This document shows, in pieces, positions 1 through 64,000 of a stretch of DNA of 64,000 nucleotides. The notes under the pieces were generated by a model. The model saw only the letters and a list, made by a program, of their open reading frames with translations. It was not told the DNA's origin and ran no database searches. Each line of letters begins with the position of its first letter. The first letter of the stretch is position 1. The position numbers and the translations under genes are program-made. This stretch comes from Leuconostoc miyukkimchii (GTDB taxonomy: Bacteria; Bacillota; Bacilli; Lactobacillales; Lactobacillaceae): NCBI RefSeq assembly GCF_019656055.1, contig NZ_BPKY01000001.1, forward strand, positions 1-64,000, read 5' to 3'.

Positions 1-27
1 TTCAATTTGTACTTCTTTTGAGAACAT
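1..27 (-). CDS. Start of a minus-strand gene leaving the left edge (partial)
   Basis: Reading leftwards, an ATG at 27..25 is preceded about 7 nt upstream by a run of five G that could act as a ribosome-binding site. The open frame begins MFSKEVQIE and continues off the window. Only nine codons are visible, so product and reality of the gene cannot be judged. It would be divergent from tagH. Confidence 0.3.
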
Positions 28-32
28 AACAA

Positions 33-70
33 ACCCCCGTAAGTTTGGATTTACTCCAACTTACGGGGGT
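33..70. repeat. Inverted repeat between the left-edge gene and tagH
   Basis: A stem of about 16 bp (33-49 with 55-70, one bulged T, 5-nt loop) built on CCCCCGTAAGTT / AACTTACGGGGG. There is no clear T-run on either side, so it is not a textbook terminator. It sits in the leader of the possible minus-strand gene, with the G-run next to that gene's start, so a translational control role is possible. Function unknown. Confidence 0.6.
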
Positions 71-180
71 CAGTTCACTCAATAAACTTTTGAGGCTTTT
101 TTAGTATCAAGACAAATAACGTAAGAATGTTATTAGATTAGCATTTGTTTTCGTTTTATGAGCGTTCATTCGAGTGGTTA

Positions 181-211
181 TTCGACTATTTGGTTATAAA
201 TAGGGTATAAT
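181..211 (+). promoter_or_regulatory. Putative sigma-A promoter of the tagHG locus
   Basis: A perfect -10 box TATAAT lies at 206-211, within an AT-rich stretch about 50 bp upstream of the tagH start. The -35 is weak (TTCGAC around 181-186, spacing 19). The RBS GGAGGAAAG is at 250-258. Confidence 0.5.
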
Positions 212-259
212 ATAGTGTTGTGACTTTTTCACATCTTTATATTTTGTCGGAGGAAAGAC

Positions 260-1357
260 ATGCCTGAAGATAACAAAAAAACAGTTTATACGCCTAATGA
301 TCCGCGTGGGTTAAATGAACCATTTTTACCAGTGTCTATTGCGAAACAAATTGATTTACCTGGTAATGAAAACGTTGCTGATGCCCCTTTAAAGGTAAGC
401 GGACGCTATATTACAAAAGAATACGATATGGGAACAGGGCGCAACGAAAAAATCCAAGCGATTTTAAACCCTTTAAAGTCTAAAAAAGAAAAATTCTGGG
501 GACTTAAAGGCATTTCTTTTGATGTTTTTGAAGGTGATGTTGTTGGGGTTGTCGGTGTTAATGGTTCCGGAAAATCAACTTTACTCAACATTTTAAGTGG
601 CGCATTAGTGGAAACATCAGGTCGTTTAATTCTTAAGGGACAGACGTCACTACTATCTGTGTGGGACGGGTTGCGTGATAATTTAACAGGATTAGAAAAT
701 ATTCGCTTGAAATCATTAATGATGGGACTATCGAATAAAGAAATTGACGCACAAATTGATGATATTGCGGATTTTTCTGAATTAGGTAAATTCATTAAAC
801 AACCTGTTAAAAATTATTCTTCAGGGATGCGTTCTAAGTTAGGATTTTCTATCGCAGTTCATCAAGATCCAGATATTATGATTATTGATGAGGCACTTTC
901 TGTTGGGGACCAAACATTTACCAGAAAAGCTTTGAATAAGATGAAGGAATTCAAGGCAGCAGGAAAAACAATATTTTTTGTTTCTCACGCATTGGGTCAA
1001 ATTGAAGAGTTCACTGATAAAACAATGTGGATTCAGTATGGCGAATTACGTGCCTATGGTGATACACCAACTATTTTACAAGAATATAAAGATTGGACAA
1101 AATGGTACAATCAACTAGACGATGACGTAAAAAAATCTTATGTTGCAGCGCGTAAGCAAGCACAAAATGATTTTAATCGAGCACAATTGGCAAAACGAAT
1201 TGCAGAGGATCACCATTTATCAGATATTGAGAAGAAAAAGATTGCTCGTGATAACGCAGTTGGTGGTCGACTTACTTGGTGGAACTGGTTATTAGCAATC
1301 GCTGGAACTGGTGTTTTTGCTTATGCAGTCTATCTTTATGTTTATTTGGGACGGTAA
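260..1357 (+). CDS. tagH: Teichoic acid/polysaccharide ABC exporter, ATP-binding subunit (TagH-like)
   Basis: 365-residue ATPase that would power export of a lipid-linked wall polymer with the permease encoded next. Walker A GVNGSGKST lies near residue 100, the signature YSSGMRSKLGFS near 190, and Walker B IMIIDEAL shortly after. This is the short-signature arrangement of the TagH/RfbE polysaccharide-export ATPases. After the ATPase domain there is a charged linker and one C-terminal membrane helix (about residues 340-362), as in TagH proteins with a C-terminal extension. The start is fixed by GGAGG 5-10 nt upstream. tagG follows after 7 bp. Whether the cargo is teichoic acid or another glycan is not settled; the CDP-glycerol transferase downstream favours a teichoic acid. 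Confidence 0.88.
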   Translation: MPEDNKKTVYTPNDPRGLNEPFLPVSIAKQIDLPGNENVADAPLKVSGRYITKEYDMGTGRNEKIQAILNPLKSKKEKFWGLKGISFDVFEGDVVGVVGVNGSGKSTLLNILSGALVETSGRLILKGQTSLLSVWDGLRDNLTGLENIRLKSLMMGLSNKEIDAQIDDIADFSELGKFIKQPVKNYSSGMRSKLGFSIAVHQDPDIMIIDEALSVGDQTFTRKALNKMKEFKAAGKTIFFVSHALGQIEEFTDKTMWIQYGELRAYGDTPTILQEYKDWTKWYNQLDDDVKKSYVAARKQAQNDFNRAQLAKRIAEDHHLSDIEKKKIARDNAVGGRLTWWNWLLAIAGTGVFAYAVYLYVYLGR

Positions 1358-1364
1358 TTAAATT

Positions 1365-2180
1365 ATGAGAGAAATTTGGCTTGTGCTGCGGGAGCAAATA
1401 AAATACTTCCCCGTCATGTTACGTTTGGCTCGCTATGAAACTCGTGCCAAATATAAAGATCATTCGTTAGGTGTTTTGTGGGACATTATTAATCCAGTGA
1501 TGCAAATTGCAACCTATTGGCTAGTGTTCGGTATAGGATTACGTCAAGGTGGTACAACGGATGGCGTACCTTATGTTGGTTGGTTAGTTATTGGGCAGGC
1601 AACCTGGTTATTTTTGAATACATCATTTATGGATGCTACTTGGAGTATACGTAGCAATGTGCGACAAGTGTCTAAGATGAATTTTCCGATTAGTATTATG
1701 CCAACTGTTCGTACCTGGATTAACGTCATACCATTTGCAATAACATTGGCAGTAGGTGTACTCATTGCAGTGGGTTCAGGCGTTGACCTAACAATGCATG
1801 CTTTTCAATTTATTTATTATTTTTTAGCTATGCTGGCATTTTTACATGCGTTAGGTATATTTAATGCTACAATTACGGTATTATTTCCTGATTATCAGCA
1901 ATTGATTCAGACAATTATGCGATTCGTCTTTTGGTTCTCTGGTGCAGTGATTGATATTGCCGATAAGTTGGGACCAACACATGCGCGTATTGGACGCTTA
2001 ATTGAATTGAACCCATTCTATTACTTGATATCAGGTGTTCGTGATTCTTTTCTCAGTACAGGTTGGATTTGGGATCATCCTTCGCAAAATATTGCTTTTT
2101 GGATGTTCGTGTTAGTAACACTACTACTAGGATCGCATTTGCACTTAAAGTTCCGCGCTTATTTTGCGGACCTTGTTTAA
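1365..2180 (+). CDS. tagG: Teichoic acid/polysaccharide ABC exporter, permease subunit (TagG-like)
   Basis: 271-residue ABC-2 type permease with about six hydrophobic segments. The N-terminus (LARYETRAKYKDHSLGVLWDIINP) matches the TagG/RfbA/KpsM pattern in which an amphipathic helix and the LG..W....P motif precede the first membrane span. The length is normal for the family. It lies 7 bp behind the ATPase gene, so the two form one transport unit in the membrane. A GC-rich hairpin follows the stop codon, separating this pair from the glycosyltransferase genes. Confidence 0.88.
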   Translation: MREIWLVLREQIKYFPVMLRLARYETRAKYKDHSLGVLWDIINPVMQIATYWLVFGIGLRQGGTTDGVPYVGWLVIGQATWLFLNTSFMDATWSIRSNVRQVSKMNFPISIMPTVRTWINVIPFAITLAVGVLIAVGSGVDLTMHAFQFIYYFLAMLAFLHALGIFNATITVLFPDYQQLIQTIMRFVFWFSGAVIDIADKLGPTHARIGRLIELNPFYYLISGVRDSFLSTGWIWDHPSQNIAFWMFVLVTLLLGSHLHLKFRAYFADLV

Positions 2181-2193
2181 AATAAGGTAAAAA

Positions 2194-2218
2194 GGGGTGT
2201 GGGCATAGCCCACCCCCT
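2194..2218 (+). terminator. Hairpin (terminator or attenuator) between tagG and the next gene
   Basis: GC-rich stem GGGGTGTGGGC / GCCCACCCCC, 3-nt loop, one internal mismatch, followed only by CTATTTG. The weak T-tract suggests partial termination, so it could set the ratio of exporter to glycosyltransferase expression. The RBS of the downstream gene (AGGAG, about 2239-2243) lies 20 nt beyond it. Confidence 0.6.
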
Positions 2219-2252
2219 ATTTGCATACATAATTAAAATAGGAGCTCTAAAC

Positions 2253-5200
2253 ATGACAGAACCAATTGTTCATCTACCAAAAAATTACGATAGACCAGTA
2301 ACGGTTACCAAAAAGAGTCATCGAATTAATACACGTTTAAGTGTAGTTGTTCCAATGTATAATGTGGCATTATTTTTGCGAGAAGCTCTAGATTCTTTGT
2401 TACGTCAAGGTGTTAATGAGGTGATGCAGGTTATTCTAATTGACGATGGTTCCAAGGATGAATCATCTGAAATTGCCAAGGAATACGTTGAACAGTATCC
2501 TGACATTTTTGAGTTGTATATTTTTGAGAATGGTGGGTTAGGTGCAGCACGTAATCGTGGCACAAATCTAGCAGAGGGAGAATATATTACCTATGTTGAT
2601 CCAGATGATATTGTAGTGGATTATTCTTATCGTAAAATGTTATCGATTATTGAGCGGACTAGTTCTGATCTTATTGGTGGAGCAGTACGCCGATTTAATA
2701 GTTCCGGCAAAACATGGACTTCTTATGTACATAACCAGGCATATCATGATACTTATGAAGCAACAACATTAGAAGAACACCCAGAAATGGTTTGGGATTC
2801 AACGGCTTGGAATAAAATATATCGATTAGATTTTATTCTCAAGTTTAGTTTGTATTTTCCAGAAAAAATGTTGTACGAGGATATGCCAACTGTTGTACCG
2901 ATGTACAGTTTAGCTAAGACAATTGATATATTAGATGAAGTCGTTTATTGGTGGCGTGCGAGAGATGCGGGTGCACCTTCAATAACGCAAGCGACAGGAC
3001 AAATTACTAATTTCACAGATCGTGTAAAAGGTATGAAAATAATTTTGAACAGTTTGAAGGCGTATAATGCGCCAAAAATTGCTCAAGACGAACAGTTACA
3101 CAAGATGTTAGATTTTGATTTGACGTTACCATTCACGTATGATAATTTTTTGATTTTAGATCAATCATATAAGGATGCGATATACAATAATGTCAAATCT
3201 TTCTTAGAAATGTTAACACCACAACAATTTGAACAGTCACGATTTTGGTATCGAGCCTTGTACACAGTGTGGTTGTCTCAACCACAAGATGTGGTTGAAA
3301 AGGCAATCGAAAAGTATGCTAAGCGTGAATTTCACATAACATTTGATCGTCAAAATAAAACATTACATAGCACATATCAAGATGAGTTTGATTTTGAATT
3401 ACCAACATTTTTAGCTGATTTTGAAAGCAAAACACGATTATATTCTGTTGTGAAGGAAGATGACAAAATCATATTAGAGGGTCATTTGTACCATCGTTAT
3501 TTAGAAGTTACGAATGAAACAGATCGATCTTCTGCAACAGTTCGGTATATCAACAAATACAAAAACAAAATAGCTAACTTTACAGGTAAAGTAGTGTTCA
3601 CTGAAGATCCTGATATTACAGCTTATAGTGGGTTTGATAATACACAAACTAAGGTTGAGAAACCAGCGCATGAATATCGATTCAGTCACTACCGCGTTGA
3701 GATGCCGTTAGCTGATTTTAAAGCCATCAATGAGTCAGTCTATATTGAGTTAGTACAGAATGTTCATGGTATTGAATTGAGCACACTGATTAGTGAACCT
3801 GTTCCAGGTGATAAACCTCGTCCTGAAGGATATGTGTTTGATGAAGATTTTATTCTGCCAAATTATTCATCAGATTGGCGTTTTAAAATCGACCGTTTTG
3901 AAGAGGCACCATGTGTGACGGCTAGTCAATACCATAAAAATAACTATACTTTTGTCATTCGCTATGCTAAAGCAATTGTTGCTTTGAGAGATTCACGTGA
4001 TGAAACAGTAATTGAATTAGAGAAGGTTGGTAACAACTATACATTATCAGCTGAGGTTCAGCATCGATTAAGTCAGAATTCTTCGGATGCAAAGCGATGG
4101 TGGCAACTGATAACAACTGATGATCTTCAAGATAGCACGCAATTTGAATTAGTTCGTATGAATCAAACAGCTGTGGTTGAACCGCATAGTGTTGGACAAA
4201 ACATGTCCGTATTTCATGTATCTAATCATGTTGCAACACTCGCTATTTCATGGGAATATCCGATTGTTAAATCATTAGAAATTATCAAAGATAAAGCGAT
4301 TATCCAGTTTTGGTTAGGTGGTTGGACCAAAACTGCACTCTGGGTCAATTTAACTTTTGAAGAAGATGAATTAGAAAATCGTTATAAGGCAAGAAAGTTG
4401 TCGCATGGGTTTGGTGAGCGACAGCTTTGGGAAGTGGCTATGCCGCTATCGTTTGGTCAATATGGGGACAAGCAATGGTTGCATCCAAATATTTCTATGA
4501 AATTTATACAGCGGCCAGCATTCTCAATGCCATTGAGGTGGGGAAAATCAATTCATAAACTACTTCGTGAAACAGTTCCAGTTGGGAGGCTAGAATGGCG
4601 TTTTATATCTCATGATTCAGAAGAGCATCGACAAGTTGCTGTTAGACAAAACACCAATCGTAGTGATTTTAAAGAAATGAACCAAAAAGTTGATTTTTGG
4701 CAAAATGAGTATAAAGAGTACCTAAAGCAACCTTTGCTTTCAAAAACAATAGTCTATTCTTCTTTGTGGGGTGGTAAGTTTGATGACAATCCACGCGCTA
4801 TTTATGAGTATTTAAATTCTCATTATGAAGGTTTTGAACACGTCGTTGTTATGAAAAATATACTAGTGAATACAACTTTATCTAATGTTCGATTTATATC
4901 ATTTGGTACAAAGGAATATTGGTATTATCTTGCGCGTGCTAAGTATTTTGTCAACAATGTTAATTTTGAACAAACAGAACGTATTAAACGTCAGGGTCAG
5001 GTAGAACTTCAAACAATGCATGGGACACCGTTAAAAAAGATGGGATTTGATGTATTAAATGAATGGTCATCTGCTGGATACGAGCGTTATTTGAAGAAAA
5101 ATAAAAATTGGGATTATTTAACAGTTCCATCTGATTTTGTTGCTAGCGTTGCACAGAATGCCTATCGACATCAAGCAAAAGTTTTGAACACGGGCTATCC

Positions 5201-5798
5201 AAGAAATGATGCGTTGTTCAAAAAGTCTGATACTACGGAAATCAATGAATTAAAACGTTTAATGAACCTGCCCGTTGATAAAAAAATTATATTGTATGCA
5301 CCAACGTGGAGAAAGCGTGGTGATGTGACATTGGCACTGGAGTATGATAGTTTAAGTCAAAGTCTTCCGGAAGATGTGGTATTAGTAATTCGTGGTCACT
5401 ATTGGACAAATGTTGTGGGTGTTCCTAATATGAAAAATATTAAGTTGGCTGATTTTAACTTTTCAATAGATGATTACTATCTTGTTGCAGATGCAATGAT
5501 TACAGACTATTCGTCAACTATGTTTGATTATGCATTGTTAAATAAGCCGATGATATTCTATGTGTATGATTATAATTCATATACAATATCGAGAGGGTTG
5601 AATTTTGATTTTGAGACTGATGCACCAGGTCCATTAGTATATAATCAATCAGAACTGGAAGCAGCTATTGTAAACTTTGAATCGATACCAACTAATTATG
5701 CTGATAAAATTAGTCAGTTTAATCAAAAGTTTATTCAATATGATGATGGACATGCGAGTCAAAAGGTTGTCGAAGCAGTTTTTGCTGAGGATATTTAG
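2253..5798 (+). CDS. GT2 glycosyltransferase fused to CDP-glycerol glycerophosphotransferase
   Basis: 1181 residues. Residues about 25-250 are a GT2 GT-A fold: SVVVPMYNVA, the acidic IDDGSKDES and the DPDDI motif, then EDMPT. A central region (about 350-780) of beta-rich appearance is not recognised. Residues about 800-1175 match the CDP-glycerol:poly(glycerophosphate) transferase family (TagB/TagF/TarF), with TMHGTPLKKMGFD, LYAPTWRKRGD, VIRGHYW and ITDYSSTMFDYA. It should act at the inner face of the membrane, building or priming a glycerol-phosphate polymer carrying sugar. The start is ATG 2253 with AGGAG 8 nt upstream; an in-frame GTG at 2199 lies inside a hairpin without an RBS. The next gene begins 2 bp after the stop. 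The exact linkage made is unknown. Confidence 0.82.
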   Translation: MTEPIVHLPKNYDRPVTVTKKSHRINTRLSVVVPMYNVALFLREALDSLLRQGVNEVMQVILIDDGSKDESSEIAKEYVEQYPDIFELYIFENGGLGAARNRGTNLAEGEYITYVDPDDIVVDYSYRKMLSIIERTSSDLIGGAVRRFNSSGKTWTSYVHNQAYHDTYEATTLEEHPEMVWDSTAWNKIYRLDFILKFSLYFPEKMLYEDMPTVVPMYSLAKTIDILDEVVYWWRARDAGAPSITQATGQITNFTDRVKGMKIILNSLKAYNAPKIAQDEQLHKMLDFDLTLPFTYDNFLILDQSYKDAIYNNVKSFLEMLTPQQFEQSRFWYRALYTVWLSQPQDVVEKAIEKYAKREFHITFDRQNKTLHSTYQDEFDFELPTFLADFESKTRLYSVVKEDDKIILEGHLYHRYLEVTNETDRSSATVRYINKYKNKIANFTGKVVFTEDPDITAYSGFDNTQTKVEKPAHEYRFSHYRVEMPLADFKAINESVYIELVQNVHGIELSTLISEPVPGDKPRPEGYVFDEDFILPNYSSDWRFKIDRFEEAPCVTASQYHKNNYTFVIRYAKAIVALRDSRDETVIELEKVGNNYTLSAEVQHRLSQNSSDAKRWWQLITTDDLQDSTQFELVRMNQTAVVEPHSVGQNMSVFHVSNHVATLAISWEYPIVKSLEIIKDKAIIQFWLGGWTKTALWVNLTFEEDELENRYKARKLSHGFGERQLWEVAMPLSFGQYGDKQWLHPNISMKFIQRPAFSMPLRWGKSIHKLLRETVPVGRLEWRFISHDSEEHRQVAVRQNTNRSDFKEMNQKVDFWQNEYKEYLKQPLLSKTIVYSSLWGGKFDDNPRAIYEYLNSHYEGFEHVVVMKNILVNTTLSNVRFISFGTKEYWYYLARAKYFVNNVNFEQTERIKRQGQVELQTMHGTPLKKMGFDVLNEWSSAGYERYLKKNKNWDYLTVPSDFVASVAQNAYRHQAKVLNTGYPRNDALFKKSDTTEINELKRLMNLPVDKKIILYAPTWRKRGDVTLALEYDSLSQSLPEDVVLVIRGHYWTNVVGVPNMKNIKLADFNFSIDDYYLVADAMITDYSSTMFDYALLNKPMIFYVYDYNSYTISRGLNFDFETDAPGPLVYNQSELEAAIVNFESIPTNYADKISQFNQKFIQYDDGHASQKVVEAVFAEDI

Positions 5799-5800
5799 TT

Positions 5801-7528
5801 ATGAAAAACGAAATTGACTCGAAAATAAAACACATGAGTTTTAGGAGGATATGGCCCTACTTTGTTATTTTTACCGTTGCACTTATATATGCAATCCCTC
5901 AATTACATGTACGGGGAATTTATGTTGGTGCAGATAGTGCTTTTCATTTTAATCGTGCATTCGAAGCAATGGAACGTATTAAAAACTTTAATTTTCATAA
6001 TACGCAAATGTCATTATATGGCTTCAACAAATCAGGAAGAGTTGTTAACGCATTGTATGGTCCAGGGCTAGGATATTTTTTTGGAATTATCTTACTGCTA
6101 ACAAAATCATGGTTAAAATTTCAATTAATAACTAACTTTATATTAACAATTGGATCAATAGGATTAAGCTATTGGCTTTTCAATAAATATTCGAAACAAC
6201 CTTTTCTTAGTCTAGTATTTGCAATTGTGTTGTCTTTAACTAGTCCTTGGTCAATTAGTTATTGGTATCAAAGCTCAGGAGGAATGCCTTGGGGAATGAT
6301 GTTTATGCCGCTTGTAATTGATGCCGGTATTCAAATGTACTCTAATCGAGAAAAGCCAGTACGTATTTTGAGATTAGGTGTCATAATGGCTCTTATTTTG
6401 GAGAGCCATATGCTATCTTTTGTATTTGGTGTAAGTATTTTAAGTGTATTTTTTATTGCCGGTATGATTACTAATCCGAAACGTTTACAATTGTTCAAAC
6501 AAAGTGTGGTTGCGGCTACTATTTCTTTGGGTTTAACGTTGGGTTATTGGTCAGACTACATAAGTATTGTTCATACTCAAAACATTCTAAGTCCATTTGT
6601 CAACTTAAACCCTGCTAATTTATCATCTAATATATTCCAGGGTTTGAATTTTTGGTTAATTGTTCTTTCAGTAACACTTATTATTTCGTTTTCTGGAAAG
6701 CTACAAAATTGGCAATGGATAGTATTTGTTACTGGAATTGGTTTTTTAATAGTTGCTTCAGGACCAAAGTTCATTCTCGAACATTGGAACAATATTGGGT
6801 TCTTACGTACGGTTCAATTTCCTATGCGTTTCACTTTGCCAGGGGTATACTTACTGTCTTTTTTTGTAGTAACTATGTTATCTCGTTTTCATGATAAATC
6901 TCCACAAAACAAGTCCTATATAATTGCTATTGCAGTAGGTGTATTATTAGTTTCAGGTTCGACAATTAAAAACTCTTTTTTAAATTACTATACAGTTAAC
7001 CAAAAATTTTGGCAAAATCCTAATTATGTAACATCCAAATTTTCAACATCTAGGAACATTACACAAACAAACATAAAAAAAATTCTTGAAAATAGAAATG
7101 ATGATTTTGAAAAAAGCATTAATGTGGTAAACTTCTCAGCACCTGACTACTTACCCGGTAGAGGTCAAGTTTATTATGAAGATGCAAATTATCGTGTTAT
7201 AGAAAAAGAAATAATTAATCCGAGAATCATTGTTAAGAAGAGTCTTAGTAAGACAGGCAACTTGGTTGTAAAATGGCATCAACATAAGACACATGTTACA
7301 AATCTTCCGATAATTGTATATCGACAATCAGTTGTAAAACTTAATGGATACAAAATAACCCCTGAAAAAAATAACAACGGTGTGCTGAAGGTGATAGGAA
7401 ATTCAGGATTAAATACTGTTGAGGTAGGGATTAAGGTACCAAAAATGGTACAAATAGCAAAATTAGGCCCTATTGTTGTTTCGGTGGTAGTAGTTGGGAT
7501 ACTAATTAATTCTAAAAGAAAGAGATGA
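5801..7528 (+). CDS. Polytopic membrane protein, GT-C/YfhO-like
   Basis: 575 residues with about ten to twelve membrane segments in the first 380 residues and one at the C-terminus (about 550-570), with a soluble 150-residue stretch between. The first extracytoplasmic loop carries GADSAFHFNRAFEA, resembling the acidic first-loop motif of GT-C lipid-phosphate-sugar transferases. I infer a membrane glycosyltransferase or related enzyme modifying the exported polymer; no exact family was identified. It starts 2 bp after the upstream stop and its end overlaps the next gene by 4 nt, so translation is probably coupled. An apparent AGGAGG near 5842 precedes only an out-of-frame ATG. Confidence 0.6.
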   Translation: MKNEIDSKIKHMSFRRIWPYFVIFTVALIYAIPQLHVRGIYVGADSAFHFNRAFEAMERIKNFNFHNTQMSLYGFNKSGRVVNALYGPGLGYFFGIILLLTKSWLKFQLITNFILTIGSIGLSYWLFNKYSKQPFLSLVFAIVLSLTSPWSISYWYQSSGGMPWGMMFMPLVIDAGIQMYSNREKPVRILRLGVIMALILESHMLSFVFGVSILSVFFIAGMITNPKRLQLFKQSVVAATISLGLTLGYWSDYISIVHTQNILSPFVNLNPANLSSNIFQGLNFWLIVLSVTLIISFSGKLQNWQWIVFVTGIGFLIVASGPKFILEHWNNIGFLRTVQFPMRFTLPGVYLLSFFVVTMLSRFHDKSPQNKSYIIAIAVGVLLVSGSTIKNSFLNYYTVNQKFWQNPNYVTSKFSTSRNITQTNIKKILENRNDDFEKSINVVNFSAPDYLPGRGQVYYEDANYRVIEKEIINPRIIVKKSLSKTGNLVVKWHQHKTHVTNLPIIVYRQSVVKLNGYKITPEKNNNGVLKVIGNSGLNTVEVGIKVPKMVQIAKLGPIVVSVVVVGILINSKRKR

Positions 7529-8577
7529 CTATGTCAGCAAAGTATGATGTGTTAGATGTCTTTAAATTGATCGCGGCATTTTTTGTGGTTGGAATACATG
7601 CATGGCCGCTGCCAGATATAAACAGTAATATTATTTTATTTCAAGGTTTAGGACGTTTTGCCGTTCCCTTTTTTCTCCTATCATCAGGATTTTTATTAGA
7701 AAAAAAATTACAAAACGTAATGGAGAAAAAAGTATACATCCTTCAATATGTTAAACGACTTTTTCTGTTTTATGTTGCATGGTGGATAACATATTTGTGG
7801 TTAACTCCTCTAACATGGGGGGGAGTTTATCGTTTTGAGGGTCAGCAGGGTATACAATTATTTAAATCAATTTTAAACCAATATATCTTTAATTTTTTTA
7901 CAGGAAGCACATTTATTGGTTCTTGGTATATTTCGGCAACAATTATTGGTATAGTAATTGTATTTATTATGTTTGATCGAATATCGTATTTGATGCAATT
8001 TTTGATTGGTGTAACTTGGTTTAGTGTTTTATTAGTTATCCTATTACAAGGGAATAAAATTTCAAGTATCACAATCATTTTAAAATATTTGCCACATGTG
8101 TTACCAGCTGAGACGTTTTTAGTGGCAGTACCTTTTTTAATTTTTGGTCGTATTATTGCACGATATGAAGAAAAATTAAATAAAATCCCAATTGCATTAT
8201 TGACTGTTACTGTAATAGGTTTATTACCCGTCATTGCTAAGGAAATATTTTTTTGGCGCTCAACAGGGAGTACAATTTCTAATGAACAGTTATTTTTCGC
8301 TGACATCCTAGCTATGGTTGTTTTGATAATTGCAATAAATACATCTACTCGAAAAATACAAATACCATCAGCTAAGCATTTACGTGGATTCTCTAGCTTT
8401 GTATATATGGGACAATTTGGTTTGTTAATTCTGGCTCCTATATTGCATAAATATTTTGGTATAATGTTTTCAAAATGGACAATGTATACTGTAATTATAT
8501 TATTGCTATTTTTACTGTTTGAAACATTGAATTTATTTTCAAGTAAAAGAATGAAGTTTATAAAATATTTGTGGTAA
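7525..8577 (+). CDS. Acyltransferase-3 family membrane protein
   Basis: 350 residues and about ten membrane spans. The N-terminus DVFKLIAAFFVVGIHAWPLPD is typical of acyltransferase family 3 (OafA/WecH/OatA), with the conserved histidine at the end of helix 1 (GIHA) and a following GRFAVPFFLLSSGF segment. Such proteins O-acylate surface sugars, often with acetyl groups, at the membrane. The start codon overlaps the upstream stop (ATGA); a second ATG two codons on is equally possible. There is no extra SGNH domain. Given its place it probably decorates the polymer exported by TagHG, which is inference. Confidence 0.78.
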   Translation: MTMSAKYDVLDVFKLIAAFFVVGIHAWPLPDINSNIILFQGLGRFAVPFFLLSSGFLLEKKLQNVMEKKVYILQYVKRLFLFYVAWWITYLWLTPLTWGGVYRFEGQQGIQLFKSILNQYIFNFFTGSTFIGSWYISATIIGIVIVFIMFDRISYLMQFLIGVTWFSVLLVILLQGNKISSITIILKYLPHVLPAETFLVAVPFLIFGRIIARYEEKLNKIPIALLTVTVIGLLPVIAKEIFFWRSTGSTISNEQLFFADILAMVVLIIAINTSTRKIQIPSAKHLRGFSSFVYMGQFGLLILAPILHKYFGIMFSKWTMYTVIILLLFLLFETLNLFSSKRMKFIKYLW

Positions 8578-8649
8578 AAATTTTATAATTAAAATTCTTT
8601 AAAAAAGTATAAACATGTGAATTACAAAATTAATAAGGAAACCAACAAA

Positions 8650-9624
8650 ATGACTGAAAAAACAGTAGCAGCTGCGATTGTGACCTATAACCGTTTAGAG
8701 CTTTTGAAAGAATCATTAGCTGCTGTTCTGGCACAAACTAAATATTTATCACATGTGATTGTTGTTAATAATTTATCAACAGATGGTACAAAAGAATATT
8801 TGGATAATTTGGATGATGAGCGCGTTGTGGTTTACCATGCATCTGAAAATCTTGGTGGTGCTGGTGGATTTAATCAAGCAGTTCGCTTGTTTGGCGAAAA
8901 ATTGCAAGATGATTTTATATGGCTTATGGATGATGATACGATACCAGAAGCAGCTGCGTTAGAGCATTTGGTTGATTTTATGCTGACACATCCGAAATCG
9001 GGTTTTGTTAACTCACAGGTGCGTTGGGGGAGTGTTACTGGAAATCCTTCATGGATGAACGTGACTGCTCCGAGAGCATTTACATGGCAGCGTTATCTCA
9101 CAGATACTAAAAATCCTGCAGTCGAAGTTGTGAATTCAACTTTTGTGTCTGTCATGTTTTCTCGTGAAATGGTGGCAATGGTTGGGTTACCTCAAAAGGA
9201 ATATTTCATTTGGGGAGACGACATGGAATACACGAATCGTATCGCCGACATTCAGCGTGGGTATATGGTTATGAACTCGCTTGCGATCCATAAATCTAAA
9301 GAAAATACTAAACCAGGTGACATCGTTGCTGAAGTCGATGATACGCGGTTATGGCGTTACAACTTTGAGTACCGTAACCGAGTTTTGACAGCTAGAAGAA
9401 TATCCAAAAAAGAAATGATCAAAACTTTAATGGTTGCTATCGTACGTGATTTCCGTAAAACCTTACTAAAAAGTGGTGTTGCATATCGTGGTAAGAAGCT
9501 TGGTGTTATCATACGTGGTTTATGGCGCGGTTTGTTCTTTAATCCTGCAATTGAGTATGCAGAAGGGTTGCGTAAGCCAAAAACTAAGAGCCTTCACGAC
9601 AAGGAAATGGATTTATTGGATTAA
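8650..9624 (+). CDS. GT2 glycosyltransferase, GlfT2/rhamnosyltransferase-like
   Basis: 324 residues. It shows the GT2 pattern AAIVTYNRLELLKESL, VVNNLSTDGT, an N-LGGAGGFN segment and the metal-binding WLMDDDT, then WGDDMEYTNRI. The NxGGAGGFN and DDD signatures are those of the GlfT2-like branch (galactofuranosyl and rhamnosyl transferases). The start is ATG 8650 preceded by AAGGAAA; an in-frame GTG at 8617 has no RBS. A 72-bp gap separates it from the acyltransferase gene. It ends the surface-glycan block; the following 140 bp hold no gene before the T-box promoter. Confidence 0.8.
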   Translation: MTEKTVAAAIVTYNRLELLKESLAAVLAQTKYLSHVIVVNNLSTDGTKEYLDNLDDERVVVYHASENLGGAGGFNQAVRLFGEKLQDDFIWLMDDDTIPEAAALEHLVDFMLTHPKSGFVNSQVRWGSVTGNPSWMNVTAPRAFTWQRYLTDTKNPAVEVVNSTFVSVMFSREMVAMVGLPQKEYFIWGDDMEYTNRIADIQRGYMVMNSLAIHKSKENTKPGDIVAEVDDTRLWRYNFEYRNRVLTARRISKKEMIKTLMVAIVRDFRKTLLKSGVAYRGKKLGVIIRGLWRGLFFNPAIEYAEGLRKPKTKSLHDKEMDLLD

Positions 9625-9731
9625 CTTAGCTTCACAACATTCTGATACTAGCTTAATGACTGTTATTTTATATCAAACCAATATTTTTATGATGATTTAG
9701 TCTATTCGATGAGATAAAAGTTAAAATACTA

Positions 9732-9760
9732 TTGACATTTTTTTATATTGTGGTTATGAT
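9732..9760 (+). promoter_or_regulatory. Sigma-A promoter of the methionine locus
   Basis: TTGACA at 9732-9737, 17-bp spacer, TATGAT at 9755-9760. Transcription would begin near 9767, just before the first bases of the T-box leader. Confidence 0.8.
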
Positions 9761-9766
9761 ATTATC

Positions 9767-10061
9767 AACGATGAAAAGATGAGTAGTTTGATATCAGTTT
9801 TAAGAGAGTTTACGTTTGGTGAGAGTAAACAACAAAGTCGAATGAAAATGGTCTTGGAGTACAGTTGTTGTGAGCATGGGAATAATACCATACAAGCATG
9901 AACCGGGAGAGCCCGTTATAGCTACCATGATTCCTGTGATGCTATTTTTATAACTAGCAGCGATCATGTATGAGGTGTGCTTTTTTTTGCATACGAAAAC
10001 CGGGTGGTAACACGAGAAGTCGTCCCGCAATCTGATTAGGTTCAGATTGCGGGATTTTTTT
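9767..10061 (+). promoter_or_regulatory. T-box leader (tRNA-sensing riboswitch), probably methionine
   Basis: The leader shows the ordered T-box landmarks. They are an AGAGAG element (about 9803-9808), a distal stem I hairpin GTTTAC/GTAAAC with GGTGAGAG in its loop (9808-9830), the stem III region, the T-box proper CGGGTGGTAACACG (10001-10014) and an intrinsic terminator. In this family uncharged tRNA pairs with the specifier and with the T-box bulge, stabilising the antiterminator. Downstream genes are methionine-related, which predicts an AUG specifier. Candidate ATG triplets are at 9876 and 9898, but I could not fold stem I well enough to choose. Confidence 0.9.
10024..10061 (+). terminator. 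T-box terminator
   Basis: A 12-bp stem CCCGCAATCTGA / TCAGATTGCGGG (10024-10035 with 10042-10053) followed by seven T. The 5' arm overlaps the 3' end of the T-box antiterminator sequence, as expected for a mutually exclusive switch. Confidence 0.92.
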
Positions 10062-10100
10062 GTGTCATTAAGGTATTAAAACATAGGGGAATGGTAGATA

Positions 10101-11501
10101 ATGGCAAACAAGTTAAAACGTATGATGAGTGCGCGTCAGATACAAATGATAGGACTCGCTAGTGGTATTGGAACGGGATTATTTTTATCCTCTGCTTTTA
10201 CTATTCATGAGGCTGGTGCATTTGGTGCAATATTAGCGTATTCTGTTGGTGCCTTTTTGGTTTACCTGGTGATGTTGAGTGTCGCAGAATTATCAATTGC
10301 CATGCCGCAAACAGGTGCTTTTCACTATCACGCGCAAAAATTAATCGGTCCGGCCACTGGATTCTTTGTTGCAATCTCTTATTGGCTTACTTGGACAATT
10401 GCACTGGGTTCTGAATTTACAGCATCAGGAATTATTATGCAAAAATGGTTCCCAAATATTCCAGTGTGGGCATTTTCAGGACTATTCATTGTTATCATCT
10501 TATTGAGTAATATTTTTTCAGTGAAAATATTTGGAGAAAGTGAGTATTGGTTGGCAGCCATTAAGGTCGTGGCAATTATTGCATTTCTTGTCATTGGTGT
10601 ATTGATTCTAACTGGTGTGTTACATTCGAGTCAAACAAGAGAAGCTGGTTTTCAAAACATTTTTAGTCATGGTGTGTTCCCAAATGGTATTGGTGCTGTA
10701 TTTACAACAATGTTAGCAGTTAATTTTGCCTTTAGTGGTACAGAATTGATGGGAATTACTGCTGGTGAGGCTAAAAATCCAAGTCAGGCTATCCCTAAAG
10801 CAATTAAAGCAGTGTGGTGGCGGCAACTTATCTTTTTTGTGGGGAGTATTACAATCTTAGCAGCCATTATTCCTTACAATAAAGCAGGTATTACTGAAAG
10901 TCCATTTGTAACAGTATTTAGTATGATTGGCATACCTTATGCTGCTGATATTATGAACTTTGTTATCCTAACGGGAATTATTTCAATGGCAAATTCTGGA
11001 TTATATGCATCAACACGAATGTTATGGTCGTTAAGTCATGAAGGATTAATATCACCAAAATTTGAAAGAACTAATAAAAATGGCATTCCAGTATTAGCAT
11101 TATTTGCGAGTTTAATAGGCGGCTTATTAGCCCTAGGTTCTAGTGTAATTGCTGCCGGATCACTATATTTGATTTTGGTAGAAGTTTCAGGTTTAGCTGT
11201 TGTGTTCGTCTGGGTGGCAATTAGTTGGTCGCATTATAAATATTATCAACTATTGAAACAAGAAAATAGATTACAAGATTTAAGGTATCCTAATTGGGCC
11301 TATCCTTTATTACCATTAGCAGGATTTATTGGTTCGTCGTTGTCAATTATTTTAGTTGTCTTTGATCCAGTTCAAAGGCCGGCGTTACTTTGGTCAGTAC
11401 CATTTATTATTATTGTATACGGCTATTATTATTTACGATTTACACGACATGCCAAAGTAAATCTAAATCAAACAAAAAAATTTGAGGAAGAAATCCTATA
11501 A
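10101..11501 (+). CDS. mmuP: Amino acid permease, probably S-methylmethionine (MmuP-like)
   Basis: 466 residues, 12 predicted membrane helices, APC/AAT family. The N-terminal motif QIQMIGLASGIGTGLF matches the GG.IGTG.F substrate-binding helix 1 of amino acid permeases. The gene directly follows the T-box terminator and overlaps by one base a homocysteine S-methyltransferase gene. That is the mmuP-mmuM arrangement used to import S-methylmethionine and turn it into methionine. Substrate is inferred from that pairing and the T-box, not from residues. RBS AGGGGAATGG is upstream. Confidence 0.8.
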   Translation: MANKLKRMMSARQIQMIGLASGIGTGLFLSSAFTIHEAGAFGAILAYSVGAFLVYLVMLSVAELSIAMPQTGAFHYHAQKLIGPATGFFVAISYWLTWTIALGSEFTASGIIMQKWFPNIPVWAFSGLFIVIILLSNIFSVKIFGESEYWLAAIKVVAIIAFLVIGVLILTGVLHSSQTREAGFQNIFSHGVFPNGIGAVFTTMLAVNFAFSGTELMGITAGEAKNPSQAIPKAIKAVWWRQLIFFVGSITILAAIIPYNKAGITESPFVTVFSMIGIPYAADIMNFVILTGIISMANSGLYASTRMLWSLSHEGLISPKFERTNKNGIPVLALFASLIGGLLALGSSVIAAGSLYLILVEVSGLAVVFVWVAISWSHYKYYQLLKQENRLQDLRYPNWAYPLLPLAGFIGSSLSIILVVFDPVQRPALLWSVPFIIIVYGYYYLRFTRHAKVNLNQTKKFEEEIL

Positions 11502-12409
11502 TGACACAATTTAATGAGTTACTCGTGAAAGACAAAACAATTATATTAGATGGTGGGTTTGGTAGTGAACTAGAGAAAAGGGCAATAGATTTGGACAATA
11601 ATCTATGGTCAGCCAGCGCACTGATTCAATCTCCCGATACTGTGAAAGAAATCCATCAAGATTATCTTAATTCCGGGGCTGAAATTTTAATCACTGATAC
11701 GTATCAAGCAAATCCAAAAACTTTTACGAATGCGGGCATTAGTGAAGAGCAAGCATTTCAATTAATTGATGTGGCTGTACAACAAGCAAAAGCGGCAATT
11801 AAAGCTAGCCACAATAGTGCTGTAGTAGCAGGTTCAGTCGGACCTTATGGCGCATTTTTGGCAAATGGTGCAGAATATACTGGTGACTACAGCTTGTCTA
11901 GTGCAGAGTACAAAGCCTTTCATCGACCTCAAATAGCACGATTAATAGCAAACGATGTTGATTTAATCGCTTTAGAGACGTTACCTAATTTTGAAGAGGC
12001 AAAAGCATTAGCAGAACTATTGCAGGATGAGTTTCCTTTGATAGATGCATATTTTAGTTTTTCTACAGAAGCAGGAGATCACTTGTGGGATGGCACTAAA
12101 CTGTCAGAGGCAGTGGCGTATTTTGAACCATATCAACAAATTAAAGCTATTGGCATTAATTGTACGGCACCTGAAAATATTTTAATCGCATTAGGAAACA
12201 TCGTACCAAACACGACAAAAAAAGTCATTGTTTATCCAAATGCAGGAGAAATATATGATCCGATATCTAAGGCTTGGCTGACAAAAAGTGGACCAATTAA
12301 TTGGCAACAGTTAGTGCCTGTTTGGCAGGAAGCCGGGGCCGATATTATTGGTGGCTGTTGCCGTACGAGTCCTACTGATATTAAAGCAATTTATCAAGCA
12401 GCTAAATAA
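11501..12409 (+). CDS. mmuM: Homocysteine S-methyltransferase (MmuM-like)
   Basis: 302 residues. It transfers a methyl group from S-methylmethionine (or SAM) to homocysteine, giving methionine, in the cytoplasm. The N-terminal ILDGGFGSELE, the middle INCTAPENI and the C-terminal GGCCRTSP provide the three conserved cysteines that bind zinc in this family. Length is normal. The ATG overlaps the permease stop by one base (TAATG), so the pair is translationally coupled. It is the second gene of the T-box transcript. Confidence 0.9.
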   Translation: MTQFNELLVKDKTIILDGGFGSELEKRAIDLDNNLWSASALIQSPDTVKEIHQDYLNSGAEILITDTYQANPKTFTNAGISEEQAFQLIDVAVQQAKAAIKASHNSAVVAGSVGPYGAFLANGAEYTGDYSLSSAEYKAFHRPQIARLIANDVDLIALETLPNFEEAKALAELLQDEFPLIDAYFSFSTEAGDHLWDGTKLSEAVAYFEPYQQIKAIGINCTAPENILIALGNIVPNTTKKVIVYPNAGEIYDPISKAWLTKSGPINWQQLVPVWQEAGADIIGGCCRTSPTDIKAIYQAAK

Positions 12410-12440
12410 TATCGTAGTGTGTATTTAAGGGGAGGTTTAG

Positions 12441-12460
12441 TAGTCTATTGTAATAGACTA
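12441..12460 (+). repeat. Small perfect hairpin between mmuM and metF
   Basis: TAGTCTATT-GT-AATAGACTA, followed by TTTTATAATT. It is AT-rich and weak as a terminator. A good Shine-Dalgarno sequence (GGGGAGG, about 12429-12435) lies just before it, while the metF ATG comes 18 nt after it with no closer RBS. Folding of the hairpin would shorten the effective distance, so a role in metF translation is possible. Confidence 0.65.
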
Positions 12461-12477
12461 TTTTATAATTAAAATTT

Positions 12478-13370
12478 ATGACAAAAATAACAACAATTTA
12501 TCAAAAAAAACAAGCGCCAGTACTATCTTTTGAACTTTTCCACCGAAAAAAGACAGTGCCATTGAATCGCTCTACCACACATTAAATGAGGTAGATCCGC
12601 AAGCACTTGGCGTCGACTTTATTAGCGTCACATATGGTGCTGGTGGTTCAGGTAATAGCGAAAAAACAAGACAGCTTGCCGAATATATTCAAAATACATA
12701 TCATATACCGGCGTTACATCATTTAACAGGTGTTAATCAAACACCTAAGTCATTAAGAGAAAATCTAGATGCCATCCAATCAGCAGGTATAGAGAATATT
12801 TTGGCATTACGTGGTGATTTACCAAATGATGATTATGTCAACAATGATTATCCATTTGCAAAAGATTTAATTCAAGATATTAAGTCATACACTGATTTAA
12901 ATGTTGGGGCAGCAGTTTACCCAGAAGGACATGTTGACAATCCAGTAACTGGTATTAGTTTAAATGGCGTCAGGGAAAAAATATTGAGTGGAACAGATTT
13001 TTTGATTTCACAATTATTTTTTGAAAATAATGTTTTTTATGGCATGCAGGATGCATTGCGAGCAAATTATATGAAGATACCAGTATCTGCTGGTATTATG
13101 CCAATCATTAGTAAATCACAAGTTGATAGAATGACGTACATGATTGGTTCCTCATTACCAGCACATCTGATTAAAATCGTCCATAAATATGAAAATGATC
13201 CCGAAAGCTTGCAGCAAGCAGGAATTGAATATGCCTTAGAACAGATACATGATTTAATCAATCATGGCGTTGATGGTATACATATTTACGCGATGAACAG
13301 ATCAAAAGTTCTAGAAGACATGTTACCAGTTATTAATCAAGAAATTCAGAAAAAGGCATTAATAAAATAA
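12478..13370 (+). pseudogene. metF: Methylenetetrahydrofolate reductase, frameshifted
   Basis: The enzyme would reduce 5,10-methylene-THF to 5-methyl-THF, the methyl donor for MetE. From ATG 12478 the frame reads MTKITTIYQKKQAPVLSFELF and then runs to a stop near 12585. From about 12540 a second frame resumes the family sequence (FPPKKDSAIESLYHTL, then DFISVTYGAGGSG, ALRGDLP, QLFF) to 13370. One extra T in the TTTT run at 12536-12539 would restore SFELFPPKK and a 297-residue protein, the normal length. So this is a one-base deletion or a sequencing error. Internal starts after the break (for example near 12801) would lack the N-terminal strand of the barrel. Confidence 0.9.
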
Positions 13371-13406
13371 GTTTATATTTTAAATTAAACGGAGAAGGTA
13401 TGTAGT

Positions 13407-14762
13407 ATGAGTGAGAGTAATTTAAAAAGAACGTTATCGACAAAAGATTTGGTAGTTTATGGCATTATATTTATGATACCGGTAGCACCAATAGCATTTT
13501 ATGGCTCGTTCCTAGTACCTGCCAATGGCATGGTAGCCTTAGCTTATTTGGTAGGAATGGTCGCTATGCTTTTCACTGGTTTTAGTTATGCGACAATGTC
13601 GAACAAATATCCCTTTTCTGGCTCTGTATATACCTATATTCAGCAAGGAACAAATTCAGCTTTGGGATTCATTGCAGGATGGGGAATTTGTTTAGATTAT
13701 TTCCTTATTCCAACAATTACTTATCTTATTAGTGCTACGTTTGGTAAACAGTTATTGCCATTTGTACCATTTTGGGCTTGGATTATTATTCTAACTGTAG
13801 TCAACACAGTCATTAATCTATTGGGTGTAGATGTTGTTTCTAAAATTAGCTGGGGTCTATTTGGTCTACAAGCGATCGTGTTATTGAGTTTTATAATTGG
13901 TACAGTGTTTGGGTTAATCAACGGAACGATACAGCCACATTCAATTTCATTATATAATCCACAACATTTTAATTTCTCCGGCGTACTTCAAGCAACAGGT
14001 ATAGTAATTGTTTCATATTTAGGATTTGATGCGATTAGTACACTATCTGAGGAAGCAAAAGATCCAAAAAAATCTATTGGAAAGGCTATTTTATTATCCA
14101 TCATTTCAATTGGAACGTTATTTGTGATAATAACAATTTTAGCTGGATTCGTCGCACCGGACTATACAAAATTAAATCCTGACACTGCATTTCTAGATAT
14201 TCTAGGCAAGGTTGGTGGTCAATGGTTAGTTACGTTAGCCAATATTTCTATTATTTTGTCATTTGGATTTGCCAGTGGTCAAGAAGGTCAAACTGCTATT
14301 TCAAGAATTCTATTTGCAATGGGCCGAGATGGCATATTACCTAGACAACTGGCTTGGATACATCCAAAATACCGTACACCGTGGGTGGCAATTATTTTTG
14401 TAGGTATAGCAGCGTTAGTCACATCATTTCTACTAGACATGACAACAGTATCTAATCTAGTTAGCTTTGGTGCCTTATTCGGATTTATTTTGTTAAATTT
14501 TGCGGTAATATGGCAATTTTATATACGAAATTCGGATAAGTCTTTGATTAATACGATAAAGTATGCCATATCACCATTGATTGGCTTGCTGGTTAGTGGC
14601 TGGATATTCATCAGTTTGTCACCTATTGCTAAAATTGTTGGGTCGGTATGGTTACTTGTTGGTGTTTTAATTCTTGTTGCTAATACACGATTTTTTACAA
14701 CAAGTATTCCCAGATTTAAATTTGAACAAGTTGCTGAATTAGAAAGAAAAGAGGATAAATAA
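13407..14762 (+). CDS. APC-family amino acid permease
   Basis: 451 residues with about 12 membrane segments. The helix 1 region VVYGIIFMIPVAPIAFYGSF is typical of the APC superfamily. It differs clearly from the AAT-type permease at the head of the operon. RBS GGAGAAGG is upstream of ATG 13407. It sits 36 bp behind metF and 1 bp before the cyclase gene, inside the methionine block, so its substrate may be methionine or a sulfur-containing relative. Substrate is not readable from the sequence. Confidence 0.8.
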   Translation: MSESNLKRTLSTKDLVVYGIIFMIPVAPIAFYGSFLVPANGMVALAYLVGMVAMLFTGFSYATMSNKYPFSGSVYTYIQQGTNSALGFIAGWGICLDYFLIPTITYLISATFGKQLLPFVPFWAWIIILTVVNTVINLLGVDVVSKISWGLFGLQAIVLLSFIIGTVFGLINGTIQPHSISLYNPQHFNFSGVLQATGIVIVSYLGFDAISTLSEEAKDPKKSIGKAILLSIISIGTLFVIITILAGFVAPDYTKLNPDTAFLDILGKVGGQWLVTLANISIILSFGFASGQEGQTAISRILFAMGRDGILPRQLAWIHPKYRTPWVAIIFVGIAALVTSFLLDMTTVSNLVSFGALFGFILLNFAVIWQFYIRNSDKSLINTIKYAISPLIGLLVSGWIFISLSPIAKIVGSVWLLVGVLILVANTRFFTTSIPRFKFEQVAELERKEDK

Positions 14763-14763
14763 T

Positions 14764-15513
14764 ATGGCAGAATCTATTAATTTATTACAAACGTTGCATG
14801 CACTTAAAGCTTCTAAATGGGTGGATTTGACACATGAATTTGGACCTAATAGTCCGCATTTTCCAGCGTTTGATCCAGCTCGTTTTGAAACTCTTTTTAC
14901 AGTTGAAAAAGATGGATTTTATGTTAAAAAATATACCTTCCCTGGTCAATATGGCACTCATATTGATCCACCAGTTCATTTTGATGATTCAAAACAAGTT
15001 TACATTGAAGATTTAGAATTAAAAGATTTATTTTTGCCGCTTGTTGTCATTGATTTTTCCAAATCTGCTCAGCAAAATCCCGATCAATCTATAGGGGTTG
15101 CAGACATCAAAAATTGGGAAGAAGAGAATGGTGAGATTCCTGCTAATTCATTTGTCGCGTTGCGAACTGATTGGGGAAAGCGCTGGCCTGACGTGAAAAG
15201 TTTTGAGAATCAAGATGACAGTGGGCAAAATCACTATCCTGGTTGGTCAGTTGCTGCTTTACAGTATATTTATGAAACAAGACATGCTTTTGCAAATGGA
15301 CATGAGACGTATGATACTGATACTGCGGTCGAACAAACAAATGGTTTACCAGCAGAATTTTATGTCTTGAGTCATGGCCATTATCAAGTAGAGTTACTAA
15401 CCAATTTGGATCAAGTACCTGCAACTGGCAGCATCATATCTATTGGTGTACCAAAGGCAGAAGAAGCACCAGGTTTTCCAGTGCGAGCATTTGCTATTAT
15501 TCCAGAAAAATAA
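14764..15513 (+). CDS. Cyclase/kynurenine formamidase-like metal hydrolase
   Basis: 249 residues. The sequence QYGTHIDPPVHF near residue 60 is the HxGTHxDxPxH metal-binding signature of the cyclase family (bacterial KynB, isatin hydrolase and relatives), except that Q-Y replaces the first H-x. A histidine-bearing YVLSHGHYQVE segment lies near residue 205. No tryptophan pathway genes are nearby. Its position one base after the permease stop and before metE suggests a role in processing an imported amino-acid derivative, which is a guess. Confidence 0.78.
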   Translation: MAESINLLQTLHALKASKWVDLTHEFGPNSPHFPAFDPARFETLFTVEKDGFYVKKYTFPGQYGTHIDPPVHFDDSKQVYIEDLELKDLFLPLVVIDFSKSAQQNPDQSIGVADIKNWEEENGEIPANSFVALRTDWGKRWPDVKSFENQDDSGQNHYPGWSVAALQYIYETRHAFANGHETYDTDTAVEQTNGLPAEFYVLSHGHYQVELLTNLDQVPATGSIISIGVPKAEEAPGFPVRAFAIIPEK

Positions 15514-15704
15514 TAGCTAAAATAGTTAAAAAATGAATGAAAGGTCGTTATGGATGAGAGTCTTAAGTCAGATTGTTTATTATTTACATACTAATAAAAT
15601 TGTGACAGCGGTTTTCTTAACTGGCAGCGGTGCGATGGATATTGTCATGTGACATGATACGTTTGTTTGTAGACGTTGAATGGTTCATAAAAAGGAGAAT
15701 ACAC
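15514..15704 (+). other. Leader region of metE
   Basis: 190 bp without a gene. It contains two copies of CAGCGGT (about 15606 and 15624) and an interrupted palindrome TGTCA-TG-TGACA (15643-15654). A loose promoter-like stretch (TTGTTT about 15578, TAATAA about 15592) is present. No T-box or SAM-riboswitch landmarks were found. These repeats could be a protein-binding site controlling metE separately from the T-box. Confidence 0.4.
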
Positions 15705-18008
15705 ATGACACATCAAGTAAAATCATCTGGTTTGGGTTATCCAAGAATAGGTGAGCAACGTGAATGGAAGAAACTATTAGAACAATACTGGCATGGAAAT
15801 ATTGATGACAATGCATTTGAAGATACAGCTAAATCACTTCGCTTGGACAATTTAAAAAAGCAAGTTGCATTCGGTTTAGATGTTATTCCTGTAGCAGATA
15901 ACTCAAACTATGATCATGTTTTAGACACATTAGCTGCATTTAATTTAATTCCCACAAGATTTGGGAGCTACAATAGGCCACTAACATTGAATGAATATTA
16001 TGCTGTAGCACGGGGTAATAAAAACAATGTTGCGGCTGATATGACCAAATGGTTTAACATTAACTATCATTACACGGTACCAGAATTTGATCATACACAA
16101 CCACGATTACTAGAGAACCGTTGGTTAAAGTATTGGCAAGAAGCGAAAAACGAATTAAATATTAATGGTAAGCCGGTAATTTTGGGGCCTATTACATTGA
16201 TAAAATTAGGTAAGCTAAATGGTGACTATGTTTCAAATAGTGAATCTATTAACCAATTACTTGATCAAATCTTACCACTTTATGTTCAAGTTTTTGAAGA
16301 ATTACAGGCAGCAGGAGTTGAGTGGGTGCAATTAGATGAGCCAACGTTAGTTAAGATTGAAGATGACTCAGAAGTTGCGCCATATCAACGTGCTATAGAA
16401 GCATTACGTGCAGCCGCACCTCAATTAAACATTGAATTACAAACTTATTTTGATGCAATTGATCCTTACGAAGCAATTACAAAACTACCAGTTCAAGCAA
16501 TCGGACTTGATTTTGTGCATGGCCATGATGAAAATATTGAAAATATTCGTCAGTTTGGATTCCCAGAAGATAAAATTTTAGCTGCTGGTGTGATTGATGG
16601 GCATAATATTTGGGCTGCTAATTTAGATGAAAAGTTAGCGCTAATTAATGATTTAAAAAAATCGTCATCAGCACTTTGGATTCAACCATCTAATTCCTTA
16701 CTTCATGTACCAATTACAAAAAAATATGAGACACAAGCATCACCAGAGTTATTTGGTGGTTTGGCGTTTGCAGATGAAAAAATACAAGAAATTGTTAACT
16801 TGACAAAAGCAACTAATGATCAAGATGTGACTGAAGCATTTGAAGAAAACCGACAAGCATTACGACAACTGAAAGAATCAGCTGCACGTAATAATGAAGC
16901 TGTGCAAGCCGCAATTGCCCAGTTACCAGACCAAAAATTCGAAAGACAAGCTGTGTATGCCAAGCGTCAATTGAAACAACAAAAAAGACTAAATTTACCC
17001 AAGTTACCAACAACTACGATTGGGTCATTTCCACAATCATCAGAAGTTCGCGCCCAACGCGCAGCTTGGAAAAAAGGCAAAATAACTGATGAACAATATC
17101 AACAATTTATCCAATCTGAAACAAAGCGCTGGTTGAAAATACAAGAGAAAATAGGACTTGATGTATTAGTACATGGTGAATTTGAGCGGACAGATATGGT
17201 TGAATATTTTGGTCAAAAATTAGCCGGATTTTACGCAACACAAAATGGTTGGGTACAATCATATGGCTCACGTGGTGTGCGACCACCAGTAATATTTGGT
17301 GATGTCAGCTATACAGAACCAATTACTGTCAAAGAAACGGCTTTTGCACAATCTCAAACTGACAAGCCGGTGAAGGGCATGCTAACTGCGCCGTTAACAA
17401 TTATCAATTGGTCATTTGTGCGTGATGACATCCCACGTGCAACAGTACAAAATCAAATAGCGCTCTCATTACGTCAAGAAGTCAATAATTTAGAAGAAGC
17501 TGATATCAAAATTATTCAAGTTGATGAGCCAGCTTTGCGTGAAGGGTTACCTTTAAAAAAGCGCCATTGGCAGAATTATTTAGATGAAGCAGTCTATTCA
17601 TTTAAAATTACAACAACTGGTGTACGTGATGATACACAAATTCATACACATATGTGTTATTCTGATTTTGAGGACATTATCGATACAATTTCGAATTTAG
17701 ATGCTGATGTGATTTCAATTGAAACTTCGCGTTCACACGGGGAAATTATTTCGGCTTTTGAAAAAGTAGCCTATGATAAGCAAATTGGACTCGGTGTGTA
17801 TGATATTCACTCACCACGTATTCCATCCGTTGATGAGATAGCTGAAAATATACGTAGAGGGCTGAAAGTCATTAATGACCAACAATTCTGGGTGAATCCT
17901 GATTGTGGCTTGAAAACACGTACTGAAGAGCAGACAATAGCAGCATTGACTAATCTAGAAGAGGCACGAAATCGTGTACTATCTGAATTAACAGTAGCCT
18001 CACGTTAG
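15705..18008 (+). CDS. metE: Cobalamin-independent methionine synthase
   Basis: 767 residues. It transfers the methyl group of 5-methyl-THF-polyglutamate to homocysteine. The N-terminal domain begins GYPRIGEQREWKK. The C-terminal catalytic domain shows TTIGSFPQ, HGEFERTDMVEYF, QVDEPALREG, THMCYSDF and NPDCGLKTR, which carry the zinc-binding His, Cys, Glu and Cys residues. Start ATG 15705 follows AAAGGAGAA; the in-frame upstream extension is not translated. It completes the local route to methionine, but its methyl donor comes from MetF, whose gene just upstream is frameshifted. Two hairpins follow the gene. Confidence 0.95.
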   Translation: MTHQVKSSGLGYPRIGEQREWKKLLEQYWHGNIDDNAFEDTAKSLRLDNLKKQVAFGLDVIPVADNSNYDHVLDTLAAFNLIPTRFGSYNRPLTLNEYYAVARGNKNNVAADMTKWFNINYHYTVPEFDHTQPRLLENRWLKYWQEAKNELNINGKPVILGPITLIKLGKLNGDYVSNSESINQLLDQILPLYVQVFEELQAAGVEWVQLDEPTLVKIEDDSEVAPYQRAIEALRAAAPQLNIELQTYFDAIDPYEAITKLPVQAIGLDFVHGHDENIENIRQFGFPEDKILAAGVIDGHNIWAANLDEKLALINDLKKSSSALWIQPSNSLLHVPITKKYETQASPELFGGLAFADEKIQEIVNLTKATNDQDVTEAFEENRQALRQLKESAARNNEAVQAAIAQLPDQKFERQAVYAKRQLKQQKRLNLPKLPTTTIGSFPQSSEVRAQRAAWKKGKITDEQYQQFIQSETKRWLKIQEKIGLDVLVHGEFERTDMVEYFGQKLAGFYATQNGWVQSYGSRGVRPPVIFGDVSYTEPITVKETAFAQSQTDKPVKGMLTAPLTIINWSFVRDDIPRATVQNQIALSLRQEVNNLEEADIKIIQVDEPALREGLPLKKRHWQNYLDEAVYSFKITTTGVRDDTQIHTHMCYSDFEDIIDTISNLDADVISIETSRSHGEIISAFEKVAYDKQIGLGVYDIHSPRIPSVDEIAENIRRGLKVINDQQFWVNPDCGLKTRTEEQTIAALTNLEEARNRVLSELTVASR

Positions 18009-18040
18009 AATAACGTGATCAATTAAATCGTGCGAGTTAA

Positions 18041-18070
18041 TACCCAAAATATTATTTTGGGTATTTTATT
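18041..18070 (+). terminator. Terminator of metE
   Basis: A 10-bp stem TACCCAAAAT / ATTTTGGGTA (18041-18050 with 18054-18063) followed by TTTTATTTT. Confidence 0.85.
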
Positions 18071-18093
18071 TTGATTAAATATGAAGTGAATAA

Positions 18094-18128
18094 AAAAACA
18101 GCTATCTGATAAAAGAACAGCTGTTTTT
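18094..18128. terminator. Second hairpin after metE, usable in both directions
   Basis: AAAAACAGCT at 18094-18103 pairs with AGCTGTTTTT at 18119-18128. It is A-rich before and T-rich after, so it could stop transcription from either side. Confidence 0.75.
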
Positions 18129-18148
18129 CAAAGAAAATATTGTATGTG

Positions 18149-18175
18149 ATTGTATGATTAAGTTCATCATACAAT
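18149..18175 (-). terminator. Hairpin after the acetyltransferase gene
   Basis: A 10-bp perfect stem ATTGTATGAT / ATCATACAAT with a 7-nt loop lies 16 bp beyond the minus-strand stop codon. No strong T-run follows, so it is a weak terminator or an mRNA 3' stabiliser. Confidence 0.5.
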
Positions 18176-18190
18176 ATATCTCTGCGTATC

Positions 18191-18688
18191 TTAATTTATG
18201 AACTCGTTTACAAGCATACCCATCATGATGCTATCATGATATTGCCCTTCAGCGAAGAAGTGTCCACGAAGAACACCTTCTTCAATAAAGCCTACTTTTT
18301 TATAGATATGAATGGCAGCAGCGTTATCTATATCGACATACAAATACACTTTGTGCATGTTAAGTACCTTGAAAGCATACTCGACACCTGCCATCATAGC
18401 AGCTTGTGCATAACCGTTACCTTGATGATCTGGATGAATGATAATTTGAATTTCTGTATTTCTGTGCAAAGTGTCAATATAGACAAGCTCCACGACACCG
18501 ATGAATTGATTATCATCTTCCACAACAAAACGTCGCTCAGTTTGATCTAATATATGGCGTTCGTACAAAATTTGTAGTTCTTCAAGTGATGTATATGCTT
18601 CCTGAAACCACAAAGCCATTACTTTTCGTGAGTTTTCTTGTTGATAAATATACGGTAAATCTTTCTTTTCAAGCGGTCTAATTTTCAT
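18191..18688 (-). CDS. GNAT N-acetyltransferase, SpeG-like
   Basis: 165 residues. The acetyl-CoA binding motif HPDHQGNGYAQAAM (about 90-103) follows a strand pair containing ELVYIDTLHRNTEIQIII. The overall pattern, including MKIRPLEKKDLPYIY at the start and YKKVGFIEEGVLRGHFF near the end, resembles spermidine N-acetyltransferase SpeG. Polyamine acetylation is therefore likely but other amine substrates are possible. It is a single gene with its own terminator, 43 bp downstream of thyA on the same strand. Confidence 0.8.
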   Translation of the reverse strand: MKIRPLEKKDLPYIYQQENSRKVMALWFQEAYTSLEELQILYERHILDQTERRFVVEDDNQFIGVVELVYIDTLHRNTEIQIIIHPDHQGNGYAQAAMMAGVEYAFKVLNMHKVYLYVDIDNAAAIHIYKKVGFIEEGVLRGHFFAEGQYHDSIMMGMLVNEFIN

Positions 18689-18731
18689 TTTTACTCTTTC
18701 AGTTGCTTTCAGTCATTGTTTTGATGAAAAA

Positions 18732-19700
18732 TCAAACCGCCACAGGTGCCTTAATGGCTGGTTCACTTTCATAATCTAATACTTTGATATCATCCATCGT
18801 GTAGTCAAATAAAGACTTGACCTCAGGATTTAACCATAGCTTTGGTAACTTATGCATGGGGCGTGAAAGTTGTTCAGTAATTTGATCAATGTGATTATTG
18901 TATATATGTGTGTCGCCAATGGTATGAACAAAATCACCAACTTCATAACCGGTTTGAGCAGCGACCATGTGTAGTAGGAGAGAATATGAGGCAATGTTAA
19001 AAGGCACACCTAAGAAAAAGTCTCCAGAACGTTGGTAGAGTTGTACGCTTAATTTACCATCAGCGACATAAAATTGACTTAAAACATGGCAAGAAGGTAA
19101 TGGCGCTTGAGGCGTTGTCTCGGCATTCCAAGCAGTTAGAATCAAACGTCTGGAATCAGGCGTTGTTTTAATTTGTTCAATAAGCCGGCTCACTTGGTCA
19201 ATGGTATCTGCGCCTGCAGTAAGTGAAGAGGTTTCCCAATTGCGCCAAAGCTTACCATAAACATCCCCAACATAGCCAAAGGTTTCCATAAAATCGTCAT
19301 CAGTAAGAATTTTATCAACAAAAATTGCTTTTTGTTGTTTATATTCGGCGGCGAAAGCTTCATCTTCTAAAACACGATGTCCAAAGTTAGTCATATCTGG
19401 TCCGGTATACTGATCAGACTCAATCCAATTTTTAAAAGCCCACTCGTCCCAAATATGGTTGTTATGTTGTAATAGGAAACGAATATTATTATCCCCACGT
19501 AAGAACCAAAGTAGTTCAGACTTAATTAAACCAAAGTACACTTTTTTAGTGGTGAGCAATGGAAATCCTTCTTGTAGGTCAAAACGCATTTGTGTACCAA
19601 ACAAAGAATGTGTACCAGTTCCGGTACGATCTCCCTTTAAACTGCCTTCATTGATTATTTTTTGTGCCAGATCCAGATATTGTTGTTCATTTTTTGACAT
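18732..19700 (-). CDS. thyA: Thymidylate synthase
   Basis: 322 residues. It makes dTMP from dUMP with 5,10-methylene-THF. The catalytic [12 protein letters not shown] (Cys about residue 204), [15 protein letters not shown] and [13 protein letters not shown] are all present. It is the long form with an insertion of about 50 residues ([19 protein letters not shown] region), as usual in Lactobacillales. There is no clear Shine-Dalgarno before the ATG. It shares its folate co-substrate with the nearby folD and dCMP deaminase genes. No dihydrofolate reductase gene follows. Confidence 0.95.
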
Positions 19701-19944
19701 ATTATATTTAGTACGTAAATGACTACTTCACGCATTTCCTTTCAGGGTTTACCTTACTTAAATACTAACGAAAAGTCAGCTATTAATCAAGTTTAAAAAC
19801 TAGTGATGAGTTGAAGCAGGTTATCGCGTTTTAAAATAAAAAAGCCGGTTAAAAGTTACTGATATTCGTTTTCTAAAATAAAAAACTGTGATAAAATTAA
19901 TTATAGTTCGTTATTAACAGAAAATTTATAGATTACGTATTGGA

Positions 19945-20427
19945 TTATTCAAAAGAAATAAATTGGTTGAGATCAATTTGCGCTGCAGTCTGTTTTGAAA
20001 AAGGTACTTGTTGTAAAGTAACGTGTTTTGTAGCTAACAGTTCTTCGGCGAAAGCGTCATTATGATAGTCGCGCATAAAGTTGATTTTTGTTATGCCAGA
20101 TTGGAGAAGAAGCTTTGTGCATTGTACACAAGGTACGTCTGTAACATACACTTCAGCTCCTGCAACACTAATACCCATTTGTGCAGCCTGCATGAGTGCG
20201 TTTTGTTCAGCATGAACAGCGCGTATACAGTGACCATCAACAATCAAGTCACCCACATCTGTACAGTGAGGTGTTCCTGATACTGAACCATTGTAACCAC
20301 TAGCTATGATTCTGTTGTTTTGAACAATAACGGCGCCCACATGTAGGCGAGTACAGGTTGAACGTGTTGATAAAATAGCAGCTTGCGCGATAAAGTATTG
20401 ATCCCAACTGATACGATTTTGTGACAT
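19945..20427 (-). CDS. comEB: dCMP/deoxycytidylate deaminase family protein (ComEB-like)
   Basis: 160 residues. Zinc-dependent deaminase that provides dUMP for thymidylate synthase. The HAEQNALMQAA (HAE) and PCVQCTKLLLQSG (PCxxC) motifs supply the catalytic glutamate and zinc ligands. Start ATG 20427 is preceded by GGAG; the longer frame from 20535 has no RBS and would overlap the divergent folD leader. Together with thyA on the same strand 240 bp downstream it forms the dTMP branch. Confidence 0.9.
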   Translation of the reverse strand: MSQNRISWDQYFIAQAAILSTRSTCTRLHVGAVIVQNNRIIASGYNGSVSGTPHCTDVGDLIVDGHCIRAVHAEQNALMQAAQMGISVAGAEVYVTDVPCVQCTKLLLQSGITKINFMRDYHNDAFAEELLATKHVTLQQVPFSKQTAAQIDLNQFISFE

Positions 20428-20500
20428 ACGGTACTCCAGTGAATTTATTTTGTTAAGAAGAATATAACATAAAACACAGAACAAGCGAAGGAGCTTTTTG

Positions 20501-21343
20501 ATGACTGAAATACTTGATGGGGCGGCAGTAGCCAAAATAACAAATGCAAAGACTGCTAAACGTGTATCAGATTTAGGGAAACCAATTACACTAGCAGTTG
20601 TCTACGATCCAGAAAATGATGGTAGTCGTTTGTATGTTGGCATGAAGTCAAAAAAAGCAGCGGCTCTTGGTATTGCAACAATGGATATTCCAACAGATGC
20701 CCATGCAACAACCGAAAGTGTTACCAAATTAATTGAGAAACTTAATGCGGATGATAATATAACTGGTATTTTGGTTCAAAGTCCACTCGCTAAAGGGGTC
20801 AAGGAGCGTGAAATATTTTCAGCTGTAGCACCTCATAAAGATGCGGACGGTTTAGGAGCCACTGTACAAGGCATGTTATTTGGGGATGCCTTGCAGGATT
20901 ACACAGTTGCTGCCACGCCACAAGGCGTGATGACCTTGTTGAATCATTATGGTATTGAAATAGCAGGGAAAAGGGCATTGGTCATTGGTCGCTCTCAATT
21001 ATTTGGTCGACCAATGTTTGCGCTATTAACCAATGCAGATGCAACAGTAACATTAGCTCATCGTTATACGCCAGAAGAGCAACTAAAATCCTATTTAAAA
21101 GAAGCCGACATCGTTGTGGTCGGTGTTGGAAAGCCAAACTTCATTAACGGAGCTGACTTAAAGGTTGGTGCAGTAGTAGTTGATGTTGGTATGAATTATG
21201 TTGATGGCGTTGCAGTTGGGGATGTCAACTTTCAGTCTGCACAAGGCGTTGCTAGCTACATTACACCAGTTCCTGGTGGTGTTGGTCCAATGACAATTGC
21301 AACATTGCTAGAAAATACAGTGACATTAGCAGAAAGATCTTAA
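20501..21343 (+). CDS. folD: Methylene-THF dehydrogenase/cyclohydrolase
   Basis: 280 residues. The bifunctional enzyme interconverts 5,10-methylene-THF and 10-formyl-THF. Motifs visible are YVGMKSKKAAALGI (YxxxK catalytic lysine), GILVQSPLAKG, KDADGLG, VIGRSQLFGRP (a variant of the usual VGRSxIVGxP) and PVPGGVGPMT. RBS GAAGGAG at 20487-20493 sets ATG 20501 as the start; an in-frame TTG just before it is too close. It is divergent from the dCMP deaminase gene and ends at a strong hairpin. Confidence 0.93.
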   Translation: MTEILDGAAVAKITNAKTAKRVSDLGKPITLAVVYDPENDGSRLYVGMKSKKAAALGIATMDIPTDAHATTESVTKLIEKLNADDNITGILVQSPLAKGVKEREIFSAVAPHKDADGLGATVQGMLFGDALQDYTVAATPQGVMTLLNHYGIEIAGKRALVIGRSQLFGRPMFALLTNADATVTLAHRYTPEEQLKSYLKEADIVVVGVGKPNFINGADLKVGAVVVDVGMNYVDGVAVGDVNFQSAQGVASYITPVPGGVGPMTIATLLENTVTLAERS

Positions 21344-21353
21344 GTTGTATATT

Positions 21354-21394
21354 AAAATGGGTATCGGCAATTAAGTATTGCTGACACCCATTTT
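21354..21394. terminator. Bidirectional terminator between folD and the CHY-finger gene
   Basis: A stem of about 17 bp with one mismatch (AAAATGGGTATCGGCAA / TTGCTGACACCCATTTT). It ends in T-rich sequence on both strands and separates convergent genes. Confidence 0.85.
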
Positions 21395-21410
21395 AATTCT
21401 GTTATTAAGA

Positions 21411-21719
21411 CTATGAAAAATAAATATTGTGATGTAGGTTACAATTAGGATTGAAATCGTGGCCACAATTCGGGCATTTTATGTTTTTGCTGTAGGTATT
21501 GCCAGTCATTTCTAATTGGCAAATACCACACATGACACTAACGTGAGTCATTGGCATGGGTTGAAAGATATGATCTTTTAAATCATCATGACAAAGATAA
21601 CAGGCAAAGTATGTGTCACATTCATGACATTTGTTAGCAATAACGTCAAATGAATCATGCCAATGTATACAACGACCGGCTTCATCAATACCAATACCTA
21701 AAATCGTAATCTTAGGCAT
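21411..21719 (-). CDS. CHY-type zinc-finger protein
   Basis: 102 residues with a dense set of Cys/His pairs: CIHWH, CHECDTYFACYLCHDD, CGICQ and CPNCGHDFNPNCNLHH. This is the CHY zinc-finger pattern, also found in eukaryotic Hot13/Pirh2-type proteins. Its bacterial role is not established. Its start overlaps the bioY stop by 8 nt, so it is cotranscribed with and translationally coupled to the biotin transporter gene. Confidence 0.82.
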   Translation of the reverse strand: MPKITILGIGIDEAGRCIHWHDSFDVIANKCHECDTYFACYLCHDDLKDHIFQPMPMTHVSVMCGICQLEMTGNTYSKNIKCPNCGHDFNPNCNLHHNIYFS

Positions 21720-22257
21720 GGCTTAAAGCAGTGAACCGTTGCCGTAAAGTGAGTGTCAGTATTGTTGCTACAATAGACTTGACGATATCACCAGGAATAA
21801 ATGTGAGTTGAAAAATAAGTGCTTTTGGCAAGGGCATGTTGGTGGTAATATGAAGACCGACTGCACCAGAAAGATCAATAAGAATAACACCAAAAACAAT
21901 AATAGTTAGTAAGATAGTAACAAAATTAACACGATTAAAACGGGTGAGTGCTTGTAAACTCAAACCAATGAATAGTGCAGCCACTGGGTAAGCCCAAATA
22001 TATCCAGCTGTTGCGCCAAAGAAAGGTGCGATACCACCAGATCCACCAGTCAATACAGGTAGACCTAAAGCAGCCATTAGCAGCCAAATGATAATAGCTA
22101 ATAAGCCATTTCGCCAGCCCAGTATAGCTCCAGCTAGCATGACACCAATGTTTTGAATTGTCAGTGGCACAGGTCCAAGAGGAATTGCTGGTATATAGGC
22201 CATGACAACAAGAATGGCGACCATAACAACAGTTAATGTTAATTTTTGCGTTTTCAT
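21712..22257 (-). CDS. bioY: Biotin transporter substrate-binding subunit BioY
   Basis: 181 residues with six membrane segments. The N-terminal helix is followed by PAIPLGPVPLTIQNIGVMLAGAILG, the BioY signature. It is the S-component that captures biotin for an ECF transporter; no ECF ATPase or T-component genes are in the window, so it must share a module encoded elsewhere. RBS AGGGAG precedes the ATG. An operator-like inverted repeat overlaps its promoter. Confidence 0.9.
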   Translation of the reverse strand: MKTQKLTLTVVMVAILVVMAYIPAIPLGPVPLTIQNIGVMLAGAILGWRNGLLAIIIWLLMAALGLPVLTGGSGGIAPFFGATAGYIWAYPVAALFIGLSLQALTRFNRVNFVTILLTIIVFGVILIDLSGAVGLHITTNMPLPKALIFQLTFIPGDIVKSIVATILTLTLRQRFTALSHA

Positions 22258-22268
22258 AACGTCTCCCT

Positions 22269-22320
22269 TAGTAAACTTTTTTATTTTTATAAGTTTACTA
22301 TACTTTTTTTAAGTTGTCAA
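22269..22320 (-). promoter_or_regulatory. bioY promoter with BirA-like operator
   Basis: On the minus strand, TTGACA (22320-22315), a 17-bp spacer and TAAACT (22297-22292) form a promoter. Two perfect 10-bp inverted half-sites, TAGTAAACTT (22269-22278) and AAGTTTACTA (22291-22300), separated by 12 bp overlap its -10 and start point. Widely spaced inverted half-sites are the layout of biotin repressor BirA operators in Firmicutes, so biotin repression is likely. The repressor itself is not in the window. Confidence 0.65.
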
Positions 22321-22327
22321 TAAAACA

Positions 22328-22367
22328 AAAAAGTGCAAGCATACAATTTCGTATGCTTGCACTTTTT
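22328..22367. terminator. Terminator after busR
   Basis: A 17-bp perfect stem AAAAAGTGCAAGCATAC / GTATGCTTGCACTTTTT with a 6-nt loop. On the minus strand it follows the busR stop codon. Confidence 0.9.
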
Positions 22368-22377
22368 GTTTGTGAGT

Positions 22378-22998
22378 TTAATCGTGATAAAAAAAGTTTT
22401 GAACAGCCTGAACAGCTGTTTCATTGCCAACAAAATACAATGTATCGCCGCGTTCAATTACCGCGTACGGTCCAGGAGAAACGACAAGCTCATCATTGTG
22501 TAGTAAGGCAACAATAGTTGTACCTGTTGTTTGCCAAAGGGTTAAACTACCAATTGATTGCCCAAATTTTTGACTCTCGTCGCGAAGCTCTAATTCGTAG
22601 GGACTCAAGGGACTATGACGTTGGATACGTTGATTTTGTTCAAATAAAAGTGCTAAGGAATCTTCCAATGCTTTAATTTCTTGTTTTTGATTGGCGATTA
22701 AAGTATTAATTTGCGTATGTATACTCTGAATATCCAATGTTTCTTGTGCTTGATTTAAAAATGCTTTTGCCTTTTCGCGTGACAAGACTTCAACACCACT
22801 ACCATGGATTGGTTTGACAATTTGTAGATCTGCTAACACACTGACGGCTTTACGTGCCGTTTCCGATGATACACCAAAAGCAGCTGATAATGTAGATCTA
22901 GCATGTAGTTTACTACCTACGGTGTATTCATTATCGGCTATTTTTTGTGCCATTTGATATGCGATTTTTCGGTATCGAGGTTCTCTGATTGTTTGCAT
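22378..22998 (-). CDS. busR: c-di-AMP-responsive osmolyte repressor BusR
   Basis: 206 residues. The N-terminal GntR-like winged helix (about 5-75) is followed by a coiled-coil segment (about 80-125). A C-terminal RCK_C/TrkA_C domain follows (about 135-205: ESQKFGQSIGSLTLWQTTGTTIVAL). This architecture and the position divergent from the betaine ABC transporter are those of BusR, which in streptococci and lactococci represses busA and binds c-di-AMP through the RCK_C domain. Start ATG 22998 has GGAG upstream; the longer frame from 23040 would run into the operator. Self-regulation is likely because the operator lies within 35 bp of its start. Confidence 0.87.
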   Translation of the reverse strand: MQTIREPRYRKIAYQMAQKIADNEYTVGSKLHARSTLSAAFGVSSETARKAVSVLADLQIVKPIHGSGVEVLSREKAKAFLNQAQETLDIQSIHTQINTLIANQKQEIKALEDSLALLFEQNQRIQRHSPLSPYELELRDESQKFGQSIGSLTLWQTTGTTIVALLHNDELVVSPGPYAVIERGDTLYFVGNETAVQAVQNFFYHD

Positions 22999-23030
22999 AT
23001 TGTTCTCCAAAAAAAGGTACTGGTTTGACA

Positions 23031-23103
23031 AAAGTGACAACTTGTGACAAAATAGAAGACATCACTTAGTGGCAATCTGTTTCAAAAAACAAGTTGTCAC
23101 TTT
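23031..23103. promoter_or_regulatory. busR-busA operator: 15-bp inverted repeat
   Basis: AAAGTGACAACTTGT at 23031-23045 and its exact reverse complement ACAAGTTGTCACTTT at 23089-23103 lie 43 bp apart between the divergent genes. The left arm continues into a second GTGACA in direct orientation (GTGACA-ACTT-GTGACA). Two separated sites fit binding of a BusR tetramer to paired sites. A TATAAA-type -10 (23108-23113) for busAA follows the right arm at once, so occupancy would block transcription. Confidence 0.75.
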
Positions 23104-23180
23104 GAAGTATAAAATAATTCGAAGAAAGAGTCAATGGTGAATGATGCGAATTGCATTGTTCACTAAACAATGGAGGATTC

Positions 23181-24374
23181 ATGGCTAAAGTAGAGATCAA
23201 GCATCTCACAAAAATATTCGGTAAGCGACCTAAAGCTGCACTGAAAATGGTAAAACAGAAAAAAAGCAAAGATGAAATCGTCGAAAAAACTGGTAGTACA
23301 GTTGGTGTATATGATGTTAATATGAGCATTGAAGAAGGCGAAATATTTGTTATCATGGGCTTATCTGGTTCAGGAAAGTCTACCTTGATTCGATTGCTGA
23401 ATCGCTTAATTGAGCCAACTGAAGGTCAATTGTTTATCGACGGACAAGAAATAACAAAATTTAACAAAAAACAAATGTTAGATATTCGTCGTCAAAAAAT
23501 GAGCATGGTATTTCAAAACTTTGGATTATTTCCACATCGTACATTACTGGAAAATACCGAATATGGTTTAGAAATTCAAGGTATCAATAAAGAAGAACGC
23601 CGTCAGCGTGCTGAACAAGCTTTGGATAATGCGAAGTTGTTGAGTTATAAAGATCAATATCCTAGTCAATTATCAGGTGGTATGCAGCAGCGTGTTGGTC
23701 TTGCTCGTGCTTTGACAAATGATCCCGATATTTTATTAATGGATGAGGCGTTTTCAGCCTTAGATCCACTTGTACGTGGCGAGATGCAAGATGAACTATT
23801 AGAATTACAGGCTAATGTTCAAAAAACAATTATTTTCATTACACATGATTTAAATGAAGCATTACATATTGGTGATAACATTGCAATCATGAAAGATGGA
23901 CAAGTACAGCAAATTGGAACAGGTGAAGAAATTTTAACCAATCCTGCTAATGACTATGTTAAATCATTTATTGGTGGTGTTGACCGTTCAAAGGTTTTGA
24001 CCGCAGAAAGTATTATGATTCCGTCTTTAACGACTAACATTGACGTTGACGGGCCAACTGTGGCATTGCGTAAAATGGCAGACGAGGAAGTTTCTGGATT
24101 GGTGGCTGTGAATCGTAAGCGTGAACTTTTAGGCTATCTCTCATCAGATGAGGCGCTTAAGGCACGACGTAGTCAAACACCATTGAAAGATGCTATATTA
24201 CCAATGCCAACTGTTGAACTCGATACGCTAGTGGCAGATATTATGCCAATCATTTACGATGCACAAACACCAGTCGCCGTCATTGATAGTAATAACCGTG
24301 CACGAGGTGTCATTATTCGAGGTTCTGTTTTGGAAGCGTTAGCCGATACGGAAGGAGATGAAAACGATGCCTAA
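23181..24374 (+). CDS. busAA: Glycine betaine ABC transporter ATPase (BusAA/OpuAA)
   Basis: 397 residues. Walker [10 protein letters not shown] near 60, signature [15 protein letters not shown] near 165 and Walker [15 protein letters not shown] lie in the ATPase domain. Two C-terminal CBS domains follow from about residue 275 ([36 protein letters not shown]), the ionic-strength sensor of OpuA-type importers. ATG 23181 follows GGAGG. The permease gene overlaps its 3' end by 8 nt. It imports glycine betaine or related solutes under osmotic stress. Confidence 0.92.
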
Positions 24375-26073
24375 TATACCGAAGTTACCACTAGAAAGCT
24401 GGGTAAGTGATGCCGTAAATTGGCTTACTAATCATTTGTCTGGATTATTTAACCTGATGCAAAAGGGTGGGCAAAACATTATGGATGCCCTTACCAATGG
24501 ATTGACAGCTATACCAATGCCATTGATGATTATTGGTATCACTCTGATTGCTATTTTAACAACACCTAAAAAATATGGTTTTCCATTGTTTGCTTTTGTT
24601 GGATTAGTTTTAATTGCCAATCAAAATTTATGGTCTGATTTGATGAGCACGGTGACACTTGTCATTATGGCTTCCGTCATTTCGTTGATAATTGGTATTC
24701 CATTAGGAATTTTAACTGCTAAATCACCAAAAACAGCAGCAATTGTTAAACCTGTCTTAGATTTCATGCAGACAATGCCTGGTTTCGTTTACCTTATTCC
24801 TGCTGTTGCTTTCTTTGGAATAGGTGTTGTACCTGGTGTGTTTGCATCTATTATCTTTGCATTGCCACCAATGGTTCGAATGACTGACTTAGGTATTCGT
24901 CAGGTTCCCGTTTCTTTAGTAGAAGCTGCGGATTCATTTGGATCAACAACTTGGCAAAAATTAATCAAATTAGAATTACCAAATGCTCGTAATACAATTT
25001 TAGCCGGTGCAAACCAAACAATTATGTTAGCATTATCTATGGTTGTTACAGCATCTATGATTGGTGCACCAGGACTTGGTCGTGGTGTGTTATCTGCTGT
25101 GCAACGTGCTGATGTTGGTTCTGGATTTGTTAATGGTCTTGGTTTAGTTATTTTAGCGATTATAATTGATCGTTTTACACAAAAACTAAATACAAAACCA
25201 GAACAAAAAGTTGCCAATAAACCTTGGCGTCGATGGACAATATTGGCTACAGTTATTATCATGATTGGTGGTGGTATTGTTAACGCGGTAACCACGCAAA
25301 AAAGTTCCGGTCAAAAAGTCAATTTAGGCTATGTTGCTTGGGATTCTGAAGTTGCTTCAACAAATGTATTAGCTGAATCAATGCGTCAACATGGTTATGA
25401 TGTTAGCACGACGCCACTTGATAATGCTGTCTTATGGCAATCTGTTGCTAATGGCCAAATTGATGGTGCGGTTAGCGCATGGTTACCTTATACACATAAA
25501 GCACTATATGATAAGTATAAGAATGATCTATCGTTACTTGGTCCTAACTTGCATGGTGCAAAAACGGGACTTGTCGTACCTAGTTATATGAAAGTCAATT
25601 CAATTGCTGATTTAACTAATGAAGCTAATAAAACGGTTACTGGTATTGAACCTGGTGCAGGTGAAATGGCCACGGCAAAGAAGACACTTGAAAGTTATCC
25701 AAACCTTCAGGGATGGAATTTACTGGGTTCATCTTCAGGAGCCATGGCAACGGCTCTTGATAAAGCATACAAGTCTAAACAAGATATTATTGTTACCGGA
25801 TGGTCACCACACTGGATGTTTAGTAAATACTCTTTGAAGTACTTAAAAGATCCTAAGGGAACAATGGGTAAAAACGAAAGTATCAACACAATTACTCGTA
25901 AAAACTTGAAAAAGGACAATCCTAAAGTTGAGAAAATTCTAGATAAATTCAACTGGACAAAAGAAGATATGGAAAGCGTCATGCTCGATATTCAAAACGG
26001 TCAAACGCCAAAACAAGCGGCTGACAAGTGGTTGAAAGCAAATCCAAAACTTGTCCAAAGTTGGTATAAATAA
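24367..26073 (+). CDS. busAB: Glycine betaine ABC permease fused to substrate-binding domain (BusAB/OpuABC)
   Basis: 568 residues. About 300 residues of permease with some eight helices carry the EAA-like stretch [21 protein letters not shown]. They are followed by a membrane span (about 300-318) and a fused OpuAC-type binding domain ([18 protein letters not shown] to the end). In this domain Trp residues ([24 protein letters not shown]) would form the betaine cage. The start at ATG 24367 has GGAG 9 nt upstream; the earlier ATG 24358 abuts the RBS. A 16-bp terminator follows. Confidence 0.92.
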
Positions 26074-26112
26074 TTCCTAATTAAGAACTTATTTATTTCA
26101 ATATCTAAACTA

Positions 26113-26157
26113 AAAAGCACTAAGTGAGCTATTTAATGTAACTCACTTAGTGCTTTT
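26113..26157. terminator. Bidirectional terminator after busAB
   Basis: A perfect 16-bp stem AAAAGCACTAAGTGAG / CTCACTTAGTGCTTTT with a 13-nt loop between convergent genes. Confidence 0.92.
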
Positions 26158-26163
26158 AATTTG

Positions 26164-26637
26164 CTATAAATTATCGTTAAGTTTTTTATCTTGATCAATA
26201 ATCCAATTATTGAGTGTATGGTCTTCAATTCTAGTAGGATGTTTTTTTAGAAATTGGCGATAAAGTGAGCCGATACGTTTACTAAATATGAGTGTATTAG
26301 GAGCGACTAAATCATCACTCAATAACTGATAAGTACGAATTGTGTAGCTGATAAATGTGAGTTGCTTAGCTATTGCTGTTTCGTCTAAGCCATGCTCTTC
26401 GTTTAATAAATGCTGACGTGCAGCGTAACCAAGTGCCTGTTGAAAGCGATTTAAATTTGTTGGCTCAATACTTGAATCAGGACCAATGGCTAGTATTGTT
26501 GCCTTAAAGCGTTCAATTGCTTCAGGTGTTGCTTTGTTAGTTAACTCAAAGCGTTGAAATGCAACACCGTCGGTTGTTTCGCGCGTTTCATACTTGTACC
26601 ACTTATTATTTGTTAAAAAGAAGGGAGTAACAGTCAT
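26164..26637 (-). CDS. Conserved-looking hypothetical protein
   Basis: 157 residues, soluble, mixed alpha/beta composition, no recognised motif. The start is ATG 26637 (MTVTPFF) with GGAG 7 nt upstream; the adjacent ATG 26640 is also possible. The stop is 6 bp from the busAB terminator. It follows the NatB-like permease gene by about 20 bp on the same strand and may belong to that operon. Function unknown. Confidence 0.7.
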   Translation of the reverse strand: MTVTPFFLTNNKWYKYETRETTDGVAFQRFELTNKATPEAIERFKATILAIGPDSSIEPTNLNRFQQALGYAARQHLLNEEHGLDETAIAKQLTFISYTIRTYQLLSDDLVAPNTLIFSKRIGSLYRQFLKKHPTRIEDHTLNNWIIDQDKKLNDNL

Positions 26638-26658
26638 CATATGGCTCCAAATCATATA

Positions 26659-27885
26659 CTAGTTTTTATTTTTAATATTTTTAATGAGTTGAGACATGAT
26701 CTTATCATCACTGTAAGATAAGACATTTTTAGCATAGATACTTTGACCCATCCAAGCAAGTGAAATCATAGCAACGACAGCAATTAGGAGTGATATAATT
26801 GCTGCTGGCCATGTTTCAACTTTGGTAACTAAGCGTACAGGCATCATACTTTGGGAGATAAAAGGAACATAACTTAATACCTTAATAGCCAAGTTATTTG
26901 GCATGTTAGTCATGATAAAACTAAACATATAACCAATCATTGCTAAAAATGTAATCGGTTGTACGGCTTGTTGGACTTGTGCATTATCATTAACAAGTGA
27001 TGCAATCATGGCTGTTAAAATAAGATATAACGCAACTGCGACTAAAATAAAACTAATAGCATATAGCGTGAATCCAAGCGTGATACCTGAAAACATTTGG
27101 ATCACGTTACTAAACAGCTTGTTGTTTTGTAATACGATATAGCCAATGACACCTGCAACAACATAGATTGCCATGTGTGTTACTGCAAGAGCGAAGATAC
27201 CAATCATTTTTCCGAAATACTGAATACTGGCTGAAGTGGCGGCTAATAATGTTTCCATAATTCGTGATGATTTTTCGTTGGCAATTTCAGTTGCAATCAT
27301 TGACGCATACCACATCACAATCATTGTTGTAACAATACCAATAGCTACGGCAATACCGTAATTTGCCATATCAGAACTATCACCGTTTGTAGATTCATTA
27401 TTTGATTGTTTGACGACTGACTTTAAATTAAAAGGTTTAATCAAGTTTTGTGTCTGTTCAGCGGTCAAACCGTAATCAGCGGCCTTTTGGCTACGTGATA
27501 GATTACCTAGAACACTAACAATTGCTTCTTTATTAATGCTATTACTTTTTGGTTGTGTAGTTAATGTGGCATTGTCGTTGTCAATGGTTAATATGCCATC
27601 TAAATCTTGTGAAGCTAAAGATTTGTTTGCTTGTTTGCTGTCTGTAATTTTTGAAACGTCAATTTCTAGAGATTTTTCATCACGTTTAAAAATTTGTCGT
27701 ACCTGTGAATTACCAATTATTGCTACTTTTGGTGTGGTATTACCTTGCATTTGAGAGATACCAAACCCAATAGCACCAAGAATTACTGCAAATATGAGTG
27801 GGGATAAAACAAGTAACCAGAAACCTCTAGTTTTAAAGTGGCTGCGGTAGGTTTGTTTAATGACAATAATTAGACTTTTATTCAT
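26659..27885 (-). CDS. ABC-2 type exporter permease (NatB-like)
   Basis: 408 residues. One N-terminal membrane span and a large extracytoplasmic domain (about 45-180) lead into five or six C-terminal spans, the NatB/YhaP layout. EIANEKSSRIMETLLAA, the coupling segment of this family, is present near 220. Start ATG 27885 has AGGAGG upstream and overlaps the ATPase gene by 8 nt. It probably exports Na+, a drug or a peptide; substrate unknown. Confidence 0.83.
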   Translation of the reverse strand: MNKSLIIVIKQTYRSHFKTRGFWLLVLSPLIFAVILGAIGFGISQMQGNTTPKVAIIGNSQVRQIFKRDEKSLEIDVSKITDSKQANKSLASQDLDGILTIDNDNATLTTQPKSNSINKEAIVSVLGNLSRSQKAADYGLTAEQTQNLIKPFNLKSVVKQSNNESTNGDSSDMANYGIAVAIGIVTTMIVMWYASMIATEIANEKSSRIMETLLAATSASIQYFGKMIGIFALAVTHMAIYVVAGVIGYIVLQNNKLFSNVIQMFSGITLGFTLYAISFILVAVALYLILTAMIASLVNDNAQVQQAVQPITFLAMIGYMFSFIMTNMPNNLAIKVLSYVPFISQSMMPVRLVTKVETWPAAIISLLIAVVAMISLAWMGQSIYAKNVLSYSDDKIMSQLIKNIKNKN

Positions 27886-28771
27886 GATAAGCGACCTCCT
27901 GACGGAAAATATCATCGAGTGTTGGGGGTTGTTGTGAAAATGCTGGAATGTAGCCGTTACGTGTCACATAGTCAAAAATGTGATGGCCAACAGATTCATT
28001 AGCGATTGTTATATCGAATCCAGCACCTTGTTGTTTGATATTTGTAATACCAGCAATGTTTGAAAGCTCTGATGTTGAAAAGGGCCCTTCAACATAGATT
28101 TTTGTGCGACCAAACTTTTCACGAATCTCTTGTACGCCACCTTGTAATACAATTTTACCTTGTTTGAGCATAGTTAAATTATCAGAAATTTTAGTGACAT
28201 TGTTCATATCATGACTTGAAAAAATAATCATAGCACCATTATCACGCATACGAATAATTTCATTCATCATAATGCTCGTGTTGACGGGATCGAGACCTGA
28301 AAATGGCTCATCTAATATAATAAATTCAGGATTGAAAATAAGCGATGCAATCATTTGGATTTTTTGTGCATTTCCTTTTGATAGTGATTGCACTTTATCA
28401 GTTGCTTTACCTACGACATCAAGACGCTTTAACCAGTCAGTTAGGGCAGTCTTAGCATCTGAGCGTGACATGCCATGTAGCTCAGCAAAATAGAGAATTT
28501 GTTCTTCAATGGTTAGTTTCTGATATAGGCCGCGTTCTTCGGGTAAAAATCCGATTTTTTGTTTGTCGGATTGGGTTATTGGATGATTATCCCAAGTGAT
28601 TTTACCAGACGTTGGAGTAATGAAATTTAAAATCATGCGAAATGTCGTTGTTTTGCCAGCGCCATTTTGACCAATTAGTCCCATAACTTTACCAGGTTCT
28701 AATGTCATGTTCATGCTATTAACAGCAATGTTATTGCCAAATGTTTTGTTGATATTTGTTAGTTGAATCAT
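27878..28771 (-). CDS. ABC exporter ATPase (NatA-like)
   Basis: 297 residues. Walker A GQNGAGKTT near 40, signature SLSKGNAQKIQMIASL near 130, Walker B FIILDEPFSGLDP, then a C-terminal DUF4162-like extension ending TLDDIFRQEVAYHE. This is the YhaQ/NatA subclass. ATG 28771 follows AAGGAAA; the longer frame has no RBS. It is paired with the overlapping permease gene and lies downstream of the XRE regulator and membrane protein genes. Confidence 0.87.
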   Translation of the reverse strand: MIQLTNINKTFGNNIAVNSMNMTLEPGKVMGLIGQNGAGKTTTFRMILNFITPTSGKITWDNHPITQSDKQKIGFLPEERGLYQKLTIEEQILYFAELHGMSRSDAKTALTDWLKRLDVVGKATDKVQSLSKGNAQKIQMIASLIFNPEFIILDEPFSGLDPVNTSIMMNEIIRMRDNGAMIIFSSHDMNNVTKISDNLTMLKQGKIVLQGGVQEIREKFGRTKIYVEGPFSTSELSNIAGITNIKQQGAGFDITIANESVGHHIFDYVTRNGYIPAFSQQPPTLDDIFRQEVAYHE

Positions 28772-28782
28772 ATATTTTTCCT

Positions 28783-29256
28783 TTATAATATTTTCTTGAA
28801 AAACCAACGTAATAATAATTGTAAAATAAATATTAAAGCCAGTGGAGCTAGCAGGTACCAAATATACTGTGTGAAGAATATGCTTAATACAAAGGCTAAA
28901 TAGGCTACAACAACTATTATCTTAAGTAAGAATGCATCAGCATACTGGTTTGCAGTTTGAATGCGTTCATCGGTTGCAGCTATCTTTTTACGATGAAGAG
29001 TCGTGGGATTAGATAAATAGACCATGCTAGTCAGCTTGATTCCGATTGCACCGCCAAATAGACCACTGTATAGACCTGATGTGAAGCTGCCTAATTTATG
29101 ACCATAAAAATAGTAGACCAGGAAACTATTTGCAAATAAAAAGCAGGATAATAATATAAAAAATACAGTGAAAAAGTTGGATTGGTATCTCATTAAATTA
29201 GCATAATCTTCGTCACTCATGCCTTGCTTTGGTCTCTCGAATAGTTTCTTCAACAT
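28783..29256 (-). CDS. Four-helix membrane protein of XRE-linked type
   Basis: 157 residues with four hydrophobic segments in two hairpins (about 25-70 and 110-150) and a charged loop between. The start has GGAGG upstream and lies inside the regulator gene, overlapping it by 44 nt in another frame. Membrane proteins encoded behind a short XRE regulator, as here, often belong to stress or bacteriocin-response cassettes. The family could not be named with certainty. Confidence 0.72.
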   Translation of the reverse strand: MLKKLFERPKQGMSDEDYANLMRYQSNFFTVFFILLSCFLFANSFLVYYFYGHKLGSFTSGLYSGLFGGAIGIKLTSMVYLSNPTTLHRKKIAATDERIQTANQYADAFLLKIIVVVAYLAFVLSIFFTQYIWYLLAPLALIFILQLLLRWFFKKIL

Positions 29257-29458
29257 TTATATGCCCTCCTTCAAAAATAAAAACTTCTTCTATTGATAAT
29301 CCAAAAAACTCAGCAATATCATGCGCTAAAAACAACGAAGCGTTATACTTACCCTTTTCTAGAGAGATAATAGTTTGTCTAGTTACTTCCAAAACATCGG
29401 CAAGTTCAGCTTGTGTCATTTTGTGAGATTTTCTGAGTTCCTGAATGCGATTTTGCAT
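29213..29458 (-). CDS. XRE (Cro/CI) family transcriptional regulator
   Basis: 81 residues. Nearly all of it is a helix-turn-helix domain: IQELRKSHKMTQAELADVLEVTRQTIISLEKGKYNASL, followed by an acidic tail. It belongs to the short YozG-like class with only the DNA-binding domain. ATG 29458 with GAGG 8 nt upstream is preferred over TTG 29461. It probably controls the membrane protein and ABC exporter genes that follow, and its own divergent promoter, where a 13-bp palindrome lies. Confidence 0.86.
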   Translation of the reverse strand: MQNRIQELRKSHKMTQAELADVLEVTRQTIISLEKGKYNASLFLAHDIAEFFGLSIEEVFIFEGGHINVEETIRETKARHE

Positions 29459-29498
29459 CAATACAACCTCGATTGATATGAATTTATTGTTCTTATAA

Positions 29499-29539
29499 AG
29501 TATAGCAAGCTTGACATTAAAAGTAAAGTTTACTATACT
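29499..29539. promoter_or_regulatory. Overlapping divergent promoters with a palindromic operator
   Basis: Plus strand: TTGACA 29511-29516, 17 bp, TATACT 29534-29539, serving the small gene at 29608. Minus strand: TTTACT 29527-29522, 17 bp, TATACT 29504-29499, serving the XRE gene. A 13-bp palindrome AGTAAAGTTTACT (29522-29534) covers the minus -35 and the plus spacer, a classic repressor position. The XRE protein is the obvious candidate ligand. Confidence 0.75.
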
Positions 29540-29607
29540 TTTTTGTTTAAATTTGCATTTTTAATAAAAAAGAACTATAACAAAGATATAGATAAGGGGG
29601 CCATAAA

Positions 29608-29817
29608 ATGGCAGATGAAAAATATCAAACTTTAGATCTTCCTATGAGTGAAGTCTTTGACTGGAGTGAGGAACAAACCCCATTACGTGATGCACTTTGG
29701 AATCATTATATGGAAGAAAGCAATAAGAACACATCATCAACTTTGAAGCACTTAAAAGCTTATCAAGCGATGAACGGTAACGAAATTAAAGTTGAAGCCG
29801 AAAAGGTGTTAAAGTAA
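29608..29817 (+). CDS. Small acidic hypothetical protein
   Basis: 69 residues, strongly acidic at the N-terminus and lysine-rich at the end, no membrane segment, no known motif. RBS AAGGGGG and a strong promoter support translation. It is divergent from the XRE regulator and is followed by a terminator, so it is a single-gene unit, possibly controlled by that regulator. Confidence 0.7.
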   Translation: MADEKYQTLDLPMSEVFDWSEEQTPLRDALWNHYMEESNKNTSSTLKHLKAYQAMNGNEIKVEAEKVLK

Positions 29818-29820
29818 ATT

Positions 29821-29852
29821 AAAAAGGCGAGCAGGGTGCTGTTCGCTTTTTT
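29821..29852 (+). terminator. Terminator of the small acidic protein gene
   Basis: Stem GGCGAGCAG / CTGTTCGCT with one G-U pair and a GGTG-type loop, then six T. Confidence 0.85.
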
Positions 29853-29879
29853 GATTTCTAGTATTTGTTGTGGAAATTG

Positions 29880-29908
29880 TTGACGTATTAACTTTTTTTC
29901 TGTATACT
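29880..29908 (+). promoter_or_regulatory. Promoter of tRNA-Glu
   Basis: TTGACG at 29880-29885, 17-bp spacer, TATACT at 29903-29908, 13 bp upstream of the mature tRNA 5' end. Confidence 0.85.
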
Positions 29909-29921
29909 TATATCTTGTTAT

Positions 29922-29993
29922 GGCGCTATGGTCAAGTGGTTAAGACGTCGGCTTCTCAGGCCGAAATCGAGGGTTCGACTCCCTCTAGCGCTA
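29922..29993 (+). tRNA. tRNA-Glu (anticodon CUC)
   Basis: Cloverleaf with acceptor GGCGCTA / TAGCGCT (a G-U first pair), D-arm, anticodon stem TCGGC / GCCGA with loop TTCTCAG giving anticodon CTC, and T-arm GAGGG-TTCGACT-CCCTC. No CCA is encoded. The D-arm GGTCAAGTGGTTAAGAC is typical of tRNA-Glu. The accessory region begins directly at its 3' end, so it is the likely integration site. Confidence 0.93.
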
Positions 29994-30180
29994 TTAAGTA
30001 TTGTATGGCGTTGCATAGGGTTGCAAAAACCTTGATGTAGCGCCTTTTCTTATAAAAAGCATTTCATTACATTGCATGGTATTTCAAGCAAAATAACACA
30101 TAAATAACACATAAAATTAAATGATGATTGAGCGACAGGACGGCATTTGAGCCGTTTTTTGTTTGACCAAATAACACAAA
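29994..30180 (+). other. Putative attachment-site flank with integrase arm-type repeats
   Basis: Directly after the tRNA come short related words with TTGCA/TGCAA around 30010-30035 and 30080. A near-perfect direct repeat ATAACACATAA occurs twice (about 30096-30118), and a third AATAACACAAAA is near 30168. Clustered direct repeats next to a tRNA 3' end are the usual form of tyrosine-integrase arm sites. I did not find a second copy of the tRNA 3' end in the next 10 kb, so the other att boundary is undetermined. Confidence 0.5.
30140..30160 (+). terminator. Terminator-like hairpin after the att flank
   Basis: ACGGC-ATTTGA-GCCGT followed by TTTTTG. No complete gene lies between it and the tRNA, so it may belong to a lost gene of the inserted element. 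Confidence 0.65.
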
Positions 30181-30234
30181 AATAAAATGTGGTACATAAA
30201 TGACATATATACGGAATTAATTGTATATATACAG

Positions 30235-30290
30235 TATAATATTCATAAGTATAACTAAAATTAGTTTTGTCATTTCAAATGACGAAACTA
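30235..30290 (+). promoter_or_regulatory. Promoter and leader hairpin of the three-gene cassette
   Basis: TATAAT at 30235-30240 is preceded by a TATATATACAG stretch. The leader contains a 12-bp stem TAGTTTTGTCAT / ATGACGAAACTA (30262-30273 with 30279-30290, one G-U, 5-nt loop) whose 3' arm ends next to the ribosome-binding site GGGAGG. It could be an operator palindrome or mask translation. Confidence 0.6.
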
Positions 30291-30301
30291 GGGAGGCAAC
30301 T

Positions 30302-30646
30302 ATGACGACCACATGGACTAATCGTGAAATATTAAAAATCTATTTTCGATGGATAATAGATTTACAGATTGAGTACATGAACAATTATCCAGATATGAAT
30401 AATGATTATAGACGTGAGAATGAAGTTTTTATAAAAACAGTTAAAACAGATTTAGATGAGTTTAGTTGCAAACTGTCGCCAGAATTAAAAGAGATGTATG
30501 TAGCCAAGTCCAAGTATAAGGATAATAAACCGTTTATAGAGTTCTATAACGTTGTAGCACCTACGGGCTACATTATGGCTTTAAACAAAGAATTAAACGC
30601 CTTAGTCAGCAAGATAGAACGACCTCAGGAGAGATTATATGAGTGA
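30302..30646 (+). CDS. Small phage-regulator-like protein, paralogue 1
   Basis: 114 residues. ATG 30302 has GGAGG upstream; the longer frame from 30221 starts before the -10 box and is rejected. The C-terminal half (residues about 60-105) reads Y-V-AKSKYKDNKPFIEFYNVVA then LNKELNALVSKIERPQ. It is clearly related to the next gene's product and more distantly to the third, which resembles ArpU/RinA-type phage late-gene activators. Function not established. The stop overlaps the next start. Confidence 0.7.
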   Translation: MTTTWTNREILKIYFRWIIDLQIEYMNNYPDMNNDYRRENEVFIKTVKTDLDEFSCKLSPELKEMYVAKSKYKDNKPFIEFYNVVAPTGYIMALNKELNALVSKIERPQERLYE

Positions 30647-31028
30647 TTTATTAGTGGTAGAAACAAGTAATTTAGATATTCTAACTGATTATTTTACAGG
30701 AAGATACACATTTTACTTGGAGTTTATACAATATTCAGACGAATCAGTTACTGATAAGAAACGTTTTGTATTAGAAGTCTTGGGTAAATTAGATCCATTT
30801 GTTAGCAATATGGAATCAGATTTGTTAAGCATTTACGTTGATAAGTACAGGACACATAAACCTTTCATCTTTTACGCTAATAACTTGGCACAACAGGCTG
30901 TCATAAATTCACTTAATAAGAAATTAAACAGACTGGTTAAGGACATTAAAAGACCGCAAATAGCTTTTAAATGTCAATCAACAGGTTTGCTATCACACAA
31001 TGTTATAGCGACACAGGAGGCAATATAA
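30639..31028 (+). CDS. Small phage-regulator-like protein, paralogue 2
   Basis: 129 residues. It shares with paralogue 1 the pattern IL-x-x-YF near the N-terminus and HKPFIFYANNLA then LNKKLNRLVKDIKRPQ. With paralogue 3 it shares DYFTGR (DYFSGR there). RBS AGGAGAG lies at the end of paralogue 1 and the genes overlap by 8 nt. The C-terminal tail after RPQ is unrelated to the others and ends one base into paralogue 3. Probably a DNA- or polymerase-binding helical protein by analogy; not proven. Confidence 0.7.
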   Translation: MSDLLVVETSNLDILTDYFTGRYTFYLEFIQYSDESVTDKKRFVLEVLGKLDPFVSNMESDLLSIYVDKYRTHKPFIFYANNLAQQAVINSLNKKLNRLVKDIKRPQIAFKCQSTGLLSHNVIATQEAI

Positions 31029-31345
31029 TGGCAGATAGTACAGATAAGATGTTGAGAGATTACTTCTCTGGTCGATTGAAGCTCATGTCAGAAATTGATC
31101 CAAAACATAAACAAGAGATTGCTGATATAACATTTTGCTTGTCAGTCGTCCAACCGGAACACAGCCAGGTTATTAAACGTTACTACAGTGATAAGTTCCT
31201 AACATGGGATGAAGTAGTCATTGAAGCAGGTAAAGGTAATTCTACTTTAAAAACTTGGCGGAGTGACTTTAAAACATTGTTAAATATCATCTTGCAACAC
31301 GGGGATGAGTTCATAAACTTACGACAAGAAGCATTGCAAGCGTAG
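31028..31345 (+). CDS. ArpU/RinA-like transcriptional regulator, paralogue 3
   Basis: 105 residues from ATG 31028 (RBS CAGGAGG). MLRDYFSGRLKLMSEI, then RYYSDKFLTWDEVVIEAGKG and STLKTWRSDFKTLL, form a sigma-region-4-like helix-turn-helix. The YY-D-K-LTW-EV word is characteristic of ArpU/RinA phage late-transcription activators. It overlaps paralogue 2 by one base. No phage structural genes follow, so its target is not in the window. A short stem AAGCA/TGCTT with seven T (about 31329-31356) may end the transcript. Confidence 0.72.
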   Translation: MADSTDKMLRDYFSGRLKLMSEIDPKHKQEIADITFCLSVVQPEHSQVIKRYYSDKFLTWDEVVIEAGKGNSTLKTWRSDFKTLLNIILQHGDEFINLRQEALQA

Positions 31346-31359
31346 TGCTTTTTTTGTTT

Positions 31360-32241
31360 ACAATAAAAAAACACCCCCGCCCCTATGTACCAGGAGGAAA
31401 CGTCACAAGGTGGCGTCCTGAAATCTTAAGAATGCAGAAATCAAAACTTTTTATAAGGCGTTTTTAGAATATAAAATGCTGATATATAGGCATTTCTAAC
31501 TAAAAATAGGCGTTTAGGGGTAGCACAAACATTGGCCATTAGTAGCGTGATTTGATGTAAAAGCAGTCAAGTTTTTAACATACTATGACAAATAGCTATT
31601 CATTTGTTCTGCCCATTTTGAAGGAACAAAGTAAGTTACATTAAAAGAGGCAATGTTGTTTATAAAAAAGGGGTCGGTATTATAGATTTGTGTTAGTTCT
31701 TCCAAAGATTCGGCCTGAGCTATAATCATGCCACCTGTTCGTGGTTCTTTTCTACCAGACATAATAAAATGCCCTGATTTATAGTACCTATCTAAGTATT
31801 CAATATGAGCTGGTAAATAATGTTCAACATCAGCAATCGGTTTGATATAAGTTAATTCAATTATAAACATATTTTTTTCTCCTAATAATATTTATTAATT
31901 AAATAATACTAAAGTGTTTTTTTCTTGTCAACTGGACGCGCTAATGAAGTAAATCCAAAAGTAGGGTAGGAATAAGGGGTACTTTTTACGGTAGTTTGGA
32001 CGTAAAGCACCTCAAACCCTTGTGGCTGTAGTTCTAAATTGTCCCCGTTTTAGAAATCATAGTGTTGTAAACGTTGATATAACGGCATTTCTGTGGTTTA
32101 TAGTAGAATTTATAAACGCCTTTATATCAACGTTTGTGGCATAGCCCCCCTATAAAAAAGTTTTCAAAATTCAACATTTTTATAAGACGACGATATGTGT
32201 GCGCTCTTTAATCTGGTAAAAAGGGGCGGGGGTGTTTTGTA
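31360..32241. mobile_element. Module of about 0.88 kb bounded by inverted repeats, carrying a YciI-like gene
   Basis: Left end 31360-31393 and right end 32213-32241 are inverted copies: a 15-bp exact core AACACCCCCGCCCCT continuing as TACCAG after three mixed bases, and outward as TACAA with a small gap. Next to the left end, CAGGA and CGTCAC pair with TCCTG and GTGGCG (31391-31420) in a two-part hairpin. Inside the right end a 14-bp inverted repeat AAACGTTGATATAA lies at 32069-32082 and 32122-32135. There is no transposase and no obvious target duplication, so this could be a non-autonomous element, a plasmid fragment or a long RNA hairpin. Confidence 0.5.
31583..31870 (-). CDS. YciI-like protein
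   Basis: 95 residues, ferredoxin-like YCII domain: MFIIELTYIKPIADVEHYLPAHIEYLDRY with the conserved His, a central GRKEPRTGGMIIAQAES and the terminal DPFFINNIASFNV. YciI-like proteins are small enzymes of mostly unknown reaction; some are lactonases or dehydrochlorinases. It has its own promoter on the minus strand (TTGACA 31931-31926, 17 bp, TATTAT 31908-31903) and RBS AGGAG. It is the only recognisable gene inside the inverted-repeat module. Confidence 0.82.
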   Translation of the reverse strand: MFIIELTYIKPIADVEHYLPAHIEYLDRYYKSGHFIMSGRKEPRTGGMIIAQAESLEELTQIYNTDPFFINNIASFNVTYFVPSKWAEQMNSYLS

Positions 32242-32266
32242 TTCAGCCAACCTGATTAGCAAATTA

Positions 32267-32342
32267 CTCGCTATCGTTTGAAACGATAACGAAATCCGTT
32301 ATCAATATAATTGATATCGAGGTCAATCAGATTGACAGCGAG
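32267..32342. repeat. 76-nt array of consecutive perfect hairpins
   Basis: The stretch parses without gaps. The outer arm CTCGCT comes first, then hairpins ATCGTTTGAAACGAT, AACG-AAATC-CGTT, ATCAAT-ATA-ATTGAT, a 6-nt linker ATCGAG, hairpin GTCAAT-CAG-ATTGAC, and the closing arm AGCGAG. A further pair TGTAAC / GTTACA (32352-32357 with 32377-32382) follows. Such a multi-branched fold in DNA or RNA is not explained by any gene. It sits 25 bp from the right end of the inverted-repeat module. A single-strand replication origin of a rolling-circle plasmid, a recombination site or a structured RNA are possibilities. Confidence 0.6.
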
Positions 32343-32382
32343 CAATGTGACTGTAACCACGGTTGTTAGGGTTGCTGTTACA

Positions 32383-32721
32383 TGCACACCTAAAAATGAC
32401 GACAAATAAAAAGGGGCCGGTAAAATACAGATACCTGACGTAGCAAATTGCGACACCAGCTTAAACTAAATACATATGTTATTGAGTTGCATACGATAGC
32501 GTATATCTTACTAACAAAGCACAAGTGTAGGTAAAACTACGGTTGTTGTGTGTCGTGATACATTTAATAAGTTTCATCCCCGAACACGTCCGTATAGTAT
32601 ATTTGCTGATATTCAACGCACGCTAGGTTAAATATAGAGTTTAATATATAAACGAGTACATTTATACTAAAACAATTAACAACGCTTAAAACGCCTCTCA
32701 TAGCGTTAAAATAGACACAAT
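32383..32721. other. Gene-poor stretch before the zinc-ribbon gene
   Basis: About 340 bp with no supportable coding frame. It contains a short inverted repeat AACGCT / AGCGTT (about 32681-32706) and scattered AT-rich sequence. I see nothing else that can be named. Confidence 0.5.
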
Positions 32722-32758
32722 AAAACCACGACCTAGCTTAGAGCTAGAGCGTGGTTTT
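32722..32758. terminator. Terminator of the zinc-ribbon gene
   Basis: AAAACCACG / CGTGGTTTT (32722-32730 with 32750-32758) enclosing TAGCT / AGCTA. The 5' arm on the minus strand includes the stop codon region. Confidence 0.8.
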
Positions 32759-33330
32759 TAAATTATATACTTTGTATTTCTCTGATTTTTAAGAATAGCA
32801 TCGTACTGTTTACTTATTTCATCAGCATGTTTTTGTTTGTTAATATTTACTACACTATATAGCAACAGTGCCTTATTAATTAATTTATCAATGTGCTCAA
32901 TTTTGTCGTTGTAAGTACGCCAGTGCATCCCTTTAGGTTTATTATGTAGTGACAAGGTTATTGGGTCATAACGTAAATAGCTGGAAAATACCCACTCAAA
33001 TGCGGGATTTAATTCCGTCCGGGCTTTCGATAATTGACGATCATAATAAAAGAATTGTGAAACACTATCACGTTGTATTTTATTTTCTTGCAGTGGGTAA
33101 TATAGTTTGGCACAAGAACTACAAGACATTACTGATTTCACATCATATAATGTGCCTTTACGTTTACCACAGATAGGGCATACAAGCCAATAACGCACAC
33201 CACCATAATTAGGGGATGTTGTCGTGAGTTCTATTTTATGGCCATTGAATCTAACGTAATCCTTAACACTGTGAATATTAGAGACAACATCCTTTATATT
33301 TAGTTGTTTATAGTCTGTAACTGTACGCAT
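32758..33330 (-). CDS. Zinc-ribbon protein of mobile-element type
   Basis: 190 residues. Two CxxC pairs, WLVCPICGKRKGTLY and MSCSSCAKLYY (about residues 49-80), form a zinc ribbon preceded by a GGVRYW stretch. This wording resembles zinc-ribbon proteins frequently found on plasmids and integrative elements. The rest is helical and basic, consistent with nucleic-acid binding. Its upstream region holds the GTNAC repeat array, which it may bind. No exact family could be assigned. Confidence 0.68.
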   Translation of the reverse strand: MRTVTDYKQLNIKDVVSNIHSVKDYVRFNGHKIELTTTSPNYGGVRYWLVCPICGKRKGTLYDVKSVMSCSSCAKLYYPLQENKIQRDSVSQFFYYDRQLSKARTELNPAFEWVFSSYLRYDPITLSLHNKPKGMHWRTYNDKIEHIDKLINKALLLYSVVNINKQKHADEISKQYDAILKNQRNTKYII

Positions 33331-33358
33331 ATCCTGTCTAAATCATTAAGCAAATTTT

Positions 33359-33542
33359 GTGACATGTTGTAACCTTAATTGATTGTATAGGTCTATTATA
33401 CTTGATATGGTAGGCGTTACAAACGTTGTCACAATGTGTAACCTTGTTACAAAAAAGGTTACACTTTAATGGTCACAAGGTCATAAAAAGGTGTCACATT
33501 TAGCGTTGCAACCTTTTATTTTCTCACGAGGTGATAAGTAAC
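33359..33542. repeat. GTNAC repeat array (iteron- or operator-like)
   Basis: About ten GTNAC words occur in 180 bp: near 33359, 33369, 33416, 33428, 33438, 33446, 33458, 33472, 33493 and 33538. A perfect 10-bp hairpin GTGTAACCTT / AAGGTTACAC (33436-33445 with 33455-33464) is embedded. It lies just upstream of the minus-strand zinc-ribbon gene. Spacing is irregular (roughly 8-22 bp), which fits an autoregulatory operator at least as well as plasmid iterons. Confidence 0.6.
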
Positions 33543-33652
33543 ACAAAATAATACTGTATGAAACATCCTAAATTAAATAGTTAGAATAAATAAAAAACGC
33601 CCCGACTGATCATACCTGAACCTCAACCGTAAGATTATAAAAAAATTCTTGG

Positions 33653-33658
33653 TATAAT
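33653..33658 (+). promoter_or_regulatory. Isolated -10 box upstream of a tiny hydrophobic reading frame
   Basis: TATAAT preceded by TTGG, in a + strand stretch that otherwise has only minus-strand genes around it. No good -35 was found. A transcript from here would cover the 27-codon frame at 33719 and run antisense to the gene at 33799-34158. Confidence 0.4.
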
Positions 33659-33718
33659 GGAGTTGATTAAATATATTATAGATGAAAGGCTGCTAGTCAA
33701 ACAGTGTACACTTTTACA

Positions 33719-33802
33719 ATGCTTGTCACAATGATGTTTATCACATTTATTATAGGATTTATTGGAGGAATTTTATTTATCTGTAGCTATGATAATGATT
33801 AG
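33719..33802 (+). CDS. Possible 27-residue hydrophobic peptide
   Basis: ATG 33719 to TAG 33802 encodes MLVTMMFITFIIGFIGGIL followed by FICSYDND: one membrane helix with a short charged tail. Size and layout recall type I toxin peptides (Fst-like), and its 3' end overlaps the end of the convergent gene by 4 nt. No clear Shine-Dalgarno lies near the ATG, and no antisense RNA was identified. Speculative. Confidence 0.3.
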   Translation: MLVTMMFITFIIGFIGGILFICSYDND

Positions 33803-34158
33803 TTTTTTAACACTGTATCACCAATATCAATACTACTTGAATAAATGGGAGATGTGCCGGTTATCTGAAGAGGATTGACATCTAATATGTTGGTTTGAGA
33901 AATTGGGAAAGTGAGCTTCGGGCTTGTCGACTGCGGTTTAACCATAGTGACCCTTTCAAATACGTTAGCTGCATAAACAGTAGCTTTAGTAGCACCTGGG
34001 ACTGTTTCTAATACCTTACCGGAATCAGGATCTTTAATTTCTATACCTTCTTTGGATCTAATGGTAAATTTATCTCCTTCTTTTATACCATCTGCTTGGC
34101 CACCTGTAATATATAAGGTTGTTGAATCTATAATTTTTGCTACTTTAAAGATTTTCAT
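33799..34158 (-). CDS. FlgT C-terminal-like beta-domain protein
   Basis: 119 residues from ATG 34158, which has AGGAG upstream inside the previous gene. KVAKIIDSTTLYITGGQADGIKEGDKF is the beta-barrel-like word (function-of-state, G-x-x-D/G-V-x-x-GD-x-F) also seen in the C-terminal domain of FlgT-type proteins. The second half is Ser/Thr-rich. No signal peptide is present. It overlaps the upstream membrane-protein gene by 14 nt, so the two are coupled. Function unknown. Confidence 0.6.
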   Translation of the reverse strand: MKIFKVAKIIDSTTLYITGGQADGIKEGDKFTIRSKEGIEIKDPDSGKVLETVPGATKATVYAANVFERVTMVKPQSTSPKLTFPISQTNILDVNPLQITGTSPIYSSSIDIGDTVLKN

Positions 34159-34600
34159 TATTAATTTCTCCTGTTGTTTCATTTGTTAACAAATTTTGTA
34201 ATTCTTCACTACTTGATTTAACGTGTTCTCGTTGTTTTTCAGTTAGCGTTGCATATGTTAAATTCACAAGCCCTGTAAGTTGCATAATCTGAATGTCTTT
34301 TTCTCTAATTATATTTGAAAGCATGGCACGATCCGACACTAATCCTGATATATTTTCCTGCAATTCTTTAATTTTATTGTCATTTGTAACATTTTGGCCA
34401 TCTTTCGATAACCTAAGTTTTTCTCGTATGTCTAATGCCCATAATATAGTTGTCAAATTATAAAGAAAAAATATCAGCGCTATTTGAACAAAAATAGTCT
34501 CAATAGAATCGTGCCAGACCGAAAAAATAACAGCCCAAAAAGTTGATATTCCGGCATAAAGTTTCCAAGTATTTGGCATGAGAAATTTAATTAGTTTCAC
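34145..34600 (-). CDS. Membrane protein with coiled-coil tail
   Basis: 151 residues starting at GTG 34600 with GAGG about 10 nt upstream. Two hydrophobic segments (about 12-30 and 35-55) are followed by a long charged, heptad-rich helix (about 60-140). It is in an operon with the FlgT-like gene. Its leader contains the recurrent ACGTGCC element shared with two other genes of this region. Possibly forms a membrane-anchored assembly with its partner; not recognised. Confidence 0.65.
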   Translation of the reverse strand: MKLIKFLMPNTWKLYAGISTFWAVIFSVWHDSIETIFVQIALIFFLYNLTTILWALDIREKLRLSKDGQNVTNDNKIKELQENISGLVSDRAMLSNIIREKDIQIMQLTGLVNLTYATLTEKQREHVKSSSEELQNLLTNETTGEINNENL

Positions 34601-34627
34601 AATGGCTATTACCTCAAAAAAATTTTA

Positions 34628-34655
34628 ACTTTTTAACGTGAATGCTTGGCACGTA
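34628..34655 (-). repeat. Recurrent leader element, copy 1
   Basis: On the minus strand it reads ATACGTGCCAAGCATT then CACGTTAAAAAGT: an ACGTG...CACGT hairpin followed by A-rich sequence, just before the RBS of the gene starting at 34600. Closely similar copies precede the genes starting at 38140 and 38970. Confidence 0.65.
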
Positions 34656-34683
34656 TGTATGCACTCTGTGAGTGCTTTTTTTA

Positions 34684-34899
34684 TTAATCGAAGTTGTATT
34701 GTGTATGTGCCTTAATGAACTGCCGAACACCGTCACGCGGATATCTGGTACGTCCATTGCTGTCTTCAAATTTTGGAAAACCTCTCATATTGACTAGATC
34801 GCTATAATTGTTATTGTTATATCCAGTCATCTTTTGGAGCTGCTTAACGTTCATTAAGTCTGGGAAAAATAGTATCTCTTCTTTTTCAATGTTAGTCAT
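34684..34899 (-). CDS. Excisionase/AlpA-like small DNA-binding protein
   Basis: 71 residues. MNVKQLQKMTGYNNNNYSDL followed by RGFPKFEDSNGRTRYPRDGVRQFI has the layout of a winged-helix excisionase or AlpA regulator: a short helix-turn-helix, then the wing with a Gly-Arg turn and a final helix. RBS AAGGTG is upstream of the ATG. Its presence with an integrase remnant supports a mobile-element origin. Confidence 0.72.
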   Translation of the reverse strand: MTNIEKEEILFFPDLMNVKQLQKMTGYNNNNYSDLVNMRGFPKFEDSNGRTRYPRDGVRQFIKAHTQYNFD

Positions 34900-34953
34900 A
34901 TATTAATACACCTTGCTTTTGTAAATTTAATTGTATATGGCTATGCTAAGAAA

Positions 34954-35613
34954 CGCCATGAAGTCATATAGTTTGCAGTGATAGTAGCGAGATTATTTAC
35001 TTATTTTAGAGACTGCATTGTCCATGACTTGTTAAGTTAAATGAAATTAATAAAAAAGAGGGATTCCTAGGAATCCCTCGAGCCATTTGGCTCTATATAA
35101 GTTAGATCAGCGTATAACTAATCGGTGCCTGTAGCACTATAACGTCGATTATACGCATACTAATCAAAATAATCAAGAGGGACTAAATTATTGAAGATAG
35201 TTTGGTTTTTAATTTGTTGATTGAATTCTCAGATAAAGAGATGTTTCCGGAAATAGTATATTCAGATACTTTTTTAGCTCTTAATTTACTGACGGTTGTA
35301 ATGTTATTAACGTCAGCGTAAGTAGACTTTGTATATCGTTCCATTCTTTCTTCTAATTTGTTGAATAGTTGAATTTCATTTTGTAACTCAACTATTTTAT
35401 TATTAATTTCGTTCGTTTTATTCAAAAATATTTCTGCTTTTCCAACGAATAGTTTAACATTTTTTGCTTTACTGAAATTGCGATGGGTCTTCAAATTGTT
35501 TAAAGTATTATAAAAATCATCGTTTGAATGTAGATCAGAACTTATATTTATTTTAAAAGAAGATGTGTCCTCAATACCATTTTCTCTAAGTACAGTCGTT
35601 TCAATTTCATTAG
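34954..35613. repeat. Long direct repeat, copy A (intact)
   Basis: This segment covers the terminator, intergenic region and about 420 bp of the 3' half of the PemK-like gene. It recurs as copy B at 36425-37004 with many substitutions and small deletions, including a loss of about 75 bp and frame-breaking single-base changes. Confidence 0.85.
35058..35079 (-). terminator. Terminator of the PemK-like gene (perfect 22-nt palindrome)
   Basis: GAGGGATTCC joined to TAGGAATCCCTC reads the same on both strands. On the minus strand it is followed by TTTTTTATT, about 100 bp after the stop of the gene at 35183. A second small hairpin GAGCC/GGCTC adjoins it (35079-35093). Confidence 0.8.
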
Positions 35614-36088
35614 AAAAAGAAAAATGAGTATTTGAATCCTGAAATTCTTTAATAAAAGCATCTTTTTCTTTCTCAAGTGATTCTATCTTTTGTAAGCAAG
35701 AATCACTTCTTTTATTTAGTAACTTTGAACATTCTTCCATAACTTCATAATCAAGGGAGACATAACGATTCTTTTCTTTAGAAGTTAAAGGAACAACTAT
35801 AATATTACGTTCATGCTTGTTATCTTCTTTATTTAAGACGACACCAAAATGACCACCACTTATCTCTCCGCCAATCCTTACGCCAAAGTCAACCATCACA
35901 ATCGTTCCCTGATTAAATTTTTTATAATAATTTCCAATTTTATGATTCTGTTCTAGAGATATTAATGAACTAAATTTTCCGGTCCAAATGGGCAATAATT
36001 GAGTTTTAAAGTCTTGTGAATCAGAAAAATATACCTTTCTAAATGATTCAAAATTAGCATTTTTTGTTTTGGCATCTATCTCTATCAT
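35183..36088 (-). CDS. PemK/MazF-like domain protein with long coiled-coil extension
   Basis: 301 residues. Around residues 50-105, YYKKFNQGTIVMVDFGVRIGGEISGGHFGVVLNKED and NIIVVPLTSK match the PemK/MazF fold (G-x-x-V-x-V-x-F/G at the start, the ..G-E-x-x-G-x-HF.. segment, PLTS at the end of the strand). MazF toxins are usually only about 110 residues. Here a 50-residue N-terminal segment and a C-terminal region of about 190 residues, lysine/glutamate-rich and mostly helical, are added. No separate antitoxin gene lies adjacent. Possible roles are an RNA-cleaving toxin with built-in regulation or a phage-defence effector. Its 3' half is duplicated downstream. Confidence 0.7.
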   Translation of the reverse strand: MIEIDAKTKNANFESFRKVYFSDSQDFKTQLLPIWTGKFSSLISLEQNHKIGNYYKKFNQGTIVMVDFGVRIGGEISGGHFGVVLNKEDNKHERNIIVVPLTSKEKNRYVSLDYEVMEECSKLLNKRSDSCLQKIESLEKEKDAFIKEFQDSNTHFSFSNEIETTVLRENGIEDTSSFKINISSDLHSNDDFYNTLNNLKTHRNFSKAKNVKLFVGKAEIFLNKTNEINNKIVELQNEIQLFNKLEERMERYTKSTYADVNNITTVSKLRAKKVSEYTISGNISLSENSINKLKTKLSSII

Positions 36089-36206
36089 CTCGCCTTACCT
36101 CTCGTATTTAAATTACAAAATGTTTTGCAACGCTTTTTAATTGAATAATCAGCAGGGATGTCATCCCCATATATTGATTAAGTCACTTACCGATAGTAGG
36201 TGGCTT

Positions 36207-36359
36207 TTATTTATAGAAAAAATAAGTCATAACGCTAATAAAACTTGCCAATAACATCACTATTCCTGACACACGATACTTTTCATTCTTTTCATTTTTA
36301 CTTAGTATTAAAAATGCTAGTCCAGTCGTAGCCATTGGAAAGGTTGCTAATAAGTCCAT
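36207..36359 (-). CDS. Small two-helix membrane protein
   Basis: 50 residues from ATG 36359 to TAA 36207, beginning MDLLATFPMATTGLAFLILS, then a charged KNEKNEKYR turn, then GIVMLLASFISVMTYFF. GGGGGAA lies 5-8 nt upstream as RBS. It is located between the PemK-like gene and the decayed duplicate. Function unknown. Confidence 0.6.
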   Translation of the reverse strand: MDLLATFPMATTGLAFLILSKNEKNEKYRVSGIVMLLASFISVMTYFFYK

Positions 36360-36424
36360 GAAGTTCCCCCAAGTTATATATTCTTCAAAACAGCACTCTC
36401 GAGCGACATAGGTATACCAAAGTA

Positions 36425-37004
36425 TGCCATGAAGTCGTATAGTTTCTGGTGATAGCGATGAGATTATTTGCTTATTTTAGAGACTTCATTGTCTATGACT
36501 TGTTAAATTAGATGAAATTAATAAAAAAAGAGGGATTTCTAGGAATCCCTCGAGCCGTTTAGCTCTATATAAGTTAGATTAGTGTATAACTAATCGGTGC
36601 CTGTAGCACTATAACGCCGATTATACGCATACTAATCAAGAGGGACTAAATTATTGAAGAAAGTTTAGTTTTTAATTTGCTGACGGTTGTAATGTTATTA
36701 ACGTCAGCGTAAGTAAACTTTGTATATCGTTCCATTCTTTGTTCTAATTTTTGAATAGTTGAATTTCATTTTGTAACTCACTATTTTATTATTAATTTCG
36801 TTCGCTTTATTCAAAAATATTTCTGTTTTTTTAACGAATAGTTAAACATTTTTTGCTTTACTGAAATTGCGATGGTGGCTTCAAATTGTTTAAAGTTATT
36901 ATAAAAATCATCGTTTGAATATAGATCAGAACTCATATTTACTTTAAAAGAAGATGCGTCTTCAATACCATTTTCTCTAAGTATGGTTGTTTCAATTTCA
37001 TTTA
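36425..37004. repeat. Long direct repeat, copy B (decayed)
   Basis: It matches copy A from GCCATGAAGTC through the palindromic terminator (36530-36551, one mismatch) into the 3' part of the PemK-like gene, stopping abruptly at TTCAATTTCATT (about 37004) where integrase-like sequence begins. Confidence 0.85.
36655..37004 (-). pseudogene. Remnant of a second PemK-like gene (C-terminal part)
   Basis: Minus-strand sequence aligning with the tail of the gene at 35183-36088, but with a deletion of about 75 bp near the 3' end and several single-base insertions or losses. Compare CGAATAGTTAAACAT here with CGAATAGTTTAACAT in the intact copy. The N-terminal toxin-like domain is absent. It abuts the integrase remnant, so a recombination joined the two. 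Confidence 0.8.
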
Positions 37005-37453
37005 GAGGTATTTGTTTTTGTTAAATATACAGTCTTCGTCAACTGTATATTTAACAAATGAACTGATAATGTTCTTGATGTGGAAAACAGACGATTTAAC
37101 ATGTGTTTTTCCATATTCATTGATTAATTTTTGAAAATCGGCGGTTGTTATATCTGAAAGTTTTTTATTCTGCTACTTTTCTTTTGATAAGTTATAAATA
37201 GCGTTATGATAGGCTTTACTTTTTGTTTCTAGTTGTGGTTCTTTAAAAACTATGTACCAGTCATAAAGCATGTCAGCGATTATACTGTCTTTGGTATTTA
37301 ATTTATTGTTTAGTTTTTAACTTTCGGATCCAATAGCCCAATTATTTGCCTTTTTTGTGATGAATCCAGATTTTGTCTTCTTTTTGTACGTTCCATTAAT
37401 AAGAATAGAAAAACTTGCCGACCAATTTTTACCACGTTTGTAGATTGAGGCAT
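37005..37453 (-). pseudogene. int: Tyrosine integrase, N-terminal remnant
   Basis: Minus-strand translation gives ASIYKRGKNWSASFSILING, then YKKKTKSGFITKKANNWAIG, a stop, MLYDWYIVFKEPQLETKSK, a second stop, and KLSDITTADFQKLINEYGK. This is the arm-binding and SAM-like core-binding part of LAB phage and ICE integrases. The ATG at 37453 is one base out of frame with it. The catalytic domain is missing. A 14-bp inverted repeat GTTAAATATACAGT / ACTGTATATTTAAC lies at the broken end (about 37019-37054). Confidence 0.85.
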
Positions 37454-37526
37454 TATAAAAATGCCCCGTGCGTTTTAATTTTAATTTTTAGCACACCCAA
37501 CAGTCTGTCCGGAAGGATTGTTCTTT

Positions 37527-37649
37527 TTATTTATGATGAAGATACAAGAAGAATAGTAATGCGGCTGCTATTATGATACCTGAAACTGCGTAGAGCACGA
37601 TATATAAATACTTCAAATGAAATAGGGTGTAATTAAAAAAGTGTGCCAT
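37527..37649 (-). CDS. Small single-span membrane protein
   Basis: 40 residues from ATG 37649 to TAA 37527, beginning MAHFFNYTLFHLKYLYIVLY and ending in a helix rich in Ile/Ala and YLHHK. RBS AGGAG precedes the ATG by 6 nt. A hairpin ACGCCC-GAAA-GGGCGT lies 20 bp upstream (about 37665-37681). Too short for a family assignment. Confidence 0.55.
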   Translation of the reverse strand: MAHFFNYTLFHLKYLYIVLYAVSGIIIAAALLFFLYLHHK

Positions 37650-37762
37650 TATATTACTCCTTTGTACGCCCGAAAGGGCGTGTGTTAATATATCCGAGTT
37701 CTTTCTTTGTCGCCATGAATCACTAGATATTCAGATACCTTAGCAGTTTTGTTGAGATAATA

Positions 37763-38140
37763 TCATAAAACTTTCTGTGCTAATAACTGTTGAACCTGCG
37801 CAAGAGCTTCGCCTTTACCAAATTGTAGCTTTTCAGAAGGTTCTACTTGGCCAGAAATCCAAATTTTCACTTCACCATCTAAATCGAAATGTCCAGCGGT
37901 CTCTGTTGCAAATTTAGAGATTCCACGGTAAGCAATAGATTTATATTCTACTTTTTTAGCTGTTAAACCTTGTTTGTCTGTCAAAATCAAGCGTTTATTT
38001 GTAAAAATAACCAAATCACGTACTAATTTGAAGGCATTTTCAATATTTTCACCTTCAATCAATAAGGGTGAAATTTCTTCGCGCACAGATTCAATGTTAA
38101 CACTACCAGCATTACCTAAAATACCATCTAATAATCCCAT
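37763..38140 (-). CDS. Bacterial PH-domain protein
   Basis: 125 residues. After a short MGLLDGILGNAG start, residues 20-125 read as a bacterial pleckstrin-homology domain: GENIENAFKLVRDLVIFTNKRLILTDKQG, then KKVEYKSIAYRGISKFATET and EVKIWISGQ. Such YvlB/YozO-type proteins are stress-associated and of unknown biochemical role. RBS AAGGAGA is present. The leader carries the recurrent ACGTGC element and a small CCC-ATGA-GGG hairpin. Confidence 0.8.
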   Translation of the reverse strand: MGLLDGILGNAGSVNIESVREEISPLLIEGENIENAFKLVRDLVIFTNKRLILTDKQGLTAKKVEYKSIAYRGISKFATETAGHFDLDGEVKIWISGQVEPSEKLQFGKGEALAQVQQLLAQKVL

Positions 38141-38149
38141 TTTATATCT

Positions 38150-38190
38150 CCTTAAACCTTTTAATGTGACTGTTTAGCACTTATGTACGC
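38150..38190 (-). repeat. Recurrent leader element, copy 2
   Basis: The minus strand reads ATAAGTGCTAAACAGT then CACATTAAAAGGT in front of the PH-domain gene. It is the most diverged of the three copies but keeps the spacing and the A-rich end. Confidence 0.5.
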
Positions 38191-38214
38191 CCATGAGGGC
38201 ATCGTTACATGATG

Positions 38215-38970
38215 TTAGCGTTCTGATTTACGGAATCCTGCAGCTTGTGCCTCGGCTTCACTATTAAAGTAAACGGCATTTGATGAGTTCATATGGTATC
38301 CCGCTTGACCAGGAACATGGTATATATGAGATCGCGCATTACCAATAATTTGTTGGCTAGATCCTGTGTAGGTCTGTGTTGTATCTGTAGCGTTTTGTTG
38401 TGTTGCATTCGAGACTGAGGCAGCCTCTGCTGCTTGTTCGGATTGAACACGCGCTTGAGATTCAGCAACAGAATTGGCTTGTGAGGCACTTGCTGATTCT
38501 TGACTAGCTTGTTTTTCTGATGCGATAGATGATTCAATGCTGGATCCTTCTTTTTCAGAAACTGCTATACTAGCCTCCTTAGCTTTAGAGCTAGCAAAGG
38601 CTTTAGAACTGGCCTCTTTAGCCTTAGAACTAGCAACAGCTTTAGAACTGGCCTCTTTAGCTTTAGAGCTAGCAACAGCTTTAGAACTAGCTTCCTTAGC
38701 TTTGGAACTAGCGGCAGCTTTTTTAGAGGACTCATTTTTTGCTAACTTACTGGAACTAGTTTGTTTATTGCTTTGGCTACTGTTATTTGAACTGTCTGCC
38801 GTAGCCCCAGCAGCAATAAGACTAACTGACATTACAACAAGCGAACTAATGATAGCTTGTTTAAATTTTCGAAAAGGTTTATGCCTTGTTTTGTTAATAA
38901 TCCAATAAATTGGAAGCACAACACTAGTTAAAAAAGCTATAGCAAAAACAAAAGTAAAAAAATCACTCAT
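38215..38970 (-). CDS. Membrane-anchored Ser/Ala-repeat protein with C-terminal surface motif
   Basis: 251 residues. Two N-terminal hydrophobic segments (about 3-23 and 38-57) precede a low-complexity stalk. The stalk contains four tandem 13-residue units close to KAKEASSKAVASS (39-bp DNA repeats, about 38577-38720) and further Ser/Ala/Gln-rich sequence. The end, IIGNARSHIYHVPGQAGYHM then FNSEAEAQAAGFRKSER, is a small domain found at the C-termini of many secreted Firmicutes proteins, including nucleases. It is therefore likely displayed outside the cell. The repeat number may vary between strains. RBS GGGAGG is present. Confidence 0.78.
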   Translation of the reverse strand: MSDFFTFVFAIAFLTSVVLPIYWIINKTRHKPFRKFKQAIISSLVVMSVSLIAAGATADSSNNSSQSNKQTSSSKLAKNESSKKAAASSKAKEASSKAVASSKAKEASSKAVASSKAKEASSKAFASSKAKEASIAVSEKEGSSIESSIASEKQASQESASASQANSVAESQARVQSEQAAEAASVSNATQQNATDTTQTYTGSSQQIIGNARSHIYHVPGQAGYHMNSSNAVYFNSEAEAQAAGFRKSER

Positions 38971-38987
38971 CCCTAAAATCCTCCCAA

Positions 38988-39025
38988 AACTTTTTAACGT
39001 GAACGCTCGGCACGTATATGAGCCT
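38988..39025 (-). repeat. Recurrent leader element, copy 3
   Basis: The minus strand reads ATACGTGCCGAGCGTT then CACGTTAAAAAGTTTT, nearly identical to copy 1 at 34628, directly before the RBS of the repeat-protein gene. Confidence 0.65.
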
Positions 39026-39140
39026 TAATGATGCTTTTATTCGTTTAAAATGTTGTTAGGTTGCTTTTGTATGATGATTGTCCAATACCAAAATTATATT
39101 AATATTATTATGTTAACTATACCAAATAAAAACATATTTT

Positions 39141-39842
39141 TCAGTTTTGACCCAATTTATTCTTTATTTCTTGTAACTCTGATTTTATATCTTGTAATTC
39201 CTTTTTCAGTAAAATATTTTCTTTGTCCGACTGTTCATCAACGAAAAATGCTGTCACAGTACTAGTCACACTTCCAATTAGACCAATTCCCAGTATCATT
39301 AATACAACTGCAATGAGTCTACCGACCTCTGTGTGAGGGGATATATCACCATAACCGACTGTTGTTGTAGTAGCAATTGCCCACCATAAAGAGTTCATAT
39401 AGTTGACACTTTCAGCAACAGAGTATATTTCAGCGCCAATCAATATGAGTATGACTGTTGTGATGATTAGATAAATGAATCCATTTGTATTGAAAAATCG
39501 TTTAATGTTCTTCTGTATTTTCCCAGTGAATCCTACAATTCTAATCAGGCGTAATAATTTTATAACACGTAACACTCTGAACGCTCGAAAAAAATAGAAT
39601 ATTGAGTCGAACGGAATAATTGCCAATAAATCAAAAATATTCTCTTTTAAAAAAACCTTTTTATCTTGTGCTTTGAACAGTCTAACAACATAATCAACCC
39701 AAAAAAAAGTTAAAATACCTTTGTCTGTGTAATTATATGGGTAAACGTTGATATTGACAATATTTGAAATATCTAATAATGCTAAAAAAATTGATATTAG
39801 CGAAAACAAAAGGACGGCAAAGTAGTAAAATTTTTTCATCAT
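39141..39842 (-). CDS. Voltage-gated potassium channel
   Basis: 233 residues, six membrane segments. S4 carries regularly spaced arginines and lysines (RAFRVLRVIKLLRLIRIVGF), the pore loop contains TTTTVGYGDISP (K+ selectivity filter), and the C-terminus is a short coiled coil (ENILLKKELQDIKSELQEI). It is the KvAP/Kv-like class without a nucleotide-binding domain. The start is taken as ATG 39842, 14 bp after the kinase stop; no separate RBS is visible, so it probably depends on upstream translation. A longer frame from TTG 39884 overlaps the kinase end. Confidence 0.85.
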   Translation of the reverse strand: MMKKFYYFAVLLFSLISIFLALLDISNIVNINVYPYNYTDKGILTFFWVDYVVRLFKAQDKKVFLKENIFDLLAIIPFDSIFYFFRAFRVLRVIKLLRLIRIVGFTGKIQKNIKRFFNTNGFIYLIITTVILILIGAEIYSVAESVNYMNSLWWAIATTTTVGYGDISPHTEVGRLIAVVLMILGIGLIGSVTSTVTAFFVDEQSDKENILLKKELQDIKSELQEIKNKLGQN

Positions 39843-39858
39843 ATTTAAACCATTTAAT

Positions 39859-41181
39859 TTATTTTGCAACGTTTTGTTCTTCAAGCGGGAGCAAAATTTT
39901 GAGCGTGAACCAATTTGATTTTGAATTAATGGTCATTTTGCCATTATATTTCTCAGTAATGTATTTGATGCTTTTTAAGCCATAGCCGTGATTTTTTTTA
40001 TCTTGTTTAGTGGAAGATGGTAATTCTTCAGTGAGTTGGGGAGAGTTTTCTGTATAGTTTTCAACTGAAAAAATAATAAAACCTGCCTGTTGCTTAATAT
40101 GTACATTAATTAATCTTTTTTCGGTATCGTTAACTTGTAAGCTGGATTCAATGGCATTGTCCAAAGCATTTCCGAGTAAGCTACACAAGTCCATGGTATC
40201 AATACTATTTAAGATTTTACCGTCAGCAATACACGTAAAGGCAATTTGATTTTTGATGCATTGAAAATTTTTGTGCGTTAAAATAACGTCAGCAATTGGA
40301 TTCCCAGTTTTAATGTAGGATTGATACTGTCGAATATCTTTTTCAATTTGTTGTACATATGCTATACGCTTAGGTGTATTTTCTTCTAGTGAAATGACAG
40401 CTAATTGATGTTTTAAATCGTGCAAACGCTGGTTAATCAACTCGGTGCTTTCACGAAAGGTTTGATATTGTTCATATTGAGATTGAAACATATTATTCAT
40501 TTCGGAAAGATCTTGATGCAAAAACATTTCATAACGTTGATTTTCTTGTAGAGAAAGTAAAAGGACACCACAAAAACCAATTGACGTACGTAATATGAAA
40601 ATCGCAAGTGAATCACCTAGGCTTAAAAAAGTGCCACTGAGAATAAATCCTAAATTACTGATAAAAAAAATAATAATGGCAGTAATTGCCGCACTATAAG
40701 AATCGTGTAGTGCAATATTATTAATTGAATACTGATAATTTGGTCTTGTTTCCATACGGTAAAACATGAGTAATAGAAGGACATAACTTGTAAGTACAAA
40801 ACACGTTTCAACTAACCAGTAATTTGTGAATGGCAAAATTAACCAACAAAAAACCAGCCAAGTAGCTGAAGCCCAAAACTCAGCAAAAATAAAAGCTTTA
40901 CAAAGATGATAAACAGAGATTTGAAATGGCACTTTTTCTATTAATAGCAGTGTTAAAAACATATAACCAATATTAAGTAGCATGCCTGGTAGCCACATCA
41001 ACAATGGAAATGTACCGGCTAAAAACTGAAAGAAAATTTGCCCAATACTAAGCAAAAGTAATTTAAGTACCCATGTGTTCTCTCTTTTTCTTGCCGGAAG
41101 TTGAAGAATCATTAATAGGGTAGCCAAAACTTCGGCAAGAGCAGTAAATATTCGGGGAATATTAGGTAGCACGATTGTCAT
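39859..41181 (-). CDS. AgrC/ComD-type sensor histidine kinase
   Basis: 440 residues. Six or so membrane segments fill the first 210 residues. A coiled segment leads to the dimerisation helix RLHDLKHQLAVISL (phosphoacceptor His near 265). The GHKL ATPase domain follows: DLCSLLGNALDNAIESS (N-box) and KNHGYGLKSIKYITEKYNG (G-box). This is the HPK10 class that senses peptide pheromones. It is one base downstream of the LytTR regulator. No pheromone precursor gene or processing protease (AgrB or ComAB type) is visible next to it. Confidence 0.88.
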   Translation of the reverse strand: MTIVLPNIPRIFTALAEVLATLLMILQLPARKRENTWVLKLLLLSIGQIFFQFLAGTFPLLMWLPGMLLNIGYMFLTLLLIEKVPFQISVYHLCKAFIFAEFWASATWLVFCWLILPFTNYWLVETCFVLTSYVLLLLMFYRMETRPNYQYSINNIALHDSYSAAITAIIIFFISNLGFILSGTFLSLGDSLAIFILRTSIGFCGVLLLSLQENQRYEMFLHQDLSEMNNMFQSQYEQYQTFRESTELINQRLHDLKHQLAVISLEENTPKRIAYVQQIEKDIRQYQSYIKTGNPIADVILTHKNFQCIKNQIAFTCIADGKILNSIDTMDLCSLLGNALDNAIESSLQVNDTEKRLINVHIKQQAGFIIFSVENYTENSPQLTEELPSSTKQDKKNHGYGLKSIKYITEKYNGKMTINSKSNWFTLKILLPLEEQNVAK

Positions 41182-41182
41182 T

Positions 41183-41887
41183 TTAATTATCTACCTTTCC
41201 TAAATAATTCGTAAGCGCTTGGATAAACAATTTCTTTCTAGGACGGCTAATTTGTAAGTCATAATGTCCAACTTGAACAATATTGCCAGTAAAGTTATTG
41301 ACATGAGCTAAGTTAACCAGATAACCATTGTTGCAACGGAAGAAATTTTTTGATGTCAGTTCACTTTCAATTTTTTTCATAGAACCTATCGTTTCTATAT
41401 TTTTTTCGACCGTATGGAAGATGAGGTAATGCCCATCACTTTCTACAAAATAGAGATTATTTAAGAGAATTCGAATCATACCATTTTTATTTTTGATCAG
41501 AATTGATTTGCTAGTTTCTAAAATTTTGCGTTGGATTTTCTTAAAATGTTCAGTGAAAACAAAATAGGATAATGGCTTTAATATGAAGTCAAAAGCATTA
41601 ACAGAATAGCCTTCCACTGCCCATTGTACATAGTTAGTTAAAAATACGATGATCACGTTTTCGTCAACTTGGCGAATCTTTTTAGCAGCAGTCATACCAT
41701 CCATGATTGGCATTTGTACATCGAAATAAATGACATCAAAGTTAGAGCGGTAATTATCCACTATTTCTAACCCATTTGAGAAATATGTGACTGTTATTGG
41801 TATTTGCTGATCTGTACTATATGTTTTTATAAATTCACCCAACTGCTGCTGTATTTCTTTTTTATCATCAACAATTGCAATACGCAT
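41183..41887 (-). CDS. LytTR-family response regulator (AgrA/ComE-like)
   Basis: 234 residues. The receiver domain runs from MRIAIVDDKKE (acidic pair) through VIYFDVQMPIMDG (phospho-Asp about 59) to FILKPLSY (Lys). The LytTR DNA-binding domain (about 135-230) includes FFRCNNGYLVNLAHV. RBS AGGAGG precedes the ATG. It leads the operon with the kinase and K+ channel and is divergent from the GH3 gene. Repeated TTTTGGTAAA words (41933-41942 and 42038-42047) in the shared intergenic region may be relevant. Confidence 0.9.
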   Translation of the reverse strand: MRIAIVDDKKEIQQQLGEFIKTYSTDQQIPITVTYFSNGLEIVDNYRSNFDVIYFDVQMPIMDGMTAAKKIRQVDENVIIVFLTNYVQWAVEGYSVNAFDFILKPLSYFVFTEHFKKIQRKILETSKSILIKNKNGMIRILLNNLYFVESDGHYLIFHTVEKNIETIGSMKKIESELTSKNFFRCNNGYLVNLAHVNNFTGNIVQVGHYDLQISRPRKKLFIQALTNYLGKVDN

Positions 41888-42023
41888 CGAAAACTTTCCT
41901 CCTAGTAGTTTTATACAAAATCATTATATCAATTTTGGTAAATTTCTGTTGTCTTACATTTTGCATTTATTTGCGTTGATGACAGCTTATGCATGAAAAC
42001 AGTCAAATTATGATTAAACTATA

Positions 42024-42037
42024 TATAAGCGCTTACA
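42024..42037. promoter_or_regulatory. cre site (CcpA box) upstream of the GH3 gene
   Basis: TATAAGCGCTTACA matches the consensus TGWAANCGNTNWCA at all fixed positions except the second. It lies 34 bp before the GH3 start, in a position able to block transcription, so glucose repression is expected. Confidence 0.7.
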
Positions 42038-42070
42038 TTTTTGGTAAAGTACAGGTGGTGGTGAAATAGT

Positions 42071-44482
42071 ATGATAAAAAATAAAAACTTAATCAGTAAA
42101 TTATCGCTGGAAGAAAAAGCGTCGCTTTTATCTGGCAAGTCGACTTGGGAAACTGTTAATGTTGACAAGGTTATACCTAGCATGTTTTTGTCTGATGGAC
42201 CACATGGGTTACGAAAACAGTCTGGCGCAGCAGATCACTTGGGATTAAATGCGAGTGATCTTGCAACTTGTTTTCCAACAGCCGCAACGCTAGCTAATAG
42301 TTGGGATGCTGAAATGATTACGCAAGTGGGACACGCATTAGGCAACGAGGCAAAAAACTTAGACGTGCAAGTGGTATTAGGTCCAGGATTAAATATTAAA
42401 AGAAATCCTCTGGGCGGTCGTAATTTTGAATATTATAGCGAAGATCCATATTTGTCAGGTAAATTTGGCGCTGCAATGATTCGAGGTATTCAAAGCACAC
42501 AAACAATTGCAAGTCCTAAGCATTTTGCTGCGAATAGCCAGGAGTATCGCAGAATGGCATCTAATTCTGTCATTGATGAGCGTACATTAAGAGAACTATA
42601 TACCACGAACTTCGAAATTGCGGTAAAAGAAGGTAGCCCAAAGGTTATTATGTCGGCTTATAATCAAATTAATGGGACATATGCTAATGAAAATGCTTAC
42701 CTCTTGGAGGATGTTTTACGTAAAGAATGGCATTTTGATGGTTTTGTTGTGACTGATTGGGGCGGTGACAATAATCATGTTGCAGGTGTTGCAAATGGTA
42801 GTAATTTGGTTATGCCAACACTTGGACTTAACGGTACATTAGAATTGGTTGATGCTGTTAATAGCGGTGAGTTGCAAGAAGAGGTTATCGATGAACGTGT
42901 TGATGAATTGTTGTCCGTTATTTTAGAGTCTACCGCTGTTAAAAAAAGTCCAGTAGAAATAAACTGGGAAAAGCAACACCAAATTGCGCATAAAGCTGCT
43001 GAAGAAAGTATCGTCCTGTTAAAAAATAATGATGATATTCTACCACTAAAAAAAGATACTAAAGTTGCCTTAGTTGGTGACTTTGCAGAAACACCACGTT
43101 ATCAAGGTGCAGGTTCTTCATTAGTGAACACGAAAAATTTAGAGACAATTACTGAATCTATTAAGAATTATCAACTCAATACTGTGGGATTTGCACAAGG
43201 ATATATGCGTGCAAATAAGAAGACCAATGAAGAACAATTAAGAAATGAAGCTATTGAATTGGTTAAAAAAAGTGATGTCGCAATTGTTTTTCTTGGCCTA
43301 GATGAAATATCTGAAAGCGAGGGTGCCGATCGGAAGCATATGCGCATTCCTGCTGCTCAAGAACGTCTTTTAGATGAACTAGCTAAAACAGCTATTCCCC
43401 TTGTCGTTGTTTTATCTGCAGGTTCTGTTATTGAAACACCATGGGTAAATCAAGTATCAGCGTTAGTGCATGGATATCTGGGTGGTGAAGCAGGTGCTAG
43501 TGCTATGCTTGATGTTTTAACTGGTCGACACAATCCATCTGGTAAATTGGCTGAAACTTATCCAGTCAAGTATGAGGATACACCATTTGCAGATGAGTTT
43601 CCGGCTAAGAAAAAAGATTCGTTTTATAAAGAAGGTCTGTTTGTCGGTTATCGCTACTACAACACAACTAATAAAAAAGTTCGCTTTCCTTTTGGTTTTG
43701 GTTTGAGCTATACGACATTTCAGTATGCTGATTTAAAAGTTAATCAAGAACAGGTGAGCTTAACCATTACAAATACTGGAACAACTGCTGGTGCTGAAAT
43801 TGTTCAATTATATGTTGGGAAGAAGGATTCGTTGCTTGTTAGACCGGCAAAGGAATTAAAAGGGTTTACTAAAGTTTATTTGGAACCCGGTGAATCACGC
43901 CAGGTTACAATGCCATTTGATGATAAGACCTTTAGATACTATAATGCTCAAGCACACAGTTTTGAAATTGAAGATGGTAATTACCAGCTCTACCTCAGTG
44001 GTAATATTGAGGATGTGCGATTGTCTTCAGAAATTCATGTTAGTGGTAAAAAAGTCCAAAATCAAGCGAATTTGTTTCCAAAATATTTTTCTCATCAAAT
44101 TTCTGATATAACATTAGCAGATTTTTCTGATCTTTATGGTGAAAAGCTGAGTGAAGACAATAATACTGGTATCTTAAAATTAGAGCAAAACAGTACAATT
44201 TCTGATATGGCATTTGCTAAAAGTTGGCTTGCAAGATTAGTGAGTCGATATTTAAGCCACGCTTTGAAAAAAAGCGAATCCAGAGGACAGCCCAATCTTA
44301 ATATTTTGTTCATCTATAATATGCCTTTTCGTGCTATTAGCAAAATGACCAATGGAGCAGTCAGCTCACAAATGGTTGACGGTATGTTGCAGATAGTTAA
44401 TGGGAAATTTTGGCGTGGATTAATAAAGTTAGTGCAAGAATTTTACATCAATAAGAAAAAAATTAAAAATAGAACTGTTTAG
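42071..44482 (+). CDS. GH3 beta-glucosidase (intracellular)
   Basis: 803 residues in the usual GH3 order: TIM-barrel domain (about 1-290) with SDGPHGLRKQ, GGRNFEYYSEDP, SPKHFAANSQE and the nucleophile in FVVTDWGGD (Asp about 229). Next are an alpha/beta sandwich domain (about 310-530) and an Fn3-like domain (about 560-660, FPFGFGLSYTTF). There is no signal peptide. A C-terminal extension of about 130 residues after the Fn3 domain is unusual and ends in a basic tail. It probably hydrolyses beta-glucosides in the cytosol. Upstream is a cre box; the RBS is weak (GGTGGTG). Confidence 0.88.
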   Translation: MIKNKNLISKLSLEEKASLLSGKSTWETVNVDKVIPSMFLSDGPHGLRKQSGAADHLGLNASDLATCFPTAATLANSWDAEMITQVGHALGNEAKNLDVQVVLGPGLNIKRNPLGGRNFEYYSEDPYLSGKFGAAMIRGIQSTQTIASPKHFAANSQEYRRMASNSVIDERTLRELYTTNFEIAVKEGSPKVIMSAYNQINGTYANENAYLLEDVLRKEWHFDGFVVTDWGGDNNHVAGVANGSNLVMPTLGLNGTLELVDAVNSGELQEEVIDERVDELLSVILESTAVKKSPVEINWEKQHQIAHKAAEESIVLLKNNDDILPLKKDTKVALVGDFAETPRYQGAGSSLVNTKNLETITESIKNYQLNTVGFAQGYMRANKKTNEEQLRNEAIELVKKSDVAIVFLGLDEISESEGADRKHMRIPAAQERLLDELAKTAIPLVVVLSAGSVIETPWVNQVSALVHGYLGGEAGASAMLDVLTGRHNPSGKLAETYPVKYEDTPFADEFPAKKKDSFYKEGLFVGYRYYNTTNKKVRFPFGFGLSYTTFQYADLKVNQEQVSLTITNTGTTAGAEIVQLYVGKKDSLLVRPAKELKGFTKVYLEPGESRQVTMPFDDKTFRYYNAQAHSFEIEDGNYQLYLSGNIEDVRLSSEIHVSGKKVQNQANLFPKYFSHQISDITLADFSDLYGEKLSEDNNTGILKLEQNSTISDMAFAKSWLARLVSRYLSHALKKSESRGQPNLNILFIYNMPFRAISKMTNGAVSSQMVDGMLQIVNGKFWRGLIKLVQEFYINKKKIKNRTV

Positions 44483-44489
44483 GACGGTA

Positions 44490-44987
44490 ATGCATATGGA
44501 TAATATTGTTGGGGTTACAAAAAAGTTTAAAAATAGCCATCCCGATTTATATGAATTTATTGTATTTAATATTATGAGTAATGTTGCGACCATAACAAAT
44601 TTTCTTGTATTGTGGCTGGGTACTGGGTTATTATTTAATAAAATAGATGGACCATTTCATTGGTGGTTTTTTGACTACGGTACTGCGCAAGGTGGATTAG
44701 GAGGGTTTTTGAGTTTCCTACTCGCATATATCTGTGCACAGATAGTTAATTTTATTGTTCAGCGTAAAGTGGTTTTTGGTTCGAAAGTTCAAATTAGTCA
44801 AGTGATTTATATCTATATTTTAACTGTGGTTGTTGTAGGAATCATCTCGGTGTGGTTACCGCCTTATATTATTAAGCAGTTAGCACCAATTATTGGCGTA
44901 TGGGCGGCGACAGTCGCAAATGTTGTAAACATTGTTGTTCAGGTTGTCATTAATTATCCAATGATGAAATTTGTAATTATGAAGTAG
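44490..44987 (+). CDS. GtrA-like membrane protein
   Basis: 165 residues with four membrane segments. The layout, including YEFIVFNIMSNVATITNFLVLW and the C-terminal VVINYPMMKFVIM, is that of GtrA family proteins, thought to flip undecaprenyl-phosphate sugars. The start is at 44490 or 44496. It lies 7 bp after the GH3 gene and 8 bp before a GT2 gene, the usual GtrA-glycosyltransferase pairing. Confidence 0.83.
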   Translation: MHMDNIVGVTKKFKNSHPDLYEFIVFNIMSNVATITNFLVLWLGTGLLFNKIDGPFHWWFFDYGTAQGGLGGFLSFLLAYICAQIVNFIVQRKVVFGSKVQISQVIYIYILTVVVVGIISVWLPPYIIKQLAPIIGVWAATVANVVNIVVQVVINYPMMKFVIMK

Positions 44988-44995
44988 AGAAAAAT

Positions 44996-46009
44996 ATGAA
45001 ATTATTAAGTATCATTGTTCCTTGTTATAATGCAGAATCTTTTATGGAACGCTGCGTAAATTCACTGATTTTGGGAGGTGATGAGATTGAAGTTATTTTA
45101 GTCAATGATGGTTCAACTGATAAAACGAAACAAATCATTGATTGGTATGTCAAAAAATTCCCACAAATTGTGGTCGCGATTCATCAAAAAAATGGTGGAC
45201 ATGGTGCTGCCATTAATAGTGGATTGAGGGAGGTAACAGCCGAATACGTGAAAGTCGTAGACAGTGATGACTGGCTTGATGTGGAGGCACTGCATCAAAT
45301 TTTGAATTTTCTACGTGGGAATCTCGCAACAAAACAAAGCATTGATATGATAATCAGCAATTATATCTATGATAAACAAGGTAGTAAGCATAAAAAAGTG
45401 ATTAACTATCCAAAAATCCCAAAAGACCAAGTATTATCATGGGATGATTTACACTTTTCAGTTGGTCAATATCTTTTAATGCATTCGGTTATTTATAGAA
45501 CTGATATTTTAAAAAATGATGCAAAATTAAAATTACCACAACACAGTTTTTATGTAGATAATATTTATGTCTTTGAGCCTTTAGTTTATGTGAAAAAAAT
45601 GTATTATCTTGATCTTGATTTATATCATTATTTCATCGGGCGCGAAGACCAATCTGTTAATGAAAAAGTGATGATTAAAAAAATTGACCAGCAATTGGCA
45701 GTTAATCGTCAACTCGTTAATTTTTACACTGAAAATGTTGATTTTGATACTGCAGTTGGGAAATACATGGGTAGATATGTTGAAATTATCACAACGATTT
45801 CATCGATTATTTTGTTAAAAGAAAATACAATGAATAGTTTGCAACGTAAAAAAGATTTATGGGATTTTATTGAACAGCAAGATGAATTATTATACAGAAA
45901 AATGCGTCGTCGCGTATTTGGAATTGGTGTTAATTTAACAGGAAAAATTGGTAGAAAAACCGCTGTGATTGCCTATCACATGGTACAAAAAGTTTATGGA
46001 TTTAATTAG
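44996..46009 (+). CDS. GT2 family glycosyltransferase
   Basis: 337 residues. SIIVPCYNAESFMERCVNSL, VILVNDGSTDKT, HQKNGGHGAAINSGL and the DSDDW metal motif (about residue 90) define a GT2 enzyme. There is no C-terminal pair of membrane helices as in GtrB, so the product may act on a lipid or protein acceptor at the membrane surface. It follows gtrA with a short gap and ends at a hairpin. Confidence 0.85.
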   Translation: MKLLSIIVPCYNAESFMERCVNSLILGGDEIEVILVNDGSTDKTKQIIDWYVKKFPQIVVAIHQKNGGHGAAINSGLREVTAEYVKVVDSDDWLDVEALHQILNFLRGNLATKQSIDMIISNYIYDKQGSKHKKVINYPKIPKDQVLSWDDLHFSVGQYLLMHSVIYRTDILKNDAKLKLPQHSFYVDNIYVFEPLVYVKKMYYLDLDLYHYFIGREDQSVNEKVMIKKIDQQLAVNRQLVNFYTENVDFDTAVGKYMGRYVEIITTISSIILLKENTMNSLQRKKDLWDFIEQQDELLYRKMRRRVFGIGVNLTGKIGRKTAVIAYHMVQKVYGFN

Positions 46010-46056
46010 GATATTTTTGTTTGTTAAATCAGTTTTAATGTTATAGTTAAACTAAA

Positions 46057-46100
46057 AGCAACGAAGTATGAATAAATAATCAGATTTGTTGCTATTTTTT
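46057..46100 (+). terminator. Weak terminator after the GT2 gene
   Basis: AGCAAC / GTTGCT arms (46057-46062 and 46088-46093) enclose a long AT-rich loop with some internal pairing and are followed by ATTTTTTT. Confidence 0.5.
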
Positions 46101-46110
46101 TAAAAGTAAA

Positions 46111-46124
46111 AGTAAACGCTTACA
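46111..46124. promoter_or_regulatory. cre site (CcpA box) upstream of the membrane GH3 gene
   Basis: AGTAAACGCTTACA matches TGWAANCGNTNWCA at all positions but the first, 32 bp before the start codon. Confidence 0.72.
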
Positions 46125-46155
46125 TTTATTATTTTATAGTGAAGGATAAGGAAAA

Positions 46156-49053
46156 ATGAAAAAATATCGTGGTCTTGTTATTTCTTTTATTATCGCAATA
46201 GCAGCAATTGGAGGAGGCGTGTGGTATATCAACGGCATACTCGCAGGGGGCATTGTTACAATGGCCGATATTATGGCGACTGTAAACAAAGTCATCAAAT
46301 ACTTCATCCCTTTGGTATTGCTTTTAGTAGTGATTATAATTTTATTCATCGTCTTTAGAAAACGAGACAAAAAGTTTAAATTTTGGTTGAAATGGGAATC
46401 ATGGATTGTGTTTTTAGTAGCAGTGGTGTTAACTTTGAACGTTGTATTCTTGGTACCAATGTCAAGTTTGTTTAACTTAAATTATGCGAAAATGGGCACA
46501 GTCAGTAAACAAACACTTAAAAAAGGTGATACTGTCGCCCAAAATATCAGCCAAGAAGGCACAGTATTATTAAAAAATACAAACAATTATTTGCCACTTG
46601 AAAATCAAAAAAATATTAATGTTTTTGGCTGGGCATCTACTAACCCAGTTTATGGTGGCACGGGTTCTGGTGGTTCGGTTTCGAGTAATTCAGTGGATAT
46701 TTATCAAGGTTTAAAATCAGCAGGATTCCAAACAAACAATGATTTGCGTAAATTTTATACTAAATATCAAGCACAACGGCCAGTAATCTCAATGATGGCA
46801 CAAGATTGGACGTTGCCTGAACCAACACTCAGTAAGTATTCTAATAAACTCATTAATGATTCAAAGACATTTTCCAATACTGCATTAGTGGTTATCTCTC
46901 GTCCAGGTGGAGAAGGTGCTGATTTACCAAAAGACGTTAAGGCGAAAGGCATTACCTATAATGGCAACAAAGGAGACTTTAAAAAAGGTGATACGTATTT
47001 AGAGTTGACCAAATCAGAGCGTGATATGTTAAAAATGGTTAATTCAAATTTCCAAAACATTGTTGTATTGGTTAACTCTGCTAATCCCATGGCGTTAGGT
47101 TGGATCAATGAATACGATCATATTAAAGGGGCGCTATGGATGGCAGGACCTGGAGAGAAAGGTTTCTCTGCTTTAGGACAAGTTTTAAGAGGAGAAGTTA
47201 ATCCGTCTGGACGAACAGTTGATACTTATGCTTATAGTATCAAGGATTCACCATCTTTTAATAACTTTGGAGATTTCAAATATTCGAATGGAAAATATAG
47301 CTTTGTAAATTATTCTGAAAGTATTTATGTTGGCTATAAATTCTACGAAACTTTCTATAAAGATAATGAAAGAGGCTATCAACAGGCTGTGCAATATCCA
47401 TTTGGATATGGTATGAGTTACACGAGCTTTACGCAGAAAATGAGTAACTTGAATCAGTCAAGTGATGGAAACATTAGCTTTAATGTAACGGTTACAAATA
47501 CTGGAAAAACTACAGGTAAAGATGTCGTTCAGGCATATTACACAGCACCATATACTAACGGTGGCATCGAAAAGTCAGCGACTAATCTATTAGATTTTAA
47601 GAAAACAAAGAATTTGGAACCTGGTGCTAGCCAAACTGTCAGTTTTGAACTGAACCGCTCAGATATGGCGTCATATAATGAGAAAGGTAGCGGATCGTAT
47701 ACTTTGGATCAGGGTAATTATCAAATTCAAGTGAAAGAAAATTCACATGAAGTTTTGGATTCAAAAAATTATCGTGTTAATCAAACAATTGTTTATGGAA
47801 AGAATAACAAGCGATCTTCTGATAAAAAAGCGGCAACAAATGAATTTGCAAATGCCGCCGGAAAGGTTGAATATTTAAGTCGTAAAGATAATTTTGCTAA
47901 TTACAAACAGGCCACTGCTGTACCAAAAGCAGAAAAGCTAAGTGACAAGCAAAAAGCACAATTATCTGCTCTATCTGCTACAAATGATGCTAGTGCGATT
48001 GAAAAAATGCCTGTTACGAATCAAAAAAGTTCTCTTGAATTGGCTGATCTTCGTGGTAAAAGTTACGACAACAAGAATTGGGATAAGTTGTTAAACCAAC
48101 TATCTGTTAGCGATATGAATAGGTTGATAACTTATGGTGGCTACCAAACAGTCGCCATTGACTCAATCAAAAAAGCACACACTTATGACTTTGATGGGCC
48201 TTCTGGATTTACTAGTTTCATGATTCCTGTTAAAGCAACCACATTTCCGGTAGCAACAATGATTGCTGCTACTTGGAATAAAGATCTTGCACAAGATCGC
48301 GGTAAAGTCATGGGTAAGCAGGCAAATGAGTTGGGTATTTCCGGATGGTATGGACCAGCAATGAATATTCATCGTAATGCTTTGTCTGGTAGAAACTTTG
48401 AATATTATTCTGAAGATGGGACATTATCTGGTGATATGGCTGCCAATGAAATCAGTGGTGCAAAACAATATGGTGTTTATGCTTATATGAAGCACTTCGC
48501 CATGAATGATCAAGAAACAAATCGTCTTAATAAGTTATTGACGTGGTCTTCTGAACAAGCAATCCGTGAAACTTATCTCAAACCATTTGAAATTGCTGTT
48601 AAGGATGGTAAGGCAACAGCAGCGATGTCATCATTTAATTATATTGGTGACAAGTGGAGTGGTGCGAACGATGCGCTATTACAAAAAGTGCTTCGTGGAG
48701 AATGGGGTTTCCGTGGTATGGTTGAAACTGACTACTTTGGTGGTTACGGCTTCATGAATGGTGATAATGCTATTAGAAACGGTAACGACGTGATGCTTTC
48801 AACGACAGGAGAAAGTGGATCAGCTATTACTGGCACGGATAAACCGGCGACAGTTAAAGCAATGAAGAATGCAGCGCATAATATCTTGTACACGGTGGTT
48901 AATAGCAGTGCATATAAAAATTATAATAAAGGTGATAGCCTAAAACTACCATGGCAAAAAACACTAATGAACTACAATATTTTAGCATTTGCAATATTTA
49001 TAATGCTGCAAGGTTTGGCAATTTATTTGTATCGTCGTCAATATAGAAAATAA
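46156..49053 (+). CDS. Membrane-anchored GH3 glycosidase with permuted domain order
   Basis: 965 residues. Three N-terminal membrane spans (about 7-27, 48-70, 84-106) and one C-terminal span (about 935-957) bracket an extracellular enzyme. Its domains are swapped relative to ordinary GH3. The alpha/beta sandwich comes first (about 125-410: ISQEGTVLLKNTNNYLPL), then Fn3 (about 415-510: FGYGMSYTSF), then the TIM barrel (about 640-925). The barrel holds DFDGPSGFTS, SGRNFEYYSEDG, MKHFAMND and the nucleophile in MVETDYFGG (Asp 859). The same reversed order is known in some rumen beta-glucosidases. It would cleave glucosides at the cell surface. RBS is AAGGATAAGG. Confidence 0.87.
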   Translation: MKKYRGLVISFIIAIAAIGGGVWYINGILAGGIVTMADIMATVNKVIKYFIPLVLLLVVIIILFIVFRKRDKKFKFWLKWESWIVFLVAVVLTLNVVFLVPMSSLFNLNYAKMGTVSKQTLKKGDTVAQNISQEGTVLLKNTNNYLPLENQKNINVFGWASTNPVYGGTGSGGSVSSNSVDIYQGLKSAGFQTNNDLRKFYTKYQAQRPVISMMAQDWTLPEPTLSKYSNKLINDSKTFSNTALVVISRPGGEGADLPKDVKAKGITYNGNKGDFKKGDTYLELTKSERDMLKMVNSNFQNIVVLVNSANPMALGWINEYDHIKGALWMAGPGEKGFSALGQVLRGEVNPSGRTVDTYAYSIKDSPSFNNFGDFKYSNGKYSFVNYSESIYVGYKFYETFYKDNERGYQQAVQYPFGYGMSYTSFTQKMSNLNQSSDGNISFNVTVTNTGKTTGKDVVQAYYTAPYTNGGIEKSATNLLDFKKTKNLEPGASQTVSFELNRSDMASYNEKGSGSYTLDQGNYQIQVKENSHEVLDSKNYRVNQTIVYGKNNKRSSDKKAATNEFANAAGKVEYLSRKDNFANYKQATAVPKAEKLSDKQKAQLSALSATNDASAIEKMPVTNQKSSLELADLRGKSYDNKNWDKLLNQLSVSDMNRLITYGGYQTVAIDSIKKAHTYDFDGPSGFTSFMIPVKATTFPVATMIAATWNKDLAQDRGKVMGKQANELGISGWYGPAMNIHRNALSGRNFEYYSEDGTLSGDMAANEISGAKQYGVYAYMKHFAMNDQETNRLNKLLTWSSEQAIRETYLKPFEIAVKDGKATAAMSSFNYIGDKWSGANDALLQKVLRGEWGFRGMVETDYFGGYGFMNGDNAIRNGNDVMLSTTGESGSAITGTDKPATVKAMKNAAHNILYTVVNSSAYKNYNKGDSLKLPWQKTLMNYNILAFAIFIMLQGLAIYLYRRQYRK

Positions 49054-49093
49054 TTTTAATTTTCTAAAGATATAGACAAAATCTAAGTACAGA

Positions 49094-49131
49094 AAAAACA
49101 ACAAACATAATTAATTATGTTTGTTGTTTTT
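49094..49131. terminator. Bidirectional terminator, 38-nt perfect palindrome
   Basis: AAAACAACAAACATAATT joins its exact reverse complement with no loop at 49112/49113. It separates the convergent GH3 and membrane-protein genes and covers the last bases of the latter. Confidence 0.85.
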
Positions 49132-49636
49132 AGTTGTTATTCTCTAATATAGTCAATAAAGGATAGCGATTTCTTAAATGATTAAATAGATAAATAATTG
49201 CTGGATGAACTATGAAGAAAAATACTGGTACAGCTACGAAGAAAGTCTTCATCCAGTTATCGAAGTATCCAAGAAGGAAATGGGGATACAATTGACGGTG
49301 CATTTCAGTAAACCAGACCATCATTACGGACACGTTAAATGCGATGACAAGTAGTGGGACACTAACATGTTTTGGAATACGTTCAGTGACAATACTTGGA
49401 AAATATTGATGCAGTTTAAGTGCAATTGGTAGCGTCACATAGGCTCTTAGATAATAGATAAATGCAACAATAAATGGATAGACAATTAAAATTCGCAGAA
49501 ACATACTTTCAGAAAATCCGTAACGAATGACTGTATTGTAACTGGCCATGATAGCCACCATGGTACTAATTAAAACCCAAGGTAGTGTGTTAGGATGATG
49601 CAGTACTTTGTGAAAAAATTGTTTAAATGATGTCAT
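49130..49636 (-). CDS. Membrane protein (possibly DUF2798)
   Basis: 168 residues with four membrane segments in two pairs (about 18-62 and 95-150). The spacing of the helices and the PFIVAFIYYLRAYVTLPIAL segment suggest the DUF2798 family, whose function is unknown. RBS AGGAAAA is upstream. It lies 68 bp behind the SemiSWEET gene on the same strand. Confidence 0.65.
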   Translation of the reverse strand: MTSFKQFFHKVLHHPNTLPWVLISTMVAIMASYNTVIRYGFSESMFLRILIVYPFIVAFIYYLRAYVTLPIALKLHQYFPSIVTERIPKHVSVPLLVIAFNVSVMMVWFTEMHRQLYPHFLLGYFDNWMKTFFVAVPVFFFIVHPAIIYLFNHLRNRYPLLTILENNN

Positions 49637-49703
49637 ATATTTTTATTTTCCTCATGTTTAAAAAATATTAATAAAAAAATGTGAGCAAGATGATAATCAA
49701 AAA

Positions 49704-49964
49704 TCACAATGCAGTCAAAAAAGTTGTTATTCCAAAAATGATGCCGGGAAAATTAGCAGTAGCTAGTGGTATATCCCGTTCTTCTTTGACCAAACCATAG
49801 ACAACCCATAGGCCACAATTAATAGCAGCTACGAGTGGCTGCACAGGGTTACCTTTTGATCCTGATAAATTATCTATTATCTGGGGAATATAAGACACAT
49901 ACATTAAAATTGACATGATTGTGGCAGTCCAACTCAAATAAGTTATAAAATCTTTGCTTTTCAT
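49704..49964 (-). CDS. SemiSWEET sugar transporter
   Basis: 86 residues, three membrane helices: a single triple-helix bundle. The PQ motif is in MYVSYIPQIIDNLSGSKGNP, followed by INCGLWVVYGL and DIPLATANFPGIIFG, which carry the Trp and Asn of the sugar pocket. SemiSWEETs act as homodimers and move mono- or disaccharides down their gradient. The RBS is weak. It is close to the glycosidase block, so release or uptake of liberated glucose is a reasonable guess. Confidence 0.88.
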   Translation of the reverse strand: MKSKDFITYLSWTATIMSILMYVSYIPQIIDNLSGSKGNPVQPLVAAINCGLWVVYGLVKEERDIPLATANFPGIIFGITTFLTAL

Positions 49965-49983
49965 TATTCTCCTCTTAATAATA

Positions 49984-49997
49984 AGTATACGCTTATT
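49984..49997. promoter_or_regulatory. Possible cre site upstream of the SemiSWEET gene
   Basis: AGTATACGCTTATT keeps the central CG-T core and flanking A/T pattern of a cre box but has about three mismatches. It is 20 bp upstream of the start codon. Confidence 0.35.
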
Positions 49998-50104
49998 TTG
50001 CTTATTTAATCAAATATGAACACGTTTGATACTTTTGATAGTAGGGTCTGTATATTTTTTTGAAAATAAGTTTTATGATATGATTATTAGCATAGGGGAG
50101 AATT

Positions 50105-50926
50105 ATGACTAGAAAACTATTTTGTGAAATATCGCCATTAACGTATAAAATATCTTATGAGTCGCGAATTGTAAAACGTAAAGTATCGGATTATTTGTTA
50201 GGTCAGCTAGCAGTAGAAAAAATCTCAGATCAGCTACCTTATCTCGTATTTAGTCACAAATCACTTATGCGGCGTGGATTAAGAAGGGTGCCGGTTCCTG
50301 TTGAAGAAGCAAAAGTGGCTAATCTAAAATTGGCAGCGCCAAAAGTTAACCATATTCTCATTAAACCTGGAGAAACATTTTCTTTTTGGCATTTGGTGGG
50401 TCGGTGTACTGAAGCAGCCGGTTATCAAAATGGTTTAATGGTAGCAAACGATGGTGAGTTGAAAAAAGGAACTGGTGGTGGGCTGTGCCAGTTTAGTAAT
50501 TTAATTCACTGGATGATTTTACATACGCCATTGGATGTTGTTGAAAAATATCATCATGAGCAGGTAGATATGTTTCCGGATGCAAACCGCGAAGTACCGT
50601 TTGGAAGCGGTACATCAATTGTGTATAATTACTTAGATTATCGTTTTAAAAATAACACAAATACGACATATCAATTGGTCACATATGTTGGCGAAACGCA
50701 TTTATGTGGTGAACTTTATGCGTCTGATACTCAAGAGGATATTTATGAAGTTGGTATAACAGATGAACATTTTGAATTAGAAGACAGTACTGTTTACCGT
50801 TGTGGTCAAATATATCAATATCAGTACGATAAAGATCGTCATTTGGTTAATAAGACATTAATAAAAACAAATCATGCTAGAGTAGCCTATGATACAAGTC
50901 AATTATCTGTCATAACAAAATCATAA
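50105..50926 (+). CDS. VanW family protein
   Basis: 273 residues. IKPGETFSFWHLVGRCTEAAGYQNGLMV followed by GTGGGLCQFSNLIHWM is the VanW signature. VanW proteins accompany some vancomycin-resistance clusters but are widespread and of unknown activity. There is no signal peptide or membrane helix. RBS GGGGAG is upstream. No other van genes are nearby, so no resistance is implied. Confidence 0.87.
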   Translation: MTRKLFCEISPLTYKISYESRIVKRKVSDYLLGQLAVEKISDQLPYLVFSHKSLMRRGLRRVPVPVEEAKVANLKLAAPKVNHILIKPGETFSFWHLVGRCTEAAGYQNGLMVANDGELKKGTGGGLCQFSNLIHWMILHTPLDVVEKYHHEQVDMFPDANREVPFGSGTSIVYNYLDYRFKNNTNTTYQLVTYVGETHLCGELYASDTQEDIYEVGITDEHFELEDSTVYRCGQIYQYQYDKDRHLVNKTLIKTNHARVAYDTSQLSVITKS

Positions 50927-51028
50927 TTAGTCGCTGTGTATTTTGAATCCGGTCATGACAGCACCTTTAAATGTAGACACAGGTTAGTAATACCAAGTGT
51001 TTTAGACTGAAATTGAAATAGGCTATGA

Positions 51029-51034
51029 TATAAT
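51029..51034 (+). promoter_or_regulatory. Extended -10 promoter of the YagU-like gene
   Basis: TATAAT with TATGA directly before it, 30 bp upstream of ATG 51064; RBS AAGGAGG at 51050-51056. No convincing -35. Confidence 0.5.
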
Positions 51035-51063
51035 GAAGAAATTGAATTAAGGAGGATTGCTAT

Positions 51064-51537
51064 ATGTTGTTGACCACTATATTAATAGGCATTGCTGCTG
51101 GATTCATTTCTGGTATGGTGAAAATTGGTTGGGAGGCAATATTGCCACCTAGAAGTCAGGCTAGAGATGAAACTAATCCACCACAACAGCTATTACAGCA
51201 AATGGGTGTGCCACGTCGTATAACACATGCCTATGTTTATTATTCTAAAGATCAAAAAGTGCATTATGTCGCCCTGATATTACACTTTTCTTTTTCCATC
51301 TTTTTTGCGGTTCTTTTTGCACTAACATATAAAACACTACCCATTGTTGGTTTATGGCAGGGTAGTTTATATGGGATTATTATTTGGGTTGCATTCCATA
51401 TTATTCTTATGCCATTACTCAAGACGGTCCCATCTCCAGTAAAACAACCATTTCCTGAGCATTTTTCTGAATTTTTCGGACATATTGTATGGTCGTGGAC
51501 TATTTATCTAGTTGTGGTCGCTTTGTTAGGGCAGTAA
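51064..51537 (+). CDS. YagU-like membrane protein (DUF1440)
   Basis: 157 residues with four membrane segments. An N-terminal GIAAGFISGMVKIGWEAILPPR is followed by a conserved loop with RDETNPPQQLL and a second half containing HIILMPLLKTVPSP and SEFFGHIVWSW. This is the YagU/DUF1440 pattern; in E. coli YagU is linked to acid survival. It is a single gene with its own promoter. Confidence 0.78.
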   Translation: MLLTTILIGIAAGFISGMVKIGWEAILPPRSQARDETNPPQQLLQQMGVPRRITHAYVYYSKDQKVHYVALILHFSFSIFFAVLFALTYKTLPIVGLWQGSLYGIIIWVAFHIILMPLLKTVPSPVKQPFPEHFSEFFGHIVWSWTIYLVVVALLGQ

Positions 51538-51620
51538 TATATGAATGATGTTACAATTTTAATTTCAAGGCTCGTTTAATTTAACTTTTGGTTTAATATA
51601 GCCTAATAATGTGGTAGTAA

Positions 51621-51646
51621 AGCGACCCAAGGGTCGCTTTTTTTTC
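51621..51646 (+). terminator. Terminator upstream of recG
   Basis: AGCGACCC-AA-GGGTCGCT followed by eight T. Confidence 0.92.
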
Positions 51647-51657
51647 GTTCAAAATGT

Positions 51658-51669
51658 TACAATAATAGC
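51658..51669 (+). promoter_or_regulatory. recG promoter giving a probable leaderless mRNA
   Basis: TACAAT at 51658-51663 is only 6 bp upstream of the recG ATG (51670), so transcription should begin at or next to the start codon. No Shine-Dalgarno sequence is present. The preceding T-run and TTCGTT supply only a weak -35. Confidence 0.5.
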
Positions 51670-53700
51670 ATGATAACACGTGTTGATAATGTTGATATAC
51701 TGCCAGGTGTTGGCCCAAAACGCCTAACTGCTTTACATGAACTTGGTATTTTTACAATTGAAGATTTGATTAGTTATTTTCCATTTCGATACGAAGATTT
51801 AGGTGAAAGATTACCTTCTGAAACTTTGGATGGCGACAAGGTGACATTTAAAGGCATTGTTAGTGCACCACCGGTTGTCACACGATTTGGAAAGAAAAAC
51901 CAAACACGATTTGGTTTATTAATTGCGCGTGAAAATATAAGAATCACTTTTTTTAATCAACCTTGGATTGCGCAAAATATCGATGTCGGTCAAGAAGTTG
52001 CTGTCTATGGCACCTATAATGCTGCTAAGGCAGCGCTTACTGGGATGAAAATGATTAATGCTAGTACTGATGCGCTTGATCCTATTTATCCATCATCTAA
52101 GCAAATTACAGCTAAAACCATTCGTCATTTGATTGAATTAGCTTGGGCAGATATTCGAGGCACCCTGGATTCTTTAGTGCCTATAGAAATTAGAACAAAA
52201 TATCGTTTATTAGACCGCAATACACAAATTGAGTCCATGCATTTTCCAGTAGATATGACAGCAGCAAAGGCAGGACGTCGTAGTGCAGCATTTGAAGAAT
52301 TTTTTATTTTTCAAATGCGTTTACAATTGCTCAAACTAGCTGATCAAAATTTTGCTGGCGAAGGTGTCGTTTATGATCCAAGTGCACTTGGAAAATTTGA
52401 ATTAAGTTTGCCTTTTAAGTTAACAAAGGCACAAAAAAAAGTTATTGCAGAAATTTTGCAAGATCAAAAACGCGCAAGACATATGAACCGATTATTACAA
52501 GGGGATGTCGGTTCTGGAAAAACGGTTGTTGCAGCAATGGCAATGTATGCTGTGGTGACAGCGGGAATGCAAGCTGCTATCATGGCGCCAACTGAAATTT
52601 TAGCACAACAGCATGCGCTTAATATGGCACAATTATTTGAAAATGCAAATATACCATTGCGTGTTGAATTATTAACTAGTGGTTTAAAAGTATCAGCTCG
52701 TCGGCAACTACTAGAAGATTTAGTGAATGGTGAGATTGATATTTTAGTTGGCACACATGCTTTACTGCAACCAGATGTTGCCTTTCATCATCTAGGGCTG
52801 GCTGTTATTGATGAACAACATCGGTTTGGTGTGAATCAACGTGCCGCATTGCGTGAAAATGGCGTTAACCCAGATATTCTAGCCATGACTGCAACACCTA
52901 TCCCAAGAACACTATCAATTACGGCATATGGGGAAATGGATGTCTCAGTAATCGACCAATTACCTTCAGGTCGAAAAGAAATTAAAACCACGCGAATGAG
53001 CCATAATCAACTTGATAATGCGATTGCATTTGTTAAAAATCAAATTGATGTGGGGGCACAAGCATACATAGTGACACCATTAATTGAGGAATCTGAGTCA
53101 CTTGACGTGCAAAATGCTACAGCAATGTACGAAGCTATGCAATTAGAATTACCACAATACAAGATTGGTTTGCTACACGGTCGTTTATCAAATGAAGAAA
53201 AAAAGAAACTGATGGCTGAATTTAAAGATAATCAGATTCAAATATTAGTGGCAACCACAGTTATTGAAGTTGGTGTGGATGTACCAAATGCGACTGTGAT
53301 GCTTATTTTAGATGCTGATCGTTTTGGTTTAGCACAACTTCATCAATTACGTGGTCGCGTTGGCCGTGGCAGTAGACAATCTTACACTATTCTTGTGGCT
53401 GATCCCAAAACAGATTATGGCACTGCCAGATTAGATGCGATGGTTGAAACCACTAATGGCTTCATATTAGCCCAAAAAGACTTGGAATTACGTGGTTCAG
53501 GCGATATTTTGGGTACAAAACAATCGGGTGTGCCAGAGTTTATGGTGGGCGATCCGATTAAAGATCTTACCATGATGGAAATTGCGCAACAAGAAGCCAT
53601 TAAGTTAGTGAGTGAAGAAAATTGGGATAGAAAACCAAACAATCAAGCACTGGTTGACTATTTATCGCGAACCATGGCACACTATCGACACTTTGACTAA
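51670..53700 (+). CDS. recG: ATP-dependent DNA helicase RecG
   Basis: 676 residues. The N-terminal wedge domain begins DNVDILPGVGPKRLTALHEL; helicase motif I GDVGSGKTVV is near 280, motif II VIDEQHRFGV near 380, motif III ATPIPRTLS near 405, motif VI QLRGRVGRG near 560, then the RecG tail. It reverses stalled forks and processes branched DNA. The start matches the family start even though there is no RBS, in line with a leaderless transcript. It is followed 50 bp later by mutS. Confidence 0.95.
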   Translation: MITRVDNVDILPGVGPKRLTALHELGIFTIEDLISYFPFRYEDLGERLPSETLDGDKVTFKGIVSAPPVVTRFGKKNQTRFGLLIARENIRITFFNQPWIAQNIDVGQEVAVYGTYNAAKAALTGMKMINASTDALDPIYPSSKQITAKTIRHLIELAWADIRGTLDSLVPIEIRTKYRLLDRNTQIESMHFPVDMTAAKAGRRSAAFEEFFIFQMRLQLLKLADQNFAGEGVVYDPSALGKFELSLPFKLTKAQKKVIAEILQDQKRARHMNRLLQGDVGSGKTVVAAMAMYAVVTAGMQAAIMAPTEILAQQHALNMAQLFENANIPLRVELLTSGLKVSARRQLLEDLVNGEIDILVGTHALLQPDVAFHHLGLAVIDEQHRFGVNQRAALRENGVNPDILAMTATPIPRTLSITAYGEMDVSVIDQLPSGRKEIKTTRMSHNQLDNAIAFVKNQIDVGAQAYIVTPLIEESESLDVQNATAMYEAMQLELPQYKIGLLHGRLSNEEKKKLMAEFKDNQIQILVATTVIEVGVDVPNATVMLILDADRFGLAQLHQLRGRVGRGSRQSYTILVADPKTDYGTARLDAMVETTNGFILAQKDLELRGSGDILGTKQSGVPEFMVGDPIKDLTMMEIAQQEAIKLVSEENWDRKPNNQALVDYLSRTMAHYRHFD

Positions 53701-53750
53701 AATTGTATGAACGACATTTTAAATTATAAGCAATAGGAGATTTTCCACAA

Positions 53751-56345
53751 ATGGCCAAAGTTACTGAAACACCGATGATGGTACAGTATCATGAAATTAA
53801 ATCACAATATCCAGACGCCTTTGTTTTTTATCGCCTAGGTGATTTTTATGAATTATTTGAACAAGATGCGATTTTGGGAGCAAAAATTCTAGAATTGACT
53901 CTTACAGCACGAAACAAAAACTCTGAAAATCCAGTGCCTATGGCTGGAATTCCGCACCATGCTGCAAAAAACTATATTGATATTTTAGTTGATCAAGGTC
54001 ATAAAGTGGCTATTGTTGAACAAATGGAAGACCCAGCTGTTGCTAAGGGTATGGTCAAACGCGATGTGGTGCAACTGATAACACCTGGCACTAAAATGTT
54101 TGATGGTGCAAGATCTGATAAACAAAACAACTATCTGGCAGCAATTTTGCCAAGTAATAGCACATGGACAATAGCATATATTGATTTATCAACTGGTGAA
54201 TTGAAAGCCACGACAGTCAATCGATTTGCTGATGTGATAGATGAATTAAGTTCGTTAGAAGTTAAAGAAGTTGTTTTGCGTAAAAATGATGAAGAAACCG
54301 TTGCGCAGCAAATCGCGACACGTCTTGGTGAACGTGGTTTGGTTATCTCAATGCAGACGTCAATTGAACAAAATGCGACAGTAAGTTTTCTGACACAGCC
54401 ATTGTCTAAAGAAAATGAATCTGCGACAACAGCAATGTTGCTTAATTATATATTTGATACGCAGCGTCGTAACTTGGATCATATCGTGCCAGCAATTAGT
54501 TACGAACGGTTGTCATATTTAAAATTTAATCAAGATACACGTACAAATTTAGATTTAGTTGAGAACACACGCACAAAAAAAAGAGCGGGATCTTTGCTAG
54601 GATTAATAGATGAAACACACACAGCGATGGGTAGTCGCTTGCTTAAACAATGGTTATTAAAACCGCTACGAGACCAAGAAAAAATTGAAGCACGACTGGA
54701 TTTGATTCAAGCTTTTCAGGATGATTTTTTTACACGCGGTGCACTACAAGATAATTTGAAAAATGTTTATGATTTAGAGCGGTTATCTGCACGTGCCGCC
54801 ATGGGGACAATGAATGCTCGGGAACTAGTTCAGCTTAAACGCTCATTATTAGCAATTCCAGAAATTAAAACAATTTTGTCTCAGACAACAAGCCTTTTAA
54901 GTCTGGCTGGTGAAAAACTAGATGATATTGCTGATTTAGCCAAACTCGTTGAAGCAGCAATAGTTAGTGATCCACCGATCAGTGTACGTGATGGCGATAT
55001 TATTAATGATGGCTTTGATGATAAAATTGACAGTTATCGTCAAGTTTTGCATGATAATCAGCAATGGTTAGCGCAATTAGAAGCAGATGAGCGTTCAGCG
55101 ACGGGTATAAATTCATTAAAAGTTGGCTATAATAAGAATTTTGGTTATTTCATTGAAGTAACCAAGGCAAATATTAGCAAATTAGAAGAGAATCGTTATG
55201 AGCGTTTGCAAACATTAACTAACGCCGAAAGATTTGTCACACCTGAATTAAAAGAACACGAACGTCTCATTATTGAAGCACAAGTTAAAAGAACACAACG
55301 TGAGTATGAGTTGTTTGTGACCATACGTGATCGTGTAAAATCAGACATCAGTCGTGTTCAAAAACTAGCACAACAAATTGCCCGTCTTGACGTGTTATCC
55401 GCACTAGCTGATGTAGCAGATAATCAACGTTTTATTCGCCCTACTTTTACAGCCAACAATACTATTGAAATCAAGCAGGGACGACATCCTGTAGTTGAAT
55501 CTTTATTAGAGGCTGGCTCTTTTGTTGCCAATGATGTCTTGCTTGATAAAAATATAAATATGCAACTCATTACTGGCCCAAATATGGCTGGAAAATCTAC
55601 ATATATGCGTGAATTAGCCCTGATTGTTATTTTGGCTCAAATGGGTAGTTTTGTACCGGCAACGTCTGCTGAGCTGCCAATTTTTGATCAAATTTTTACG
55701 CGCATTGGTGCTAATGATGATATTGCTATGGGACAATCAACATTTATGGTCGAAATGGCAGAGGCTAATCATGCCTTACAGGAAGCTACGGCGCATTCAT
55801 TGGTTTTATTTGACGAACTAGGTCGCGGTACAGCAACATATGATGGTATGGCGTTAGCTCAAGCGATTATTGAATTTTTAGATGCTCATATTCACGCAAA
55901 AACGTTATTTTCGACACATTATCATGAACTAACAACGCTTGCTGATCAACATGATGGCATTCAAAATGTTCACGTAGGTGCTGTAGAAGATGACTCAGGG
56001 CAATTGCATTTTTTGCATCAAATACAATCAGGACCAGCAGATAAGTCTTATGGTATTCATGTTGCTGCATTAGCAGGTCTACCAGATGAGTTAATTCACA
56101 ATGCCACGAGAATTTTGTCTGAATTGGAAAACCAAAAAGCAGTTGTAGTGACACAAAATCATGTCGAAACTGATTTTAAAATGAAAACAGATGAATTGTC
56201 TGAACAGGTAGCCTTATTTAATGTTTCTGATGTTGATTCAGAAACGAAGAAACTAATTGAAACGTTGGATAGTTTTGATATTTTGAATATGACACCAGTT
56301 GATGCAATGAATGCATTAAATACATTAAAAAAATTGAGACAATAG
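53751..56345 (+). CDS. mutS: DNA mismatch repair protein MutS
   Basis: 864 residues. The mismatch-recognition motif is in FVFYRLGDFYELF (F-x-E type, residues about 25-37). Connector, lever and clamp domains follow. The ATPase domain has GPNMAGKST (about 609-617), the DEGRGT-like motif here reading DELGRGTATYDG, and STHYHEL. It binds mispairs and recruits MutL, whose gene follows after 18 bp. AGGAG lies about 11 nt upstream of the ATG. Confidence 0.96.
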   Translation: MAKVTETPMMVQYHEIKSQYPDAFVFYRLGDFYELFEQDAILGAKILELTLTARNKNSENPVPMAGIPHHAAKNYIDILVDQGHKVAIVEQMEDPAVAKGMVKRDVVQLITPGTKMFDGARSDKQNNYLAAILPSNSTWTIAYIDLSTGELKATTVNRFADVIDELSSLEVKEVVLRKNDEETVAQQIATRLGERGLVISMQTSIEQNATVSFLTQPLSKENESATTAMLLNYIFDTQRRNLDHIVPAISYERLSYLKFNQDTRTNLDLVENTRTKKRAGSLLGLIDETHTAMGSRLLKQWLLKPLRDQEKIEARLDLIQAFQDDFFTRGALQDNLKNVYDLERLSARAAMGTMNARELVQLKRSLLAIPEIKTILSQTTSLLSLAGEKLDDIADLAKLVEAAIVSDPPISVRDGDIINDGFDDKIDSYRQVLHDNQQWLAQLEADERSATGINSLKVGYNKNFGYFIEVTKANISKLEENRYERLQTLTNAERFVTPELKEHERLIIEAQVKRTQREYELFVTIRDRVKSDISRVQKLAQQIARLDVLSALADVADNQRFIRPTFTANNTIEIKQGRHPVVESLLEAGSFVANDVLLDKNINMQLITGPNMAGKSTYMRELALIVILAQMGSFVPATSAELPIFDQIFTRIGANDDIAMGQSTFMVEMAEANHALQEATAHSLVLFDELGRGTATYDGMALAQAIIEFLDAHIHAKTLFSTHYHELTTLADQHDGIQNVHVGAVEDDSGQLHFLHQIQSGPADKSYGIHVAALAGLPDELIHNATRILSELENQKAVVVTQNHVETDFKMKTDELSEQVALFNVSDVDSETKKLIETLDSFDILNMTPVDAMNALNTLKKLRQ

Positions 56346-56372
56346 GAGGGGGCGCCTGCCCACGTGGACAAA
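56346..56372 (+). promoter_or_regulatory. mutL ribosome-binding region with small hairpin
   Basis: GGAGGGGG directly follows the mutS stop, then GGGC-GCCT-GCCC can pair before GTG 56364 and ATG 56373. The RBS is about 12 nt from GTG and 21 nt from ATG. Folding would bring it closer to either, so the real start is ambiguous. Confidence 0.45.
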
Positions 56373-58352
56373 ATGGGAAAAATACATGAATTATCAAACT
56401 TATTAGCCAACCAAATTGCCGCTGGTGAAGTGATTGAGCGACCAGCAAGTGTTGTTAAAGAACTCGTTGAAAATGCAATCGACTCAGGCGCAACGCAAAT
56501 TGAAGTCGTTGTTGAAAATGCAGGTGAAACGCTCATCCGTGTTGTTGATAATGGAACTGGTATTGAAGCAGAAGATGTACCATTAGCATTTACAAGACAT
56601 GCAACAAGTAAAATAGTTGATCGCCATGATTTATTTAATATTGTGTCCCTTGGTTTTCGTGGCGAGGCGTTGCCTTCAATTGCAGCAATATCAGATGTTA
56701 CGTTAAACACGACAACGGAGCGCAATTCAGAAGGTGTCATGTATCATATAAAAGGTGGCAAACAAGTGAGTGCAACACCTGCCAATGGTCGTCGGGGTAC
56801 CATAATTTCTGTACGTGATTTGTTTTATAATACACCAGCGCGATTGAAGTATCTTAAGCGACCACAAACAGAACTCTCAAAAGTTGCTGATATCATGAAT
56901 CGCTTGGCGTTATCATATACCAATATCGCATTTTCCGTGTCTGCTGATGGACGATCATTGCTCAAAACAACTGGAAATGGCAATCAACAGCAAGTTATTG
57001 CAGCAATTTATGGTCGTGATGTCGCACAAAAAATGTTATCCTTTGCTAGCGAAGATGATGATTTTAATATTACTGGCTATATTTCTTTGCCAGAGCTCAC
57101 ACGTGGTTCACGTGAATATTTAACAATATTAGTCAATGGCCGTTTTGTTAAAAATTTTTCAATTTCAAATGCGCTTATTCATGGTTATGGTTCAAAGTTA
57201 ATGGTGGGCCGTTTTCCAATGGGTGTTGTGAATATCAATACAGATCCTATTTTAATTGACGTGAATGTGCACCCGCAAAAATCCGAGATTCGTTTATCAA
57301 AAGAATCAGAGTTAACTGAATTATTGGTAAAAACAATTAAAGACAGGTTGGCTGGTGAAAATTTAATTCCTGACGCATATGCTAATTTGTATGGGCAAAC
57401 ACAAAAAACACCACACAAAAGGCAAGAAACAACCCAATCTGCACCCTGGGTTCAAACAGATAATGAAGTAACAGTACCCGCCAATCCCATTAGTAACACA
57501 GGATCTCATGTTACCGAAATCAGTATTACAAATCGTTTAGAATTATCAGGAAATAATATCAGTTCATTTGTTGACCGTTACACCAATGAATCACATTTAC
57601 CAGTATTTGATGAGGTTGCAGTAAAACAAACAAAAATAAAGGAATCTGTTGAAACTTATCAGCCAGCCTTTACTGAACCCGATATTGCAAGTCAGAAAAC
57701 ATTGGATTTATCCTCAGAAAAATCAACTGGTTTTCCAGATTTATCATATATTGGTCAAATGCACGGTACTTTTTTATTTGCGCAAAGCGAGAATGGTTTA
57801 TTTTTAATTGACCAACATGCAGCACAAGAGCGAATAAATTATGAATATTATCGTCAAAAAATTGGTGAAGTCAGCACCGATAAACAAAGACTGTTAGTAC
57901 CGATTACAATCAATTATACGGCATCTGATATGTTGAAAATTGCTGACAATGAACAAGAATTATTAGATGTTGGCTTGTCAGTTGTACCATTTGGACCGAC
58001 GACTGTAATTGTTCGAGAACATCCAACGTGGTTTGAAAAGGGTCAAGAAGAAGCGACTATTCGTGAAATGATTGATTGGATTTTACGTGAAGGTTCGCTA
58101 ACGGTTGCTGAATTTAGAGAACGGACAGCGATTATGATGAGCTGTAAGCGAGCGATACGCGCTAATATGCACTTGTCTGACGGACAAGCAAAAACATTGA
58201 TACAAACATTATCTCATGCAGAAAATCCATATAACTGTCCTCACGGTCGACCCATTTTGACACAATTTACAATCACTGAAATGGAAAAAATGTTTAAACG
58301 TATTCAAGATTCTCACGAAAAATGGGAGACATACGATAACCATCCCTACTAA
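56364..58352 (+). CDS. mutL: DNA mismatch repair protein MutL
   Basis: 662 residues if GTG 56364 is used, 659 from ATG 56373 (MGKIHELSNLLANQIAAGEV, the usual family start). The GHKL ATPase domain shows ENAIDSGAT, DNGTGI and GFRGEALPSIAAIS. A variable linker (about 335-460) leads to the C-terminal dimerisation domain with DQHAAQERINYE and the end motif CPHGRPILTQFT. The endonuclease motif DQHAAQERxxxE is present in part, as in MutL proteins of bacteria lacking MutH. It is cotranscribed with mutS. Confidence 0.95.
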   Translation: MDKMGKIHELSNLLANQIAAGEVIERPASVVKELVENAIDSGATQIEVVVENAGETLIRVVDNGTGIEAEDVPLAFTRHATSKIVDRHDLFNIVSLGFRGEALPSIAAISDVTLNTTTERNSEGVMYHIKGGKQVSATPANGRRGTIISVRDLFYNTPARLKYLKRPQTELSKVADIMNRLALSYTNIAFSVSADGRSLLKTTGNGNQQQVIAAIYGRDVAQKMLSFASEDDDFNITGYISLPELTRGSREYLTILVNGRFVKNFSISNALIHGYGSKLMVGRFPMGVVNINTDPILIDVNVHPQKSEIRLSKESELTELLVKTIKDRLAGENLIPDAYANLYGQTQKTPHKRQETTQSAPWVQTDNEVTVPANPISNTGSHVTEISITNRLELSGNNISSFVDRYTNESHLPVFDEVAVKQTKIKESVETYQPAFTEPDIASQKTLDLSSEKSTGFPDLSYIGQMHGTFLFAQSENGLFLIDQHAAQERINYEYYRQKIGEVSTDKQRLLVPITINYTASDMLKIADNEQELLDVGLSVVPFGPTTVIVREHPTWFEKGQEEATIREMIDWILREGSLTVAEFRERTAIMMSCKRAIRANMHLSDGQAKTLIQTLSHAENPYNCPHGRPILTQFTITEMEKMFKRIQDSHEKWETYDNHPY

Positions 58353-58396
58353 TTAAAAGCGATCAATTGTTTCGCTGAACATGAAGGAAAATAGTA

Positions 58397-58912
58397 ATGA
58401 ACAATAATGATATAATTATCCGATTACGATATGCACTTAATATTAAAAACGCAGATATGATTAAAATTTTTAAATATGGTGGGATATCGATCGACGAAAA
58501 TCAATTACATGTTTTGCTCGCTAAGCAGGATGAGGGAAGTAAACGTGATGAAAAAGTTACGACCAAAACGTTAGAATCATTTATGAATGGTCTCATTATT
58601 TCCCAGCGTGGACAAAAATTTGGTGCTGATTTAAAGCCTGTACCACCAACATTTGATATGAATGCAGAGGCAGATATTAATAATGTTGTCATGAAAAAAC
58701 TTAAAATTGCGATGTCTTATACTAGTGATGATTATATGAGCTTTTTAAAAACAGCAGGAATCACGATTTCACCTAACGAGCTTAGTGCAGTTTTGAGACG
58801 ATCAGATCATCGTAATTACAAGCCGGCTGGCGATAGGTATTTAAGAAACATTTTAAAAGGTATGGCTATGGAATATCGGCCAGATGATGTTAAAAAAACA
58901 GCACGAAAATAA
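58397..58912 (+). CDS. DUF1456 family protein (YehS-like)
   Basis: 171 residues made of two similar halves: N-x-x-IIRLRYALNIKNADMIKIFKYGGI and VVMKKLKIAMSYTSDDYMSFLKTAGI, each followed by a helix containing ELSAVLRR or QLHVLLAK. This internal duplication is characteristic of DUF1456/YehS. Function unknown. RBS AAGGAAA precedes the ATG. It follows mutL by 44 bp. Confidence 0.85.
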   Translation: MNNNDIIIRLRYALNIKNADMIKIFKYGGISIDENQLHVLLAKQDEGSKRDEKVTTKTLESFMNGLIISQRGQKFGADLKPVPPTFDMNAEADINNVVMKKLKIAMSYTSDDYMSFLKTAGITISPNELSAVLRRSDHRNYKPAGDRYLRNILKGMAMEYRPDDVKKTARK

Positions 58913-58916
58913 TAAC

Positions 58917-58945
58917 TTGTTAGCGCTTTCAATTTCATGTACAAT
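58917..58945 (+). promoter_or_regulatory. ndk promoter overlapped by a cre-like box
   Basis: TTGTTA (58917-58922), 17 bp, TACAAT (58940-58945). TGTTAGCGCTTTCA at 58918-58931 matches the cre consensus except at position 4 and covers the -35, so CcpA could repress ndk. Confidence 0.65.
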
Positions 58946-58975
58946 CAAAGTGAAGTAACATATAAGGAGAATAAT

Positions 58976-59389
58976 ATGACAGAACAAACGTTGATGTTAA
59001 TCAAACCTGATGGTGTTAAACGTGCTATGATTGGAAACATTATTAATCGTGTTGAAAACAAGGGGTATCGTATTATTGATATGAAAATGGTCGTGCCAAC
59101 AGAGCAGTTACTTAACAAGCATTATGCTGAACATGTAGGAAAATCATTTTACCCGGCTCTTTTAGAGTATATGACATCTGGACCAGTTGTTGTGATGATA
59201 GGAGAAGGCACAAATGTCGTTTCAGGCTGGCGTGCAATGATGGGTGAAACCAATCCAACAAGCGCAATGCCTGGCACAATTCGTGGTGATTTAGGACGAG
59301 AGTGGGACGAGCCTGCCATGATGAATGTTGTTCACGGATCAGATAGTGTCACAACAGCAAAGTATGAAATTAGCTTATGGTTTGATTAA
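58976..59389 (+). CDS. ndk: Nucleoside diphosphate kinase
   Basis: 137 residues. It balances NTP and dNTP pools by phosphate transfer through a histidine. LMLIKPDGVKR opens the fold and NVVHGSDS carries the catalytic His (about 118). Start ATG 58976 follows AAGGAGA; the upstream frame is not translated. It has its own promoter and terminator. Confidence 0.95.
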   Translation: MTEQTLMLIKPDGVKRAMIGNIINRVENKGYRIIDMKMVVPTEQLLNKHYAEHVGKSFYPALLEYMTSGPVVVMIGEGTNVVSGWRAMMGETNPTSAMPGTIRGDLGREWDEPAMMNVVHGSDSVTTAKYEISLWFD

Positions 59390-59398
59390 ATTTATTGC

Positions 59399-59438
59399 TT
59401 GACAAAGGGTCTAATGATCTTTTAGTCAAGTTTTTTTA
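59399..59438 (+). terminator. Terminator of ndk
   Basis: CTTGAC / GTCAAG outer stem extended by a partly G-U paired inner stem with TAAT loop, then seven T. Confidence 0.85.
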
Positions 59439-59501
59439 TTCATTTTAGGTGGTCTAGCTAAAAGTTTGGTAAAATAGAAGATATAGACTCGGAGTTAAAA
59501 A

Positions 59502-60380
59502 ATGCAATTAAATAATATAACAATACTTGAAAAACAAACTTTGGCACCCTATGCACACACACAAGCTGGTGGTGTCGTAGATTATTTAGCGTTACCTAAA
59601 ACACATCAAGAACTACAACAACTATTATCGTGGGCAAAATTACAAAAACAATCAGTTCACATTTTTGGTAGACTGTCTAATTTAGTTGTGCGAAATGGTG
59701 GTTTACGTGGATTATCTATCTTATTGCATGATATGCATCATATTCAGGTGCAAGAAAACACGATAACAGCTGATGCCGGTGCAGATTTGATTTTAGTAAC
59801 AGAAATGGCTATGTCACATGGTCTTGCTGGGTTAGAATGGGCTGCAGGTATTCCAGGATCTGTTGGTGGTGCGGTATTTATGAATGCGGGCGCCTATGGC
59901 GGGCAAACCGATATGGTTGTATCGGCAGTTACAGCAATCATGCCAGATGGACATATTCAAATGTTTTCTGCACATGAGCTTGAGTTTGGTTACCGAAAGT
60001 CTGTTTTTCAAAAAAATGGTGGTGTTATATTGAGTGTCACATTTGCATTGATACCAGATTCTAAACGTAACATACAGTTAAAAATGGACGATAATAATTT
60101 TCGACGGGCAGATAAGCAGCCATTGAACTATCCTTCCAATGGTTCAGTTTTTAAGCGACCAGAGGGTTATTTTGCTGGTAAATTAATTATGGATTCAAAT
60201 CTTCAGGGTGCACGCATTGGCGGTGTTGAAGTATCAAAAAAACATGCTGGATTCATGGTGAATGTTGGTAATGGTACTGGTAATGATTATGAAGATTTGA
60301 TCAAATACGTTCAAGCGACGGTTAAAGATAAATTTAATGTGACGTTAGAAACCGAAGTACGTATCATGGGAGAACGTTAA
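59502..60380 (+). CDS. murB: UDP-N-acetylenolpyruvoylglucosamine reductase
   Basis: 292 residues, FAD enzyme of peptidoglycan precursor synthesis. The FAD-binding half has IFGRLSNLVVRNGGLRG (GxxSN) and GLEWAAGIPGSVGGAVFMNAGAYG; the substrate domain has YRKSVFQ and YPSNGSVFKRPEG, with the catalytic Ser in NGSVFKRP. This is the short type IIb-like form of Gram-positives. RBS GGAG is upstream. It is 4 bp before the antiporter gene. Confidence 0.95.
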   Translation: MQLNNITILEKQTLAPYAHTQAGGVVDYLALPKTHQELQQLLSWAKLQKQSVHIFGRLSNLVVRNGGLRGLSILLHDMHHIQVQENTITADAGADLILVTEMAMSHGLAGLEWAAGIPGSVGGAVFMNAGAYGGQTDMVVSAVTAIMPDGHIQMFSAHELEFGYRKSVFQKNGGVILSVTFALIPDSKRNIQLKMDDNNFRRADKQPLNYPSNGSVFKRPEGYFAGKLIMDSNLQGARIGGVEVSKKHAGFMVNVGNGTGNDYEDLIKYVQATVKDKFNVTLETEVRIMGER

Positions 60381-60384
60381 GTTT

Positions 60385-62478
60385 ATGGTCATAATAGAAT
60401 TAATTGTTATATTAATTGTGTCAGTTACAATATCAAACGTCATTTCACATTTTATTCCTGATGTACCAATCAGCTTATTCCAAATTGCTATTGGACTTGT
60501 ATTATCATTAATATTTGGTGTTTTTATTCAAGTTGATTCACACTGGTTTATGTTATTATTTGTAGCGCCATTGTTATATAATGATGCTTGGCGATTTCCA
60601 AAACATGAACTTTGGGAATTGCGAGGACCTATTTTAGGCAACGCAATTGTACTCGTTTTACTGACAACATTGGTTGGTGGTTTTTTTATACACTTATTGA
60701 TGCCACAGTTTCCAAAATCTGTCGCTTTGGCTTTGGCAGCCGTTGTTTCACCAACAGACCCTGTTGCAGTCCAAGCCATTGCTAGGCGTGTTAAACTACC
60801 AAGTAACGTGTTACATATTGTTTCAGGTGAAAGCCTTATAAATGATGCGAGCGGTCTTGTAAGTTTTAATACAGCGATTAAAGCGACTGTTGCTGGTACT
60901 TTTTTACTTAGTGGGGCGATAGGTAATTTTTTTTGGATGACAGTTGTTGGACTAACCGTTGGATTAGTATTGGGAACACTTTTAAATTGGTTAAATGATG
61001 TATTTGATCGTGTGGGCCTAAATGATGTTGTATTTCATACAGTAACAACATTGTTAGCGCCATTTCTGATTTATTGGGCTGCAGAAGATCTGCTACACTC
61101 TTCAGGTGTTATTGCAGTTGTTGCAGGGGCTATTTTAACAAAAGTATTAAGTGACCAACATGTTGATGCGCGTAGTCCAGAGGTTGCAGTAACAGCTGTT
61201 AGAACATGGGAAATATTTGTATATTTACTCAATGGTGTTATTTTTGTGTTACTAGGTATCGAATTACCACCAGCTGTTTCTGCAGTAGTTCAAAGTACAC
61301 AAATGCATACAGGACGAGCCATTTTTTATGGTATTGTTGTTTGGTTCATTGTTTTCATTATTAGAGTAATTTGGGCATATGGTAATCAAAGCATTTTATA
61401 TGTTAAAAATAGGGACATCAAGCCATCGTTCAAAACAGCTGTGACATCTGGATTAACAGGCGTACGAGGGGCTGTTACAATGGCGGCTGTTATGACTGTG
61501 CCGACAGTTATTAGTGATGGTTCAGCTTTCCCACAAAGGGATCTATTAGTCTTTATAGCTGCTGTAGTTGTGATTGTTAGTTTGCTTGTGGCAACAATAA
61601 TGCTACCAATTGTGACTAAAGAACGTTCAGCTCATGATTTTACGCAACCAGAAATGTCAGATTCGGAAGTGACAACAAATGAAACAAGCAAACCGGAAAT
61701 GACTGAATCACAGGCGCGTATATTTGCTATTCAAGTCGGTATTCAAACCTTGCGTGAACAGCAACGAGAAGAGAATCGTGCAATTATTTATGAGCTAATT
61801 ACTCGTAAACAAAGAACAATTGTACGCATTAAGCGTCAATTGATCGGTGATAAAACTGGATATAAAAGTGTGGATGATTCAGAGTTACGACTAATTGCAC
61901 TGAAAGCACAGCGTGATCGATTGCAACAGTTGCTTGTTAATGAAGATATTTCACCACTAACATTCTCATCACAATCTAGACGTTTAGAACGATTAGAAAA
62001 TTTGATAAATGCGGACAAGTACTATCATTTTTCTTCACAATGGTTATGGGTGCTTATCCGACGAGGTTTCCGTAGTGTACGTGTATGGCTTTCTGATGAA
62101 ACGAGTGAAAAGATAAGAAATGAAACTTCATTAGCTGTGCGCGAAACATCCAAGTCAGCAATTAAAGCATTATCTGTTCATATGGAGCAGCATAACGGGG
62201 ATACGGTCACAAATCGTGTAGAACGTCAACATGCTTATAATTTGATTGTTAGCTATCGCTATCGTATTGAAAACGAAAAGCATGAGGATACGCAACAGCA
62301 ACGTGAAATAGATGACAAATTGCGCATGGACTTAGAGTTAAAAGCATTAAATGCGCAACGTGAGACGATTCAAAATCTATACGAACAAGGCAGAATTACC
62401 CGACAAGCAGGTATTAATATTAGGCAGTTTATTAATTTTTCTGAAACGTCTGCGCTGGCTGGAAAAGATGAATCGTGA
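60385..62478 (+). CDS. Na+/H+ antiporter (CPA1/NhaP type)
   Basis: 697 residues. About twelve membrane helices occupy residues 1-410. VVSPTDPVAVQAIARR and GESLINDASGLVSFN carry the ion-binding acidic residues of the NhaP/NHE class. LTGVRGAVTMAAVMT follows. The soluble C-terminal 280 residues are long, charged and helical and probably regulate the transporter. It exchanges Na+ or K+ for protons and fits with the c-di-AMP genes that follow in an ion-homeostasis setting. Confidence 0.9.
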   Translation: MVIIELIVILIVSVTISNVISHFIPDVPISLFQIAIGLVLSLIFGVFIQVDSHWFMLLFVAPLLYNDAWRFPKHELWELRGPILGNAIVLVLLTTLVGGFFIHLLMPQFPKSVALALAAVVSPTDPVAVQAIARRVKLPSNVLHIVSGESLINDASGLVSFNTAIKATVAGTFLLSGAIGNFFWMTVVGLTVGLVLGTLLNWLNDVFDRVGLNDVVFHTVTTLLAPFLIYWAAEDLLHSSGVIAVVAGAILTKVLSDQHVDARSPEVAVTAVRTWEIFVYLLNGVIFVLLGIELPPAVSAVVQSTQMHTGRAIFYGIVVWFIVFIIRVIWAYGNQSILYVKNRDIKPSFKTAVTSGLTGVRGAVTMAAVMTVPTVISDGSAFPQRDLLVFIAAVVVIVSLLVATIMLPIVTKERSAHDFTQPEMSDSEVTTNETSKPEMTESQARIFAIQVGIQTLREQQREENRAIIYELITRKQRTIVRIKRQLIGDKTGYKSVDDSELRLIALKAQRDRLQQLLVNEDISPLTFSSQSRRLERLENLINADKYYHFSSQWLWVLIRRGFRSVRVWLSDETSEKIRNETSLAVRETSKSAIKALSVHMEQHNGDTVTNRVERQHAYNLIVSYRYRIENEKHEDTQQQREIDDKLRMDLELKALNAQRETIQNLYEQGRITRQAGINIRQFINFSETSALAGKDES

Positions 62479-62571
62479 TTTTAAAAATCAGTTATTGTAA
62501 TTCGTTACCAACAGAAATAAGAAAATAGTGTGCAACAAGCGCTAGTATTTAAACGACATAAAGGAGAAAAC

Positions 62572-63387
62572 ATGTTATCGTACCTAACAACGAATAATTT
62601 TATGCACGCAGTAGATATCATGATTATTTGGTTTTTACTGTATAAAATTATTCAATTTATGGAAGGCACACGTGCATTACAAATTCTATTTGGCGTTGGC
62701 ACGGTGATTTTAGTCAAAGTCGTTAGCTGGTATCTTGGATTGATGACCTTATCATGGGTAATGGATCAATTGATTACTTGGGCACCTATTGCTTTGGTTG
62801 TTATCTTTCAACAAGAAATTAGGCGTGGGTTGGAAAGTTTGGGACGTCGCTTGACCGTTCGCCGTGCACGAATTGATAATGCGGTCGAACATCAGTTAAT
62901 CAAAAGCTTAGATTCAGCATTACAATATATGTCCAAAAGGCGTATTGGTGCCTTGATTACTATTCAACGTGAAGCCAATTTAGATGAATATATTAAAACG
63001 GGCATTAAGTTAGATGCTAATATTACTGGTCAATTATTAATTAATACCTTTATACCAAACACGCCACTTCATGATGGTGCAGTGATTATAAGTAAAGATC
63101 GTATTGCTGTAGCAGCAGCCTATCTACCACTTTCAGAAAGTACGCGAATTCCAAAGGAGCTCGGAACCAGGCATCGTGCGGCAGTTGGTATTTCTGAGGC
63201 GAGTGATGCCATCACTGTAGTGGTTTCAGAAGAAACTGGCGAAATTTCCATTACGCAAAAAGGTGATTTACTCCGTCATATGGACCAAGAGAGTTATATT
63301 AACTTTTTCGAACGTCAGTTTTTACCTGCTATAGATGGTGCTGTTGGTAAAAATCATTGGTGGCGTAAAGGAGGGCGAATACGATGA
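62572..63387 (+). CDS. cdaA: Diadenylate cyclase CdaA (DacA)
   Basis: 271 residues. Three N-terminal membrane helices (about 10-80) precede the DAC domain with TPLHDGAVII (DGA, about 168) and GTRHRAAVGISE (RHR, about 201), the catalytic motifs that join two ATP into c-di-AMP. Start ATG 62572 has AAAGGAGA upstream; the earlier in-frame codon at 62530 has none. It overlaps the cdaR start by 4 nt. The product is the ligand of BusR. Confidence 0.95.
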   Translation: MLSYLTTNNFMHAVDIMIIWFLLYKIIQFMEGTRALQILFGVGTVILVKVVSWYLGLMTLSWVMDQLITWAPIALVVIFQQEIRRGLESLGRRLTVRRARIDNAVEHQLIKSLDSALQYMSKRRIGALITIQREANLDEYIKTGIKLDANITGQLLINTFIPNTPLHDGAVIISKDRIAVAAAYLPLSESTRIPKELGTRHRAAVGISEASDAITVVVSEETGEISITQKGDLLRHMDQESYINFFERQFLPAIDGAVGKNHWWRKGGRIR

Positions 63388-64000
63388 AAAAAATAGGACA
63401 GTCAAGAATTGTTAATGTTGTCATTGCCTTTGTCATTGCTATTTTGTTATCATCCTATGTCTTAAGTACAAAATCCACAAGCTCTACGACGAACGGTTCA
63501 AATAATTTTTCAACATTGATTCCAGAAAAAAAAGCATCACTTAATGTTGCCTTAAATGTTCAGTTTAACAATGATAAGTATGTTGTTATTGGAGCACCAG
63601 CAACGGTGCAGGTCGATATTCAAGGATCAGGAGCATTGGTTTCTGCAACCCAAAGTCGAAATGATATTCAGGCAACTATAGATTTACGTGGTTTAAAACC
63701 TGGTAAGCGAACCGTTGCTGTGGCATTACGCGGTGTCAACGCATCGCTTACTTCAACAATTAATCCACAAAAAGTAACAGTGACAATTGCCAACAAAACC
63801 TCCAAAACTTTGCCAGTTGACGTGAGTTATTCTAGAGAAAATATTGCACAAGGGTATACAGCCAGTGACCCAACTTCAGACGTCAAACATATTACAATTA
63901 GCGGTCCTCAGACTAACGTTGATGCAGTTAGCACTGTTGTAGCACGTATGGATTTACCAACTGGGGCAAAAGAACCACTCACCCAGTCTGTTAGGCTTGT
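63384..64000 (+). CDS. cdaR: CdaR/YbbR-domain regulator of CdaA (partial)
   Basis: ATG 63384 (RBS GGAGGG) overlaps the cdaA stop and the frame stays open to the right edge. It begins MKKIGQSRIVNVVIAFVIAI with a membrane anchor (about 10-30), followed by extracellular YbbR repeats (LNVALNVQFNNDKYVVIGAP; LPVDVSYSRENIAQGYTAS). In Firmicutes the order cdaA-cdaR-glmM is standard, and CdaR modulates the cyclase from outside the membrane. The 3' part is beyond the window. Confidence 0.92.
   Translation, partial: MKKIGQSRIVNVVIAFVIAILLSSYVLSTKSTSSTTNGSNNFSTLIPEKKASLNVALNVQFNNDKYVVIGAPATVQVDIQGSGALVSATQSRNDIQATIDLRGLKPGKRTVAVALRGVNASLTSTINPQKVTVTIANKTSKTLPVDVSYSRENIAQGYTASDPTSDVKHITISGPQTNVDAVSTVVARMDLPTGAKEPLTQSVRL

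Follow-up and report, generated by a model that had tools for sequence, protein, structure and literature searches.

A three-unit palindrome array in a tRNA-linked island of Leuconostoc miyukkimchii resembles palindromes inside phage antirepressor genes

Rickettsia palindromic elements are found between genes and also in frame inside genes, and REP/BIME repeats, with their RAYT transposases, are short imperfect palindromes that occur in clusters. The c4 RNA of phage P1 is an antisense RNA that regulates antirepressor mRNA, and the ORF6N and Bro-N proteins form a large class of phage regulators that is still poorly understood. Here, an array of palindromes was analyzed in a stretch of 64,000 nucleotides of the L. 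miyukkimchii chromosome (hereafter the window), where it lies in an island that looks like a decayed satellite of the phage-inducible chromosomal island (PICI) type.

The run of hairpins described in the first-pass annotation of this DNA proved to be real. An outer 6-bp stem, in which CTCGCT (32267-32272) pairs with AGCGAG (32337-32342), encloses four near-contiguous palindromes between 32272 and 32336:

32267..32342, no strand assigned: whole array, consisting of the outer 6-bp stem and units A-C (see below)
32272-32288: palindrome 1, 8-bp arms and a loop of 1 nt
32285-32303: palindrome 2, 7-bp arms and a loop of 5 nt
32300-32316: palindrome 3, 7-bp arms and a loop of 3 nt
32322-32336: palindrome 4, 7-bp arms and a loop of 1 nt

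Palindromes of this grade were counted with arms of at least 7 bp and an odd loop of at most 5 nt (n = 27 in the 64-kb window), and clusters were defined within 70 bp. The array was the largest cluster in the window, with four palindromes in 70 bp, and the sole one with more than two. In 60 Markov-1 simulations of 64 kb each, the largest cluster held one palindrome in 36 runs and two in 24, and never more, which upholds the earlier judgment that a chance origin is improbable. Folding of both strands showed that the region 32240-32400 is more stable than its shuffles as plus-strand RNA (z -3.48), minus-strand RNA (z -4.73) and plus-strand DNA (z -3.74). A minus-strand frame of 61 amino acids (32271-32456) overlaps the array, and its conservation had been named as the observation that would speak for a protein instead; this frame is not kept in genome G009, where about 156 bp are missing between 32367 and 32524 and the array has one difference across 32267-32341. 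Elsewhere in the window, strong palindromes at 18039-18065 and 18149-18175 look by eye like ordinary transcription terminators, and a T-box leader (Rfam RF00230) lies at 9762-10030.

Palindrome 2 is the junction of two overlapping units, and a reading as three units of about 27 bp suits the array better:

32267..32293, no strand assigned: unit A, CTCGCTATCGTTTGAAACGATAACGAA, 11 of 13 complementary pairs; R2 score 24.4 bits, E 5.9e-4
32295..32321, no strand assigned: unit B, TCCGTTATCAATATAATTGATATCGAG; R2 score 27.9 bits, E 4.7e-5
32316..32342, no strand assigned: unit C, ATCGAGGTCAATCAGATTGACAGCGAG, overlapping unit B, 10 of 13 pairs

The scores come from R2, a model built from antirepressor copies alone and run over 19 chosen sources; a wider model, R1, includes the window units. 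Units A and B are the only R2 matches in the window, while unit C has no R1 or R2 match at E ≤ 1 there, and the neighboring hairpin at about 32345-32385 matches neither unit model. In 375,521 bases from 32 viral control contigs, whose base composition was unmatched, R2 gave eight matches with a best score of 20.4 bits, so that weaker R2 matches elsewhere mean little. The controls were 120 unrelated viral contigs among the matches listed for pattern AACACCCCCGCCCC, taken for control use only, and the model controls drew on 90 and, for R2, on 32 of these 120. Position by position, unit A is identical to one antirepressor-gene palindrome at 22 of 27 sites, unit B to antirepressor-gene palindromes at 21 of 27, and unit C to the one in the L368 antirepressor gene at 21 of 27. 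As compared to these 21-22 identities, random 27-mers of the window (n = 3000) reached a median of 12 with the coding palindromes, 18 at the 99.9% level and 21 at most. At the level of sequence, the kinship of the window units with the antirepressor palindromes is well supported, and units A and B show the family resemblance: both match the antirepressor-only model, which misses C.

The antirepressor palindromes themselves were found in two ways. Pattern scans led to ORF6N antirepressor genes with an in-frame 27-bp palindrome in the DNA for one variable loop of the ORF6N N-terminal domain, and Pfam ORF6N was confirmed in all five antirepressor genes scanned; for pattern GTCAATCARATTGACC, L266, L348, L368, and L378 were inspected closely out of 69 stretches. 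Other copies, drawn from genomes and annotated phages, were found by protein homology alone and include those of Lacticaseibacillus phages R23.9 and P2.4. In a set of 11 antirepressor copies (A5), 84.8% of cells were paired, compared to 69.5 ± 2.4 after shuffling (0/500), and the covariation score was 0.506 against 0.212 in shuffles (0/500) and at most 0.132 in slid controls. Double changes were present in 9 of 12 pairs, a value reached by 5 of 500 shuffles, and the number of pair types was not unusual (105/500 shuffles). For six of the 11 copies the pairing is inflated, since the DNA patterns that retrieved them prescribe part of each arm; the five copies independent of arm patterns are L415, L421, L422, L424, and L433. 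For 18 units including those of the window, the covariation score was 0.406 compared to 0.182 in shuffles (0/500). The test for compensatory changes that the first-pass annotation had suggested thus turned out in favor of structure, with double changes in the units that keep the arms complementary, and in the aligned antirepressor palindromes arm complementarity is evidently maintained through such changes. The only invariant positions in A5 are C9 and G19, and the half-sites otherwise vary widely, which is unusual for the operator of one protein and counts against reading the palindrome as a binding site.

The position of the palindrome within the genes was analyzed next to its pairing. In ORF6N genes collected by homology alone, the best 27-mer palindrome tends toward the same loop, whatever its sequence. 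In an alignment of 23 ORF6N genes it fell within one 12-column window in 14; 60 codon-shuffled sets averaged 5.3 and never exceeded 7. The other 9 genes have it outside this densest window. In this count the fragments L416, L479, and L480 were dropped, L432 was merged with an identical protein, and L419, L425, and L491 had no ORF by the rule used, L425 having a loop palindrome with 13/13 pairs. The Bro-N set, fetched as a control family, behaved like ORF6N, with the best palindrome inside one loop window in 16 of 29 genes (codon-shuffled mean 6.4, maximum 10) and outside it in 13 of 29; Bro-N genes carry a palindrome analogous to that of the ORF6N loop. The 51 window ORFs then served as the control. 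A codon-shuffle p ≤ 0.05 was obtained for 10 of 27 ORF6N genes, 9 of 29 Bro-N genes and 1 of 51 window ORFs, single genes above p 0.05 being 17 of 27 and 20 of 29 in the two families, respectively. Palindromes with 13/13 pairs occur in L410, L417, and L425, and that of L417 is read in another frame, so that the peptide is not the thing kept. An AlphaFold model of the antirepressor was poor (mean pLDDT 47.9), with residues 73-89 unresolved. At the level of listings, a literature search found no earlier report of intragenic ORF6N/Bro-N palindromes. In phage phiadh (L425, 701-1498), the annotation splits the antirepressor into two ORFs, tec and ORF159; close to the end of tec, the same loop has a perfect palindrome of 27 bp with a stop codon in it.

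R1 matches at E ≤ 0.1 were obtained in 10 of 19 Leuconostoc genomes, with few copies per genome, and at E ≤ 0.01 in 46 of 301 genomes of the family. Among 43 R1 loci inspected, seven are ORF6N genes or fragments (L434, L452, L454, L459, L466, L472, L476) and some are non-coding arrays (L453, L458, L469); others lie within other genes or are, by eye, plain terminators (L437, L441, L447). Arrays of several units were also observed in other genera of the Lactobacillaceae, at L230 (1468-1705) and L453 (1382-1527).

A 54-nt stretch at the capsid/connector junction of L280 matches the array with 81% identity and E 4.9e-7, a value that refers to a 3.5-Mb set of chosen loci. Extra hairpin units are present at 4 of 21 capsid-connector junctions (L266, L272, L279, L280), two junctions (L281, L291) have another extra hairpin, and 15 have the short standard hairpin only; some of the loci look nearly duplicate, so that the 21 are not all independent events, and L195 was excluded (capsid 33% and connector 23% identical). 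A short hairpin (for instance TACCCAGAAGTGGGTA or TCCCCAGAAGTGGGGA) 3' of the capsid gene shows apparent compensating changes in L198, L263, L266-L283, and L291. By resemblance of sequence, then, the palindrome does occur outside genes, in satellites and at other loci.

Such presence and absence at one intergenic site speaks for tiny mobile or recombining palindromic elements that spread among phages and satellites, the antirepressor loop being a tolerated landing site and the array functionless. The same explanation draws on the word order and orientation of units, which vary between contexts, on the arrays in other genera, on the 156 bp missing beside the array in G009, and on the loss in G011 of a stretch between two like cores; it accounts for the non-coding copies equally well. 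However, the best palindromes cluster at one antirepressor loop, including in seven ORF6N genes of unrelated sequence at 22-30% protein identity, and this favored position in genes of very different sequence is left unexplained by mobility. Neither did the loop palindrome appear as a clean insertion relative to homologues of the antirepressor genes, and no enzyme that could mobilize such elements came to notice. We regard mobile elements as a rather unlikely explanation.

Leuconostoc phage LLC-1 (KJ608189) has a related hairpin locus. In the record KJ608189.1, a phage and a distinct PICI-like satellite appear to be joined (L218, 38100-50000), and the PICI-like part contains a primase, an integrase, an attP-like arm and methyltransferase cargo. 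Six LLC-1-type loci could be aligned over 487 columns, giving a covariation term of +5.31 and a double change in 6 of 105 pairs. Folding of five members gave z values of about 0 in G011 and G002; G008 did not go beyond -1.7, and good folding was seen in LLC-1 and G013. To judge from this alignment, one large RNA fold is not kept across the LLC-1-type loci. The motif TCRTTTNAAAYGA, with at most one mismatch, occurs twice in the 50-kb LLC-1 record, both times at the hairpin locus. The idea that the motif examined first is an operator for the repressor of the element itself was rejected, since in the LLC-1 record it is found only at the hairpin locus and not near the repressor.

These loci bear on the question of whether the hairpins act as RNA, for instance as an antisense-RNA target or decoy that regulates antirepressor mRNA in the manner of c4, satellite arrays being decoys with several alleles. 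This would agree with how strongly both strands fold, with matches to promoters and terminators around the LLC-1-type locus, and with the location of the capsid-connector copies between two same-strand genes. Against it, excess folding is weak or absent in G008, G011, and G002, no promoter-like match was found at 31931-32399, the units occur in either orientation, and the array has no Rfam match (whole window searched at the gathering threshold); six related loci gave one unrelated weak match. Mismatches within the palindromes were then compared by type. In copies found by homology, G.T and A.C numbered 11 and 15, respectively, in ORF6N genes and 8 and 10 in Bro-N genes, and this balance, with no excess of G.T over A.C, favors DNA over sense RNA. 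In copies found by patterns or models, G.T numbered 9 and A.C 2, which alone would suit RNA; we ascribe this excess to the patterns, although the counts cannot prove it. Regulation through RNA hairpins is, on balance, unlikely.

The array belongs to an island that starts at a tRNA-Glu gene and includes the following features:

29921-29994: tRNA-Glu
29968..30200, plus strand: 3' end of tRNA-Glu with an att-arm-like region, which recurs beside tRNA/tmRNA genes across Leuconostoc; putative att role
30263..30289, no strand assigned: further palindrome of similar style, core ATTTCAAAT, 5' of the island's first small ORF, 12 of 13 pairs
30989..31009, no strand assigned: GCTATCACACAATGTTATAGC hairpin before the Alt-like gene (by eye)
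31034..31345, plus strand: Alt-like late transcription activator (PHROG 2198, E 1.7e-7)
31368..31393, plus strand: cos-like site F, following the Alt-like gene, core ACACCCCCGCCCC; as an inverted repeat 92% identical to 32213-32238 (26 nt)
32213..32238, minus strand: cos-like site R, inverted copy of site F, 28 bp from the array; relatives found
32722..32758, no strand assigned: terminator-like hairpin closing the non-coding zone

The palindrome at 30263-30289 has no R1 or R2 score at E ≤ 1, and its kinship to the units is a resemblance only. The order of the island is tRNA-Glu, att-arm-like region, small ORFs, Alt-like gene, cos-like site F and a YCII gene, followed on the 3' side by the inverted cos-like site R, the array and the terminator-like hairpin. 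Within this one island, two inverted GC-rich cos-like copies flank the YCII cargo gene. By eye, words like those of the GCTATCACACAATGTTATAGC hairpin recur in LLC-1-type loci and in the capsid-connector insertions of L272 and L279, and site F resembles a stretch before terS in L200 and L263. The left end of the island is also present in L. citreum, L. inhae, and L. fallax, where an integrase lies at the far end and repressor and primase/helicase genes, read from translations, lie in between. At the same tRNA, genome G001 holds an element with repressor, primase, Alt, HNH, terS, and terL genes (PHROGs) and portal, capsid, and integrase genes (Pfam), in which the stretch before terS resembles by eye the cos-like site of the window. 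Reading of the window ORFs of 26-46 kb recognized no integrase, no convincing second copy of the att core was found in the window, and no replication or terminase genes were seen in its island. The combination of an integrase, a replication module and att on both sides was thus not recognized, while an att-arm-like region, an Alt-like gene and a cos-like site are shared with complete satellites. With neither integrase nor convincing second core copy, the island looks like a decayed PICI-type satellite at tRNA-Glu, a reading that is supported partly by eye, with the array in its non-coding cargo zone.

This setting also bears on the candidates offered in the first-pass annotation. Its structured non-coding feature stands, while the single-strand replication origin and the plain small structured RNA are not supported. 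The array sits in a chromosomal, tRNA-linked island with no evident rolling-circle Rep or plasmid context, and the three plasmid records that gave a match align best at 32052-32093, which lies outside the array. The satellite relatives have primase/helicase-like genes and, by eye, a separate AT-rich gap bearing repeats, which speaks against a rolling-circle origin; a plain structured RNA is disfavored by the Rfam result, by the covariation term and weak folding of some LLC-1-type loci, and by the mismatch balance of the homology-found coding copies. A replication origin or packaging (cos/pac) element of the satellite would find support in the two TCRTTTNAAAYGA occurrences, both at the LLC-1 hairpin locus, and in the array adjoining cos-like site R. 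By eye, however, complete satellites have their AT-rich repeat-bearing gap behind the primase/helicase-like genes, and in the elements of L. inhae, L. citreum, and L. fallax no such cluster could be seen in that gap, although the L. citreum element has one unit at another place. Like units are also present at capsid-connector junctions and within antirepressor genes, and an origin or packaging role is considered very unlikely. A folded single-stranded DNA recombination site (attC-like) for cargo exchange, the remaining candidate, agrees with the observation that cargo genes differ between otherwise common non-coding modules; it leaves the in-gene copies at the favored loop unexplained, an integron-type integrase did not come to notice, and this candidate is highly improbable.

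The explanation that we tentatively prefer, while holding it at somewhat less than even chances, is that the array consists of three overlapping alleles of a palindrome of about 27 bp that otherwise resides in antirepressor loops, and that these are predicted binding or decoy sites for dimeric proteins of the antirepressor family. We infer a function of the units as protein sites from arms that change together, little fixed sequence, variable orientation and the frame of L417, all of which are as expected if a symmetric protein binds a double-stranded site. The palindrome would then act as double-stranded DNA, and its binder would most likely be the antirepressor-family protein itself, a natural candidate because the palindrome lies in the DNA for its binding domain, or a partner coevolving with it. 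Within a gene, the palindrome could mediate autoregulation of the antirepressor; a run of several alleles in a satellite could serve to sense, or to titrate, antirepressors that different helper phages make. The array in the window is probably a relic of such a function, since neither an integrase nor replication genes could be recognized in the island. The source genome gave no match to an ORF6N or Bro-N gene at E ≤ 0.001, which is in keeping with a relic and also leaves the array without a cognate protein of either kind, a point against the binding-site reading. The wider proposal is doubtful: that ORF6N and Bro-N genes carry the putative site of their own protein in the variable loop of its nucleic-acid-binding domain, one stretch of bases thereby setting both site and specificity, which would change in step, and that arrays in satellites, capsid-encoding ones included, of which the window holds one, sense or titrate these proteins. 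If the loop palindrome were a real site, the target of ORF6N and Bro-N regulators could be read from the gene itself, and satellites would be linked to their helpers through DNA decoys or sensors predictable from sequence, making satellite-helper matching testable.

In comparison with known systems, the island shares with Leuconostoc PICIs and capsid-forming PICIs the att-arm-like region at a tRNA/tmRNA gene, the Alt-like gene, the cos-like site and the cargo zone, and differs from Leuconostoc PICIs in having no visible integrase, replication or terminase genes. The intragenic palindromes of ORF6N and Bro-N genes are likewise 27 bp long, with arms kept complementary through double changes, and the window units have in common with the ORF6N copies the words GGTC/GACC and TATC/GATA and the cores AATNNNATT and GTTNNNAAC, whereas the window copies are non-coding and stand three in a row with overlap. 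Rickettsia palindromic elements are similarly both intergenic and intragenic in frame, but they are longer, and the in-gene site described here sits mostly in a single loop of one domain family. REP/BIME repeats resemble the array as short, imperfect and clustered palindromes, while here the copies are few per genome (19 genomes of the genus) and are located in phage elements and in coding DNA.
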